Notes under the pieces: model-generated
Databases searched by the model: none
What the model saw: the letters and a program-made list of their open reading frames with translations, nothing else
Told to the model about the DNA's origin: nothing
In this document: one piece after another, positions 1 through 41,970 of the stretch
How positions within the stretch are numbered: position 1 is the stretch's first letter
How the letters are laid out: the number at the start of each line of letters is the position of its first letter
Made by a program: the position numbers and the translations under genes
Source: an uncultured Lachnospiraceae bacterium
GTDB taxonomy: Bacteria; Bacillota; Clostridia; Lachnospirales; Lachnospiraceae
Length of the DNA stretch: 41,970 nt
Direction: 5' to 3'
Assembly: GCA_947625775.1 (NCBI GenBank)
Contig: CANQPM010000026.1
Location: forward strand, 1-41,970

Positions 1-10
1 ATCAAAAAAA

Positions 11-44
11 TGCTAAGCCATAGATTTTAATCTGCGGCTTAGCA
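11..44. terminator. Hairpin terminator upstream of carB
   Basis: A 9-bp perfect stem (TGCTAAGCC with GGCTTAGCA) encloses a 16-nt loop. On the minus strand it is followed by a run of seven T (bases 4-10), and on the plus strand by a weaker T-rich stretch. It probably separates carB from whatever lies to the left, and it may work in both directions. Confidence 0.5.
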
Positions 45-110
45 CTATATTTTATAGTTCAACTCCCAAAGTCAGGTTTTATATTTGAACAGAAGCATAC
101 AAAATTCTTC

Positions 111-140
111 TTGTGCTTCACCTATTCTTTCCTATATAAT
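111..140 (+). promoter_or_regulatory. Putative sigma-A promoter of carB
   Basis: A TATAAT box at 135-140 lies 18 bp after TTGTGC at 111-116. Transcription would start near 147 and leave a leader of about 60 nt before the ribosome site AGGAGG at 196-201. I see no pyrimidine attenuator or riboswitch in the leader. The -35 match is only fair. Confidence 0.4.
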
Positions 141-208
141 ATATATTATCGGAAGTGCAGAATGCTTTTGCAAAGTCACACCAAAACCACAATCAGGAGG
201 ATATTTTA

Positions 209-3200
209 ATGCCAAAAAGAACAGATATCAAAAAAGTGCTCATAATAGGCTCAGGTCCTATCGTTATCGGACAGGCTTGCGAGTTTGACTACTCGGGCAC
301 GCAGGCGTGCAAGGCGCTTCGCAGGCTCGGATATGAAATCGTGCTTGTAAACTCCAATCCCGCCACAATTATGACCGATCCCGAAATAGCCGATGTCACC
401 TATATCGAGCCTTTAAACGTACAGCGCCTTGAAAAAATCATCGCAAAAGAGCGTCCCGACGCGCTGCTGCCAAACCTTGGCGGTCAGTCAGGGCTCAACC
501 TCTGCGCTGAGTTAAATAAGGCGGGAATTTTGGACAAGTACAATGTAAAGGTAATCGGCGTACAGGTAGACGCCATTGAACGCGGCGAGGACCGCATTGA
601 ATTTAAAAATGCCATGAACGCGCTTGGCATTGAGATGGCGCGCAGCGAGGTTGCCTACAGCGTTGACGAGGCATTGAAAATCGCCGATACCCTCGGCTAT
701 CCCGTAGTGCTGCGCCCCGCGTACACTATGGGCGGCGCGGGCGGCGGGCTTGTGTACAACCGCGAGGAACTAAAGACGGTCTGCGCAAGAGGCCTGCAGG
801 CAAGCCTTGTCGGCCAGGTGCTGGTCGAGGAATCTGTGCTTGGCTGGGAGGAGCTTGAGCTTGAAGTAGTGCGCGACGCCGACAACAACATGATCACAGT
901 CTGCTTCATTGAAAATATCGATCCTATGGGCGTCCACACGGGCGATTCCTTCTGCTCCGCGCCGATGCTCACTATTTCAGAGGCGACACAGAAGCGTCTG
1001 CAGGAGCAGGCATACAAAATCGTAGAGTCCGTAAAGGTAATCGGCGGCACAAACGTGCAGTTTGCCCACGATCCGAAGACAGACCGCATCGTGGTAATCG
1101 AAATCAACCCGCGCACCTCGCGTTCCTCCGCGCTCGCGTCAAAGGCGACAGGCTTCCCGATTGCGCTCGTTTCCGCTATGCTCGCGTCAGGGCTTACATT
1201 GAAGGACATTCCCTGCGGAAAATACGGCACACTCGACCGCTATGTGCCCGACGGCGATTACGTGGTAATCAAATTCGCGCGCTGGGCGTTTGAAAAATTC
1301 AAAGGTGTCGAGGACAAGCTCGGCACACAGATGCGCGCTGTCGGCGAGGTAATGAGCATAGGAAAGACATATAAGGAAGCTTTCCAGAAGGCAATCCGCT
1401 CGCTTGAAACAGGACGCTACGGCCTCGGACACGCCAAAAACTTTGACACGCTCACAAAGGAGCAGCTTCTCCAGATGCTGATAACCCCGTCAAGCGAACG
1501 TCATTTCATAATGTACGAGGCGCTGCGCAAAGGCGCGTCAGCAGACGAGATAAACGAAATCACGCATGTGAAAAAATGGTTCATTGAACAGATGAAGGAG
1601 CTTGTCGATGAGGAGGAGCAGCTTTTAAAATCAAAAGGCAGCCTTCCGCCCGACAAAATGCTTATTGCGGCAAAAAAAGACGGCTTTTCAGATAAATATT
1701 TGAGCCAGCTTTTGGAGATACCAGAGGCAGAAATACGCAACCGCAGAATAAGCCTTGGCGCAGAGGAGGCTTGGGAGGGCGTGCATGTAAGCGGCACAAA
1801 AGACAGCGCATATTACTTCTCCACATACAATGCGCCCGACAAAAACCCCGTAAGCGAGGGCAAGCCAAAGATTATGATACTCGGCGGAGGTCCGAACCGT
1901 ATCGGGCAGGGCATAGAATTTGACTACTGCTGCGTACACGCTTCGCTTGCATTGAAAAAGCTCGGCTTTGAAACAATTATCGTAAACTGCAATCCCGAAA
2001 CGGTTTCCACGGATTACGATACCTCGGACAAGCTCTATTTTGAGCCGCTCACGCTTGAAGATGTACTAAGCATCTATAAAAAGGAAAAGCCGCTCGGCGT
2101 GATCGCCCAGTTCGGCGGTCAGACACCGCTCAATCTCGCCGCGGATCTGGAGAAAAACGGCGTGAAAATCCTCGGCACTTCTCCGTCGGTAATCGATTTG
2201 GCGGAAGACCGCGACCAGTTCAGGGCTATGATGGAAAAGCTCAATATTCCTATGCCCGAATCAGGAATGGCGACTACCGTAGACGAGGCGCTTGCAATCG
2301 CGGCGCGCATAGGCTATCCCGTGATGGTGCGCCCCTCTTACGTGCTCGGCGGGCGTGGAATGGAGGTTGTGTATGATGACGAGAGCATGACTGAATACAT
2401 GAATGCCGCAGTCGGCGTGACGCCTGATCGACCGATTTTGATTGACCGTTTCCTAAACCACGCTACGGAATGCGAGGCAGATGCCATAAGCGACGGCGCT
2501 CATGCGTTTGTCCCCGCCGTTATGGAGCATATAGAGCTTGCGGGCATACATTCGGGCGACTCGGCGTGCATTATCCCGTCCGTACATATTTCTGCTGAAA
2601 ATGTAGCGACAATCAAGGAATACACGCGCAGAATCGCGGAGGAAATGCATGTTAAGGGCTTAATGAATATGCAGTATGCCATTGAAAACGGCACTGTATA
2701 TGTGCTCGAAGCCAATCCGCGCGCGTCGCGTACCGTGCCCTTAGTTTCAAAGGTATGCAATATCCGCATGGTGCCGCTTGCCACGGAAATTATTACATCA
2801 GAGCTTACAGGAAAGCCTTCGCCCGTTCCCAATTTAAAGGAGCAGGTAATACCGAATTACGGCGTAAAGGAGGCTGTATTCCCGTTTAATATGTTCCAGG
2901 AGGTCGATCCGATACTTGGACCTGAAATGCGCTCTACTGGCGAGGTGCTTGGACTTTCAAGCTCTTACGGCGAGGCATTTTACAAGGCGCAGGAGGCGGC
3001 GCAGTCAAAGCTGCCGCTTGAAGGGACTGTGCTTATTTCCGTAAACAGAAAGGACAAGTCGGAAGTCGTAGATGTCGCTAAACAGTTTGCCGAATGCGGA
3101 TTTAAGATTGTCGCCACTGGAACGACATATGAGCTTATTACTGGCGCGGGCATTGAAGCCGAAAAGGTAAACAAGCTTTATGAGGGGCGTCCGAATATCC

Positions 3201-3433
3201 TCGACCTTATCACAAACGGCAAGATTGATTTGATTGTCAATTCGCCGATTGGCAAGGACAGCGTGCATGACGACAGCTATCTGAGGAAAGCAGCGATTAA
3301 GGCGAAGATACCTTACATGACTACTATTGCCGCTGCGAAGGCTACTGCAAGCGGGATAAAGTATGTGAAGGAGCACGGCGATAGTGAGGTGAAGTCGCTG
3401 CAGGCGCTGCATGGGGAGATTCATGATAAGTAA
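209..3433 (+). CDS. carB: Carbamoyl-phosphate synthase large subunit
   Basis: This is the large subunit of carbamoyl-phosphate synthase. It makes carbamoyl phosphate from bicarbonate, ATP and ammonia supplied by the small subunit CarA, and it feeds pyrimidine and arginine synthesis in the cytoplasm. At 1074 residues it has the full family length. The two homologous synthetase halves are visible: each opens with a pre-ATP-grasp fold (IIGSGPIVIGQACEFDYSG near the start, ILGGGPNRIGQGIEFDYCC in the middle) and carries an ATP-grasp segment (RPAYTMGGAGGG and RPSYVLGGRGMEVVYD). An MGS-like allosteric domain forms the last ~140 residues. The start at 209 is preferred over the in-frame ATG at 155 because AGGAGG precedes it by 7 nt and homologs begin with this sequence. 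No carA is present in the window; it could lie elsewhere or to the left. Confidence 0.98.
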   Translation: MPKRTDIKKVLIIGSGPIVIGQACEFDYSGTQACKALRRLGYEIVLVNSNPATIMTDPEIADVTYIEPLNVQRLEKIIAKERPDALLPNLGGQSGLNLCAELNKAGILDKYNVKVIGVQVDAIERGEDRIEFKNAMNALGIEMARSEVAYSVDEALKIADTLGYPVVLRPAYTMGGAGGGLVYNREELKTVCARGLQASLVGQVLVEESVLGWEELELEVVRDADNNMITVCFIENIDPMGVHTGDSFCSAPMLTISEATQKRLQEQAYKIVESVKVIGGTNVQFAHDPKTDRIVVIEINPRTSRSSALASKATGFPIALVSAMLASGLTLKDIPCGKYGTLDRYVPDGDYVVIKFARWAFEKFKGVEDKLGTQMRAVGEVMSIGKTYKEAFQKAIRSLETGRYGLGHAKNFDTLTKEQLLQMLITPSSERHFIMYEALRKGASADEINEITHVKKWFIEQMKELVDEEEQLLKSKGSLPPDKMLIAAKKDGFSDKYLSQLLEIPEAEIRNRRISLGAEEAWEGVHVSGTKDSAYYFSTYNAPDKNPVSEGKPKIMILGGGPNRIGQGIEFDYCCVHASLALKKLGFETIIVNCNPETVSTDYDTSDKLYFEPLTLEDVLSIYKKEKPLGVIAQFGGQTPLNLAADLEKNGVKILGTSPSVIDLAEDRDQFRAMMEKLNIPMPESGMATTVDEALAIAARIGYPVMVRPSYVLGGRGMEVVYDDESMTEYMNAAVGVTPDRPILIDRFLNHATECEADAISDGAHAFVPAVMEHIELAGIHSGDSACIIPSVHISAENVATIKEYTRRIAEEMHVKGLMNMQYAIENGTVYVLEANPRASRTVPLVSKVCNIRMVPLATEIITSELTGKPSPVPNLKEQVIPNYGVKEAVFPFNMFQEVDPILGPEMRSTGEVLGLSSSYGEAFYKAQEAAQSKLPLEGTVLISVNRKDKSEVVDVAKQFAECGFKIVATGTTYELITGAGIEAEKVNKLYEGRPNILDLITNGKIDLIVNSPIGKDSVHDDSYLRKAAIKAKIPYMTTIAAAKATASGIKYVKEHGDSEVKSLQALHGEIHDK

Positions 3434-3506
3434 GGAATGGATGTCTGAAATAATGATGAAATTTTTTAATGAATTTCATTGGGAAATCTGATATTGATAA
3501 AATAAT

Positions 3507-3607
3507 GGGGCTGCCACAATAAGGATTAAGCATACAAGATATGGTTATTACACTCAAATAATAATGATACTATATCCTGCGCTTATGTTCCTTAGCGTGA
3601 CAGCCCC
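3507..3607. repeat. 101-bp imperfect palindrome with GGGGCTG ends
   Basis: This intergenic stretch between the convergent carB and GH42 genes begins GGGGCTGCCAC and ends GTGACAGCCCC. Further in, TAAGGA (3519-3524) can pair with TCCTTA near the right end. The whole segment could fold into one long interrupted hairpin. No T-run follows, so it is a poor classical terminator. The ends resemble the terminal inverted repeats of some insertion sequences, so a MITE-like remnant is possible. I see no clear target-site duplication. Confidence 0.5.
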
Positions 3608-3659
3608 TCATTCCATTTCAAAACATTTCCTCGTATTCAATCCCAATTTTTTCCTGCAC

Positions 3660-5723
3660 TTATATACCTGACAACCCGATTACATTATTTGCTTGCCGCG
3701 GCTGCTTTAAAATCGCAACACCGTATTTGGGAAGCGTTATGCTGCTTCCCGCCGCCACTGGCGTCCCGTCCGACAATACAGTGGCATCCTCCCGCACAAA
3801 GACTGTCTGCTCCTGCATTGTATGATTTAACAGGAATAAATACGCAGCATCCTCCCGCGTGCGCACAGTCGCTTCCACGCCTCGCGGCGCTATTACGGGT
3901 ACAGGACGGACACCTGCGTCCGCACATATCTTTTCCGTCAGTTTTTCATAAAATGCCTCCTCTGACTGCGCCGCCACATACCATGCGCTTCCGCTTCCAT
4001 AAGTATTTCTTGTCAAAACAGGCATATCCGCATAAAAGTCTTCTTCATAAAACGCAAGCGCCTCCGCACCCTCCAAATGCAGCAGGTCGCATAAGAGCCT
4101 TGCCTCATAACGGCATCCTTCCCACGTAAAATGATTCGAAGCCCCTTCTGGCAGCGCATCGCTTTCTTCTACCCAGATGCCGAGCAGCTCCCGCAATTTT
4201 CCTGGATAACCACCAGTCACAACCAAATCGTGTTCGTCCACATAACCGCTGAAATAAGTCGTAACAAACCTGCCGCCTGCCTTTACAAATTCACAAAGCC
4301 GCGTGTCAACGCCAGGCTTGACCATATATAAAATCGGCGCAAAGATTACACTGTATTTTGAAAAATCATCACTGCATCCAATGATGTCCACAGGAATATT
4401 CTGTGCAAACAACGCCTTATAATAATTCCTTGCCTCATCCAAGTAATGCAGCATACAGCTTGGTCCTGCCGAATATTCAACCGCCCACCAGTTATCCCAG
4501 TCAAACAGCACTGCCGCCCGCGCCTCAATACGTGAACCGATCACCTCGCCGCCAAGTGCGGCTAATTCCGCGCCAAGCTCCGCCATCTCCCGAAACACGC
4601 GCGTATGCTCGTGCCCCGCATGGTCTATCAGTGCCCCATGGTATTTTTCACACGCCCCGATGCTGCGCCGCATCTGGAAAAACATAACCGAATCCGACCC
4701 ATGCGCAATTGCCTGATAACTCCAGAGCCGCATAACGCCCGGCCGCTTCAGCGCATTGTACGGCAGCCAGTTGGTAACGCTCGGTGTCTGCTCCATCAAT
4801 ATAAAAGGTCTGCCGCTGCCCACGCCTCGCATAATTTCATGCCCCATAGCAATCTCCGCCGGCAGCATATCATTTGAAGGATAATTATCCCACGACACAA
4901 AATCCATGTGTTTAGCCCATTTTCCATAGTCAAGTCCAGTGAAAAAACCCATCAGGTTTGTCGTAATAGGGATATCTGGTGTTATCGCCTTTATGGCATC
5001 ATATTCCAAAATGTAACATTCCAGCAGACTGTCTGAGTGAAAACGCCGGTAATCAAGCGAAATCCCCTGAAACATGGTCCTGCCGTCTCCAAATTGCTCA
5101 CTTAATACATTCGGAAGCACGATTTCATCCCAATCGTAAAACGTATGTCCCCAAAAGGACGTATTCCATACTCGGTTTAGTTCACTGATCGTACCATATT
5201 TTTTCTCCAGCCACTTACGGAACGCCTTCTCGCAATTCTCGCAATAGCACTCGCCGCCGCCGCCGTATTCATTTGATATGTGCCACGCCACAATGTTTTT
5301 ATAATGTCCGTAGCGCTCTGCAAGCTTTGCCGCAAGACGTGATGAATATTTCCGATAAACAAAGCTATTTGGACAGGAATTATGACGCCCGCCAAATTTC
5401 CGTTTCATTCCGTTATAATCCGTCATCAGTATCTCCGGGTACTTGCGCGCCATCCATGCCGGATGCGCCCCCGTGGAAGTCGCAAGCACAACCTTTAAGC
5501 CGTTTTTTGTCACACATTCCATAATCTTATCAAGTTTTGCAAAGTCATATGTATCCTCTGACGGCTGCAGTGATGCCCATGAAAATACATTTAAAGTCAC
5601 AGTATCCACATGTGCAAGGCGGAACAGGCGCATATCCTCATCCCAGACCTCCTCCGGCCACTGCTCCGGATTATAATCCCCGCCGAATGCAATCTTTGTC
5701 TGGTTCCATACTTTCTCGTACAT
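3660..5723 (-). CDS. GH42 beta-galactosidase
   Basis: This is a retaining beta-galactosidase of glycoside hydrolase family 42, 687 residues, the normal size. It has no signal peptide and should act on imported oligosaccharides in the cytoplasm. The N-terminal TIM barrel starts at once (GGDYNPEQWPEEVW). The acid/base Glu is E152 in HISNEYGG and the nucleophile is E311 in ILMEQTPS. The four cysteines expected for the GH42 zinc site are present (C117, C159, C161, C164). A trimerisation domain and a small C-terminal beta domain follow. It is the last gene of the leftward GH31-GH29-GH42 set, 60 bp after the GH29 stop, with AGGG ahead of the start. In this context it probably removes galactose from a branched oligosaccharide. 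The exact linkage cannot be read from sequence. Confidence 0.93.
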   Translation of the reverse strand: MYEKVWNQTKIAFGGDYNPEQWPEEVWDEDMRLFRLAHVDTVTLNVFSWASLQPSEDTYDFAKLDKIMECVTKNGLKVVLATSTGAHPAWMARKYPEILMTDYNGMKRKFGGRHNSCPNSFVYRKYSSRLAAKLAERYGHYKNIVAWHISNEYGGGGECYCENCEKAFRKWLEKKYGTISELNRVWNTSFWGHTFYDWDEIVLPNVLSEQFGDGRTMFQGISLDYRRFHSDSLLECYILEYDAIKAITPDIPITTNLMGFFTGLDYGKWAKHMDFVSWDNYPSNDMLPAEIAMGHEIMRGVGSGRPFILMEQTPSVTNWLPYNALKRPGVMRLWSYQAIAHGSDSVMFFQMRRSIGACEKYHGALIDHAGHEHTRVFREMAELGAELAALGGEVIGSRIEARAAVLFDWDNWWAVEYSAGPSCMLHYLDEARNYYKALFAQNIPVDIIGCSDDFSKYSVIFAPILYMVKPGVDTRLCEFVKAGGRFVTTYFSGYVDEHDLVVTGGYPGKLRELLGIWVEESDALPEGASNHFTWEGCRYEARLLCDLLHLEGAEALAFYEEDFYADMPVLTRNTYGSGSAWYVAAQSEEAFYEKLTEKICADAGVRPVPVIAPRGVEATVRTREDAAYLFLLNHTMQEQTVFVREDATVLSDGTPVAAGSSITLPKYGVAILKQPRQANNVIGLSGI

Positions 5724-5740
5724 ACTATTATCCCTACTTT

Positions 5741-5781
5741 CCTGATGCTCCTGCGAATTTGTACACTAAGCACAAATTTGC
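5741..5781 (-). repeat. Leader repeat copy 1 (upstream of GH42 gene)
   Basis: Read on the minus strand, an imperfect hairpin (AAATTTGT, loop, ACAAATT) is followed by CGCAGGAGCATCAGGAA, just ahead of the GH42 ribosome site. Closely related sequence lies ahead of the GH29 gene (7281-7321) and of the hybrid kinase gene (37798-37843). The shared core is roughly ACAAATTCGCAGGTGTATCA. Confidence 0.5.
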
Positions 5782-5783
5782 CT

Positions 5784-7265
5784 TTATTCCACTGTCACGC
5801 GCAGCACGACTGGAAATGCGCTCTTTATACCCTTTGCCTCCACAAAAAGTCCCTCCGGTCCTTTTTTCCAATATACCTCTCCAGCGTAGCCCAAGACATC
5901 TACCTTACATATCAATCCATGAAACTCCGGCACATTCTGATCCTTGCTGTCTGCAAGTGACCGCACTAAAAACTTTCCATCAGGCGGACATTTCAGGCAG
6001 ATTGCATAAATATTTCCCTTGTTGACAGTAAAACGAAAATCCTGCGGCGTATATGCAATCTCCGCCTGATCCTGAAACTGACCTTCTCTGGCAGCAGTAG
6101 GTCCCTCCGCGGATTTCCGCCAGACTTTCGCGCCCCGCACCGCTTCGCCATTTACGCGCATCCAATCGCCCAGATCCGCCAGTATCTTACGGTCGCCTTT
6201 CGGTATCGTTCCATCCGCTTTCGGACCGATATTTAAAAGCAGGTTTCCGTTTTTGCTGACAACATCCGCAAGAGTACATATGATCTCGCTGCTGCTTTTA
6301 TAATCTAAAGAATCCGTATAACACCACGAATTTCTTGCAACTGCCATATCCGTCTGCCATTCATATGGCTTCGCCTGCGCAAAACCTCCGCGCTCCACCT
6401 CCACAATACCGCTTCCAAACATCATCGCATCATGCTTATAACAGATACCGACAGGCGTGCCCCACTCCGCGCCGCAATTATAATAAAATGCCGCCAGCCT
6501 TTGCAAATATGGCTTAAACGCTCTATGCTGCACCCACCAGTCAAAATATAACAGCCTTGGGCGGTATTTAACAATAAGCTCAACCGTCCGCGCAAACCAG
6601 TCATCCAAAAATTCCTTTGTCGGATAAGGCTTACTGCACAAATCCTCCGGTTCAGGCTCAGGCATGGCTGGCCAGTAAAAATCGCCTTTTTTTAACGGGT
6701 CTTTGATATCACTGTCAAATTCCTTGCCATGCCCCATAAAAAACCAATGTTCTGCCCTGTGCGATGATGTACAGAAAATCATCCCCTGCCGTTCGGCTTC
6801 TGCTTTCAGCTCTCCAAGGATATCTCTGCATGGTCCCATCTCCTTTGCATTCCAATGCGATAGTTCGCTTTCATACATCTGAAAACCATCATGATGCTCC
6901 GCAACAGGAAATAAATACCCCGCGCCGGATTCTCTGCACAGTGACACCCATTCCGCCGCATCAAATTTCTCCGCAGTAAACATCGGGATGAAATCTTTAT
7001 ACCCAAAATCCTTCTGCGCGCCATATGTCTGTATATGGTGCTTATATGCCGGCATCCCTTTTATATACATATTTCTGGAATACCATTCATTTGAATATGC
7101 AGGCACGCTATAAAGCCCCCAATGGATAAAAATTCCCAGCCGCTCCTTACGAAACCATGCCGGCATCTGCGCTTGCGCCAGAGAATCCCACGTCGGCGCA
7201 TATGGTCCCTGCCCAATCATGCGGTCGGCAAGCGCAAGATACTCCTGCTCCTTTGTTTCCGTCAT
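5784..7265 (-). CDS. GH29 alpha-L-fucosidase
   Basis: This retaining alpha-L-fucosidase of family GH29 would release terminal fucose from oligosaccharides. It has 493 residues and no signal peptide, so it is cytoplasmic. Family marks are the barrel opening WFRKERLGIFIHWGLYSVP (38-56), VAEHHDGFQMY (121-131) and the nucleophile D242 in LLYFDWWV, where GH29 enzymes usually have the Asp of a WFD motif. NGNLLLNIGPKADG, typical of the late barrel, is also present. The start at 7265 is chosen because GGGGGATTAAC precedes it; an upstream in-frame ATG at 7313 lies inside the leader repeat. The gene sits between GH31 and GH42 on the same strand. The acid/base residue varies in GH29 and I do not assign it. 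Confidence 0.92.
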   Translation of the reverse strand: MTETKEQEYLALADRMIGQGPYAPTWDSLAQAQMPAWFRKERLGIFIHWGLYSVPAYSNEWYSRNMYIKGMPAYKHHIQTYGAQKDFGYKDFIPMFTAEKFDAAEWVSLCRESGAGYLFPVAEHHDGFQMYESELSHWNAKEMGPCRDILGELKAEAERQGMIFCTSSHRAEHWFFMGHGKEFDSDIKDPLKKGDFYWPAMPEPEPEDLCSKPYPTKEFLDDWFARTVELIVKYRPRLLYFDWWVQHRAFKPYLQRLAAFYYNCGAEWGTPVGICYKHDAMMFGSGIVEVERGGFAQAKPYEWQTDMAVARNSWCYTDSLDYKSSSEIICTLADVVSKNGNLLLNIGPKADGTIPKGDRKILADLGDWMRVNGEAVRGAKVWRKSAEGPTAAREGQFQDQAEIAYTPQDFRFTVNKGNIYAICLKCPPDGKFLVRSLADSKDQNVPEFHGLICKVDVLGYAGEVYWKKGPEGLFVEAKGIKSAFPVVLRVTVE

Positions 7266-7280
7266 GTTAATCCCCCCATT

Positions 7281-7321
7281 CTTGATACACCTGCGGATTT
7301 GTGTTTTAAGCACGAATTTAA
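7281..7321 (-). repeat. Leader repeat copy 2 (upstream of GH29 gene)
   Basis: On the minus strand this reads as an imperfect hairpin (ATTCGTG, loop, CACAAAT) followed by CCGCAGGTGTATCAAGAA, then the GH29 ribosome site. It matches copy 1 and copy 3 in the right arm and the downstream tail, while the loop differs. Confidence 0.5.
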
Positions 7322-7339
7322 ATCAAAACTGATACTCAC

Positions 7340-9685
7340 CTAAAAAGTCACTGCCGCTTCTCCGCCTGCGGCAAACTGCAGCACCACATCCTGCCCCTGC
7401 AGCGTATGCGAAGCGACGCCCTCCACAAGTGAAGGCTCTCCTACGCCTATAAGCACAACTGATGCGGGCTTGCCGCCTTCAAGTGCAACATGATAAACAT
7501 TTCCGCTGCGCGATACGCGCACACTGCCGACTTTTTCATTTTCCATACTGTAAATGACAGTTCCCGCTTCTTTTCCGTCTGCAAGCGCATAAACGCGGTA
7601 TATGACATTGTCCGCATAATCATATACCGGGCCATCATCCTTTGTGCCTATTGCGATAACGCTGTTCTCGCGCGCATAGAGCGGTATGCTTAAATACCCG
7701 TGCTTTTCAGTGTACCATTTTCCGCCCTCCTTTACGCTGCCATCCAAAAGCGACGTCCAGATGCCCTGCGGCAGGTAATACTCCGCCATGCCGCGATCAT
7801 TAAAGATTGGCGCAACAAGAAGTGAATCCCCAAACATATACTGTGTATCCAGATATTCACAGTTTCGGTCGTCCTCAAACTCCAGTATCATACTGCGCAT
7901 AAGCGGCACGCCTGTCCTTGACGTTTCTATCGCATTGCGGTAAATGTACGGCATCAGCGATGCTTTGAGCCTCGCGAAAAAACGTACCACGTCAACCGCT
8001 TCTTCATCATATACCCATGGCACGCGGTAAGAAGAAGATCCATGCAGCCTTGAATGGGAAGACAACAGTCCGAACGCACACCAACGTTTATATACATCCG
8101 GCGTCGCCGTATTTTCAAATCCGCCTATATCATGGCTCCAAAAGCCGAAGCCCGATGTCGTCAGCGACAAACCGCCGCGCAGACTCTCCGCCATGGACTC
8201 ATAATCCGACCAGCAGTCTCCGCCCCAGTGAACGGGGAATTTCTGTCCGCCAGCTGTTGCAGAACGCGCAAACAACACGGCTTCTTTTTCACCTTTTTTT
8301 CGTTTGAGCAGCTCAAAAACAGTTTTGTTGTATAAATATGTATAATAATTATGCATCTTCTGCGGATCCGATCCGTCATAATAAACCACATCTTCTGTCG
8401 GGATGCGTTCGCCAAAGTCCGTTTTAAAACAGTCCACGCCCATATCCAGCAACGCTTCTAATTTTTGGGCATACCATTTACATGCTTCCGGATTGGTGAA
8501 GTCCACAATGGCAAGCCCCGGCTGCCACATATCCCATTGCCAGACGTCGCCGTTTGTCCGTTTGATAAAATAGCCCTTTTCTTTCCCTTCCAAAAACAGC
8601 TCTGATTCCTGCCCGACATAGCTGTTAATCCATACGCAGATTTTTAAGCCTTTTTCCTTTAAACGGCGCAACATCCCTTCCGGATCAGGGAAAACGCGCT
8701 CGTCCCATTTGAAATTGCACCAGTTAAAATCCTTCATCCAGAAGCAGTCAAAATGAAATACCTGCAGCGGAATCCCCCGCTCAATCATGCCGTCCACAAA
8801 GCTGTTGACCGTTTCTTCGTCATAGTTTGTCGTAAAAGACGTGGACAGCCAGAGACCAAATGTCCACGGCGCGGGAAGTGATGGTTTCCCTGTAATGTCA
8901 GTATAGCGCATCACCACTTCTTTCATCGTGGGTCCATTGATAAAGAAATAATCCAGACTCTGCCCCTGTACGGAAAAGCCAACCTTTGTCACCATATCCG
9001 TCCCGATTTCAAAGGAAACGCGTTCTGGGTGGTTGACAAAAATGCCATAGCCTCTAGTCGAAACATAAAACGGAATATTTTTATACGCCTGCTCTGTGGA
9101 CGTGCCGCCGTCTTCATTCCAGATATCGACGGTCTGACCGTTTTTTACAAACGGCGTAAAATGCTCTCCAAGCCCATAAATACGTTCGTTTACGGCAAGC
9201 GACAACTGTTCGCGCATATATGCGTCGTCATGGCGCTTGTCATACGCCTCGCCGTGCCAGTCAGTTTTCATATAAGCAAGGTCTCTCCAGCCGCTCGCCG
9301 TAATTTGCTCGTTTCCGCGGAAAAACGCAAAAGCGCCGTTTGCTTTGTTTATCTCAATCCGCAGCGTACCGCTCGATACAGTAACCTTTTCCTCCGTTTC
9401 CTGAGCCTGCAGACAGCCTGTCCCTGCGGGAGCAAGCTCAAATTCAGGCATCGGAGCTTTACCGCCCATATAATGATATGTCCGCAGACGCAACGTTTCC
9501 GGATATGGCGCGCTAATCACAAGCGTCAGTACCACGCCGCCCAGAGTATCGCCCCTATGCCCGATTTTTGACGTTGGCATGCAGAGCTGCACCTCATTTT
9601 CTTTTATTCTTGTAAAATACACCTGCGCAGGTGAAAAACATGCGCAGCCCTCCTTCTGCAGCCAGTTTCCATTGCTGAATTTCAT
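7340..9685 (-). CDS. yicI: GH31 alpha-xylosidase (YicI type)
   Basis: This GH31 enzyme of 781 residues most resembles YicI/XylS alpha-xylosidases, which remove alpha-1,6-linked xylose from the non-reducing end of xyloglucan oligosaccharides. The N-terminal sequence with FSPAQ, the segment FGLWLSTSFTTNYDEETVN (277-295) and HFDCFWMKDFNWC are characteristic of the YicI branch rather than of alpha-glucosidases. The nucleophile is D423 in KTDFGE and the acid/base Asp is in HWGGDCWSDYESMAESLRGG. No signal peptide is seen. It is the first gene of the leftward enzyme set, starts at 9685 after a strong AAGGAGGG, and ends 74 bp before the GH29 start. Substrate assignment is from family resemblance; an alpha-glucosidase side activity is possible. 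Confidence 0.92.
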   Translation of the reverse strand: MKFSNGNWLQKEGCACFSPAQVYFTRIKENEVQLCMPTSKIGHRGDTLGGVVLTLVISAPYPETLRLRTYHYMGGKAPMPEFELAPAGTGCLQAQETEEKVTVSSGTLRIEINKANGAFAFFRGNEQITASGWRDLAYMKTDWHGEAYDKRHDDAYMREQLSLAVNERIYGLGEHFTPFVKNGQTVDIWNEDGGTSTEQAYKNIPFYVSTRGYGIFVNHPERVSFEIGTDMVTKVGFSVQGQSLDYFFINGPTMKEVVMRYTDITGKPSLPAPWTFGLWLSTSFTTNYDEETVNSFVDGMIERGIPLQVFHFDCFWMKDFNWCNFKWDERVFPDPEGMLRRLKEKGLKICVWINSYVGQESELFLEGKEKGYFIKRTNGDVWQWDMWQPGLAIVDFTNPEACKWYAQKLEALLDMGVDCFKTDFGERIPTEDVVYYDGSDPQKMHNYYTYLYNKTVFELLKRKKGEKEAVLFARSATAGGQKFPVHWGGDCWSDYESMAESLRGGLSLTTSGFGFWSHDIGGFENTATPDVYKRWCAFGLLSSHSRLHGSSSYRVPWVYDEEAVDVVRFFARLKASLMPYIYRNAIETSRTGVPLMRSMILEFEDDRNCEYLDTQYMFGDSLLVAPIFNDRGMAEYYLPQGIWTSLLDGSVKEGGKWYTEKHGYLSIPLYARENSVIAIGTKDDGPVYDYADNVIYRVYALADGKEAGTVIYSMENEKVGSVRVSRSGNVYHVALEGGKPASVVLIGVGEPSLVEGVASHTLQGQDVVLQFAAGGEAAVTF

Positions 9686-9972
9686 AATGCCATTACCCTC
9701 CTTCTTTATCTTTTTTCATAATCTTACCATAAACCATCCATATCTTACAATAACCATTTCCTGAAAAACGCCGCATAAATTTCACGGCTTTGCTTTTTGC
9801 TCGTTTTTTTATATGCCTATAGTTAAAATTAATAAAAATTTTCTAAATTTTTCAGTATATTTAACAGTTTCCTTTGAATACGATTTACCTATATAATAAA
9901 AATATCACATTATTATGAAAATATTACATTTTTGTGCATATGTGAAATGTATTATGAAGGTAGGTGCAGTAT
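9686..9972. promoter_or_regulatory. Divergent control region, GH31 set and ABC operon
   Basis: This A+T-rich region of 287 bp lies between two divergent transcription units. On the plus strand TATAAT at 9892-9897 is a good -10 box, but no convincing -35 sits at the right distance. On the minus strand, TTGTAA followed 18 bp later by TAAGAT is a possible weak promoter for the GH31 gene. A loose inverted repeat, ACATTT...AAATGT, lies just before the permease start. I see no clear CcpA site. Confidence 0.4.
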
Positions 9973-11409
9973 ATGAATAAGGGGAAGGTTGCGGACAGGC
10001 TGTACATTGTGCTGCGTATTCTTTGTATTGTGTCGCTTGTGGCATTGTTTATTCCCGCGATTAATCCCGCGCGGATAAGCGGTCTTATTTCAAAAACATC
10101 GTCGGTATTTACCTGCGGCACTTCCTACGGCGCACTCACGCGCAACTTCGTGAGAGCGTTCAGCAAGGGCTGGGTAGGAACGCTGACTATGCAGATGGTA
10201 TTCGGCGGCTCGATTTGCATCATCATTGGATTTGCGGCGACAGCGGCAGGCGGATGTATGTCGCTTGGCTCAAACAAGCTAAAAAAGCTGGGGCTTATTC
10301 CTTCGGCAATAGGCGCTATAGTGGCGGTTATCGGCTGCTTTATGATTAACTGGGCAGCAAACGATATTCAGGGCACGCCCAATCCCGACAGGGTAGAGCC
10401 TATGAAACCAGGCGCCATAACGGTATTTATGATTATTTCCATAGCGCTTCTGGTGCTGTCTGTGGCTATTTTCTTTTTGCTTCCCAAGGTGGAAAAGGGC
10501 GAGAAGTGCCATATAGAGACAAAATACCAATTGTTTTTGCTGTTTCTGCCGTTTTTGGCGTTGTGCATTGTCTTCTCATATCTGCCGCTTTTGGGCTGGA
10601 GATACGCTTTCTTTGATTATAAATCAGGGCAGGATTTGTCGCTTGAAAATTTCGCCGGCTTTAAATGGTTTGCATTTCTTTTCCAAAATCCGGCTACACG
10701 CGCCGACTTGGTAAGAGTGCTTAGAAACACACTTGCCATGAGCGGTCTGGGGCTTGCCACAAGCTGGTGCTCTATGGCGTTTGCAATTTTCCTCTGTGAG
10801 ATTAAAAATCTCAGGTTCAGGCGGATTGTACAGACTTTCACGACTATACCAAACTTCATAAGCTGGGTGCTTGTATATGCCGTAGCGTTTGCGATTTTCT
10901 CTACTGACGGTTTTGTGAGCTCGCTGCTTGTAAACGCGGGGGTTTTGAGTACAGGCACGAACTTCCTGATGGACAATTCCCATATGTGGATAAAGATGCT
11001 CCTGTGGGGTATGTGGAAAGGCTTAGGCTGGAACGCTATTATTTACATAGCAGCCATATCGGGCATTGACCAGCAGCTCTACGAGGCTGCGTCAATCGAC
11101 GGCGCGGGGCGTTTCCAAAAAATGTGGAATATAACGGTGCCGAGCCTGATACCTACATTTATGGTGCTTCTGCTTATGGCGATAGCGGGCATTCTGAACA
11201 ACGGTATGGATCAGTATCTTGTATTTGAAACCCCTTACAATACAGATACGATTACCGTGCTTGACCTGTATGTATATAAGCTTGGTATCAACAGCGGGCA
11301 GATTTCGCTGTCAACGGTAATCGGCATGTTCAAATCAGTTATAAGCGTAATACTGCTGTTTGGCGCAAATAAGATTTCTAAGCTTATTCGCGGCGAGAGC
11401 ATTATTTAG
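9973..11409 (+). CDS. ABC sugar permease with N-terminal membrane extension
   Basis: This integral membrane subunit belongs to an LplB/YteP-type carbohydrate ABC importer. The transport core starts near residue 178 (YQLFLLFLPFLALCIVFSYL) and holds the cytoplasmic loop that contacts the ATPase (EAASIDGAGRFQKMWNITVP). Before the core lies an extra ~170 residues with about four hydrophobic segments, for example one ending in LFIPAINP and one ending in FFLLP. LplB-type permeases are usually about 300 residues; this one has 478. I chose ATG 9973 because AAGGTAGG precedes it by about 8 nt; GTG at 9964 overlaps that site. It heads an operon with a second permease 21 bp downstream and a binding protein. 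No ATPase gene is nearby, which is usual for such importers that share a common MsmK-like ATPase. Confidence 0.88.
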   Translation: MNKGKVADRLYIVLRILCIVSLVALFIPAINPARISGLISKTSSVFTCGTSYGALTRNFVRAFSKGWVGTLTMQMVFGGSICIIIGFAATAAGGCMSLGSNKLKKLGLIPSAIGAIVAVIGCFMINWAANDIQGTPNPDRVEPMKPGAITVFMIISIALLVLSVAIFFLLPKVEKGEKCHIETKYQLFLLFLPFLALCIVFSYLPLLGWRYAFFDYKSGQDLSLENFAGFKWFAFLFQNPATRADLVRVLRNTLAMSGLGLATSWCSMAFAIFLCEIKNLRFRRIVQTFTTIPNFISWVLVYAVAFAIFSTDGFVSSLLVNAGVLSTGTNFLMDNSHMWIKMLLWGMWKGLGWNAIIYIAAISGIDQQLYEAASIDGAGRFQKMWNITVPSLIPTFMVLLLMAIAGILNNGMDQYLVFETPYNTDTITVLDLYVYKLGINSGQISLSTVIGMFKSVISVILLFGANKISKLIRGESII

Positions 11410-11430
11410 TGCGGAAGGGGGATTGGAAAT

Positions 11431-12399
11431 ATGGCAATGACAAAGCAGGAAAAGCTTGACAAAAAAGCGGAGGCGCTTTACGAAAAAAAGCACAAGCGCC
11501 GCTATAAAAGAACGGCGGGAGATGTTACATTTGACATTTTAAACCACGCGTTCTTCCTCATTTTCACGATAATGTGCATCTTTCCGTTTTACTACATATT
11601 TATAAACACGATAAGCGACAACGACCTTGTAAGAAAGGGTGCGATTAACTTTATCCCAAGGGGCATACATCTGGGCAACTACGCGTCTATGATGAATGTA
11701 GGCGATGTCGGCACGGCGCTTTTTGTGACAGTTGCGCGTACTGTGCTTGGCACTGTGCTTATGGTGCTTGCGTCAGCGTTTGTGGGCTATCTTGTCACAA
11801 AGCAGGAAATGTGGGGCAGAAAAATATGGTACAGATGCCTTATCGTTACGATGTATTTTAACGCGGGACTTATTCCCTGGTATTTGAATATGTCAATGCT
11901 TGGTCTGACAAACAGCTTTTGGGCTTATGTAATTCCCGGAATAGTGGCGCCGTACAATATTATTCTGGTGAAAACATATATTGAATCGATACCGGGCGAG
12001 CTGGAGGAGAGCGCGATGATTGACGGCGCATCTTATATGACGATTTTCCGAAAGCTTATATGGCCTTTGAGCAAGCCGATACTGGCGACTATCGCTATAT
12101 TCGGAGCGGTAGGCAACTGGAACTCATTTACGGATTCCCTTATCCTTATGCCTGATGCGCCCGCGCTTCACACCCTGCAGCATAAGCTGTACACATACCT
12201 GAACGCGGCTACAAACCTAAAGAGCGTCATGAATTCAGGTTCCGGCAGTGTGACAGGCGCGGCAGCGGCAAACGTGCTAAACGCAAAGACAATCAAGTAC
12301 ACTATCTCGATGGTTACTGTGCTGCCCATTCTCATGGTATATCCGTTTATGCAGAGGTACTTTGAGAAGGGCATCATGCTGGGCGCTGTAAAGGGTTAA
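11431..12399 (+). CDS. ABC sugar permease, MalG/YtcP type
   Basis: This is the second membrane subunit of the same importer, 322 residues and about six transmembrane segments. After a basic cytoplasmic N-terminus (KKHKRRYKRTAGDV) come the first membrane helix (IFTIMCIFPFYYIFINTIS), the periplasm-facing segment NFIPRGIHLGNYASM, and the ATPase-contact loop EESAMIDGASYMTIFRK, which ends in the conserved proline region WPLSKPILATI. The C-terminus QRYFEKGIMLGAVKG is typical of YtcP/LplC proteins. It follows the first permease by 21 bp with its own GGGGG-rich ribosome site. The function with its neighbours is uptake of an oligosaccharide. Confidence 0.93.
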   Translation: MAMTKQEKLDKKAEALYEKKHKRRYKRTAGDVTFDILNHAFFLIFTIMCIFPFYYIFINTISDNDLVRKGAINFIPRGIHLGNYASMMNVGDVGTALFVTVARTVLGTVLMVLASAFVGYLVTKQEMWGRKIWYRCLIVTMYFNAGLIPWYLNMSMLGLTNSFWAYVIPGIVAPYNIILVKTYIESIPGELEESAMIDGASYMTIFRKLIWPLSKPILATIAIFGAVGNWNSFTDSLILMPDAPALHTLQHKLYTYLNAATNLKSVMNSGSGSVTGAAAANVLNAKTIKYTISMVTVLPILMVYPFMQRYFEKGIMLGAVKG

Positions 12400-12403
12400 G
12401 CAG

Positions 12404-12452
12404 GTGTTATATACTGCCGTATTATTTCAAGGCGGTATTTGAAATATAACAC
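12404..12452 (+). other. Intercistronic stem-loop before the binding-protein gene
   Basis: GTGTTATAT and ATATAACAC form the outer 9-bp stem, and ATACTGCC can pair with GGCGGTAT inside it. There is no downstream T-run, so a processing or mRNA-stabilising hairpin is more likely than a terminator. A second small hairpin, AAGTGA with TCACTT, follows at once. Such structures often raise the binding-protein level relative to the permeases. Confidence 0.5.
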
Positions 12453-12539
12453 AAAAGTGAGCTGTTCACTTACCAGCTTGTGTGGCACACGCGCAGGCTT
12501 GGACATTTAAAATTTAATGTGTGCGTAGGAGGAAAAAGC

Positions 12540-14336
12540 ATGAAATTGAAAAAGGTATTGTCACTAGTGCTTGTGTCAGCTATGACGTGTTCACTTGCGG
12601 CGTGCGGCGGAGCGACTACCACGACTACGACGACAAACAACGCTACAGACACGGCGGCAGGCAATGAGGCCGGCACAGAAGCAGCGGCAGACAGCGGCAC
12701 AGAGGCGGCGGCAGAAACAGAGGCGGACATATCCGACATTATCCCCGATGAAACCGTGACGCTTACTGTTTACTCACAGCTTTCAAACTACGAGGGCGAG
12801 CAGATTGGCTGGTTTGCCGACATTATGAAGGAGAAGTTTAATGTTAAGCTGAACATCATCAGCGAAGGTGAGGGCGTGTTTGATACGCGCATGGAGTCAG
12901 GCAATCTTGGCGACATAGTGCTGTTTGGCTCAGACGGCGAGCAGTATGCACGCGCATGGCAGAACGGTATGCTCTTAGACTGGAACGAGGACGACATTCT
13001 TTCGGATTACGGTCCGTATATCAAGGAACATATGGCGCTTGCCCTTGAAAAGAACGCTTCCATTTCGGGCGGCACAGTATATGGCTTTGGACATGATGTA
13101 GCGTCAGGTCCTGACCAGTACGGCGAGTTTGACTACCATCCTGATATCCGCTATGACCTTTACAAAGAAATCGGAAGTCCTGAAATCAACGAGCTTGAAG
13201 ACTACATAGACGTATTGAAGCAGATGAAAGAGGTCTGCCCTACTTCTGACTCAGGCAAGGAAACATACGGCGCTTCACTCTTTAAGGATTGGGACGGAAA
13301 CATGGTAATGTTTGTCAAGGCTACTGCCACAAACTTCTTTGGTCTGGACGAGTTCCACTTTGGCTTCTATGACGCTGATACTGGCGAGTTTGAGGACTGC
13401 CTGATGGATGAAGGACATTATGAGAGGTGCCTTAGATTTTACAACAAGCTTTATCAGGAAGGGCTGCTTGACCCTGACTCAATGACACAAGGATATGACG
13501 GATGTATGGAAGACTATCAGGACGGCGGCGCGTTTATGTGTATCTTTGGTTGGATGGGCGCTGTTCAGTACAATACTGACGAGCACAAATCAGCAGGCAA
13601 AAAGATGCTTCCTGTAGCCGCAAAAAATCAGGATACGCTTGTTTACGGTCTTGGACAGGTAGGCAGCAACCGTATTTGGACAATCGGCGCTAACTCACAG
13701 TACCCGGAACTTTGCATGGCTATCATCAATTATCTCTGCACACCTGAAGGAAGACTTGACTATGAGTACGGTCCTCAGGGCGTATGCTGGGAGTGGCTTG
13801 ACAATGGCAAGGCAGAGCTTACGGATTTTGGTTTACAGTGCAAAGCGCTTGCGGCAAGAGAGGACAAGGTTATGCCTGAGCCTTATTCCGGACTCTGGGA
13901 TGACGGCTGCCCTCAGATGAACAACACCACATGGTCGCTCAACACGACAATTCCGGGCGGTGTAGATGGACAGACTTTCAACTATCAGTATTGGGACAAA
14001 TATTTATCCCTTGATGTAGATGACGCGGAGGCACAGTGGAGAGAAGATATGGGCGTTGACTCATACAGTGAGTATCTCTCCGGATTTGACTATTCAATTT
14101 CAGCGGCACACACCTATGCTGAGAGTCCCAAGTCTGACGAGCTCACAACTACATGGGAGCAGGTTAAAAACTGCATAATAAACGGTTCTTGGCAGGCAAT
14201 TTATGCTAAGAGTGATGATGAGTTTGACTCTATATGGGCGCAAATGAAGTCAGATGCCGAAAGCTATGGCTATCAGGATTGCGTAGACTGGTGTGTAAAC
14301 GAAGCTGCGCTCAGAAAAGCGGCAGAAGTTCAGTAA
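12540..14336 (+). CDS. Carbohydrate-binding lipoprotein of ABC importer (LplA type)
   Basis: This is the extracellular substrate-binding protein of the importer, 598 residues and anchored by lipid. The signal peptide MKLKKVLSLVLVSAMTCSL ends in the lipobox LAAC with the modified cysteine at C22. A low-complexity Thr/Ala/Glu linker follows, and then the family 1 solute-binding fold starting near VTLTVYSQL. The long form with a WEWLDNGK segment and a C-terminal ETLT-like helix region is typical of LplA-like proteins paired with LplB/YtcP permeases. The start at 12540 is supported by AGGAGG 7 nt upstream; earlier codons in frame have no ribosome site. The ligand cannot be read from sequence; the divergent xylosidase, fucosidase and galactosidase point to a branched plant or host oligosaccharide. 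Confidence 0.9.
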   Translation: MKLKKVLSLVLVSAMTCSLAACGGATTTTTTTNNATDTAAGNEAGTEAAADSGTEAAAETEADISDIIPDETVTLTVYSQLSNYEGEQIGWFADIMKEKFNVKLNIISEGEGVFDTRMESGNLGDIVLFGSDGEQYARAWQNGMLLDWNEDDILSDYGPYIKEHMALALEKNASISGGTVYGFGHDVASGPDQYGEFDYHPDIRYDLYKEIGSPEINELEDYIDVLKQMKEVCPTSDSGKETYGASLFKDWDGNMVMFVKATATNFFGLDEFHFGFYDADTGEFEDCLMDEGHYERCLRFYNKLYQEGLLDPDSMTQGYDGCMEDYQDGGAFMCIFGWMGAVQYNTDEHKSAGKKMLPVAAKNQDTLVYGLGQVGSNRIWTIGANSQYPELCMAIINYLCTPEGRLDYEYGPQGVCWEWLDNGKAELTDFGLQCKALAAREDKVMPEPYSGLWDDGCPQMNNTTWSLNTTIPGGVDGQTFNYQYWDKYLSLDVDDAEAQWREDMGVDSYSEYLSGFDYSISAAHTYAESPKSDELTTTWEQVKNCIINGSWQAIYAKSDDEFDSIWAQMKSDAESYGYQDCVDWCVNEAALRKAAEVQ

Positions 14337-14356
14337 GTAAATTTTACGTTAAAACA

Positions 14357-14391
14357 CAAGGCTATCCTTTACGGGTAGCCTTGTTTGTTTT
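14357..14391 (+). terminator. Rho-independent terminator after binding-protein gene
   Basis: CAAGGCTATCC and GGGTAGCCTTG form an 11-bp stem with one mismatch or wobble and a 5-nt loop, followed by TTTGTTTT. It lies 20 bp past the stop of the binding-protein gene and before the yesL-like gene, so the latter may be read partly by readthrough or from its own start (TATAAT at 14391-14396). Confidence 0.8.
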
Positions 14392-14429
14392 ATAATAGTT
14401 AGTAGAAATTTTGAAGGGAATGGCGCTTA

Positions 14430-15041
14430 ATGAAGCTTTTTAATATAGATAGCGGGTTTTATAAGTTTATCAGCAGATTTTTTGATTTGGTTAAGCTCAA
14501 TTTTCTGTGGCTGCTTTTCTGTCTGCCTGTCATAACAATTGGAGCATCCACTACGGCGGCGTATGGTGTGGCGCTTAAAATGGTGGATGATGAGGAGAGT
14601 TATATTGCGAGGAGCTTTGTGAGGGAATTTAAGAGAAATTTTAAGCAGGGAACTGTGCTGGGGCTGATATTTATTGTGGCTACATATGCAATATATCTTG
14701 ATTATGAGATAAACCGCATTTCTGAGGATGGCTCCATTCCTTTGATCGTCATAGGAATTTTGTCGGCTTTTATTTATGTGTCGGCGATGCTGTATTCTTT
14801 TCCGCTGCTTGCGCGATATGAGAACAGTGTCATAGGCACGATACAAAATTCGATGGAAATTTCAAGGCGGTATTTTGGCAGGACGCTTTTGATAACGGGC
14901 GTACTTGTGGTTGAATTTGTGGTGTTTAATTTTAACTCAATTCTTCAGGGGATTGGATTTTTCTTTGGAGGAGCTTTTGGGATTTTTACAGTGGCGGCTT
15001 TTGCCAAGAGGATTTTTCAGGAGATTGAGAGGGGGGATTGA
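14430..15041 (+). CDS. YesL family (DUF624) membrane protein
   Basis: This small integral membrane protein of 203 residues belongs to the DUF624/YesL family. Members occur beside carbohydrate ABC importers in Firmicutes; their molecular role is not established. The sequence shows the typical opening GFYKFISRFFDLVKLNFLW, a first hydrophobic hairpin (LLFCLPVITIGASTTAAYG), and about five membrane segments, ending in a short basic/acidic tail. Ribosome site GAAGGGA is upstream. It lies downstream of the importer operon after a terminator. A second, different YesL protein is encoded in the uronic-acid locus at 21093-21689, so each importer in this window has one. Confidence 0.85.
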   Translation: MKLFNIDSGFYKFISRFFDLVKLNFLWLLFCLPVITIGASTTAAYGVALKMVDDEESYIARSFVREFKRNFKQGTVLGLIFIVATYAIYLDYEINRISEDGSIPLIVIGILSAFIYVSAMLYSFPLLARYENSVIGTIQNSMEISRRYFGRTLLITGVLVVEFVVFNFNSILQGIGFFFGGAFGIFTVAAFAKRIFQEIERGD

Positions 15042-15061
15042 TTTGCCATTACAGGGTTTCA

Positions 15062-15108
15062 GGGCTGTCGATTTTTAAGTTTACACAAAACTTGAAACGA
15101 GCCAGCCC
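15062..15108. repeat. 47-bp imperfect palindrome with GGGCTG ends
   Basis: GGGCTG at 15062 pairs with CAGCCC at 15103, and AAGTTT pairs with AAACTT around a 5-nt loop; the parts in between pair poorly. It sits between the rightward yesL-like gene and leftward accessory genes and could serve as a two-way transcription stop, although no T-run follows. The ends resemble those of the palindrome at 3507-3607. Confidence 0.4.
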
Positions 15109-15124
15109 CCTTGTTATGGAAACA

Positions 15125-15265
15125 TTATTTCCACGTCATCTGCAGTTCTCTTTTATTATTCACGCAATCCGACAAATACAGGTTAATAAGCGTTTGATAT
15201 GGTATTCCTACCTTGCTCGCCTGCTGCTTGAAATAATCAATGATAAATGGTGAAATATTAATCAT
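15125..15265 (-). pseudogene. Truncated BrnA-like/CopG antitoxin fragment
   Basis: This 46-codon reading frame encodes FIIDYFKQQASKVGIPYQTL followed by a leucine-rich helix and ends LQMTWK. That is the ribbon-helix-helix C-terminal half of BrnA/CopG-type antitoxins, whose members read (D/N)YFK...GIPYQTLIN(L/M)YL(R/N)DC. The usual ~25-40 residue N-terminal part, rich in basic residues, is missing: a stop codon lies directly upstream in frame. The start overlaps the 3' end of the next gene by 8 bp. No BrnT toxin is adjacent. It could be a short expressed protein, but a decayed antitoxin is more likely. Confidence 0.6.
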
Positions 15266-15857
15266 TTAATTCAATTAACAGCGTCTCGATATCCCCGCTA
15301 ATGCTTTTCATGCTTTGCAGATTCCCTTTGCCTAACAGTATTTTTTCGGGCTCACAATAGTGATATGGGAACTCCTCTACGTGGAACGGTCCTTCTTCGT
15401 CACTTAATGAGTTATAATTTTGCCTTGCATTATATAATTTGTATAGCAGACTGTCTGCTCCAGCATTAATATTAATAAATTCCATATAATCATCCATAAT
15501 ATAATGCGCACGTTTTTCCTTACATAAATGTAATGCCTCTATGCCAAAGTCTTTTAGTAAATCAGCATATTTGTAATCTTTAAAGACCAGTGCCAGCAAT
15601 CTCTGATTTAATATTGCAATACAATCTGATATCTGCACTGTGCTGCACTGCACTGTGCTGCCCCATGCAGGCAGTATATACCATTCCCGCCTGTGGCTGA
15701 TTATTTCTCCCTGAAGAAGGTATGCCTCATAAATATTTATTTTGTTTTCCCTTAACATATCTGACAAATGGACTGACAGCCTTATTGCTTTAATTGCTGG
15801 ATTATCAGTATTTCTTACATCCTGCAAAATCTTATTATAATATTCATTCTCAAACAT
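15258..15857 (-). CDS. Hypothetical protein, 199 residues
   Basis: I do not recognise a family. The protein is mostly helical in appearance, with no signal peptide and no membrane segment, and it has acidic and aromatic clusters near the C-terminus (EEGPFHVEEFPYHYCEPEK). A 15-bp in-frame tandem duplication at 15633-15660 encodes STVQC-STVQI in the middle. Start 15857 has only a weak ribosome site. Base composition is more A+T-rich than in the flanking sugar loci. It overlaps the BrnA-like fragment and stands alone between two glycan loci, which suggests acquired DNA. Whether it is expressed is unknown. Confidence 0.55.
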   Translation of the reverse strand: MFENEYYNKILQDVRNTDNPAIKAIRLSVHLSDMLRENKINIYEAYLLQGEIISHRREWYILPAWGSTVQCSTVQISDCIAILNQRLLALVFKDYKYADLLKDFGIEALHLCKEKRAHYIMDDYMEFININAGADSLLYKLYNARQNYNSLSDEEGPFHVEEFPYHYCEPEKILLGKGNLQSMKSISGDIETLLIELND

Positions 15858-15972
15858 TTTCTGTTCACCAAAGCTCTATGCCGTAACTGCATTTGCTGCC
15901 AAAGTAAAAGCGCCTTTACACAACACTGCCCTTGATCTGTGCCAATAACATCTGACATATCCAAACACTATC

Positions 15973-18051
15973 TCAAAGCATAAGTTTCCCTTCTATCCCC
16001 TCGAAGTCAACTGTTTTCTCCCCGCCATTCTTCATTCTCACAGTCACCGCGCCGTACCCGCCACACTTTTCCTTATCAGTGTAAACAATTTCCTTAATCG
16101 GAAACAGCTCATCCTCCGAAAAGTCCGCAAGCTCCTCCTTCGTAATCACCTGTGAAATCAAAATGCTTTTCTCATAATGATTATGCGACATTCTTTTCGC
16201 CGAGGCATGCACCAACACTGATTTTTCAGAATCTGGATTTGTCCCTGTGCTGTGTATCACATCAAGCGACTCCCACCCATCATAAATCGTCATCGCAAGC
16301 TGCTTTTCCTTTCCAGTAAAATCATGCCCTTTCAATATAACCGCCGTCGCAGGCTGCGCGCCGTTTTCAGTCTTTCTGATAATCTCAGTCCCATTATCGG
16401 GAAACCCATACGCGCCCAGCGTAAGCTCCACCGGCTTCTTGAACAGCCGCATCCTGTCCACGCGCATTATACCATAAGGCACTGCAAAATCAGCAAGGTT
16501 AATCGCCTGTATCCAATGGCACTCCGTTTCCAGATTGTAGCCGAAAAACTGCCGCCTGTAAAGCACGCCGTCTTTTTCACCATGCCAGAAGGTTACATTA
16601 GCATTCTCAAAGGTTTCCGCCAAAATGTCATGAAGCACATACTGCTGCGATTCCACCCGAATATTTTCCTCGCTGTCCACAATCGGCGCCGCCTCCCACG
16701 GATATTTCGTGTTAAAGCAGAGCTTTGAATAATTCCACATACCATGGCGGTCATCCCTCTGCTTTACAACCTTTCCCGTGCGCAGGATCGTCTCGCCGTT
16801 TGCCTCATGATTAGAAAAGCACAGCGCAGGACCGTCAAGCGCCGTCACCTTTACCTCGTCTTTTACAAGCCCTTCCCATGTACCATTGTTCTCCCTCTGT
16901 GTCCAAAAAGGGTGATCCTTTGGCAAATGCAGGCACAAAAACGCCTTTCCAAGCCAAAACGGAGACTCCGCGCACGAATACCCCTGAACCAAAGGCATAA
17001 ACTGCCCGTAAAATCCAAGCGTCGGCACTCCCTCATACAAAAAGTCCTCCCGCTCCAAAAACTGCAAAAGCGAACCCGAACAGATACGGCGCGCCAGCCC
17101 CGCATCCACTACAGAATTTCTAAGCATCATATTACCGTCAAACGCGCTTGTCGCCGCATTCCTGTATATACAGCTCCTGCCCCACATATTTGTAAATCCA
17201 TCCCTGTCAAAAAAATCGGCATATGTAGCCATCAGCTCGTTAGAATTTTTTTCAAACTGCGCAGCAATATAAGGCTCCTCCTCATAACCATACCACAGAC
17301 ACCACAACGGCGCATACACATTAAACGCCCAGCATGAATAATAATCAAAGGAATGCCCGTCACGATACCACCCCTGCCCCGCATAATAATTCAAAATATG
17401 CGACGCATGCTCGCGCATAATACTCCTGTCAATCTCATAACCTTCCATATTCAAAAAGGCAAGGACTAGCATATTGAAAAGCCTCCAGTTCTGTGGCACA
17501 GTATTCCCCTCCGCATAATCCCTCAAAAAATCCGCAATACAATCCCTTTCCGCCTCGGTATATGTATCCCATATTTCCCCCTTGCACAGCCACAAACAAA
17601 TCACAAGCGCGCACGTTTCCACAGTCTGCTGAAAAGTCCTCGTCGGATCCTTTGATTTTTCGCCTTTAGCAATCTCCAGCAGCTCCTTATACGTGCCTGC
17701 GCAAAACGGATCATCTGCCGTACAGATACGCAGCACATGGCTCTTATAATAATCCCTGATTTTATACCCCTCTATCTCCAGTTCGGGATTTTCATGAATC
17801 AACGGCGCCGCAATGAAAAAAGAACGCGCAAGCCCCTCAAAATATTCCGCCTTTTTCTCCCCAACCGCGTCCGCGCTGTGCGGATACGTTATCTTCGTCT
17901 CCTTCCTTGGCATAACAACAGGATCCGAAAACTGCTTAATATTCTTAAATATCCCTCTCAGCAGATACTCCCCCGCCTCAATCCAACTCTCCCGCGTCAA
18001 CCCGGTATAAGGGCTCAATTCAAAATCCATATGTTGTGGTTTAAAAATCAT
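15973..18051 (-). CDS. DUF2264 family protein, candidate glycan hydrolase
   Basis: This cytoplasmic protein of 692 residues matches the DUF2264 family. The N-terminal half looks like an alpha-barrel domain (YTGLTRESWIEAGEYLLRG, NWRLFNMLVLAFL, YYAGQGWYRDGHSFDYYSCW, MWGRSCIYRNAA) and the C-terminal half looks beta-rich (CHWIQAINLADFAVPYGIMR). From memory, some members of this family are treated in CAZy as beta-glucuronidases; I cannot check that here. The location fits, as the gene lies at the end of an operon with a GH88 hydrolase and a heparinase-type lyase. Start 18051 is preferred because GGAGGAGAAATAGT precedes it; an upstream ATG at 18096 lacks such a site. A 407-bp structured spacer separates it from the lyase gene, so it may also have its own promoter. 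Confidence 0.8.
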   Translation of the reverse strand: MIFKPQHMDFELSPYTGLTRESWIEAGEYLLRGIFKNIKQFSDPVVMPRKETKITYPHSADAVGEKKAEYFEGLARSFFIAAPLIHENPELEIEGYKIRDYYKSHVLRICTADDPFCAGTYKELLEIAKGEKSKDPTRTFQQTVETCALVICLWLCKGEIWDTYTEAERDCIADFLRDYAEGNTVPQNWRLFNMLVLAFLNMEGYEIDRSIMREHASHILNYYAGQGWYRDGHSFDYYSCWAFNVYAPLWCLWYGYEEEPYIAAQFEKNSNELMATYADFFDRDGFTNMWGRSCIYRNAATSAFDGNMMLRNSVVDAGLARRICSGSLLQFLEREDFLYEGVPTLGFYGQFMPLVQGYSCAESPFWLGKAFLCLHLPKDHPFWTQRENNGTWEGLVKDEVKVTALDGPALCFSNHEANGETILRTGKVVKQRDDRHGMWNYSKLCFNTKYPWEAAPIVDSEENIRVESQQYVLHDILAETFENANVTFWHGEKDGVLYRRQFFGYNLETECHWIQAINLADFAVPYGIMRVDRMRLFKKPVELTLGAYGFPDNGTEIIRKTENGAQPATAVILKGHDFTGKEKQLAMTIYDGWESLDVIHSTGTNPDSEKSVLVHASAKRMSHNHYEKSILISQVITKEELADFSEDELFPIKEIVYTDKEKCGGYGAVTVRMKNGGEKTVDFEGIEGKLML

Positions 18052-18210
18052 ACTATTTCTCCTCCTATACATTTTTATTTCCAACCACTCATGCAACTCT
18101 ATTCAACAACACAGAGTTTGAATGAAATATAAACAAACGACATTTCGTAAATGTCCAATCATCAATTAAACAACCATAAATCCCTATTCAAATACAAATC
18201 CCTATTCAAA

Positions 18211-18312
18211 AACGTAGAATTTAGACAAAATATATAAAATCAGCGACGATTCGCATCGCGCACCAAGTCGCGATTTTATATATTTTGTCTAAATTCGACC
18301 GCATTAGAACAC
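18211..18312. repeat. Covarying palindromic element A (102 nt)
   Basis: The element starts AACGTA and ends GACCGCATTAGAACAC. Between these, 18217-18241 and 18272-18296 are perfectly complementary over 25 bp, and after one bulged A the stem continues for 5 bp (GCGAC with GTCGC). The tip holds a small hairpin GAT-TCGC-ATC and unpaired GCGCACCAA. It is the sister of element B: the flanks are nearly identical and the stem differs in compensatory fashion. It may be a structured RNA or a palindromic repeat. Confidence 0.75.
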
Positions 18313-18350
18313 ATACCGCAATCGCCATTCTTAACTCTATGTATTTAAAC

Positions 18351-18449
18351 AACGTAGAATTTGTGTGAAATATACAAAAACGCGGTGCCTTGCGGAGCAC
18401 CGCACCGCGTTTTTGTATATTTCGCACAAATTCGACCGGCTGAGAACAC
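18351..18449. repeat. Covarying palindromic element B (99 nt)
   Basis: The element starts AACGTA and ends GACCGGCTGAGAACAC. Bases 18357-18381 pair with 18409-18433 over 25 bp with one T-G position, which would be a U-G wobble in a plus-strand RNA and a C-A mismatch in a minus-strand RNA. The stem continues with GCGGTGC against GCACCGC. A tandem GCACC at 18397-18406 offers an alternative register for the tip. It begins 10 bp after the stop codon of the lyase gene. Confidence 0.75.
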
Positions 18450-18458
18450 CTCTATCAA

Positions 18459-20228
18459 TCACTCCCCTTCCTTACCCACAAACTCAAACACCATCTTACA
18501 CTCCAACTCCTGCTTTTCAAAAATCACACAATCCCACTGCAACAAATACACAGTCACCCTCCTGCCATCATGCAACGCATGCTCTTTCGGCACAATCCTC
18601 AAATTTTCAGCCTGCATCCACTCCTCATTCCCACCAACACGATACCATATCCTAACCCTACAAACTCCTCTTTCACCCCGTATTTCAATAGTACACAAGT
18701 CAAGCGCCACAGGCACATATGATGTCACAAAATTTTCCGTAACTGTCCTATTACCATCTAAAATAAGGAAACTGTCAACAACCTTCAGGCACAACCCTTC
18801 CGCAGCCTCCATATGTATCTTCCTCTCCAACCTGTCAATACATCCGACACGATACGCCCCCGCAAAAGAAACCGCAAGCTCTCCCTTTTCCTCATTCCAC
18901 TCAAACCCATCAGCACGGTACTGCTCCCCCGCACACTGCTCCTCCCCATCAATCAACGGCACAGAATGTCCCAACGACCGATTACACAAAATCTGATACC
19001 GCTTTTCTCCAAAATAATCCTTCGTATATTCCCCAGCCCCCAAATCAGCCAGCAACATCTCCCCCTTATAAACAAACAAAAAATTCCCCACATCATTATG
19101 ATTGTGGTTCTCATCATTATTTCCGCCCTTCGCCGCGAACCCGTTCCCCTCCGAATCCTTGCAAATCATCCACTGCGCCTTTTCCAGCAAATCACAGGCT
19201 CTAAAATCATCTCCCGCGCTCTCTCCCCCGCCATAAGCCAAAAGCCACCTGATATTCCTCTCATTTGGCAGCCACCGATAGCACGCATCATCATAAAACC
19301 CTCTCGCCGCCGCATAATCAGGCGTCTTAATCCCCGAAAAGCAATGTGAAAGATAAGCCGACAGCCCTGGCAGAAAACGCTCATCACAGCCAGAATCCGA
19401 AAAGCTCAGCGACACGCCGCCGCCAAAATAACATTTCCCCTGAAAGGCGGCGATTTTCCCGCACTTAGGATTGTCCATCAGATTGACGCGCCCGCCCGTC
19501 TCCTCATGTAAAAGCTCCGCAAACGCCGTATAGTAGCTCATTCCATACGAAAAATACCCCAGCCCCTCCGTACACGCGCCGTCGTCCTCCATGCCGCCAA
19601 GATAACATTCAAGCGCAGCGCACACGCGCCTCAGGCAAGGCTCCTTCCACCCCTCGGGAAGCGCGCCCATGCGGTCCATATAGATTGCCGCCATACCGAT
19701 AGAACCCGCGCATACAGCCGACCAGTTGCACCGATCTGTCTCCCACCAGCTGTAAGGCGGCTTGGAACTGCAGAACGGCACAAGCACCCTGTCCATAATC
19801 TCGCGCTTTGCAATCTCCACAATATCAGCAGGCAGCCTATCCCCCAATACCGCAAGCAGCTCCGCCAAAGTCTGCGCCGTTTCAGCCGCAAAAAGGTCAA
19901 TCGTTTTCTCGTCCAGCCTCTTAAAATCAACATGTGCAGGCAGCGCCCAAAAACGCTCCCTGCACACAGAGGCTATCACATCGCAGAGCTTATCCACGTC
20001 TTCTTTCTTCTTTCCATACTCCGAAAGAATACCGAACACAGTCAGATATTTTCTGCGCGCAAAATAAACATTTTCATAAATCAACCTGTTCCCAGTCTTT
20101 TCAAACAGGAAAAAATCCTCATCAGAAAGCAAAGGAAGCTCCTGCCCTCTCAAAAGCTCCCCCTCCTGCTCAAGCTCATTCCAAAACGCTTTAAGGTATT
20201 GTATCTCCCGCTCCTTTATCTGCGGCAT
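18459..20228 (-). CDS. Heparinase II/III family polysaccharide lyase
   Basis: This protein of 589 residues has the two-part layout of heparinase II/III-type lyases: an N-terminal alpha/alpha toroid (with NWSAVCAGSIG at 168-178 and GLGYFSYGMSYYTAF at 222-236) and a C-terminal beta-sandwich. The hallmark HNHND lies at 375-379, followed by GNFLFVYKGEMLLADLGAGE. Such lyases cleave uronic-acid-containing chains by beta-elimination and leave an unsaturated uronate, the substrate of the neighbouring GH88 enzyme. No signal peptide is seen, so it probably works on imported oligosaccharides, like exolytic family members. It lies 33 bp after the discoidin-like gene in the same operon. The CAZy family and the substrate (hyaluronan, chondroitin, heparosan, alginate) cannot be decided by eye. 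Confidence 0.85.
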   Translation of the reverse strand: MPQIKEREIQYLKAFWNELEQEGELLRGQELPLLSDEDFFLFEKTGNRLIYENVYFARRKYLTVFGILSEYGKKKEDVDKLCDVIASVCRERFWALPAHVDFKRLDEKTIDLFAAETAQTLAELLAVLGDRLPADIVEIAKREIMDRVLVPFCSSKPPYSWWETDRCNWSAVCAGSIGMAAIYMDRMGALPEGWKEPCLRRVCAALECYLGGMEDDGACTEGLGYFSYGMSYYTAFAELLHEETGGRVNLMDNPKCGKIAAFQGKCYFGGGVSLSFSDSGCDERFLPGLSAYLSHCFSGIKTPDYAAARGFYDDACYRWLPNERNIRWLLAYGGGESAGDDFRACDLLEKAQWMICKDSEGNGFAAKGGNNDENHNHNDVGNFLFVYKGEMLLADLGAGEYTKDYFGEKRYQILCNRSLGHSVPLIDGEEQCAGEQYRADGFEWNEEKGELAVSFAGAYRVGCIDRLERKIHMEAAEGLCLKVVDSFLILDGNRTVTENFVTSYVPVALDLCTIEIRGERGVCRVRIWYRVGGNEEWMQAENLRIVPKEHALHDGRRVTVYLLQWDCVIFEKQELECKMVFEFVGKEGE

Positions 20229-20261
20229 TGATTTTCACCCGCCCTTTCATTTCCAAATCTT

Positions 20262-21053
20262 TCAGCCAGCCGTGACTACGCCATATACCTCAAGCTGCGT
20301 CAGCGCGGGGAAAGGCGATTCCTGCTCCGCCTTTATCAGCTTTTTAAGCTCAAGCCACGTCACAGTGCGCTTTTCAAAACGAACCTCCTGCCCGTCAGCT
20401 CTTTTTTCAAGCTGCGCCGTGATGCTGCTGCCGTCGGAAAATTCAAGCGTTACCTCTTTCCACCAGTTATCATGCGGGAAATCCGCCCTGAGATAAATGA
20501 CAGCCCTGTCAATTTCTACAGGATGCCCAAACTCTAATTTAAGCACTGCGTCAGGATTGCGGTTAATCCCCCATGACGTGTACGGCCACTGTCCATGCGA
20601 GCTGTTTGCCCTCACGCCGTCAATCGCATTGCGCGCCGCAAACACGGCTTCGTTTCTTGTTTCCACATTAGCCGAAGCATGCGGGAATGAGGCTGTATTC
20701 TCATGGCTGTCATACACATTAAGCGCCTGATTGCGGTAAGCATATATGTCATTGTCATCTGCCATGCGCGCGTAAATATAATGGCAGCTCCCCGAAAACG
20801 CTTTCGGCGAATAGCCTTTTTTCTGTTCGCCAAACGGCACCTTAAACTCCACATTTCCCGTGACAAAAATCAGAGCGCTGCCAAGAGCGTCGTCAGCCTG
20901 AAACCAGAAATACCTCGGTTTGCCCGCATATTCCAGCACAATACGGTCGCCCTCCGCATACTCGGAAGTCACCGTCAGCGAAACCTCCCGCTCCCCATGC
21001 GCCACAAACTTTGTCTCTCCGTCATCTTTTAGCACCTTTATTGAAAATATCAT
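20262..21053 (-). CDS. Protein with discoidin-like C-terminal domain, unknown role
   Basis: This 263-residue protein has no signal peptide and no membrane segment. The C-terminal half resembles a galactose-binding/F5-8 type C fold: AIDGVRANSSHGQWPYTSWG, then LKLEFGHPVEIDRAVIYLRA, then WWKEVTLEFSDGSS, and finally QLEVYGV. The N-terminal half looks like a separate beta-domain (SLTVTSEYAEGDRIVLEYAG). Discoidin-like domains usually bind glycans outside the cell, so an intracellular version between a YesL and a lyase gene is unusual. The start at 21053 has GGTGG about 9 nt upstream; ATG 21092, directly after the YesL stop codon, would add 13 residues and remains possible. A non-catalytic binding or accessory role is a guess; a novel enzyme cannot be excluded. 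Confidence 0.7.
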   Translation of the reverse strand: MIFSIKVLKDDGETKFVAHGEREVSLTVTSEYAEGDRIVLEYAGKPRYFWFQADDALGSALIFVTGNVEFKVPFGEQKKGYSPKAFSGSCHYIYARMADDNDIYAYRNQALNVYDSHENTASFPHASANVETRNEAVFAARNAIDGVRANSSHGQWPYTSWGINRNPDAVLKLEFGHPVEIDRAVIYLRADFPHDNWWKEVTLEFSDGSSITAQLEKRADGQEVRFEKRTVTWLELKKLIKAEQESPFPALTQLEVYGVVTAG

Positions 21054-21092
21054 CTGAACCACCGTTCCTTTTCTGAATATGATAAATTTCAT

Positions 21093-21689
21093 TTACTGCC
21101 TGCTGAAAATCTGGTTAAAAATAAGCGACTGCAGATAAGCCGTCAGCCCGACTATAATCAGCAGAAGCGGCCAAAACACAAAAATACCCAAAACCACAAG
21201 ACAGCCAGCTATTACAATAATTAAAATTGTCCACCCAAAATATTTTAAGGCAAGATAAAAAGCCGCCTTCAGATAATCAGCTATGCTTCCGTCAAGCCAC
21301 GCCATTACTGGAAACAGGTAAGCCGCTGTCATAACAAACACAGCAGCCAGCAGAAAGAAAGCAGCCAAAAGCATAGTCGTGACAGGAGTATGAAGGTGCA
21401 GGCAAAGATACAGATTACCGCAAAGCACCCCGCCGACAGCAAGAACCATAATCCAAACCTTCGTCGTCTGCGCAAAAAACCTCGCGAAGCTTTTGAAATA
21501 CGCAGGTATAATGTATCCTTCCTGATCCTTTGTCATTTTCAGCGTAATATAATATACAACGGTCGTTGCCGTGCCCATTGTTACCACGGGCAGCGACGTA
21601 ACTGCCCACAGCAGCGTCAATACAAGAAAATCCACCAGACGCCCCATAAACTTCCACACAGGGCTGTCATATGAAAACAATCCCTTCAA
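21093..21689 (-). CDS. YesL family (DUF624) membrane protein
   Basis: This is the second DUF624/YesL protein in the window, 198 residues with about five membrane segments (FLVLTLLWAVTSLPVVTMG, VWIMVLAVGGVLCGNLYLC and others). It shares the family layout with the copy at 14430-15041: an opening in which VWKFMGRLVDF is followed by a Pro-Val-Val/Ile-Thr hairpin, then ATTVVYYITLKM. It lies between the GH88 gene (34 bp upstream) and the discoidin-like gene, within the leftward operon. The biochemical function is unknown; the family is tied to polysaccharide uptake and degradation in Firmicutes. Confidence 0.85.
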   Translation of the reverse strand: MKGLFSYDSPVWKFMGRLVDFLVLTLLWAVTSLPVVTMGTATTVVYYITLKMTKDQEGYIIPAYFKSFARFFAQTTKVWIMVLAVGGVLCGNLYLCLHLHTPVTTMLLAAFFLLAAVFVMTAAYLFPVMAWLDGSIADYLKAAFYLALKYFGWTILIIVIAGCLVVLGIFVFWPLLLIIVGLTAYLQSLIFNQIFSRQ

Positions 21690-21723
21690 CTCCTGCCACT
21701 CCCCTTATTCACGCAAGCTGCTC

Positions 21724-22917
21724 CTACCAGTAAGGATTCCAGTCCTTCATCAGCCTGGTCATAGCTTCCATATAAAAATAGTCGCCCCATGAATTACATT
21801 CGTCTACGCCGTAATGATTGCAGGTATTGTACGGCGAATGGTTTGAATATGTGCTGTGGAGCACTAAACCGTTTGACTCCTTGTAATCCTTCACTGCGCA
21901 CTTGTCATATACCGCCTTCAAAAGCTGCTTTGCAGTTCTTATGTAATATCCTCTTTCATTTTCAGGCAGATATTTTACCATCTCAAGCATGCCGCACGCC
22001 GCGATTGACGCGCTCGACGAATCCCTCGGCTGCTCGTCGCCTGATGTAAACTCCAGATCCCAGTAAGGAATCAAATCCTTGGGCATATGAGAGAGGAAAT
22101 ATTCCGTCACATTTTTAAAAATGTCTATATACTCCTCCTTCTCTGTATACCTGTAGGCAAGTGCCATACCGTAAATTCCCCATGCCTGCCCCCTGGTCCA
22201 CGCCGAGCCGTCGCGGTAGCCTTGGCAGGTAGCGCCATGGTCTGGCGCCCCCGTCTTCATGTCAAAGAAAAATGTATGCCATGTAGAATAATCCTCGCGG
22301 ATTACATTTGCAACTGCCGTGTGGATATGTTTCTCGGCAATGTCACGGTACTTCATATCGCCCGTTTCCTCCGAAGCCCAGTACAGCAGCGGGAGGTTGA
22401 GAAGACAGTCGATAATCAGCCTGTAATTTTCGGGCGCGTCCATCGCTCCCCACGCCTGAATAAACTCTCCTATCGGGTGAAAACGGGTAATAAGCTGATC
22501 TGCCGCCTTCACTGCCGCCTCACGCCCCATTTGTGAGCCGATAAGCTTATATCCCGCCACGCATGACGGCGAATACAGAAAGCCCATGTCGTGATGGTCG
22601 ACTTCTATCTTATTGACAATCCTGTCCATAAACGAGGCAATCTGCACCTCGCCCGCATGCCTTAGCGCCTCAGCTTCCTTTGACATGCCATGATCCTTTG
22701 CATACTCATACGCAAGCCATATCTCGCCTGTCCAAAAGCCCGTTGTCCAGTAATTGTTTTCTATAGGCTGGTAAAAGCCGTTTTCGCTGTACGCCTTTTG
22801 AAATTTGTCTGTAAATGTCTCTAAATTCTTAACCACGCTGCCAACCGAAAACTGCATTGCCGCTTCAAGCTCACTATCGGAAATTTCCGAATATCCGTTA
22901 AATTCTGTCCTCTCCAT
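21724..22917 (-). CDS. ugl: GH88 unsaturated glucuronyl hydrolase
   Basis: This enzyme of 397 residues hydrolyses the unsaturated uronic acid left at the non-reducing end by polysaccharide lyases. It has the alpha/alpha-barrel marks of GH88: WTTGFWTGEIWLAYEYA (57-73), the catalytic region DHHDMGFLYSPSC with D110, a second Asp, D170, in IIDCLLNLPLLYWA, and GATCQGYRDGSAWTRGQAWG (228-247). The two Asp residues correspond by pattern to D88 and D149 of the Bacillus enzyme; that mapping is my inference. GH105 relatives act on rhamnogalacturonan, but the CQGYRDGSAWTRGQAW stretch favours GH88. The gene follows the permease by 13 bp with GGAGG ahead of the start. Together with the lyase it suggests a glycosaminoglycan-type substrate. 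Confidence 0.9.
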   Translation of the reverse strand: MERTEFNGYSEISDSELEAAMQFSVGSVVKNLETFTDKFQKAYSENGFYQPIENNYWTTGFWTGEIWLAYEYAKDHGMSKEAEALRHAGEVQIASFMDRIVNKIEVDHHDMGFLYSPSCVAGYKLIGSQMGREAAVKAADQLITRFHPIGEFIQAWGAMDAPENYRLIIDCLLNLPLLYWASEETGDMKYRDIAEKHIHTAVANVIREDYSTWHTFFFDMKTGAPDHGATCQGYRDGSAWTRGQAWGIYGMALAYRYTEKEEYIDIFKNVTEYFLSHMPKDLIPYWDLEFTSGDEQPRDSSSASIAACGMLEMVKYLPENERGYYIRTAKQLLKAVYDKCAVKDYKESNGLVLHSTYSNHSPYNTCNHYGVDECNSWGDYFYMEAMTRLMKDWNPYW

Positions 22918-22930
22918 ACTTTTCCTCCGC

Positions 22931-23770
22931 TTATCCTTTCAGTCCTGTAGACGCCACGCCCTCGACAAAATACTTCTGCAGGCACAGGAACACAGCCAGA
23001 ACAGGGATTAACGACAGCACAGAGCCTGCCATAATCAAGCCGTAATCAGACGAATACTGGCTGATAAACATTTTTAATCCAAGCTGGATTGTCTTTTTCG
23101 CCTCGCTCTTTAAATAAATCAAGGGACCTAAATAGTCGTTCCATGTATTTACAAATGTGAAAATAGTCAATGTGGAAAGCGCCGGTTTCGACAGCGGCAG
23201 CATAATGCTTGCATAAATCCGGTATTCGCTCATGCCGTCAATTCGCGCCGCCTCGCAAAGCTCATCAGGAATGTCCTCATAGAACTGCTTCATCATAAAC
23301 ACGCCGAATGCCGAAAACGCCTGCAGACAGATAATTGCCAAAAGCTTATCATTAAGCCCGAACTTACGCATCATTATAAACTGCGGCACCATGTACACCT
23401 GCCACGGCATCGCGATTGTCGCAATATATGCGAAAAACAGCGTATTTTTATGCTTAAACTCAAGCTTCGCAAAGGAATACGCCGCAAAGCTGCTCGTGAG
23501 CAGCTGCAGGAATGTAACCACAATAGTCAGAAATACAGTATTCTCCACAAACTTCAGCATTGGTATTTTTGTCCATATGTCATGATAATTGCTCCATTTC
23601 GGATTTTCCGGTATCAGTACAAATGGATTCATCTGAAAAACTTCACGGTCGCTTTTAATCGATGCCGAAAGCATCCATATAAACGGAATAATCATCAGCG
23701 CCGCAATTATGATTAATATGACATATACAAGCACTTTGCCTGCAATTGCCTTTTTTCTGGCAGATTTCAT
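22931..23770 (-). CDS. ABC sugar permease, MalG type
   Basis: This is a membrane subunit of a carbohydrate ABC importer, 279 residues with six predicted helices. The first helix (VLVYVILIIIAALMIIPFIW) is followed by the typical MLSASIKSDREVFQ. The ATPase-contact loop reads ELCEAARIDGMSEYRIYASI, and the tail is QKYFVEGVASTGLKG, as in MalG/LacG homologs. The start has AGGAGAGG upstream, and the stop of the partner permease lies 18 bp before it. With the partner permease and the binding protein it forms the importer of the uronic-acid locus. No ATPase subunit is encoded in the window. Confidence 0.94.
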   Translation of the reverse strand: MKSARKKAIAGKVLVYVILIIIAALMIIPFIWMLSASIKSDREVFQMNPFVLIPENPKWSNYHDIWTKIPMLKFVENTVFLTIVVTFLQLLTSSFAAYSFAKLEFKHKNTLFFAYIATIAMPWQVYMVPQFIMMRKFGLNDKLLAIICLQAFSAFGVFMMKQFYEDIPDELCEAARIDGMSEYRIYASIMLPLSKPALSTLTIFTFVNTWNDYLGPLIYLKSEAKKTIQLGLKMFISQYSSDYGLIMAGSVLSLIPVLAVFLCLQKYFVEGVASTGLKG

Positions 23771-23788
23771 AAGCCTCTCCTCTCTTCC

Positions 23789-24685
23789 TTACTGATATTT
23801 TTTCTGTCCCCTGAATTGTATCATCGTAACCACGAATACCATTAAAAACAGAACCATCGCAACCGCGCTCGAATATCCAAGTTTCCAGTCGATAAACGCC
23901 TTCTGGTAGATGTAATATACCAATACGGTCGATGAAATAGTCAGCTCACCGCTTCCGCCGCCTGCCAGCATTATAGCAATATCATATACTTTAAAGCAGT
24001 TGATTGTCAACATAACTACCACAAAAAATGTGGTGGAGCGAAGCTGCGGCCATGTTATGTACTGGAATTTCTGCCATGTGTTCGCGCCGTCAAGAGATGC
24101 CGCCTCGTACAGCTCCGCCGAAATTCCCTGTAAGCCCGCAAGGTAGATTACCATATAATAGCCCATGTATTTCCACACGCTGAACAAAATCATGCTCACC
24201 AGAACCAATCCGCCCGTAAACCACTGCGGAAGCTGCTCCATCGGAACATGAAAGACAGTATAAAGGATATTGTTGATAGGTCCCTTAGACGGATGAAAAA
24301 GCATTTTCCATACAGATGTTACCGCTACAAGCGAAGCCACGTAGGGGAAGAATGAGAGAGTCCTGAAAATTCCGCGTCCTACTACCTTCTGGTTAAGCAC
24401 GATAGCCAGTGCCAACGAAGCAATCATAGTAAGCGGCACTGTTCCTATACAGTAAATAATCGTATTTTTTAATGCCGCCTTAAAAAATACATCGCCCGTA
24501 AGCTGCTTAAAGTTACTGAGTCCCGCAAACGTAATCGGATTGCTGCCGTCCCAATTAAAGAACGCAAGCGCAAACGCAAAGACAATAGGGACTAAGGTAA
24601 ATACCGCAAATCCGATAAAGTTTGGGGCAATAAAAGAATACGCAACCAAGTCCCTTTTTTTCTGGCGGCTAAGTCCTTTCGCCAT
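23789..24685 (-). CDS. ABC sugar permease, MalF type
   Basis: This is the partner membrane subunit, 298 residues. It starts in the cytoplasm with basic residues (GLSRQKKRDLVAY) and has six helices and the loop ELYEAASLDGANTWQKFQYI before the proline-containing WPQLRSTTFF. Start ATG 24685 is supported by GAGGAGGG 6 nt upstream; a TTG two codons earlier is less likely. A strong hairpin terminator separates it from the binding-protein gene, so the permeases are probably expressed at a lower level by partial readthrough, a common arrangement for such importers. Confidence 0.93.
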   Translation of the reverse strand: MAKGLSRQKKRDLVAYSFIAPNFIGFAVFTLVPIVFAFALAFFNWDGSNPITFAGLSNFKQLTGDVFFKAALKNTIIYCIGTVPLTMIASLALAIVLNQKVVGRGIFRTLSFFPYVASLVAVTSVWKMLFHPSKGPINNILYTVFHVPMEQLPQWFTGGLVLVSMILFSVWKYMGYYMVIYLAGLQGISAELYEAASLDGANTWQKFQYITWPQLRSTTFFVVVMLTINCFKVYDIAIMLAGGGSGELTISSTVLVYYIYQKAFIDWKLGYSSAVAMVLFLMVFVVTMIQFRGQKKYQ

Positions 24686-24714
24686 AAACAACCCTCCTCA
24701 AAATCTGTTGATTT

Positions 24715-24744
24715 TTTAAAAAGAAGCCGGTTTGCCACCGGCCT
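24715..24744 (-). terminator. Terminator/attenuator between binding protein and permeases
   Basis: On the minus strand GAGGCCGGT pairs with ACCGGCTTC around a 4-nt loop, followed by a T-rich run (24715-24722). It sits inside the operon, 43 bp past the binding-protein stop, and would give more binding protein than permease by partial termination. Confidence 0.75.
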
Positions 24745-24786
24745 CTTTATATGTTTCTCACTTATTCTTTGATAAGCTTAATTATG

Positions 24787-26172
24787 TTAGTTCTTAATTG
24801 CCTGAACAGCCTCATTCATCGCTGCGATACCTTCATCAATCGTCATCTCGCCGCTCATGATTGAACCATGGTAAGAATCAAGCGCGCTGTTGATTTCTGA
24901 TACGTTTTCAGCATAAGGTACTTCCAGATACAGGTTTGATACGTTCATAGCTTCCTTAGACGCTTCGTCTGTCGGGAAACCGTCAAGACCTGTAATCAGA
25001 TCCATTGCCTCGTCTGTCATGATTGCGGGGAAGTTTCCTGTAGCTGCCATTACTGCCGCGCCTTCCTCACCGCTTACCCATTCTACAAATTTCCATGCCT
25101 CATCAGGCGTATCTGTAGCAGATGTTACTGAAAGGCCTGTGATTGTGCCAAGCGTAGAACCAGGCTCAACACCCTCTGCGTGAGGATATTTTACCATGCC
25201 CCAGTTGCCGCAAAGGTCTGCGTCATACTCACCGCTCTGAAGGCTTGAAATCAATGTTGCAACATACCATGAACCCATATTCATCATTGCCACGTCGCCG
25301 TTAGAAAATGCTGCTGAATAATGAAGTCCTTCTGCCTTTAAATCTGTGTACTTGCGGCATACGCCGTCTTTTTCCTGATTTAAAACCATCTCATAATAAG
25401 GCTTCATAAACTCATAATCGCCGTCAAGTATTGTATGCTTGCCGTCAAGTACCGCAAAAAGCTGTACTGCTGAACGCCATGTGTGATAATGAGCGCCATA
25501 TACCTGAGAGCCAAAGGTTGTGTCTGTCATTTCCCTTGCCAGAGCGTCATACTCATCAAATGTCATGTCGTTTGTAGGATAATCAACGCCCTTTGCGTCA
25601 AACAAATCCTTGTTGTAGAATAGTACCCAGAAATCGTTTCTAAACGGCAGCTCATACAGGCTTCCGTCTACTGTTACCTGATCTGTTGTTCCCGCGTATT
25701 TGCTAAGGTCAACTCCGTCTGCTGAAATATAGTCATCAAGCGGAATAATAGCGTTTTTCTGTACTAATGTGGCATAGCCAGGCACATCCTTAATCGTAAC
25801 TACGTCAAAATCAGAGCCTTCGCCTGACAGCTCCGTAGCAAGGACTGTCATATAATCTGTAGAGCCAAGGTCTACCATCTCGATTGTTACATTGGGAGCA
25901 ACCTCCTTATAGGCGTCTGCCAATGCCTGCCAATATGGTGTTGATTCCTTATCCCATATTGCCCATTTTAAAGTAACCGCTTCGCCGCCTGCCGCATCAG
26001 CTGTCTGTGCATCCGAAGCCGCCTCTGTCTTAGCCTCTGTTTCAGCCGCCTGCGTTTGAGTCTCAGCCGCATTGTCATTGGAAGCCGCGGGCTGTGAGTT
26101 TGAGTTTCCGCACCCTGCCATTGACATAACCATGCCTGCCGCAAGCAGAACGCTTAATAATTTCTTTTTCAT
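24787..26172 (-). CDS. Sugar-binding lipoprotein of ABC importer (family 1)
   Basis: This is the extracellular solute-binding protein of the uronic-acid locus, 461 residues. The signal peptide MKKKLLSVLLAAGMVMS is followed by lipobox MAGC with C21 as lipid site, then an Ala/Glu/Thr/Gln-rich linker and a family 1 binding fold (VTLKWAIWDKESTPYWQALA, EGSDFDVVTIKDVPGYATL, VDLSKYAGTTDQV, WKFVEWVSGEEGAAVMAATG). It is the first gene of the eight-gene leftward operon, transcribed divergently from the YesM/YesN sensor system, and a GAAGGGAAGGGA ribosome site precedes it. The ligand is probably an unsaturated or uronate-containing oligosaccharide, inferred from the downstream enzymes only. Confidence 0.93.
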   Translation of the reverse strand: MKKKLLSVLLAAGMVMSMAGCGNSNSQPAASNDNAAETQTQAAETEAKTEAASDAQTADAAGGEAVTLKWAIWDKESTPYWQALADAYKEVAPNVTIEMVDLGSTDYMTVLATELSGEGSDFDVVTIKDVPGYATLVQKNAIIPLDDYISADGVDLSKYAGTTDQVTVDGSLYELPFRNDFWVLFYNKDLFDAKGVDYPTNDMTFDEYDALAREMTDTTFGSQVYGAHYHTWRSAVQLFAVLDGKHTILDGDYEFMKPYYEMVLNQEKDGVCRKYTDLKAEGLHYSAAFSNGDVAMMNMGSWYVATLISSLQSGEYDADLCGNWGMVKYPHAEGVEPGSTLGTITGLSVTSATDTPDEAWKFVEWVSGEEGAAVMAATGNFPAIMTDEAMDLITGLDGFPTDEASKEAMNVSNLYLEVPYAENVSEINSALDSYHGSIMSGEMTIDEGIAAMNEAVQAIKN

Positions 26173-26217
26173 GTTATCCCTTCCCTTCTGAAATTATTTA
26201 TATTTTGTTACATTGAA

Positions 26218-26223
26218 ATTATA
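26218..26223 (-). promoter_or_regulatory. Putative -10 box of the uronic-acid operon
   Basis: On the minus strand this reads TATAAT, about 46 bp upstream of the binding-protein start. The hexamer 17 bp further upstream (TTCTTT) is a poor -35, which fits a promoter that needs an activator such as YesN. Confidence 0.45.
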
Positions 26224-26277
26224 ACTTTTCCTTTACCTAAAAAGAATGTTTTAATTTTTTATTTCATGCAATTTCTT

Positions 26278-26311
26278 ATATACTTTTTTATGATTATGAT
26301 ATACTTTTTTA
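26278..26311. promoter_or_regulatory. Two 13-bp direct repeats, candidate YesN operator
   Basis: ATATACTTTTTTA occurs exactly at 26278-26290 and again at 26299-26311, a period of 21 bp or two helical turns. The repeats lie between the divergent binding-protein and sensor-kinase genes, upstream of the leftward -10 box at 26218. AraC-type regulators bind such direct repeats on one face of the helix. The link to YesN is inference from position and spacing. Confidence 0.6.
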
Positions 26312-26339
26312 ACAAAATATGTAATTTTTTACAAAGTGC

Positions 26340-26368
26340 TTTATGCATATCCGATTTTTTTGTATAAT
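26340..26368 (+). promoter_or_regulatory. Putative promoter of the yesM-like gene
   Basis: TATAAT at 26363-26368 is preceded 17 bp upstream by TTTATG (26340-26345), a weak -35. The leader to the chosen start codon would be about 90 nt. Confidence 0.4.
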
Positions 26369-26464
26369 ATTCATATATTTATCAGGCATCAGCGAATGAA
26401 TGTCTGCATAAACCGTTGTTTAAAAATGTTTTCAGGCGCTGTCCTGCGACTATGGAGGTATGCT

Positions 26465-28324
26465 ATGCACGCACAACATTCCAAAAAAGCTTCCTATAAG
26501 CTGCAGCAGTATATCATATCGCTTACGCTGGCTACCACACTGGGCGTAGGAATCCTGTTCAGCATAGTATTTACGAGCCTGTACCGCAATTACCTGTCAG
26601 AATCCCTTGCGGCGTCAACAGCCGTAAACATGAAATTCCTTACTGATTCAATTGACAATAACCTCGGCTCTGTCCTTCGCCTGATTCACTGGGCGCAGAG
26701 CAATACGGCAGTCAGCAGATATATTGAAGCGCCAGACGATTCAAATTATGGCATAATAGCAGTACAGGCGCACACGCGGCTCACGGAGGAATACCAGAAT
26801 AACCCTGTCAGCTCAATGCTGCACAGAATTGTCATCGGCGGCAAAAGCCAGCGCTTTATCCAGATTGTCGCTGCGCAGTATTCCTCCACGCATAATCTCG
26901 GCGCAGAGATTCCGCAGCTGCCATACTTTGATGATTTATATAATGGCTCCGCAGGCAGGCTGTCCACGGGATTAATAAACGATCCTTTTTATCCGTATAT
27001 GGGCAAAAAGATAATACCCATCATCAGCCCCATTTACTCACAATACCATTCAGACAAGGCAGGCTGGATTTTTTTGGAGGTTACGGAGGACTTGTTTACA
27101 GCCCCGCTCGAGTATTACAGCTATGCGCCAGACTCGCGCCTGTATCTGGTTTTGGGCGAGCACACCTATGAGCTGTCAAAAAACTCCGCGCTCCCTTCCG
27201 ACTTCACATATGATATTGAAAGCGAAATTATTAACTCCGCGTCAGAAACCAGCGCTGCCCAAAGAGGCTGCCACACATATAAAGTACATGAATATCCCGC
27301 GGACAAAAAATCAGTAATTGTCATACGCCCGCTGTCGCAGGAAAACTGTTATATCATACAGACAATTTCCGATCAGGAAATCAAAAAGCAGAATCAGATG
27401 CTTGCATTAATATGGGCTGTAATTCTGGTTTTAATGTTAATTGCAGCGCTTTTGCTGACCTTCTTTCTCCACAGGTTTATCGCTGTGCCTGTGCAGAAAA
27501 TCCAAAAGCAAATAACCTCAATAGCAGGCGGAAATTTTACGCCCGCCCACTCTATCGAGTGGAAGCATGAGCTTGGCGACATTGGCAGGGGAATAAATAA
27601 ACTAGCGGGCGATATGGAACAGCTGATAGAAAAACGCATCACCGACGAAAAAGAGAAAAAGGATTTGGAATACAAGATGCTGCAGAGCCAGATCAATCCA
27701 CACTTTTTATACAATACGCTTAATTCAATTAAATGGATGGCATCAGCCCAGGGAGCCGACGGCATTGCGGACATGACGACATCGCTCTCAAGGCTTCTGC
27801 GAAGCATTTCAAAAGGAACACGGCATTTGATTCCATTGTCAGAAGAGCTGGATCTTGTAAAAGACTACTTTAATATCCAGAACTACCGCTACGGCGGCGC
27901 TATTGAATTTACCGTAATATGTGACGACAGGCAGCTGCTGAATGCCCCTATTATTAAGTTCACGCTGCAGCCACTTGTGGAAAATGCCATTTTTCATGGC
28001 TTAGAACCGCGTGGAAATACTGGGGCTATTTGCATTACCGTGCAGGAAGAGCCTCAGTCGAACGGGCAAAATGTGGAGATTATTGTTTATGATAACGGAG
28101 TGGGCATCTCACCCGAAAAAATAAAAGAGCTTTTGACGGACAACAGCGCCGCTCCGTCGGAATTTTTCAAGGAAATCGGCATTGCCAATGTCCATAAGCG
28201 GCTGCAGTATGAATTTGGCTCGCAATACGGCATAAGTATTGAAAGCATTCCAAACCAATATACTAAAATGCACCTCATAATCCCCAAAAACCTTTCACCA
28301 GATAATCTCAACGGAGGTATGTAA
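26465..28324 (+). CDS. yesM: YesM-type sensor histidine kinase
   Basis: This is a membrane sensor kinase of the YesM class, 619 residues. A short cytoplasmic start is followed by TM1 (about 18-40), a ~270-residue extracellular sensor region, TM2 (about 312-335), a HAMP linker (VPVQKIQKQITSIAGGNFTP), and the His-kinase core with the phospho-acceptor H413 in SQINPHFLYNTLNSIKWM. The ATPase part shows LQPLVENAIFHGL and YDNGVGISPEKI. The start 26465 has GGAGG 6 nt upstream; longer in-frame starts at 26336 and 26396 lie at or before the promoter-like TATAAT or lack a ribosome site. The stop overlaps the regulator start by one base. It presumably senses a sugar or the loaded binding protein and controls the divergent operon. 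Confidence 0.93.
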   Translation: MHAQHSKKASYKLQQYIISLTLATTLGVGILFSIVFTSLYRNYLSESLAASTAVNMKFLTDSIDNNLGSVLRLIHWAQSNTAVSRYIEAPDDSNYGIIAVQAHTRLTEEYQNNPVSSMLHRIVIGGKSQRFIQIVAAQYSSTHNLGAEIPQLPYFDDLYNGSAGRLSTGLINDPFYPYMGKKIIPIISPIYSQYHSDKAGWIFLEVTEDLFTAPLEYYSYAPDSRLYLVLGEHTYELSKNSALPSDFTYDIESEIINSASETSAAQRGCHTYKVHEYPADKKSVIVIRPLSQENCYIIQTISDQEIKKQNQMLALIWAVILVLMLIAALLLTFFLHRFIAVPVQKIQKQITSIAGGNFTPAHSIEWKHELGDIGRGINKLAGDMEQLIEKRITDEKEKKDLEYKMLQSQINPHFLYNTLNSIKWMASAQGADGIADMTTSLSRLLRSISKGTRHLIPLSEELDLVKDYFNIQNYRYGGAIEFTVICDDRQLLNAPIIKFTLQPLVENAIFHGLEPRGNTGAICITVQEEPQSNGQNVEIIVYDNGVGISPEKIKELLTDNSAAPSEFFKEIGIANVHKRLQYEFGSQYGISIESIPNQYTKMHLIIPKNLSPDNLNGGM

Positions 28325-29943
28325 TGTACAAATTGTTAATCATTGATGATGAACCTTTAGTTCAGGCAGGAATCCGCTCGATGCTTCCATGGGAGGAGCT
28401 TCAGATAAGCGTCTGCGGCATTGCCTCAAACGGACAGCTTGGATGGGAAATCATGGAGCGCGAACATCCTGACATTGTTATCACAGACGTAAAGATGCCT
28501 GTGATGTCTGGACTTGAGCTTTTGAAGAAAACCCGCGACGCATACCCGCACAATGATTATCCCGCCTTTATCATTTTGACAAGCTATGAGGAATTTCAAA
28601 TGGCAAAGGAAGCGCTTACCTACCATGCCGCCGACTATCTGGTTAAAATCGAATTGACGCCCGAAACGCTCAAAGAGTCCGTTATGCGCGCCATAGAGAT
28701 TATCGCCAAGTCGCCCGCTTTGTCAAATTCGGAAAAAAAGTCGCCCTCGACAGATTTCCAAATGCTGCAGGAAAAGTTTTTTATCCGTCTGCTGCACAAT
28801 CTCTACGACTCACCGCAGCAGTTTGAAATGCTGATGCACGACCTGAATATCCCTTTATCCTATGCGGCTTACCAGTGCTGCTATTTTGAGATGCGCAACG
28901 ACTCTATCGACAAAATGGATATCCAAAAGCAGATTGTACTGTATGCTAACTCATATCAGATGCTTCAGAAAATTATGGACAAGTATATTGCAGGACAGCA
29001 GATTCATGCATGCTTTGTAACTCTTGACAGAAAGCACGGAGCAGTCATTTTATTGTATGATACAGTTTCAGATATAGGCAGCGACACTCGGATAGACTCT
29101 TACCTGCAGCAGATTTGCGCTTCTTTAATCAGCTACTACAAAACCACCCTGAAAATCGGGATTGGAACGATTGTTTCCGAACCCCTTGCAATCGCTGATT
29201 CCTATCAGTCCGCAAGAGCCGCCTTTGCAAGCATCACGGCGCCAAGCGGTATTGCAAACATATCTAATGTGAAATCTGACAGCTGCATGGTTTTTAATCT
29301 TTCTATCGTAAAAGACGACCTCAGCCGCGCCTTTTCAGAATATGATGAAACGCTGCTGGGCGCTGTGTTAGACCAGGTAATTGCATTGTTTGAAGAACAT
29401 CCGTCGCATTACGTACAGGCGCTTGATGCCGCCTGCAACCTGCTTTTCCTGTCAATTTCGCTGATGCCGAACGGAGAAGCCCTGCTTTCATCGCTTTTTG
29501 AGGATTACTACGACGGATACCGCTCTATTTACCGCCAAAGCACGACTGAACAGGTCATCATATGGCTCCACCAGTTCCGCGACCGTCTCTGTGAAAGCTT
29601 TATTGAGCATAAAAAAGAACACAGGCATCATATTGTTGACAATGTAAAAAAATATATAGAAACGCATATATCGCAGAGGCTGAATCTGAACGATGTCGCC
29701 GCGATTTATGGCATTTCCCCGAATTATCTAAGCTCACTTTTCAAAAAATACAACTACTGCGGATATTCCGAGTACATTACGGAACGCAAGATTGCAGAAG
29801 CCAAGCGCATGATGCAGAATGGCAATGTGAAGGTTTATGAGGTGGCTGACGCGCTGGGGTTTGAAAATGCCTTTTATTTCAGCAAAGTTTTTAAAAAGGT
29901 AGAGGGCGTATCACCCACTGAATATCTGAATAGGCTGAAATAA
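28324..29943 (+). CDS. yesN: YesN-type response regulator, AraC family
   Basis: This response regulator has 539 residues. The N-terminal receiver holds the acidic pocket (LLIIDDEPLVQAG) and phosphorylation site D55 in IVITDVKMPVMSGLE, with K in DYLVKIE. A long middle region of ~300 residues without a clear name is typical of YesN proteins. The last ~100 residues form an AraC-type double helix-turn-helix (LNLNDVAAIYGISPNYLSSL and VADALGFENAFYFSKVFKK). It is translationally coupled to the kinase by a one-base overlap. The likely target is the divergent operon starting at 26172, through the 13-bp direct repeats. Confidence 0.94.
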   Translation: MYKLLIIDDEPLVQAGIRSMLPWEELQISVCGIASNGQLGWEIMEREHPDIVITDVKMPVMSGLELLKKTRDAYPHNDYPAFIILTSYEEFQMAKEALTYHAADYLVKIELTPETLKESVMRAIEIIAKSPALSNSEKKSPSTDFQMLQEKFFIRLLHNLYDSPQQFEMLMHDLNIPLSYAAYQCCYFEMRNDSIDKMDIQKQIVLYANSYQMLQKIMDKYIAGQQIHACFVTLDRKHGAVILLYDTVSDIGSDTRIDSYLQQICASLISYYKTTLKIGIGTIVSEPLAIADSYQSARAAFASITAPSGIANISNVKSDSCMVFNLSIVKDDLSRAFSEYDETLLGAVLDQVIALFEEHPSHYVQALDAACNLLFLSISLMPNGEALLSSLFEDYYDGYRSIYRQSTTEQVIIWLHQFRDRLCESFIEHKKEHRHHIVDNVKKYIETHISQRLNLNDVAAIYGISPNYLSSLFKKYNYCGYSEYITERKIAEAKRMMQNGNVKVYEVADALGFENAFYFSKVFKKVEGVSPTEYLNRLK

Positions 29944-29977
29944 TCAGTGCGGCAGGGAAAGCTTTGCCTTGTGCGGT

Positions 29978-32191
29978 TTAGATTTCAAGCTTAAATCTGC
30001 CGTCTGAAACCGTAAGGGCGCAATTCCCACCGTTCTTCAAAGCGCCGAACAGAATCTCGTCAACCAGCAGCGGCTTGACCTCTGACTGTATCACGCGCTC
30101 TATTTCCCTTGCGCCAAATTCCGCGCTTATGCCTTTTTCCTTAATCAGCCGCTTTGCCGCGCCATCTGCCGCAAGCTCTACATTCCTGCGCGCAAGCAGC
30201 TTTTTTAGCTCGCCAAGCTTTTTATCCACAATCTGTTCTGCCATATGTTCATCAATGCCGTTAAATACTACTATTCGGCTGAGTCGGTTGCGAAACTCTG
30301 GCCGGAAAATGCGCTTTACCTCCTCCATTATCACGCCCACGCTCACGTCCTGCGCCTGAAAGCCTATTCCGTGCTTGCCGATACGGCTTGCGCCTGCGTT
30401 TGACGTCATAATGATGATTATGTTTCTGAAATCAGCTTTCCTGCCCTGATTGTCCGTCAGTGTCGCGTAGTCCATCGCCTGAAGAAGTATGTTGTAAATA
30501 TCGGGATGCGCCTTTTCAATCTCGTCAAGCAGAAGGACTGCATGCGGATTTTTGCGCACTTCCTCCGTGAGAAGTCCACCCTCCTCGTAGCCCACATATC
30601 CCGCAGGCGCGCCAATCAGCTTTGCTACAGCGTGCTTTTCCTCATACTCGCTCATATCAAAACGTATCAGCTTTATGCCAAGCTCGCTTGCAAGGCAGCG
30701 CGCAATCTCGGTCTTTCCTACGCCTGTCGGTCCTACAAACAATAGGCTTGCCAACGGCTTTCCTTCCTCCAGAAGTCCCGCCCTTGAAAATTTAACTGCG
30801 TTCACAACCTGCGCTATCGCCTCATTCTGACCAAATACCAGACCTTTAAGGCGTTCCTCCAGCGTGGCAAGCGCCGCGGTTTCGTCGTTTTCCACTATCT
30901 GCTTTGGAATATTGCATGTCTTTGACAAAAGCTCGTCGATAAGCTCCTTGTCTATCGTCTGAATACCGCCGTCAAGCGGGTGCATGCGCCTGTATGCGCC
31001 CGCCTCGTCTATAAGGTCGATTGCCTTGTCGGGCAGGTAACGCTCATTTATGTATTTCGCGCTCATCTCCACGGCGTATTCAATCACGCCGTCATTATAT
31101 ACAACTCCATGAAACTCCTCGTAACTGCCTTTTATACCAGCCAGAATTTTGACGCACTCCTCAAGGCTTGGCTCTTTTATGTCGATATTCTGAAAGCGGC
31201 GCACCATGCTCTTGCTCTTTTCAAAATGCTTTTTGTACTCGTCATATGTTGTCGCGCCGATGAAACGCACTGCGCCTGACGCAAGGTAGGGCTTTAGCAT
31301 ATTTGAAACGTCAAATGTTCCCCCATTTACCGCGCCTGCGCCGATTATATTATGTATCTCGTCTATGTAAACAATCGGCTTTTCCTCACGGCTTATGCTG
31401 TCCATTACCTTTTTGAAACGCTTTTCAAAATCGCCACGGTACTGTGTGCCCGCAAGGAGGCTTCCTAAATCAAGCGAATAAATTTTTGCGCCAGTCAGCG
31501 GCTCGGGGACTTTATTTTCATTCAAAAGCCTCGCAAGTCCATATACTATAGCCGTCTTGCCTACGCCCGCCTCGCCTATGTGCAGCGGATTATTTTTTGA
31601 TTTGCGGCAGAGTATCTGCATAGTCCTTTCAAGCTCCGCCTCTCTGCCAATCAGCGGATTCACGCCGTCCAGGTCCTCGTTTAAGCAGACGGCATACTGA
31701 CGCCATAAAGCGCCTTTTTCATGGCTGCTGTTTCTGCCCTCCGCGTCATCGTCGTCTGCCTCCTCGTATGCTATCGCCAGCTCCTGCAAAAGTTCTGACT
31801 GCTCCACACCCTGTGCGCGCATATAGTAGACGGCATAACTCTCCTCAAGGCTGTATATCGCATTTATCAGATGGGCAAGCTCCACCTTATCCTTGCCGCT
31901 GTTTTGCGCGGAGCTTGACGCATATGCAAGCGCGATTCCCATTCCCTGTGAAAATTCAGGCGTATCGCCGTTGTCTTCCCCGAGCGGTTCCATATATTCA
32001 TCAATATATGTCCTTAGGTTGCGGTCAAGCTCCTTGATACTGCCGCCGCAGCTTTCAAATGCGTTGGAAAATATTTTATTCTGACATGCAACATATAATA
32101 CCAGTTCTGGCGTTACATATTCAAAATGCGCGCTTTGGGCGAAGGAAAATGCTATATTGATTATTTCTGATACTTCGGCTGATATTCGCAT
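29978..32191 (-). CDS. clpA: ATP-dependent Clp protease ATPase subunit ClpA
   Basis: This AAA+ unfoldase has 737 residues and two ATPase modules and feeds substrates to ClpP. The N-terminal Clp_N repeat region (SFAQSAHFEYVTPELVLYVA) binds the adaptor ClpS. D1 has Walker A GEAGVGKT (206-213) and Walker B IVYIDEIHN; D2 has Walker A GPTGVGKT (487-494) and LLLDEIEKAHP. An IGF tripeptide in GIGFQAQ, in the loop that docks on ClpP in ClpA/ClpX proteins, supports a true protease partner rather than a disaggregase. There is no ClpB/ClpC-like long middle domain. It lies 69 bp downstream of clpS on the same strand. clpP is not in the window. Confidence 0.95.
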   Translation of the reverse strand: MRISAEVSEIINIAFSFAQSAHFEYVTPELVLYVACQNKIFSNAFESCGGSIKELDRNLRTYIDEYMEPLGEDNGDTPEFSQGMGIALAYASSSAQNSGKDKVELAHLINAIYSLEESYAVYYMRAQGVEQSELLQELAIAYEEADDDDAEGRNSSHEKGALWRQYAVCLNEDLDGVNPLIGREAELERTMQILCRKSKNNPLHIGEAGVGKTAIVYGLARLLNENKVPEPLTGAKIYSLDLGSLLAGTQYRGDFEKRFKKVMDSISREEKPIVYIDEIHNIIGAGAVNGGTFDVSNMLKPYLASGAVRFIGATTYDEYKKHFEKSKSMVRRFQNIDIKEPSLEECVKILAGIKGSYEEFHGVVYNDGVIEYAVEMSAKYINERYLPDKAIDLIDEAGAYRRMHPLDGGIQTIDKELIDELLSKTCNIPKQIVENDETAALATLEERLKGLVFGQNEAIAQVVNAVKFSRAGLLEEGKPLASLLFVGPTGVGKTEIARCLASELGIKLIRFDMSEYEEKHAVAKLIGAPAGYVGYEEGGLLTEEVRKNPHAVLLLDEIEKAHPDIYNILLQAMDYATLTDNQGRKADFRNIIIIMTSNAGASRIGKHGIGFQAQDVSVGVIMEEVKRIFRPEFRNRLSRIVVFNGIDEHMAEQIVDKKLGELKKLLARRNVELAADGAAKRLIKEKGISAEFGAREIERVIQSEVKPLLVDEILFGALKNGGNCALTVSDGRFKLEI

Positions 32192-32260
32192 AGTTTATTT
32201 TTACCTCATTTTATATCATCTGCAGACAGATTGTACGCCTTTATATATTTCCGCCGTGTC

Positions 32261-32560
32261 CTATACTTCCTCTATCGTCAGACGGAATGGAAAGCCCTCC
32301 TGCTTTGCCCGCGCCGCAGCTGCCTGCACTTTTGTGACGGCTATGTCATATGGATATGTGCCCACGGCTGCTTTTCCCTTCTCATGCACCATAAGCATAA
32401 GGCGCTGCGCCTCAATTTCGTTTTTATGGAAGATGTCTATCAGTATTTCCACGACAAAATCCATTGACGTGAAGTCGTCGTTGTGCATAATCACATTGTA
32501 GTGATGCGGCTCGCGAAGGTCTGTTCTTGTTTTTTCTCTTGTGGCTCCTTGGGTTGGCAT
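32261..32560 (-). CDS. clpS: ClpS adaptor protein
   Basis: ClpS is the N-end-rule adaptor that brings substrates with bulky hydrophobic first residues to ClpA. At 99 residues the protein has the family length. The diagnostic stretch is HHYNVIMHNDDFTSMDFVV, with the Asn-Asp-Asp of the substrate pocket, followed by MLMVHEKGKAAVGTYPYDIA. A flexible N-terminal tail of ~20 residues precedes the fold, as expected for the segment that enters ClpA. GAGGTAAAGAACA precedes the start. The order clpS-clpA on one strand matches other bacteria. Confidence 0.96.
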   Translation of the reverse strand: MPTQGATREKTRTDLREPHHYNVIMHNDDFTSMDFVVEILIDIFHKNEIEAQRLMLMVHEKGKAAVGTYPYDIAVTKVQAAAARAKQEGFPFRLTIEEV

Positions 32561-32594
32561 TGTTCTTTACCTCTTTACATAATATTGGTTCCAT

Positions 32595-32660
32595 TTATCT
32601 CTGACGGCTTCGCATATGCTCCAAAATGTGCTTGAGGATATTATTGTCCCTGTCGTTCAT
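32595..32660 (-). pseudogene. Truncated HEPN (HepT-like) toxin start
   Basis: A 21-codon frame begins with ATG inside the 3' end of the MNT gene and reads MNDRDNNILKHILEHMRSRQR before a stop. MNDRD..IL..I.E is how HEPN/DUF86 partners of MNT proteins commonly start, and a start overlapping the mnt stop is the usual arrangement. The rest of the ~110-residue toxin is absent; clpS lies just downstream. It is probably the stub left after deletion of the toxin gene. Confidence 0.55.
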
Positions 32661-32949
32661 ATAGTAAAATCTCCTCCCCGCTGATAGACTTTAGAAAATC
32701 TTCATCCAAGCATTTTGTCGATAATAAATCTACCTTTTTGCCCAGCGCATCCTCTATATCCAATAAAAGCGCAGCCATCTGTAGCCCTCGGATATCTCCT
32801 CTGTCAATTCTCAAATCAATATCGCTGTTTTCATCAGCATTCCCTCTGGCATATGAGCCAAATAAAAAAATCCGTTCCGCACCGTACTGTTTTCCCAAGG
32901 AAATAACTATCCTTTTTATATCATTTATTTTTGGTATTGTATCTGCCAT
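32641..32949 (-). CDS. MNT-type nucleotidyltransferase (orphan antitoxin)
   Basis: This small nucleotidyltransferase of 102 residues has the minimal MNT fold. The signature GSYARG (31-36) and the SDIDL pair (D43, D45) make up the catalytic centre; the third Asp is probably in KKVDLL. In MntA-HepT modules such enzymes attach AMP to the HEPN RNase and neutralise it. Here only a 21-codon stub of the HEPN partner remains, so this looks like an orphan antitoxin. GGCAGG lies 9 nt before the start. Stand-alone MNT proteins exist, so another function cannot be excluded. Confidence 0.85.
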   Translation of the reverse strand: MADTIPKINDIKRIVISLGKQYGAERIFLFGSYARGNADENSDIDLRIDRGDIRGLQMAALLLDIEDALGKKVDLLSTKCLDEDFLKSISGEEILLYERQGQ

Positions 32950-33123
32950 TTCATACAGCCTGCCTTCCGTTGTTATATAACTTTCTTGTTTTTATTTTAC
33001 CAAACTGCCAAAATTTTTACTATATATTTTTTCTTGTTTTTTTCCTAATTGCGTGATATTCTATACCAAAAGATAAGACATAAACAGTGTTTCCAATGAA
33101 AAATTTTCCAAGAAACCAAATTC

Positions 33124-33175
33124 GCACATAGAATAATAATGTGAAACATATAAAAGCATCAGAAAACAGTATAAT
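33124..33175 (+). promoter_or_regulatory. Possible promoter/operator of the PIN toxin-antitoxin pair
   Basis: TATAAT at 33170-33175 lies 24 bp before the antitoxin start. Upstream, CACAT (33125-33129) and ATGTGAA (33139-33145) form a loose inverted repeat that could be an autoregulatory operator. The region is very A+T-rich and the -35 is unclear. Confidence 0.3.
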
Positions 33176-33198
33176 AAAATAAAAAAGGAGGAGTGGCA

Positions 33199-33453
33199 AT
33201 GTCAACTTTAGAAAAAACAATCGGATTATTAGAAAATATGTCAGATGATAAAATTGAAACAGTTTACGCGTTTGTGCGTTTTATTGATTCAGACACATAT
33301 AAGCCGCCTTCTGAACCTGCAACCGCAAAAGCAGGAAAAATACAGTCAATGCTCGGAATTGCTCATGAATATGCTAATCCAGCATTGATGGAACAAGAGG
33401 AAGGAGCTTTTGAACGTGCCATTGCAGAAAAATATACAGCTAATAGATACTAA
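33199..33453 (+). CDS. Probable antitoxin of a PIN toxin pair
   Basis: This protein of 84 residues opens STLEKTIGLLENMSDDKIET and continues VYAFVRFID, a pattern seen in short antitoxin-like proteins next to PIN toxins in Clostridia. The C-terminal half (GIAHEYANPALMEQEEGAFE) is the likely toxin-binding part. I take ATG 33199, with GGAGGAG 5 nt upstream; a GTG two codons earlier overlaps that site. Its end overlaps the start of the toxin gene, the usual translational coupling. The toxin is frameshifted, so the antitoxin may now be unpaired. The family assignment is from pattern and context. Confidence 0.7.
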   Translation: MSTLEKTIGLLENMSDDKIETVYAFVRFIDSDTYKPPSEPATAKAGKIQSMLGIAHEYANPALMEQEEGAFERAIAEKYTANRY

Positions 33454-33869
33454 TGTGATTTTAAGATTTATTTTGAATGATAACAGCGAAATGGCTCAAC
33501 GTGCGTCAGAGGTCATCGCCTCTGGCGCATATACAAAACCAGAAATCATTGCCGAGGTTGTTTATGTGCTGAAAAGCGTATATTCTATGCCAAAAGAAAA
33601 AATCAAATCTGTCATTCATGGATTATCAAAATCAGAGCAGGAGTTATTAGACACATACAAAAAAAGAAAAAATCAAATCTGTCATTCATGGATTATCAGA
33701 CATTATTCAGATTGAAAACTCTGACAGCGTCGTGTATGCTATTGACCTGTTCTCCCATACATCACTTGATTTCGTTGACTGCCTGCTGGCGGCTTACCAC
33801 TCATTAAATGGAGAAAAAGTGTTCACTTTTGACAAAAAACTGAACAAATATCTAAATACAGACACATAA
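33416..33869 (+). pseudogene. PIN-domain toxin, disrupted by a 70-bp insertion-duplication
   Basis: The reading frame starts LQKNIQLIDTNVILRFILND and continues PEIIAEVVYVLKSVYSMPKE, a clear PIN-domain RNase. After KEKIKSVIHGLS it runs into a duplicated segment and stops at 33715. The missing part is found in another frame from 33699: DIIQIENSDSVVYAIDLF, then DFVDCLLAAYHSLNGEKV and FTFDKKL. Removing 70 bp joins the two parts exactly. The joined protein of ~127 residues would have all four acidic PIN residues (in LIDTN, PEIIAE, DFVD, FDKK). As it stands, the product lacks the last two. GAAGGAG is upstream of GTG 33416; TTG 33410 is an alternative start. Confidence 0.85.
33592..33698 (+). repeat. 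37-bp direct repeat inside the PIN gene
   Basis: Bases 33592-33628 and 33662-33698 are identical over 37 bp, with 33 bp of other sequence between them. The offset of 70 bp is not a multiple of three and causes the frameshift. Deletion between the copies would restore the toxin. Confidence 0.9.
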
Positions 33870-33900
33870 AAACAAATTTCAAAAAATTCATCAAAACATT

Positions 33901-34805
33901 TTACTGCGGCAAAAAACTCCTAAAATACTCACACTCATCCCTATTGCACTCATACGCATCCTTCAGCCGCATATCACAGTGAAAGACATGATAAAGCGGA
34001 TTCTTAGCGCTGCCGTAAAAGCGGAACGCATGCGGCACATTACATTCAAGCAGCTTTTTTCCCAAAATCGGCGCCTGCTCCTTTAAAAAGTCATGCGAGC
34101 TTGTCATATAAAGCGTCGGTGGAAAATCCTCCGTAATGTGCTTCACTACGTCTATCATTTCAAGCTCTTTGGCGCTGCCTCCGTCTGGAAGGTACTCGCC
34201 CATCATCGGCACCATTTCCTTACGGAGTTCATCACTCATATTTGCAGCATCACCGCTGTAAAAGCCGCAGTTTAAGGCTACAGCTGTCGGCGCAAAGCCG
34301 CAAAGCCCTTGGGCGGCGCAAAATCAAACCTTTTTGCGTATTCAGGATTAGTGCAGATTACAGCGTAAAGCCCCAGCTGGTGCGCTCCTGCAGAATCCCC
34401 TACCGCAAAAATATGCTCCGTGTCAAAGCCGTACTTCTCGTTATTTTCAAGCACAAATTTAAACACGGCATTAATATCCTCAATCGCCGCGGGGAATTTG
34501 TGCTCTGGCGCAAGGCGGTATGTGAAGTTCACCACGGCAAAACCGTGCTGCACCAGGCTCATGCAGTAATACTGATACCTCTCCTTGTCGCCATACACCC
34601 AGCCGCCCCCATGCACGCTCACAATCACAGGCAGCCTTCCGTCAGCCCCCTTAGGGCGGTACACGTCAAGGCTCTGAGATGCGGCGTCTTCTCCATACAC
34701 AATATCATCATACCGCTCAACATTCGCAGGCGTAGTAAGCCCCGCATCACGCCTGTCGTCGCTTTCCTTAAATGATTTCCTGATATTATCGCTTGTCACT
34801 GACAT
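33901..34805 (-). pseudogene. Alpha/beta hydrolase (esterase), frameshifted by 8-bp duplication
   Basis: This is an esterase/lipase of the hormone-sensitive-lipase type in two frames. The first part (34278-34805) holds the oxyanion-hole motif HGGGW (65-69) and the nucleophile S138 in VGDSAGAH. It stops soon after PPKGFA. The second part (33901-34239 and the bases just before it) holds the other triad members, an Asp in TSSHDFLKEQA and a His near YHVFHCDM. The break is caused by a tandem duplication of CGCAAAGC at 34291-34306; removing one copy gives a continuous protein reading GFAPTAVALNCGFYSGDAAN. The full length would be about 299 residues. GAGGAAAAAA precedes the start. A sequencing or assembly error is possible. 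Confidence 0.85.
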
Positions 34806-34855
34806 ATTTTTTTCCTCCTCAAAATCATCACTCTGCCTGCATCAACCGCGCCCAG

Positions 34856-37786
34856 CTACAGCCACTTCTCCATCATCTCCAAAAGCTTTGAGACCTCCAC
34901 GGGCTTCGCCAGATGGTCGTTCATTCCCGAGTCAAGCGCCTCCTTGATGTCGTCGGCGAAGGCGTTTGCGGTCATGGCTATAATCGGTATGTCATCAGTA
35001 TCTCCCCGCCCTATTGAGCGTATGCGTCTTGCCGCCTCGTAGCCGTTCATCACAGGCATCTGTATGTCCATAAGCACCAAATCATAATAGTGCGGCGGAT
35101 TCTGCTCTATCTTTTCAACGGCGATTTTGCCGTCCTCTGCCTGCTCCACCTCCACATTTATAAATGAAAGCAGCTCGCATGCAATCTCGCGGTTCAGCTC
35201 ATTGTCCTCAACCAAAAGCACGCGCTTTCCCTCGTAGCTTGTTTCCCGAAGCTCCGCCGTTTCAAGCTTAGCCGTCTTTTCATTCTTCGCAAGCACTGAT
35301 TTTAGCGCATAGACAAGGCGCGAGCGGAACAGCGGCTTTTCGATAAAGGTCTTTATCCCCGCCCCCCTCGCTTTTGCCTCCACGTCAGTCCAGTCGTAGG
35401 CGGACAAAATTATTATCGGTACGTCCCTGCCCACGCGCTCGCGTATTTCAACCGCCGTTTCTATGCCGTCTTTTTCGGGCATTTTCCAGTCGAGAATAAG
35501 CGCGGCAAAATCATCTCCCGCATTGTGCGCCTCAACGGTGCGCTCGACCGCCTCTTTGCCGCTCAGCACCCATTCAGGCTTCATTCCTATGCTTTCCAGA
35601 ATATCGTATGTAGTAATGCAGGATTCCTTGTTGTCGTCGGCTATCAGGACACGCAGGTTTTTGAGCGCATTCAAATCCTCGCCGTCAGACTCCTGCAGCT
35701 TTAAATGCACCTGCACGGTAAATTTAGAGCCCTCGCCAAGCTTGCTTTCCACCTGAATATCGCCGTTCATCATCTGCACGATGTTGCGCGTGATTGACAT
35801 TCCAAGCCCCGTGCCCTCGATTTTTTTGCTGACCGAATCGTCTGCGCGCGTAAACGGCTCAAAAATCGTACTGATAAACTTCTCGTCCATGCCCATTCCG
35901 TTGTCCTCGCAGATAAATTCGTAATGAGCCATATTGTTGATTAACGACGGCAGCTCCTTTATTGAAAACGTAATCGTGCCGCCGTCAGGCGTAAATTTCA
36001 CGGAATTGCCGAGTATATTCACAAAAATCTGCCGAAGCCTCAGCGAATCGCCGATAATGTCCTCATGCTCAATATCGGAAATATGCACATGAAGCTGCTG
36101 GCACTTGGCGTTTACCTGCGGCTTCATGATCGTGACAATGCTCTCCACCATGTCGGACATTCCAAACGGCTCCTCCGACAGCGAAAGCTTTCCGCTCTCA
36201 ATCTTTGACATATCGAGAATATCGTTTATGAGCGCGAGCAGATGGCTGCTCGACGTCGTTATCTTTTCAAGACAGTCTGAAAGGCGCTCCTTGTCGTCCA
36301 TATGCATAGCCGCCACGACAGTCATTCCCATGATTGCATTCATAGGCGTGCGTATATCGTGTGACATTCTCGCAAGGAAATCAGATTTTGCATGGTTTGC
36401 CGCCTCCGCCGCTTCCGACGCGTTTTTGAGCGCAAGGCGTATCTCCTGCTCGCGCTCCTTTAGCGCCGTCACGTCCTGAATGGCAAACAGCACGCTCACT
36501 GGTAAGCCGTCTTCTCTTTTCAGGCATATAATGGACATATTTTCCCAGTGCCTGCCGTTCATGTCAATCGGATACTCAAAGCGAAGGTACGGCACATTTT
36601 CAGTCAAATGGCTCTGCACGTATTCTTTTGTGATTACATCGCTCATTTCCTCGTCGGCATCGTCATGCGGCAGATATTTTGTTTCAAGATACCAGCGCAA
36701 GTCCGAATAAATCCCCTTTTCGGGCGCGCCGCTCTTTTTATCCTCAAGGTACTCATATGTGTCATCATCAAAATTGACAAGCGCAAACCGCGTAAAAAGC
36801 TTTTTCGTGGCATCAACAATGCTTGACATTTCCTGCTTTTCCGAGACAAGGCGCCTGTTTTTCATACCGTTCTTTGCCACAAGGTACATCAGGTACGCAA
36901 AGAATATAACAGTCAGCCTGATTTCAAGCAGAATGCCCGCGGAATCCGCGCTCTTTGCCATAGACTTTGTGATTGATGAGGGAAAATTCTGGACAAGGAA
37001 CCACTCGCCGTCATCCAGCGCTGTGACATTAGCGCTAATCGCCCCGCTTGAGCCCTGATAATTAAAGCTGGTGGAGTTTCTGCTTTCAAGCGCCTGCTCA
37101 AACTTGTCATAATTCTCGCCCGAGATCCTCCCCTGCGCTTCCAAATACTCCATTATGTTTTCCGACGTCATGCTGTCGCCCATGGAAAGTATCACATTGC
37201 CGTTTTCCTCAACAAGATAAGCGCTGCTCTCCACGCCGAAATAGTCCGTGGTAAGAATTCCGTCCAGCGTATTTCCGCGCATTATACCGCTCAATACGCC
37301 GATTATCTCATTTTCATAATAAAACGGCGTGTAAAAAATCAGCAGCGTCTCATTCGTAATGCGTGAGTTGTACACTACGGATTTTCCGCTCTCACCTTTA
37401 ATGCCAAGCTGAAAATACTCCCGATCCGCCAAATCCGCTGTACGCCCGTCCGCCGCCAAATCTATTCCGTCACTGTCAATAAACTCGACATAATCAAAGG
37501 TCGAGCGCTCCACCATGTCCTGCAGCATGTCAGTATCCACAACAGGCTCCGTCATAATCGAGCCGTAGAGGTGCGCCATCATTTCTATATTGCGCTGCGA
37601 GGTCTCCAGCATATCATTTATCCGCTCAGCCGTATGCTTAGTCGCCGCCTCGATAAAGCTGTTGTTCTGCTCGATTATGCGGCGGCTGTTGTCACGCGTA
37701 AAAGCATAAAATGAAAATATGAAACACGACAAAAGCACGCACGCAAATATTATTTTTAAAATAAATACCTTGTTTTGGTTTTTCAT
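34856..37786 (-). CDS. Hybrid sensor histidine kinase with two receiver domains
   Basis: This large membrane sensor has 976 residues. A first helix ([20 protein letters not shown]) and a second near 280-300 frame an extracellular Cache-like region ([20 protein letters not shown]). A PAS-like region follows ([33 protein letters not shown]). The kinase core has H476 in [16 protein letters not shown] and the ATPase boxes [11 protein letters not shown] and [16 protein letters not shown]. Two receivers follow, with phosphorylation sites D766 ([12 protein letters not shown]) and D907 ([11 protein letters not shown]). No HPt or output domain is attached, so the downstream partner is unknown. Start 37786 has GAGGGGGATAAC upstream. 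The gene follows azlCD on the same strand. Confidence 0.93.
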
Positions 37787-37797
37787 GTTATCCCCCT

Positions 37798-37843
37798 CTT
37801 GATACACCTGTGAATTTGCGTGTAAAAAATTTGCTTTTCACAC
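37798..37843 (-). repeat. Leader repeat copy 3 (upstream of hybrid kinase gene)
   Basis: On the minus strand TGTGAA pairs with TTCACA across a long loop containing CAAATTTTTTACACGCAAATT, followed by CAGGTGTATCAAGAG and the kinase ribosome site. The last part is nearly identical to copy 2 ahead of the GH29 gene (CAGGTGTATCAAGA), although the genes are unrelated. Confidence 0.45.
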
Positions 37844-37857
37844 TAATGCCCGCAGCG

Positions 37858-38163
37858 TCATATTGCCATAAAAAGCTGCTCTGCCGCAAAAACCGCAATG
37901 CACGCTCCCGCCGCCACCGTCACCAGACTTCTGCGGCAGCACGCAAGCGCCACCGCCGCCGCCACTCCCGCAAACGCGCTCGCAAAGCTTTTTGTCGCGT
38001 AAAACACAGCAGGGACAGTCATTGCCGTAAGGCAGGCATATGGCACATAATATAAAAAAGAGCAGACAAACGGATTAGTGATTTTTCTGCGGAATACGGT
38101 CAGCGGAATTGCGCGAATCAGATAAGTAACCAGCGCCATAATAATAATATACAAATAAATCAT
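37858..38163 (-). CDS. azlD: Branched-chain amino acid transport protein AzlD
   Basis: This is the small membrane partner of AzlC in a branched-chain amino acid exporter. It has 101 residues and about four helices: MIYLYIIIMALVTYLIRAIP with the conserved Arg-Ala-Ile-Pro, then PFVCSFLYYVPYACLTAMTV, then two short helices. The start 38163 has GGAAG 6 nt upstream; an in-frame ATG at 38190 would add nine basic residues. It lies 137 bp downstream of azlC on the same strand. The gap holds no visible gene. Confidence 0.88.
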   Translation of the reverse strand: MIYLYIIIMALVTYLIRAIPLTVFRRKITNPFVCSFLYYVPYACLTAMTVPAVFYATKSFASAFAGVAAAVALACCRRSLVTVAAGACIAVFAAEQLFMAI

Positions 38164-38300
38164 TCTTTTCTTCCATTTCTGAGCCGCCATTCACGCCAGA
38201 CTATATGCGCCCTGCATTTTTGTGTCTGGCAGCTCCTTTTTCATATTTGTTTTAATCGCGTTTTAATCGCCTGTGATGTCCGATTTTTTACTTTTTAATC

Positions 38301-39008
38301 TTAATCCCCATTTTTATCCTGCGATACAGGGAAAATAACCGCTCCTGCCGCCGATGCCAGTATCGTGCATATGATTATTGACGTGCCTGTAGAAATCCCC
38401 GAAAACAGCGGCAGGTAATAAATCATGCAGCTAAACAGCGCCGCAAGCGCCGCCACTATCAATACAGGGCGGAGCTTCACTGCCGCGGGAACGACTATCG
38501 CGATAAACATTCCGTAGAGCGCCACATTCAGCGCGCTGCTTATGGCATCGGGAAGCGCCTGCCCCGCAGCCGCGCCAAGCGCAGTACCGCTTGTCCAGCC
38601 GATTACTGGCAGGCTCTGCAGACCAAGCATATATGAAAAGGTTAGGCTTTTACTGCGGTTCATCGCTACGGCAAAAATCTCGTCAGTATTTGCAAACGCT
38701 ATCACCAGCCGCTGCCAGAGCGTTATCTTTTCAGAGAGTTTCTGCGACAGCGACAGGCTCATCAGCGCATAACGGAGGTTTATGATAAGCTGTGTCAGAA
38801 TAAGCTCTAATATTGTCCCGCCCGTGGCTATCACGGCAAGCCCCGCAAACTGCCCCGCGCTAGTCACGTTGGTAAGGCTCATAAATGCGCCCTGAAAAAT
38901 GTCCAGACCTGATGAAACCGCCATGATGCCGATGCTGAAGCTTACCGACAGATATCCAAGCGCGATGGGAACGCCGTCTTTTAAGCCTTCTGTGAAGTTG
39001 TTTTTCAT
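38301..39008 (-). CDS. azlC: Branched-chain amino acid permease AzlC
   Basis: This is the large subunit of the AzlCD exporter, 235 residues and about seven to eight helices. Family marks are the opening FTEGLKDGVPIALGYLSVSF, TNVTSAGQFAGLAVI and LTQLIINLRYALMSLSLSQ, with the conserved Asn-Leu-Arg-Tyr-Ala/Leu-Met, and FAVAMNRS in the middle. It would export branched-chain amino acids or analogues across the membrane with AzlD. GGAGAG lies about 12 nt before the start. Confidence 0.9.
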   Translation of the reverse strand: MKNNFTEGLKDGVPIALGYLSVSFSIGIMAVSSGLDIFQGAFMSLTNVTSAGQFAGLAVIATGGTILELILTQLIINLRYALMSLSLSQKLSEKITLWQRLVIAFANTDEIFAVAMNRSKSLTFSYMLGLQSLPVIGWTSGTALGAAAGQALPDAISSALNVALYGMFIAIVVPAAVKLRPVLIVAALAALFSCMIYYLPLFSGISTGTSIIICTILASAAGAVIFPVSQDKNGD

Positions 39009-39118
39009 TTTGGGTTCTCACTCTCCAATTCAAGGATTGTTTGTATTTCAGCAAGATGAACTGCCGTAAAGGTCAGTTCCTATGCGTCTTCGTGTAGAAG
39101 TGTATCATAACCAGACAT
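39005..39118 (-). other. Possible gene remnant in front of azlC
   Basis: A frame starting ATG at 39118 reads MSGYDTLLHEDA, then an in-frame TAG, then ELTFTAVHLAEIQTILELES to a TGA that overlaps the azlC start (ATGA). The helix-like second part and the overlap resemble a lost upstream gene of the azl operon. The evidence is weak and I cannot name a family. Confidence 0.25.
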
Positions 39119-39130
39119 AGAAATCAATTT

Positions 39131-39415
39131 TTAATGGAAAATAACACACAGCCTATTTAAAAAATCTTTATTTTGTAAGCGATTTAATCCAGCTTCATTT
39201 TTAACCGTGTCGAATTGCACACGGTTAAATTTTTGATTATGCAGTTCTTCACATAATGCAAGAAATTCAATCGTATTCCTATTTCTCATTCAATTCTGGA
39301 TAACAAGCTGTGGATCAACATCATTGCGGTATTTTGCTATGTCGGTCAGGGAAATAAATTCATCTTCAAAATCTGTTGTATAAATTCCGATTTCAATTCC
39401 TTTGGCATGAATCAA
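39131..39415 (-). pseudogene. KilA-N domain protein, interrupted by a stop
   Basis: The minus strand encodes IHAKGIEIGIYTTDFEDEFI, then SLTDIAKYRNDVDPQLVIQN, then TGA at 39290-39292, then MRNRNTIEFLALCEELHNQ and KFNRVQFDTVKNEAGLNR. This is the start of KilA-N proteins of Lachnospiraceae and phages, which read ISLTDIAKY....P..VI.NW.R.R.T.EFLGLWE..NP.F. The TGA stands where the family has the conserved Trp after Asn, so a single TGG to TGA change fits. After NEAGLNR the similarity is lost and the frame ends at 39131. The protein is thus both stopped and truncated. Confidence 0.75.
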
Positions 39416-39432
39416 GACAATTAAACCTATTC

Positions 39433-39621
39433 TTATTTCTTTATCAGCCTCTCATACTTCATCTGATACTCTATCAACCGCGGGACATATTCTGGCGGAG
39501 TTCGTCTGCCCGCCTCCCAGTCCTCCAAAGTGCGGACAGGTATCCCCGTATGAATCGAAAATTCTTTCCTGTTCTCGCCTGCTCCCTCACGAAGTTCCGT
39601 TATCATTTTCGCTATATCCAT
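39433..39621 (-). CDS. Small XRE-type helix-turn-helix protein
   Basis: This DNA-binding protein has 62 residues and consists of little more than a helix-turn-helix: GENRKEFSIHTGIPVRTLED with WEAGRRTPPEYVPRLIEYQM after it. Such short proteins are common in Lachnospiraceae, often near mobile elements, and may be regulators or antitoxin-like. GGAGGAAG precedes the start at a good distance. The KilA-N remnant begins 17 bp downstream on the same strand. Confidence 0.8.
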   Translation of the reverse strand: MDIAKMITELREGAGENRKEFSIHTGIPVRTLEDWEAGRRTPPEYVPRLIEYQMKYERLIKK

Positions 39622-39654
39622 ATCAATCTTCCTCCACGCATTGCGATATATGTA

Positions 39655-39804
39655 TCATAGCATATGATCTGCTTCTTCGCAATGTATGTCCCGCATTTCT
39701 TTCTTCCCTATCTTTTCAAACATATTCGACCCGTATTTCAGTATCAGTCTGCTCATCACATCAATACAGCGCTTAAAGGCAGCATTATCCTCTGAATCGG
39801 TAAC
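39655..39804 (-). other. Short ORF fragment, C-terminus of unknown protein
   Basis: A 49-codon open stretch reads VTDSEDNAAFKRCIDVMSRL followed by ILKYGSNMFEKIGKKEMRDI and ends before the XRE gene. A stop codon lies just upstream in frame and there is no good ribosome site. The pattern resembles the C-terminal helix of small Lachnospiraceae proteins of unknown role. It is probably a gene remnant. Confidence 0.35.
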
Positions 39805-39822
39805 CTAATCAACCCGTCCACT

Positions 39823-39915
39823 ATGAAACAAGTTTTAGATATTATAAAAACATTATTGCCAAATGACTATCAAAAATTAAGTAATAATCAAGCATTAAAT
39901 CGTTTCAACCTATAA
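39823..39915 (+). other. Short rightward ORF, 30 codons
   Basis: ATG at 39823 opens MKQVLDIIKTLLPNDYQKLS and stops at 39915. It is A+T-rich, unlike the flanking genes, and has no clear ribosome site. It could be the truncated N-terminus of an acquired gene. I do not recognise it. Confidence 0.25.
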
Positions 39916-39919
39916 TCCA

Positions 39920-41646
39920 TCATTCATCAGCCTGAATACGGAAGGACTGCTCCACAATCTCCATGATCTGATCGACATCCGATGTGTGCTCCATATACAG
40001 CTCAACATCACCGTTGCCCCATCTGCCAAGACCAGTTATGTCACGACAAACACCATTCGGATCAATCACTTCCGAAAACTTCATATTCACAGAAATACGG
40101 AGTCTCTGTTTCTGGAAAACGATATCCACAAAATTGGTATCCAGCTTATAGGCAACATACAGCTTTTTGAATTCGCGCTTAACATCCGGAGAGAGATTCT
40201 GGATTCGACGATCAAGAACTTCAAACAGCGTTTTAGTGAAAACGTTTGTATCGTAAGTTGCGAGGCTGTAACGCTCCGCAGGTTTTTCCACCGTCTGATA
40301 AGGAGCAAGCTCCGCAGCGGTCATATCTGGGTACGCCCAGATCCGTTTAGCCTTATCCGCCAGCAGCGAGGCGCGTTCTTTTATTCTTTGTTCATTCCAT
40401 TCCTTGAGTTTAACAACATAGGCATTCAAGCGGAGAGCACTTTCCTTAAAGCCACCCTCCATATCCATCTTGACCATAAACGGATGGTCGCTCATTTCTG
40501 AATTATACGCTGTAAGCGTCAGATTGCCGATGGTGTGCAAATAGTTCTTTTGTACTTCGCGCCAATTCGCTCCAAGCATCTGCTGCCACTCCTGGCTTAG
40601 ACTGCTGTTCTGAGGCATAATATGCTCAATCGTATAATTCTCAATGATGATCGGAGCCTTGTTTTCATAGTTCTCCAGATGACCGAGGATAAAGTTACGG
40701 GAGCGCATGTTGTAAATATCTCTTGACACAAAGGCAGCCGTGAACTTATCATCGTTAGGGAACTCTTTATAATCGTCCCGCATTACAAAGAATGCCTTAA
40801 TAGAATTGACGTAGTCATCTGGTCTGATTTCATTTCTCAGTGTAGCAAAAGTCTTATTCGGCGAATTTGTCGGTATATCACAGATGCTGCGCCGAAAGAC
40901 ATAGCTGATGCAAAGCTGGATAATCAGCTTCAAATCATCCGCGGAAATTATACCCTCGGCATAATCATTATGCACTTTAAGCAGGAAAGGATATGAGACT
41001 TCCATACGAAGGTCGTTGATGTCCTCATACAAGGATTTGAAAGCGGGATTGCTGCTCCGTCTGAATACCATATCAGTATAATACTTAGCGTAGGTCAGCA
41101 AATCCTGACACAACTCACGAATAGTGCCGAACTCGCAATTCAGATGATAGAGCTTGAACTCTTCATACACGCGATCCTGCTTGGGAATACGTGTAATCTT
41201 CATTGTCAGGTAATCGCGGAAAAATCTATCCATAACGGAATCCTGCGTCTCATAAACGAACAGCAATTCCATAGGCCGCCATAGGTGCTCGTAGACAAAT
41301 GCCTGCTCCATAGGCTCCAGCCCCATAAGAACATAGTTCCGAATTAGGTCAGATTCAGACAACTCTTTACCAGTGGAATTCAGGCTCTCAAAAATAGCCT
41401 GTGCATCATCAACTGAGCGGTCAAGTGTTATATTTACAATCTGCAGCTTACCAATCGACTCATACACCTCGGCAGGCTGTAATTCTTTATCTGCAATCTT
41501 CCCCACAAAGAATTTATAGTTGTCAAGAAGCCTTGATCGCGTATTGTCTGGGATAGGCTTTTCCTCTACAAGCCGCATCAAGATATCCCGATCAGTTTCT
41601 GTTAAGAGCAGCTTATAGCGTTCATCGCCACTTTCGTACTCGTTTT
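39920..41646 (-). pseudogene. DUF262/DUF1524 (GmrSD-type) endonuclease, N-terminus lost
   Basis: This is a large part of a GmrSD-like nuclease, the group that attacks modified phage DNA. Family features are the helical region after the DUF262 core (ERYKLLLTETDRDILMRL, AQAIFESLNSTGKELSESDL, IRNYVLMGL) and the DUF1524 nuclease part with YTIEHIMPQ and HTIGNLTLTAYN. The N-terminal DUF262 segment with the DGQQR NTPase-like motif, about 100-150 residues, is missing. The frame opens only near 41690, inside the end of hsdS, and the family sequence starts right where hsdS stops. A start at ATG 41578 or at TTG 41581 could still give a ~550-residue product, but without the nucleotide-binding part. It looks like a deletion product. 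Confidence 0.75.
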
Positions 41647-41970
41647 TCAGAACAGTGCTCTGATTTGCTCCTGTAAATTATCGTTTACCTCCTCATTGGT
41701 CTGTATTTTTTCATCAATTACCTTAAGCATTCGACCAATAGCTTTTTGCTCATCCAGTGAAACAGGAAAACGTATTACAACCTCGTCCTGTAATCTGCGC
41801 TTATTTATTTCTGTTTGTCCCGTGGACCCCTCTGCAAAGCCCTCAACCTGCGTTTGAAAAGCCTTTATCGCATAGCCATAATATAAAGGATCAATCACTT
41901 TCCTCTCCACCGCCTCCACGATGCGCTCTGCAAAGGCGTCCTCCTTCTCCCTCGTTTCCAGATAGGGATC
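41647..41970 (-). CDS. hsdS: Type I restriction specificity subunit HsdS, partial
   Basis: This is the 3' part of an hsdS gene, open to the window edge. DPLYYGYAIKAFQ, FAEGSTGQTEINKRRLQDEV and FPVSLDEQKAIGRMLKVIDE form the end of a target-recognition domain and its conserved coiled coil (EKIQTNEEVNDNLQEQIRAL). HsdS proteins usually continue 10-20 residues further with a KSWFVDF-like tail; here a stop follows ALF, exactly where the truncated DUF262 gene begins. The first ~24 residues in the window (PYLETREKEDAFAERIVEAV) do not look like HsdS and I cannot assign them. hsdM and hsdR are not in the window. Confidence 0.7.
   Translation of the reverse strand, partial: DPYLETREKEDAFAERIVEAVERKVIDPLYYGYAIKAFQTQVEGFAEGSTGQTEINKRRLQDEVVIRFPVSLDEQKAIGRMLKVIDEKIQTNEEVNDNLQEQIRALF

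Follow-up and report, generated by a model that had tools for sequence, protein, structure and literature searches.

Two neighbouring palindromes between a lyase gene and a DUF2264 gene

The window, that is the whole stretch of 41,970 nucleotides of Lachnospiraceae DNA analysed here, carries two neighbouring palindromes, A and B, between two genes of the minus strand. The upstream gene (18459 to 20228) encodes a heparinase II/III-like polysaccharide lyase (8r75_A, E 1.5e-36), for which no Pfam or NCBIfam family was matched. The downstream gene (15973 to 18096, given as the longest ORF, with the true start possibly further inside) is a DUF2264 gene (PF10022, E 2.9e-92). Both genes had been called correctly in the initial annotation, and its coordinates and sequence of A and B also proved right. 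The core of A lies at 18217 to 18296 of the plus strand, with the left arm at 18217 to 18240, the tip at 18241 to 18272 and the right arm at 18273 to 18296. The core of B follows at 18357 to 18433 of the same strand, consisting of the left arm (18357 to 18380), the tip (18381 to 18409) and the right arm (18410 to 18433). According to their stems, A belongs to an AT subfamily and B to a GC subfamily. On the plus strand, the folding z scores are -9.8 for A and -10.7 for B, on the minus strand -7.2 and -10.0, and none of the dinucleotide shuffles used for comparison folds as well.

The left arms of A (GAATTTAGACAAAATATATAAAAT) and B (GAATTTGTGTGAAATATACAAAAA) are mismatched at positions 7, 8, 9, 10, 11, 19 and 24, and, as originally described, six of these seven differences are compensated in the right arms (A-T/G-C, G-C/T-A, A-T/G-C, A-T/G-C, T-A/C-G and T-A/A-T). 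The single uncompensated difference is position 10, with C-G in A and T-G in B.

By comparison with full copies of the dispersed unit described below, the DNA around the cores can be assigned to decayed unit ends (all plus strand). The left flank of A (18188 to 18216, boundary approximate) is a remnant of the left end, for which the consensus by eye is TAGGCATTTGCGAAACTCTATTCRAYAACRTA. In the linker (18297 to 18356), what remains of the right end of A (consensus by eye GGACGGYTKAGAACACATTTCGCAATTACCTA) precedes the decayed left end of B. The right flank of B (18434 to 18470, boundary approximate) is a decayed right end and overlaps the 3' end of the lyase gene (stop at 18459, minus strand). 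A degenerate third left arm of direct-repeat family D1, the remnant of another copy whose right arm was not seen, is located at 18102 to 18139. Directly left of A, at 18171 to 18206, two 18-nt direct repeats occur (CAACCATAAATCCCTATT and CAAATACAAATCCCTATT). No target duplication is visible at A and B themselves, where the ends are decayed.

An orthologous doublet was found in the related genome G020. Its copy of A has C-G at position 9, where the window has A-T, and differs once more in the tip; for element B the left arms differ at three positions and the right arms at none. Left of core A, no homology to G020 is visible, so that a rearrangement breakpoint may lie there. For the window flank, the arm-blind flank search (see below) returned no ortholog from G017, the second closely related genome.

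Dispersed copies in one genus

Further copies were sought in the host genome and in other Lachnospiraceae genomes, and were found in both. A BLAST search of the host genome with the A/B pair returned 116 matching pieces, including many whole doublets. The arm pattern matched 91 times in the host (G000), 202 times in G017, 213 times in G020, 20 times in G027 and once, perhaps by chance, in G019. It was absent in 33 of the 38 genomes of the genus, and a backwards control gave no match. One palindrome can yield two matches, and the 91 host matches correspond to about 45 palindromes; the two sister species carry about 100 palindromes per genome. A search with the exact pattern returned 73 stretches, 72 of which belong to two MAGs of sister Lachnospiraceae from the rabbit gut (CANQHZ and CANQSB; G017 and G020), and the remaining one, with the right half only, to a third MAG (CANREB, apparently G027). 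In a set of 60 genomes, four were matched, the host included, all of one genus. A plasmid or phage origin was rejected, as there was no match and the exact pattern is absent from viral_contigs.

Reading of the host copies and the sister MAGs revealed that the conserved unit extends past the stems. A full copy is about 147 bp long with the ends TAGGC[A/G]TTTGCGAAAC...[A/G]TTTCGCAATTACCTA, which form imperfect terminal inverted repeats (TAGGCATTTGCGAAAC on the left versus TAGGTAATTGCGAAA[T/C]). The units are non-coding and range from 54 to 263 bp, with size classes of 54-55, 61, 142-148 and 170-176 bp. Of the 67 end-defined elements below 1 kb, 16 are flanked by perfect target duplications with a length of 9 bp or more (9-12 bp), 13 of them distinct, like ATTATGTATCA, TCTAAACATTTA, CTATTGGAGTT or TTAAATTTCAA; the shuffle control gave a mean of 0.4 and a maximum of 2. 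The other 51 elements have no perfect duplication of this length. Two cases of long end-to-end distance (L046 and L050), considered as a possible autonomous element, turned out to be separate copies joined by the regular expression.

None of the copies lies within an ORF of at least 700 bases (145 of 150 copies, shorter ORFs not counted; the five on short loci were left out). Among 82 classified locus groups, 63 are located between co-directional genes, 42 of them antisense and 21 sense to both neighbours, an antisense excess with p 0.011 on rough ORF calls. At two loci of G020 (L085 and L107), a different palindromic mini-element (TAGTGTACTGTACCG..., about 108 bp) is nested in the unit, at a TA either next to the stem or within the tip.

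An IS1182-like insertion sequence with matching ends

An IS1182-like insertion sequence (IS) of about 1.77 kb was identified in sister genomes, with ends that match those of the dispersed unit at 15-16 of 16 positions and target duplications of 11-13 bp. Two copies could be read from end to end, one in G029 (1771 bp), which contains the sole full frame (491 aa) among the copies, and one in G002 (1765 bp) with an open frame of 405 aa. In both, the left end is TAGGCGTTTGCGAAAC and the right end GTTTCGCAATTACCTA, with the same asymmetry as in the small unit. Compared with the consensus of the small unit, each end has at most one deviation in 16 positions, and these deviations equal variants found among the small copies. 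The G010 copies, a longer one that is stop-interrupted, one with a deletion and a fragment, have the same ends or one change. In G027, reached via the transposase search, only a right end was found, next to a DDE transposase at the edge of a contig. Target duplications of the IS are ATCTATTTTGA (G002) and GGAATCTGTTAAA (G010). The transposase scores above the cut-off of DDE_Tnp_1 (PF01609). With the 395-aa truncated protein as query, the IS1182 model (NF033551) remained below its cut-off (51.6 versus 270 bits), and the element is therefore named IS1182-like only.

Because of the matching ends and the 11-13 bp duplications, this IS is the likely mobiliser of the small unit. Searches of G017 and G020 did not turn up the exact partner IS, and the ends of the host relative diverge, so that the mobilisation itself is an inference. 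This relative (50% amino-acid identity) is split between the end of one host contig (L190) and the start of another (L191); it has a matching 11-bp duplication (TAACACATTTT), and its ends differ from those of the small unit at 2-4 of 16 positions. In G017 and G020, which carry most copies, the partner transposase gave no match at E 1e-20, so that the copies there may be stranded. An origin of the subterminal DNA from the IS was rejected, as the similarity is not convincing by shuffle tests (p 0.02-0.08 for three right ends, 0.49 for the right end in G002 and 0.15-0.44 for left ends). The hairpin core has no visible counterpart in the IS ends.

Taken at this point, the initial suggestion of a palindromic mobile repeat is borne out by the target duplications, the partner IS with matching ends and the dispersed intergenic copies. 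We are highly confident that A and B are adjacent copies, in the same orientation, of a non-autonomous mini-transposon (MITE).

Doublets, hairpin loss and core replacement

Reading of the host copies yielded 16 doublets, all head-to-tail in the same orientation with a spacing of 119-155 nt, about one unit length. Ten are of the type AT-then-GC, like the window, five GC-then-AT and one GC-GC. Between their outermost stem edges, the two host doublets L012 and L013 do not differ at all, but their outer flanks are different, for which reason doublets seem to be copied as one unit. Upstream of the L013 doublet, units of the form CACAACGTCAA...TTTCATTT make up a short tandem array that reaches the left stem edge.

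Units of 54-65 bp without the hairpin make up 21 of the 67 elements below 1 kb and show at least four different junctions (L121 and L122 left out), which by eye lie at short direct repeats of the full unit (TTTAG, TAG, TTCGA and TTTGAC). Most 61-bp copies share one common junction, and this form may therefore have moved on its own. There are 61-bp copies with perfect target duplications, and the hairpin was possibly lost after insertion. Loss in place was observed at the L023 locus, where the unit is complete in G000 and G017 but only 61 bp long in G020, and a second time between L139 and L152.

Other orthologous loci differ in the core itself. The L018 doublet is collapsed to a single hybrid core in G017, and swaps between AT and GC cores occurred at the L013, L018 and L075 loci and also between L025 and L206. 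At L206 (G017, about position 1361, minus strand) both flanks are of the left type, as would result if one of them were copied over to the other side of the palindrome. Tips are modular as well: L027, L030 and L032 carry a hairpin module of the GGGGCTGTCGCA type, other tips read TGTACTGTATC...GATACAGTACA, and the modules vary between orthologous loci. An intramolecular inversion of the tip was considered and rejected; it was flagged in one of 150 copies (L158, taken for a wrong-strand reading), with 13 unclassified.

These observations allow a mechanism to be outlined. The IS1182-like transposase would have moved the MITE by recognizing its ends, with the stem of 23-25 bp and the tip as cargo. 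After insertion, the palindrome is a hot spot for deletion between short direct repeats, fusion of doublets and replacement of core or tip, as seen at orthologous loci. Template switching within the hairpin and conversion from sister copies probably keep the arms complementary, and some selection for a terminator-like hairpin may contribute. A tentative extension of this proposal, which we consider possible, is that the palindrome is an exchangeable cassette: the MITE ends drift at fixed loci, while other copies repeatedly supply new cores, probably via cleavage of the hairpin and recombination.

Change of the arms at orthologous loci

For comparison of orthologous loci, 46 reciprocal pairs with sufficient flank were kept from 68 raw pairs. 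Over these pairs the left arms differ by 3.7% and the right arms by 3.2%. In the bases alongside, substitutions amount to 12-15%, and non-coding DNA at a distance of over 80 nt differs by 3.5-10.7%. Identical arms were found in 23 of the 46 pairs versus 3-11% of random pairs, in a set that is ascertained, as many G017 and G020 loci were fetched by the exact right-arm pattern. For the same reason, a first estimate that the arms evolve ten times slower was dropped. An arm-blind set was obtained by a flank search of 13 loci, which returned no orthologous stretch for L015, and gave an arm change of 32/505 (6.3%) over 11 pairs, with two swap pairs (17/96) left out. At orthologous loci, the palindrome has either diverged less than the non-coding DNA around it or been exchanged as a whole. 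Selection on the arms is possible, because slow arms and the excess of identical arms are not easily given by neutral conversion alone.

Such selection could act on exapted bidirectional intrinsic terminators or mRNA-stability hairpins, where the MITE palindrome would be kept locus by locus. The slow arms, at 3.7% and 3.2% in the ascertained and 6.3% in the arm-blind set versus about 15% beside the core, are consistent with this, as are the position of all examined copies outside long ORFs and four sites of a GC stem with a T-tract in 651 bases on both strands, where 0.3 are expected (pattern matches only). However, most locus groups (63 of 82), like the window, lie between co-directional genes, where a strong terminator could silence the downstream gene. 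In addition, the unit or its hairpin is missing in at least one sister at six of the 13 arm-blind loci: the sister stretches returned for L017, L022, L028 and L030 show no unit, and at L019 and L023 one sister is without the hairpin. This does not fit a strongly needed element, and judging from sequence patterns we regard maintenance as terminators or stability hairpins as rather unlikely. The earlier option of an intercistronic mRNA element is conceivable as a secondary role only, with twice as many locus groups antisense to both neighbours as sense to both (42 and 21).

Covariation of the stems

The covariation was analyzed in 154 extracted copies, orthologs included, a set that is incomplete as the pairing by regular expression misses some doublet partners. 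Among 3542 stem cells, 3380 are Watson-Crick, 35 G-T, 18 A-C and 109 other. The variation clusters at positions 7-11 and 19. At eight of 23 pairs (3, 7, 8, 9, 10, 11, 17 and 19) at least two Watson-Crick types occur, at position 17 owing to one C-G copy. The GC and AT subfamilies differ at positions 7, 11 and 19 in 32-35 copies. From the comparison of cores at orthologous sites, four rows with tips starting with CGCG were left out, three of them taken for opposite-strand readings and the fourth being element B of the window, which was re-read separately. Five of the 46 ortholog pairs differ at five to seven stem pairs, and many pairs differ in the tip. The five represent the three swap loci (L013 counted twice) and the pair L094/L158, which is probably an indel misread by the ungapped comparison. 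Beyond the swap pairs, double compensatory changes were found at four orthologous loci (L014, L016, L053 and the window locus).

Stems with several Watson-Crick types, two compensated subfamilies, double compensatory changes at four loci and slowly changing arms are what a structured RNA family, acting in cis or in trans and spread as a repeat, would display if its stems covaried by selection for an RNA hairpin. Such an undescribed RNA had been the first option of the initial annotation, and we now regard it as improbable. Position 9 is Watson-Crick in only 55% of the copies, and its commonest state is a G.A mismatch (51 of 154), with both repaired states also common. The counts of G-T and A-C pairs (35 and 18, or 22 and 16 without position 10) do not point clearly to one RNA strand, and the plus-strand RNA deduced earlier from the T-G pair of B is thus not upheld. 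Moreover, tips are swapped for other hairpin modules at many orthologous loci, and at L014 and L016 the tips differ too (by 5 and 14-15 edits), which fits core replacement. The comparison with Rfam gave no family at gathering in the window and 16 sub-threshold hits, and a known Rfam RNA was rejected accordingly. Of the former claim that pairing is kept, the compensatory differences themselves are real; they do not prove an RNA, as template switching and core exchange also yield them.

That the palindromes are of the REP type and moved by a RAYT tyrosine transposase is very improbable and was rejected: GTAG forms the left foot of both A and B (where the stem begins with the last G of the tag) and of 27 of 36 host copies, and paired palindromes are common among REPs too (PMC3733652), but the stem is 23-25 bp long compared with the 5-13 bp given there for GTAG REPs, no more than 20 of 60 copies in G017 and 15 of 54 in G020 have GTAG as the foot, with ATAG or other feet occurring, the Y1 transposase was not found in G020 or G027, is broken in G000 and contains a stop in G017, and no such palindrome occurs in the loci fetched around Y1 transposase genes.

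Relation to known elements and significance

Like IS-derived bacterial MITEs, the family is short, non-coding and intergenic, with imperfect terminal inverted repeats, target duplications and a partner IS matching at 15-16 of 16 end positions. It differs from them by the long internal quasi-palindrome, the two compensated subfamilies, modular tips, frequent head-to-tail doublets and core exchange at fixed loci. GTAG/CGTC REPs with their RAYTs, as described in PMC3733652, are likewise intergenic palindromes with paired copies and possible RNA hairpins, whereas the MITE has a much longer stem and an end-defined unit of 147 bp with inverted repeats and target duplications, and no association with a RAYT was found. 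The GC clusters of yeast mitochondria are likewise mobile and palindromic and are reported to fuse, reshuffle and exchange (PMC4478555), but differ in genome, size and composition. Template switching at quasi-palindromes (PMC8604942, PMC7202029, PMC3820800) homogenizes the arms of inverted repeats and thereby mimics covariation. It is a mutational mechanism and not an element, and spacer inversion is a named product; a convincing inverted tip was not found in our copies.

A MITE with an internal palindrome is a known kind of element. This family appears to be new, and a description was not found in the literature searched. What sets it apart is the exchange of cores and its imitation of RNA covariation. 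It provides a clear case of compensatory stem changes, which are usually taken to prove RNA structure, in a mobile DNA palindrome. If the palindrome is indeed an exchangeable cassette, concerted evolution would imitate RNA covariation without any RNA function, and covariation-based discovery of RNAs could be misled in general. With its many orthologous loci, the family is a natural data set for telling selection on RNA apart from template switching and gene conversion.
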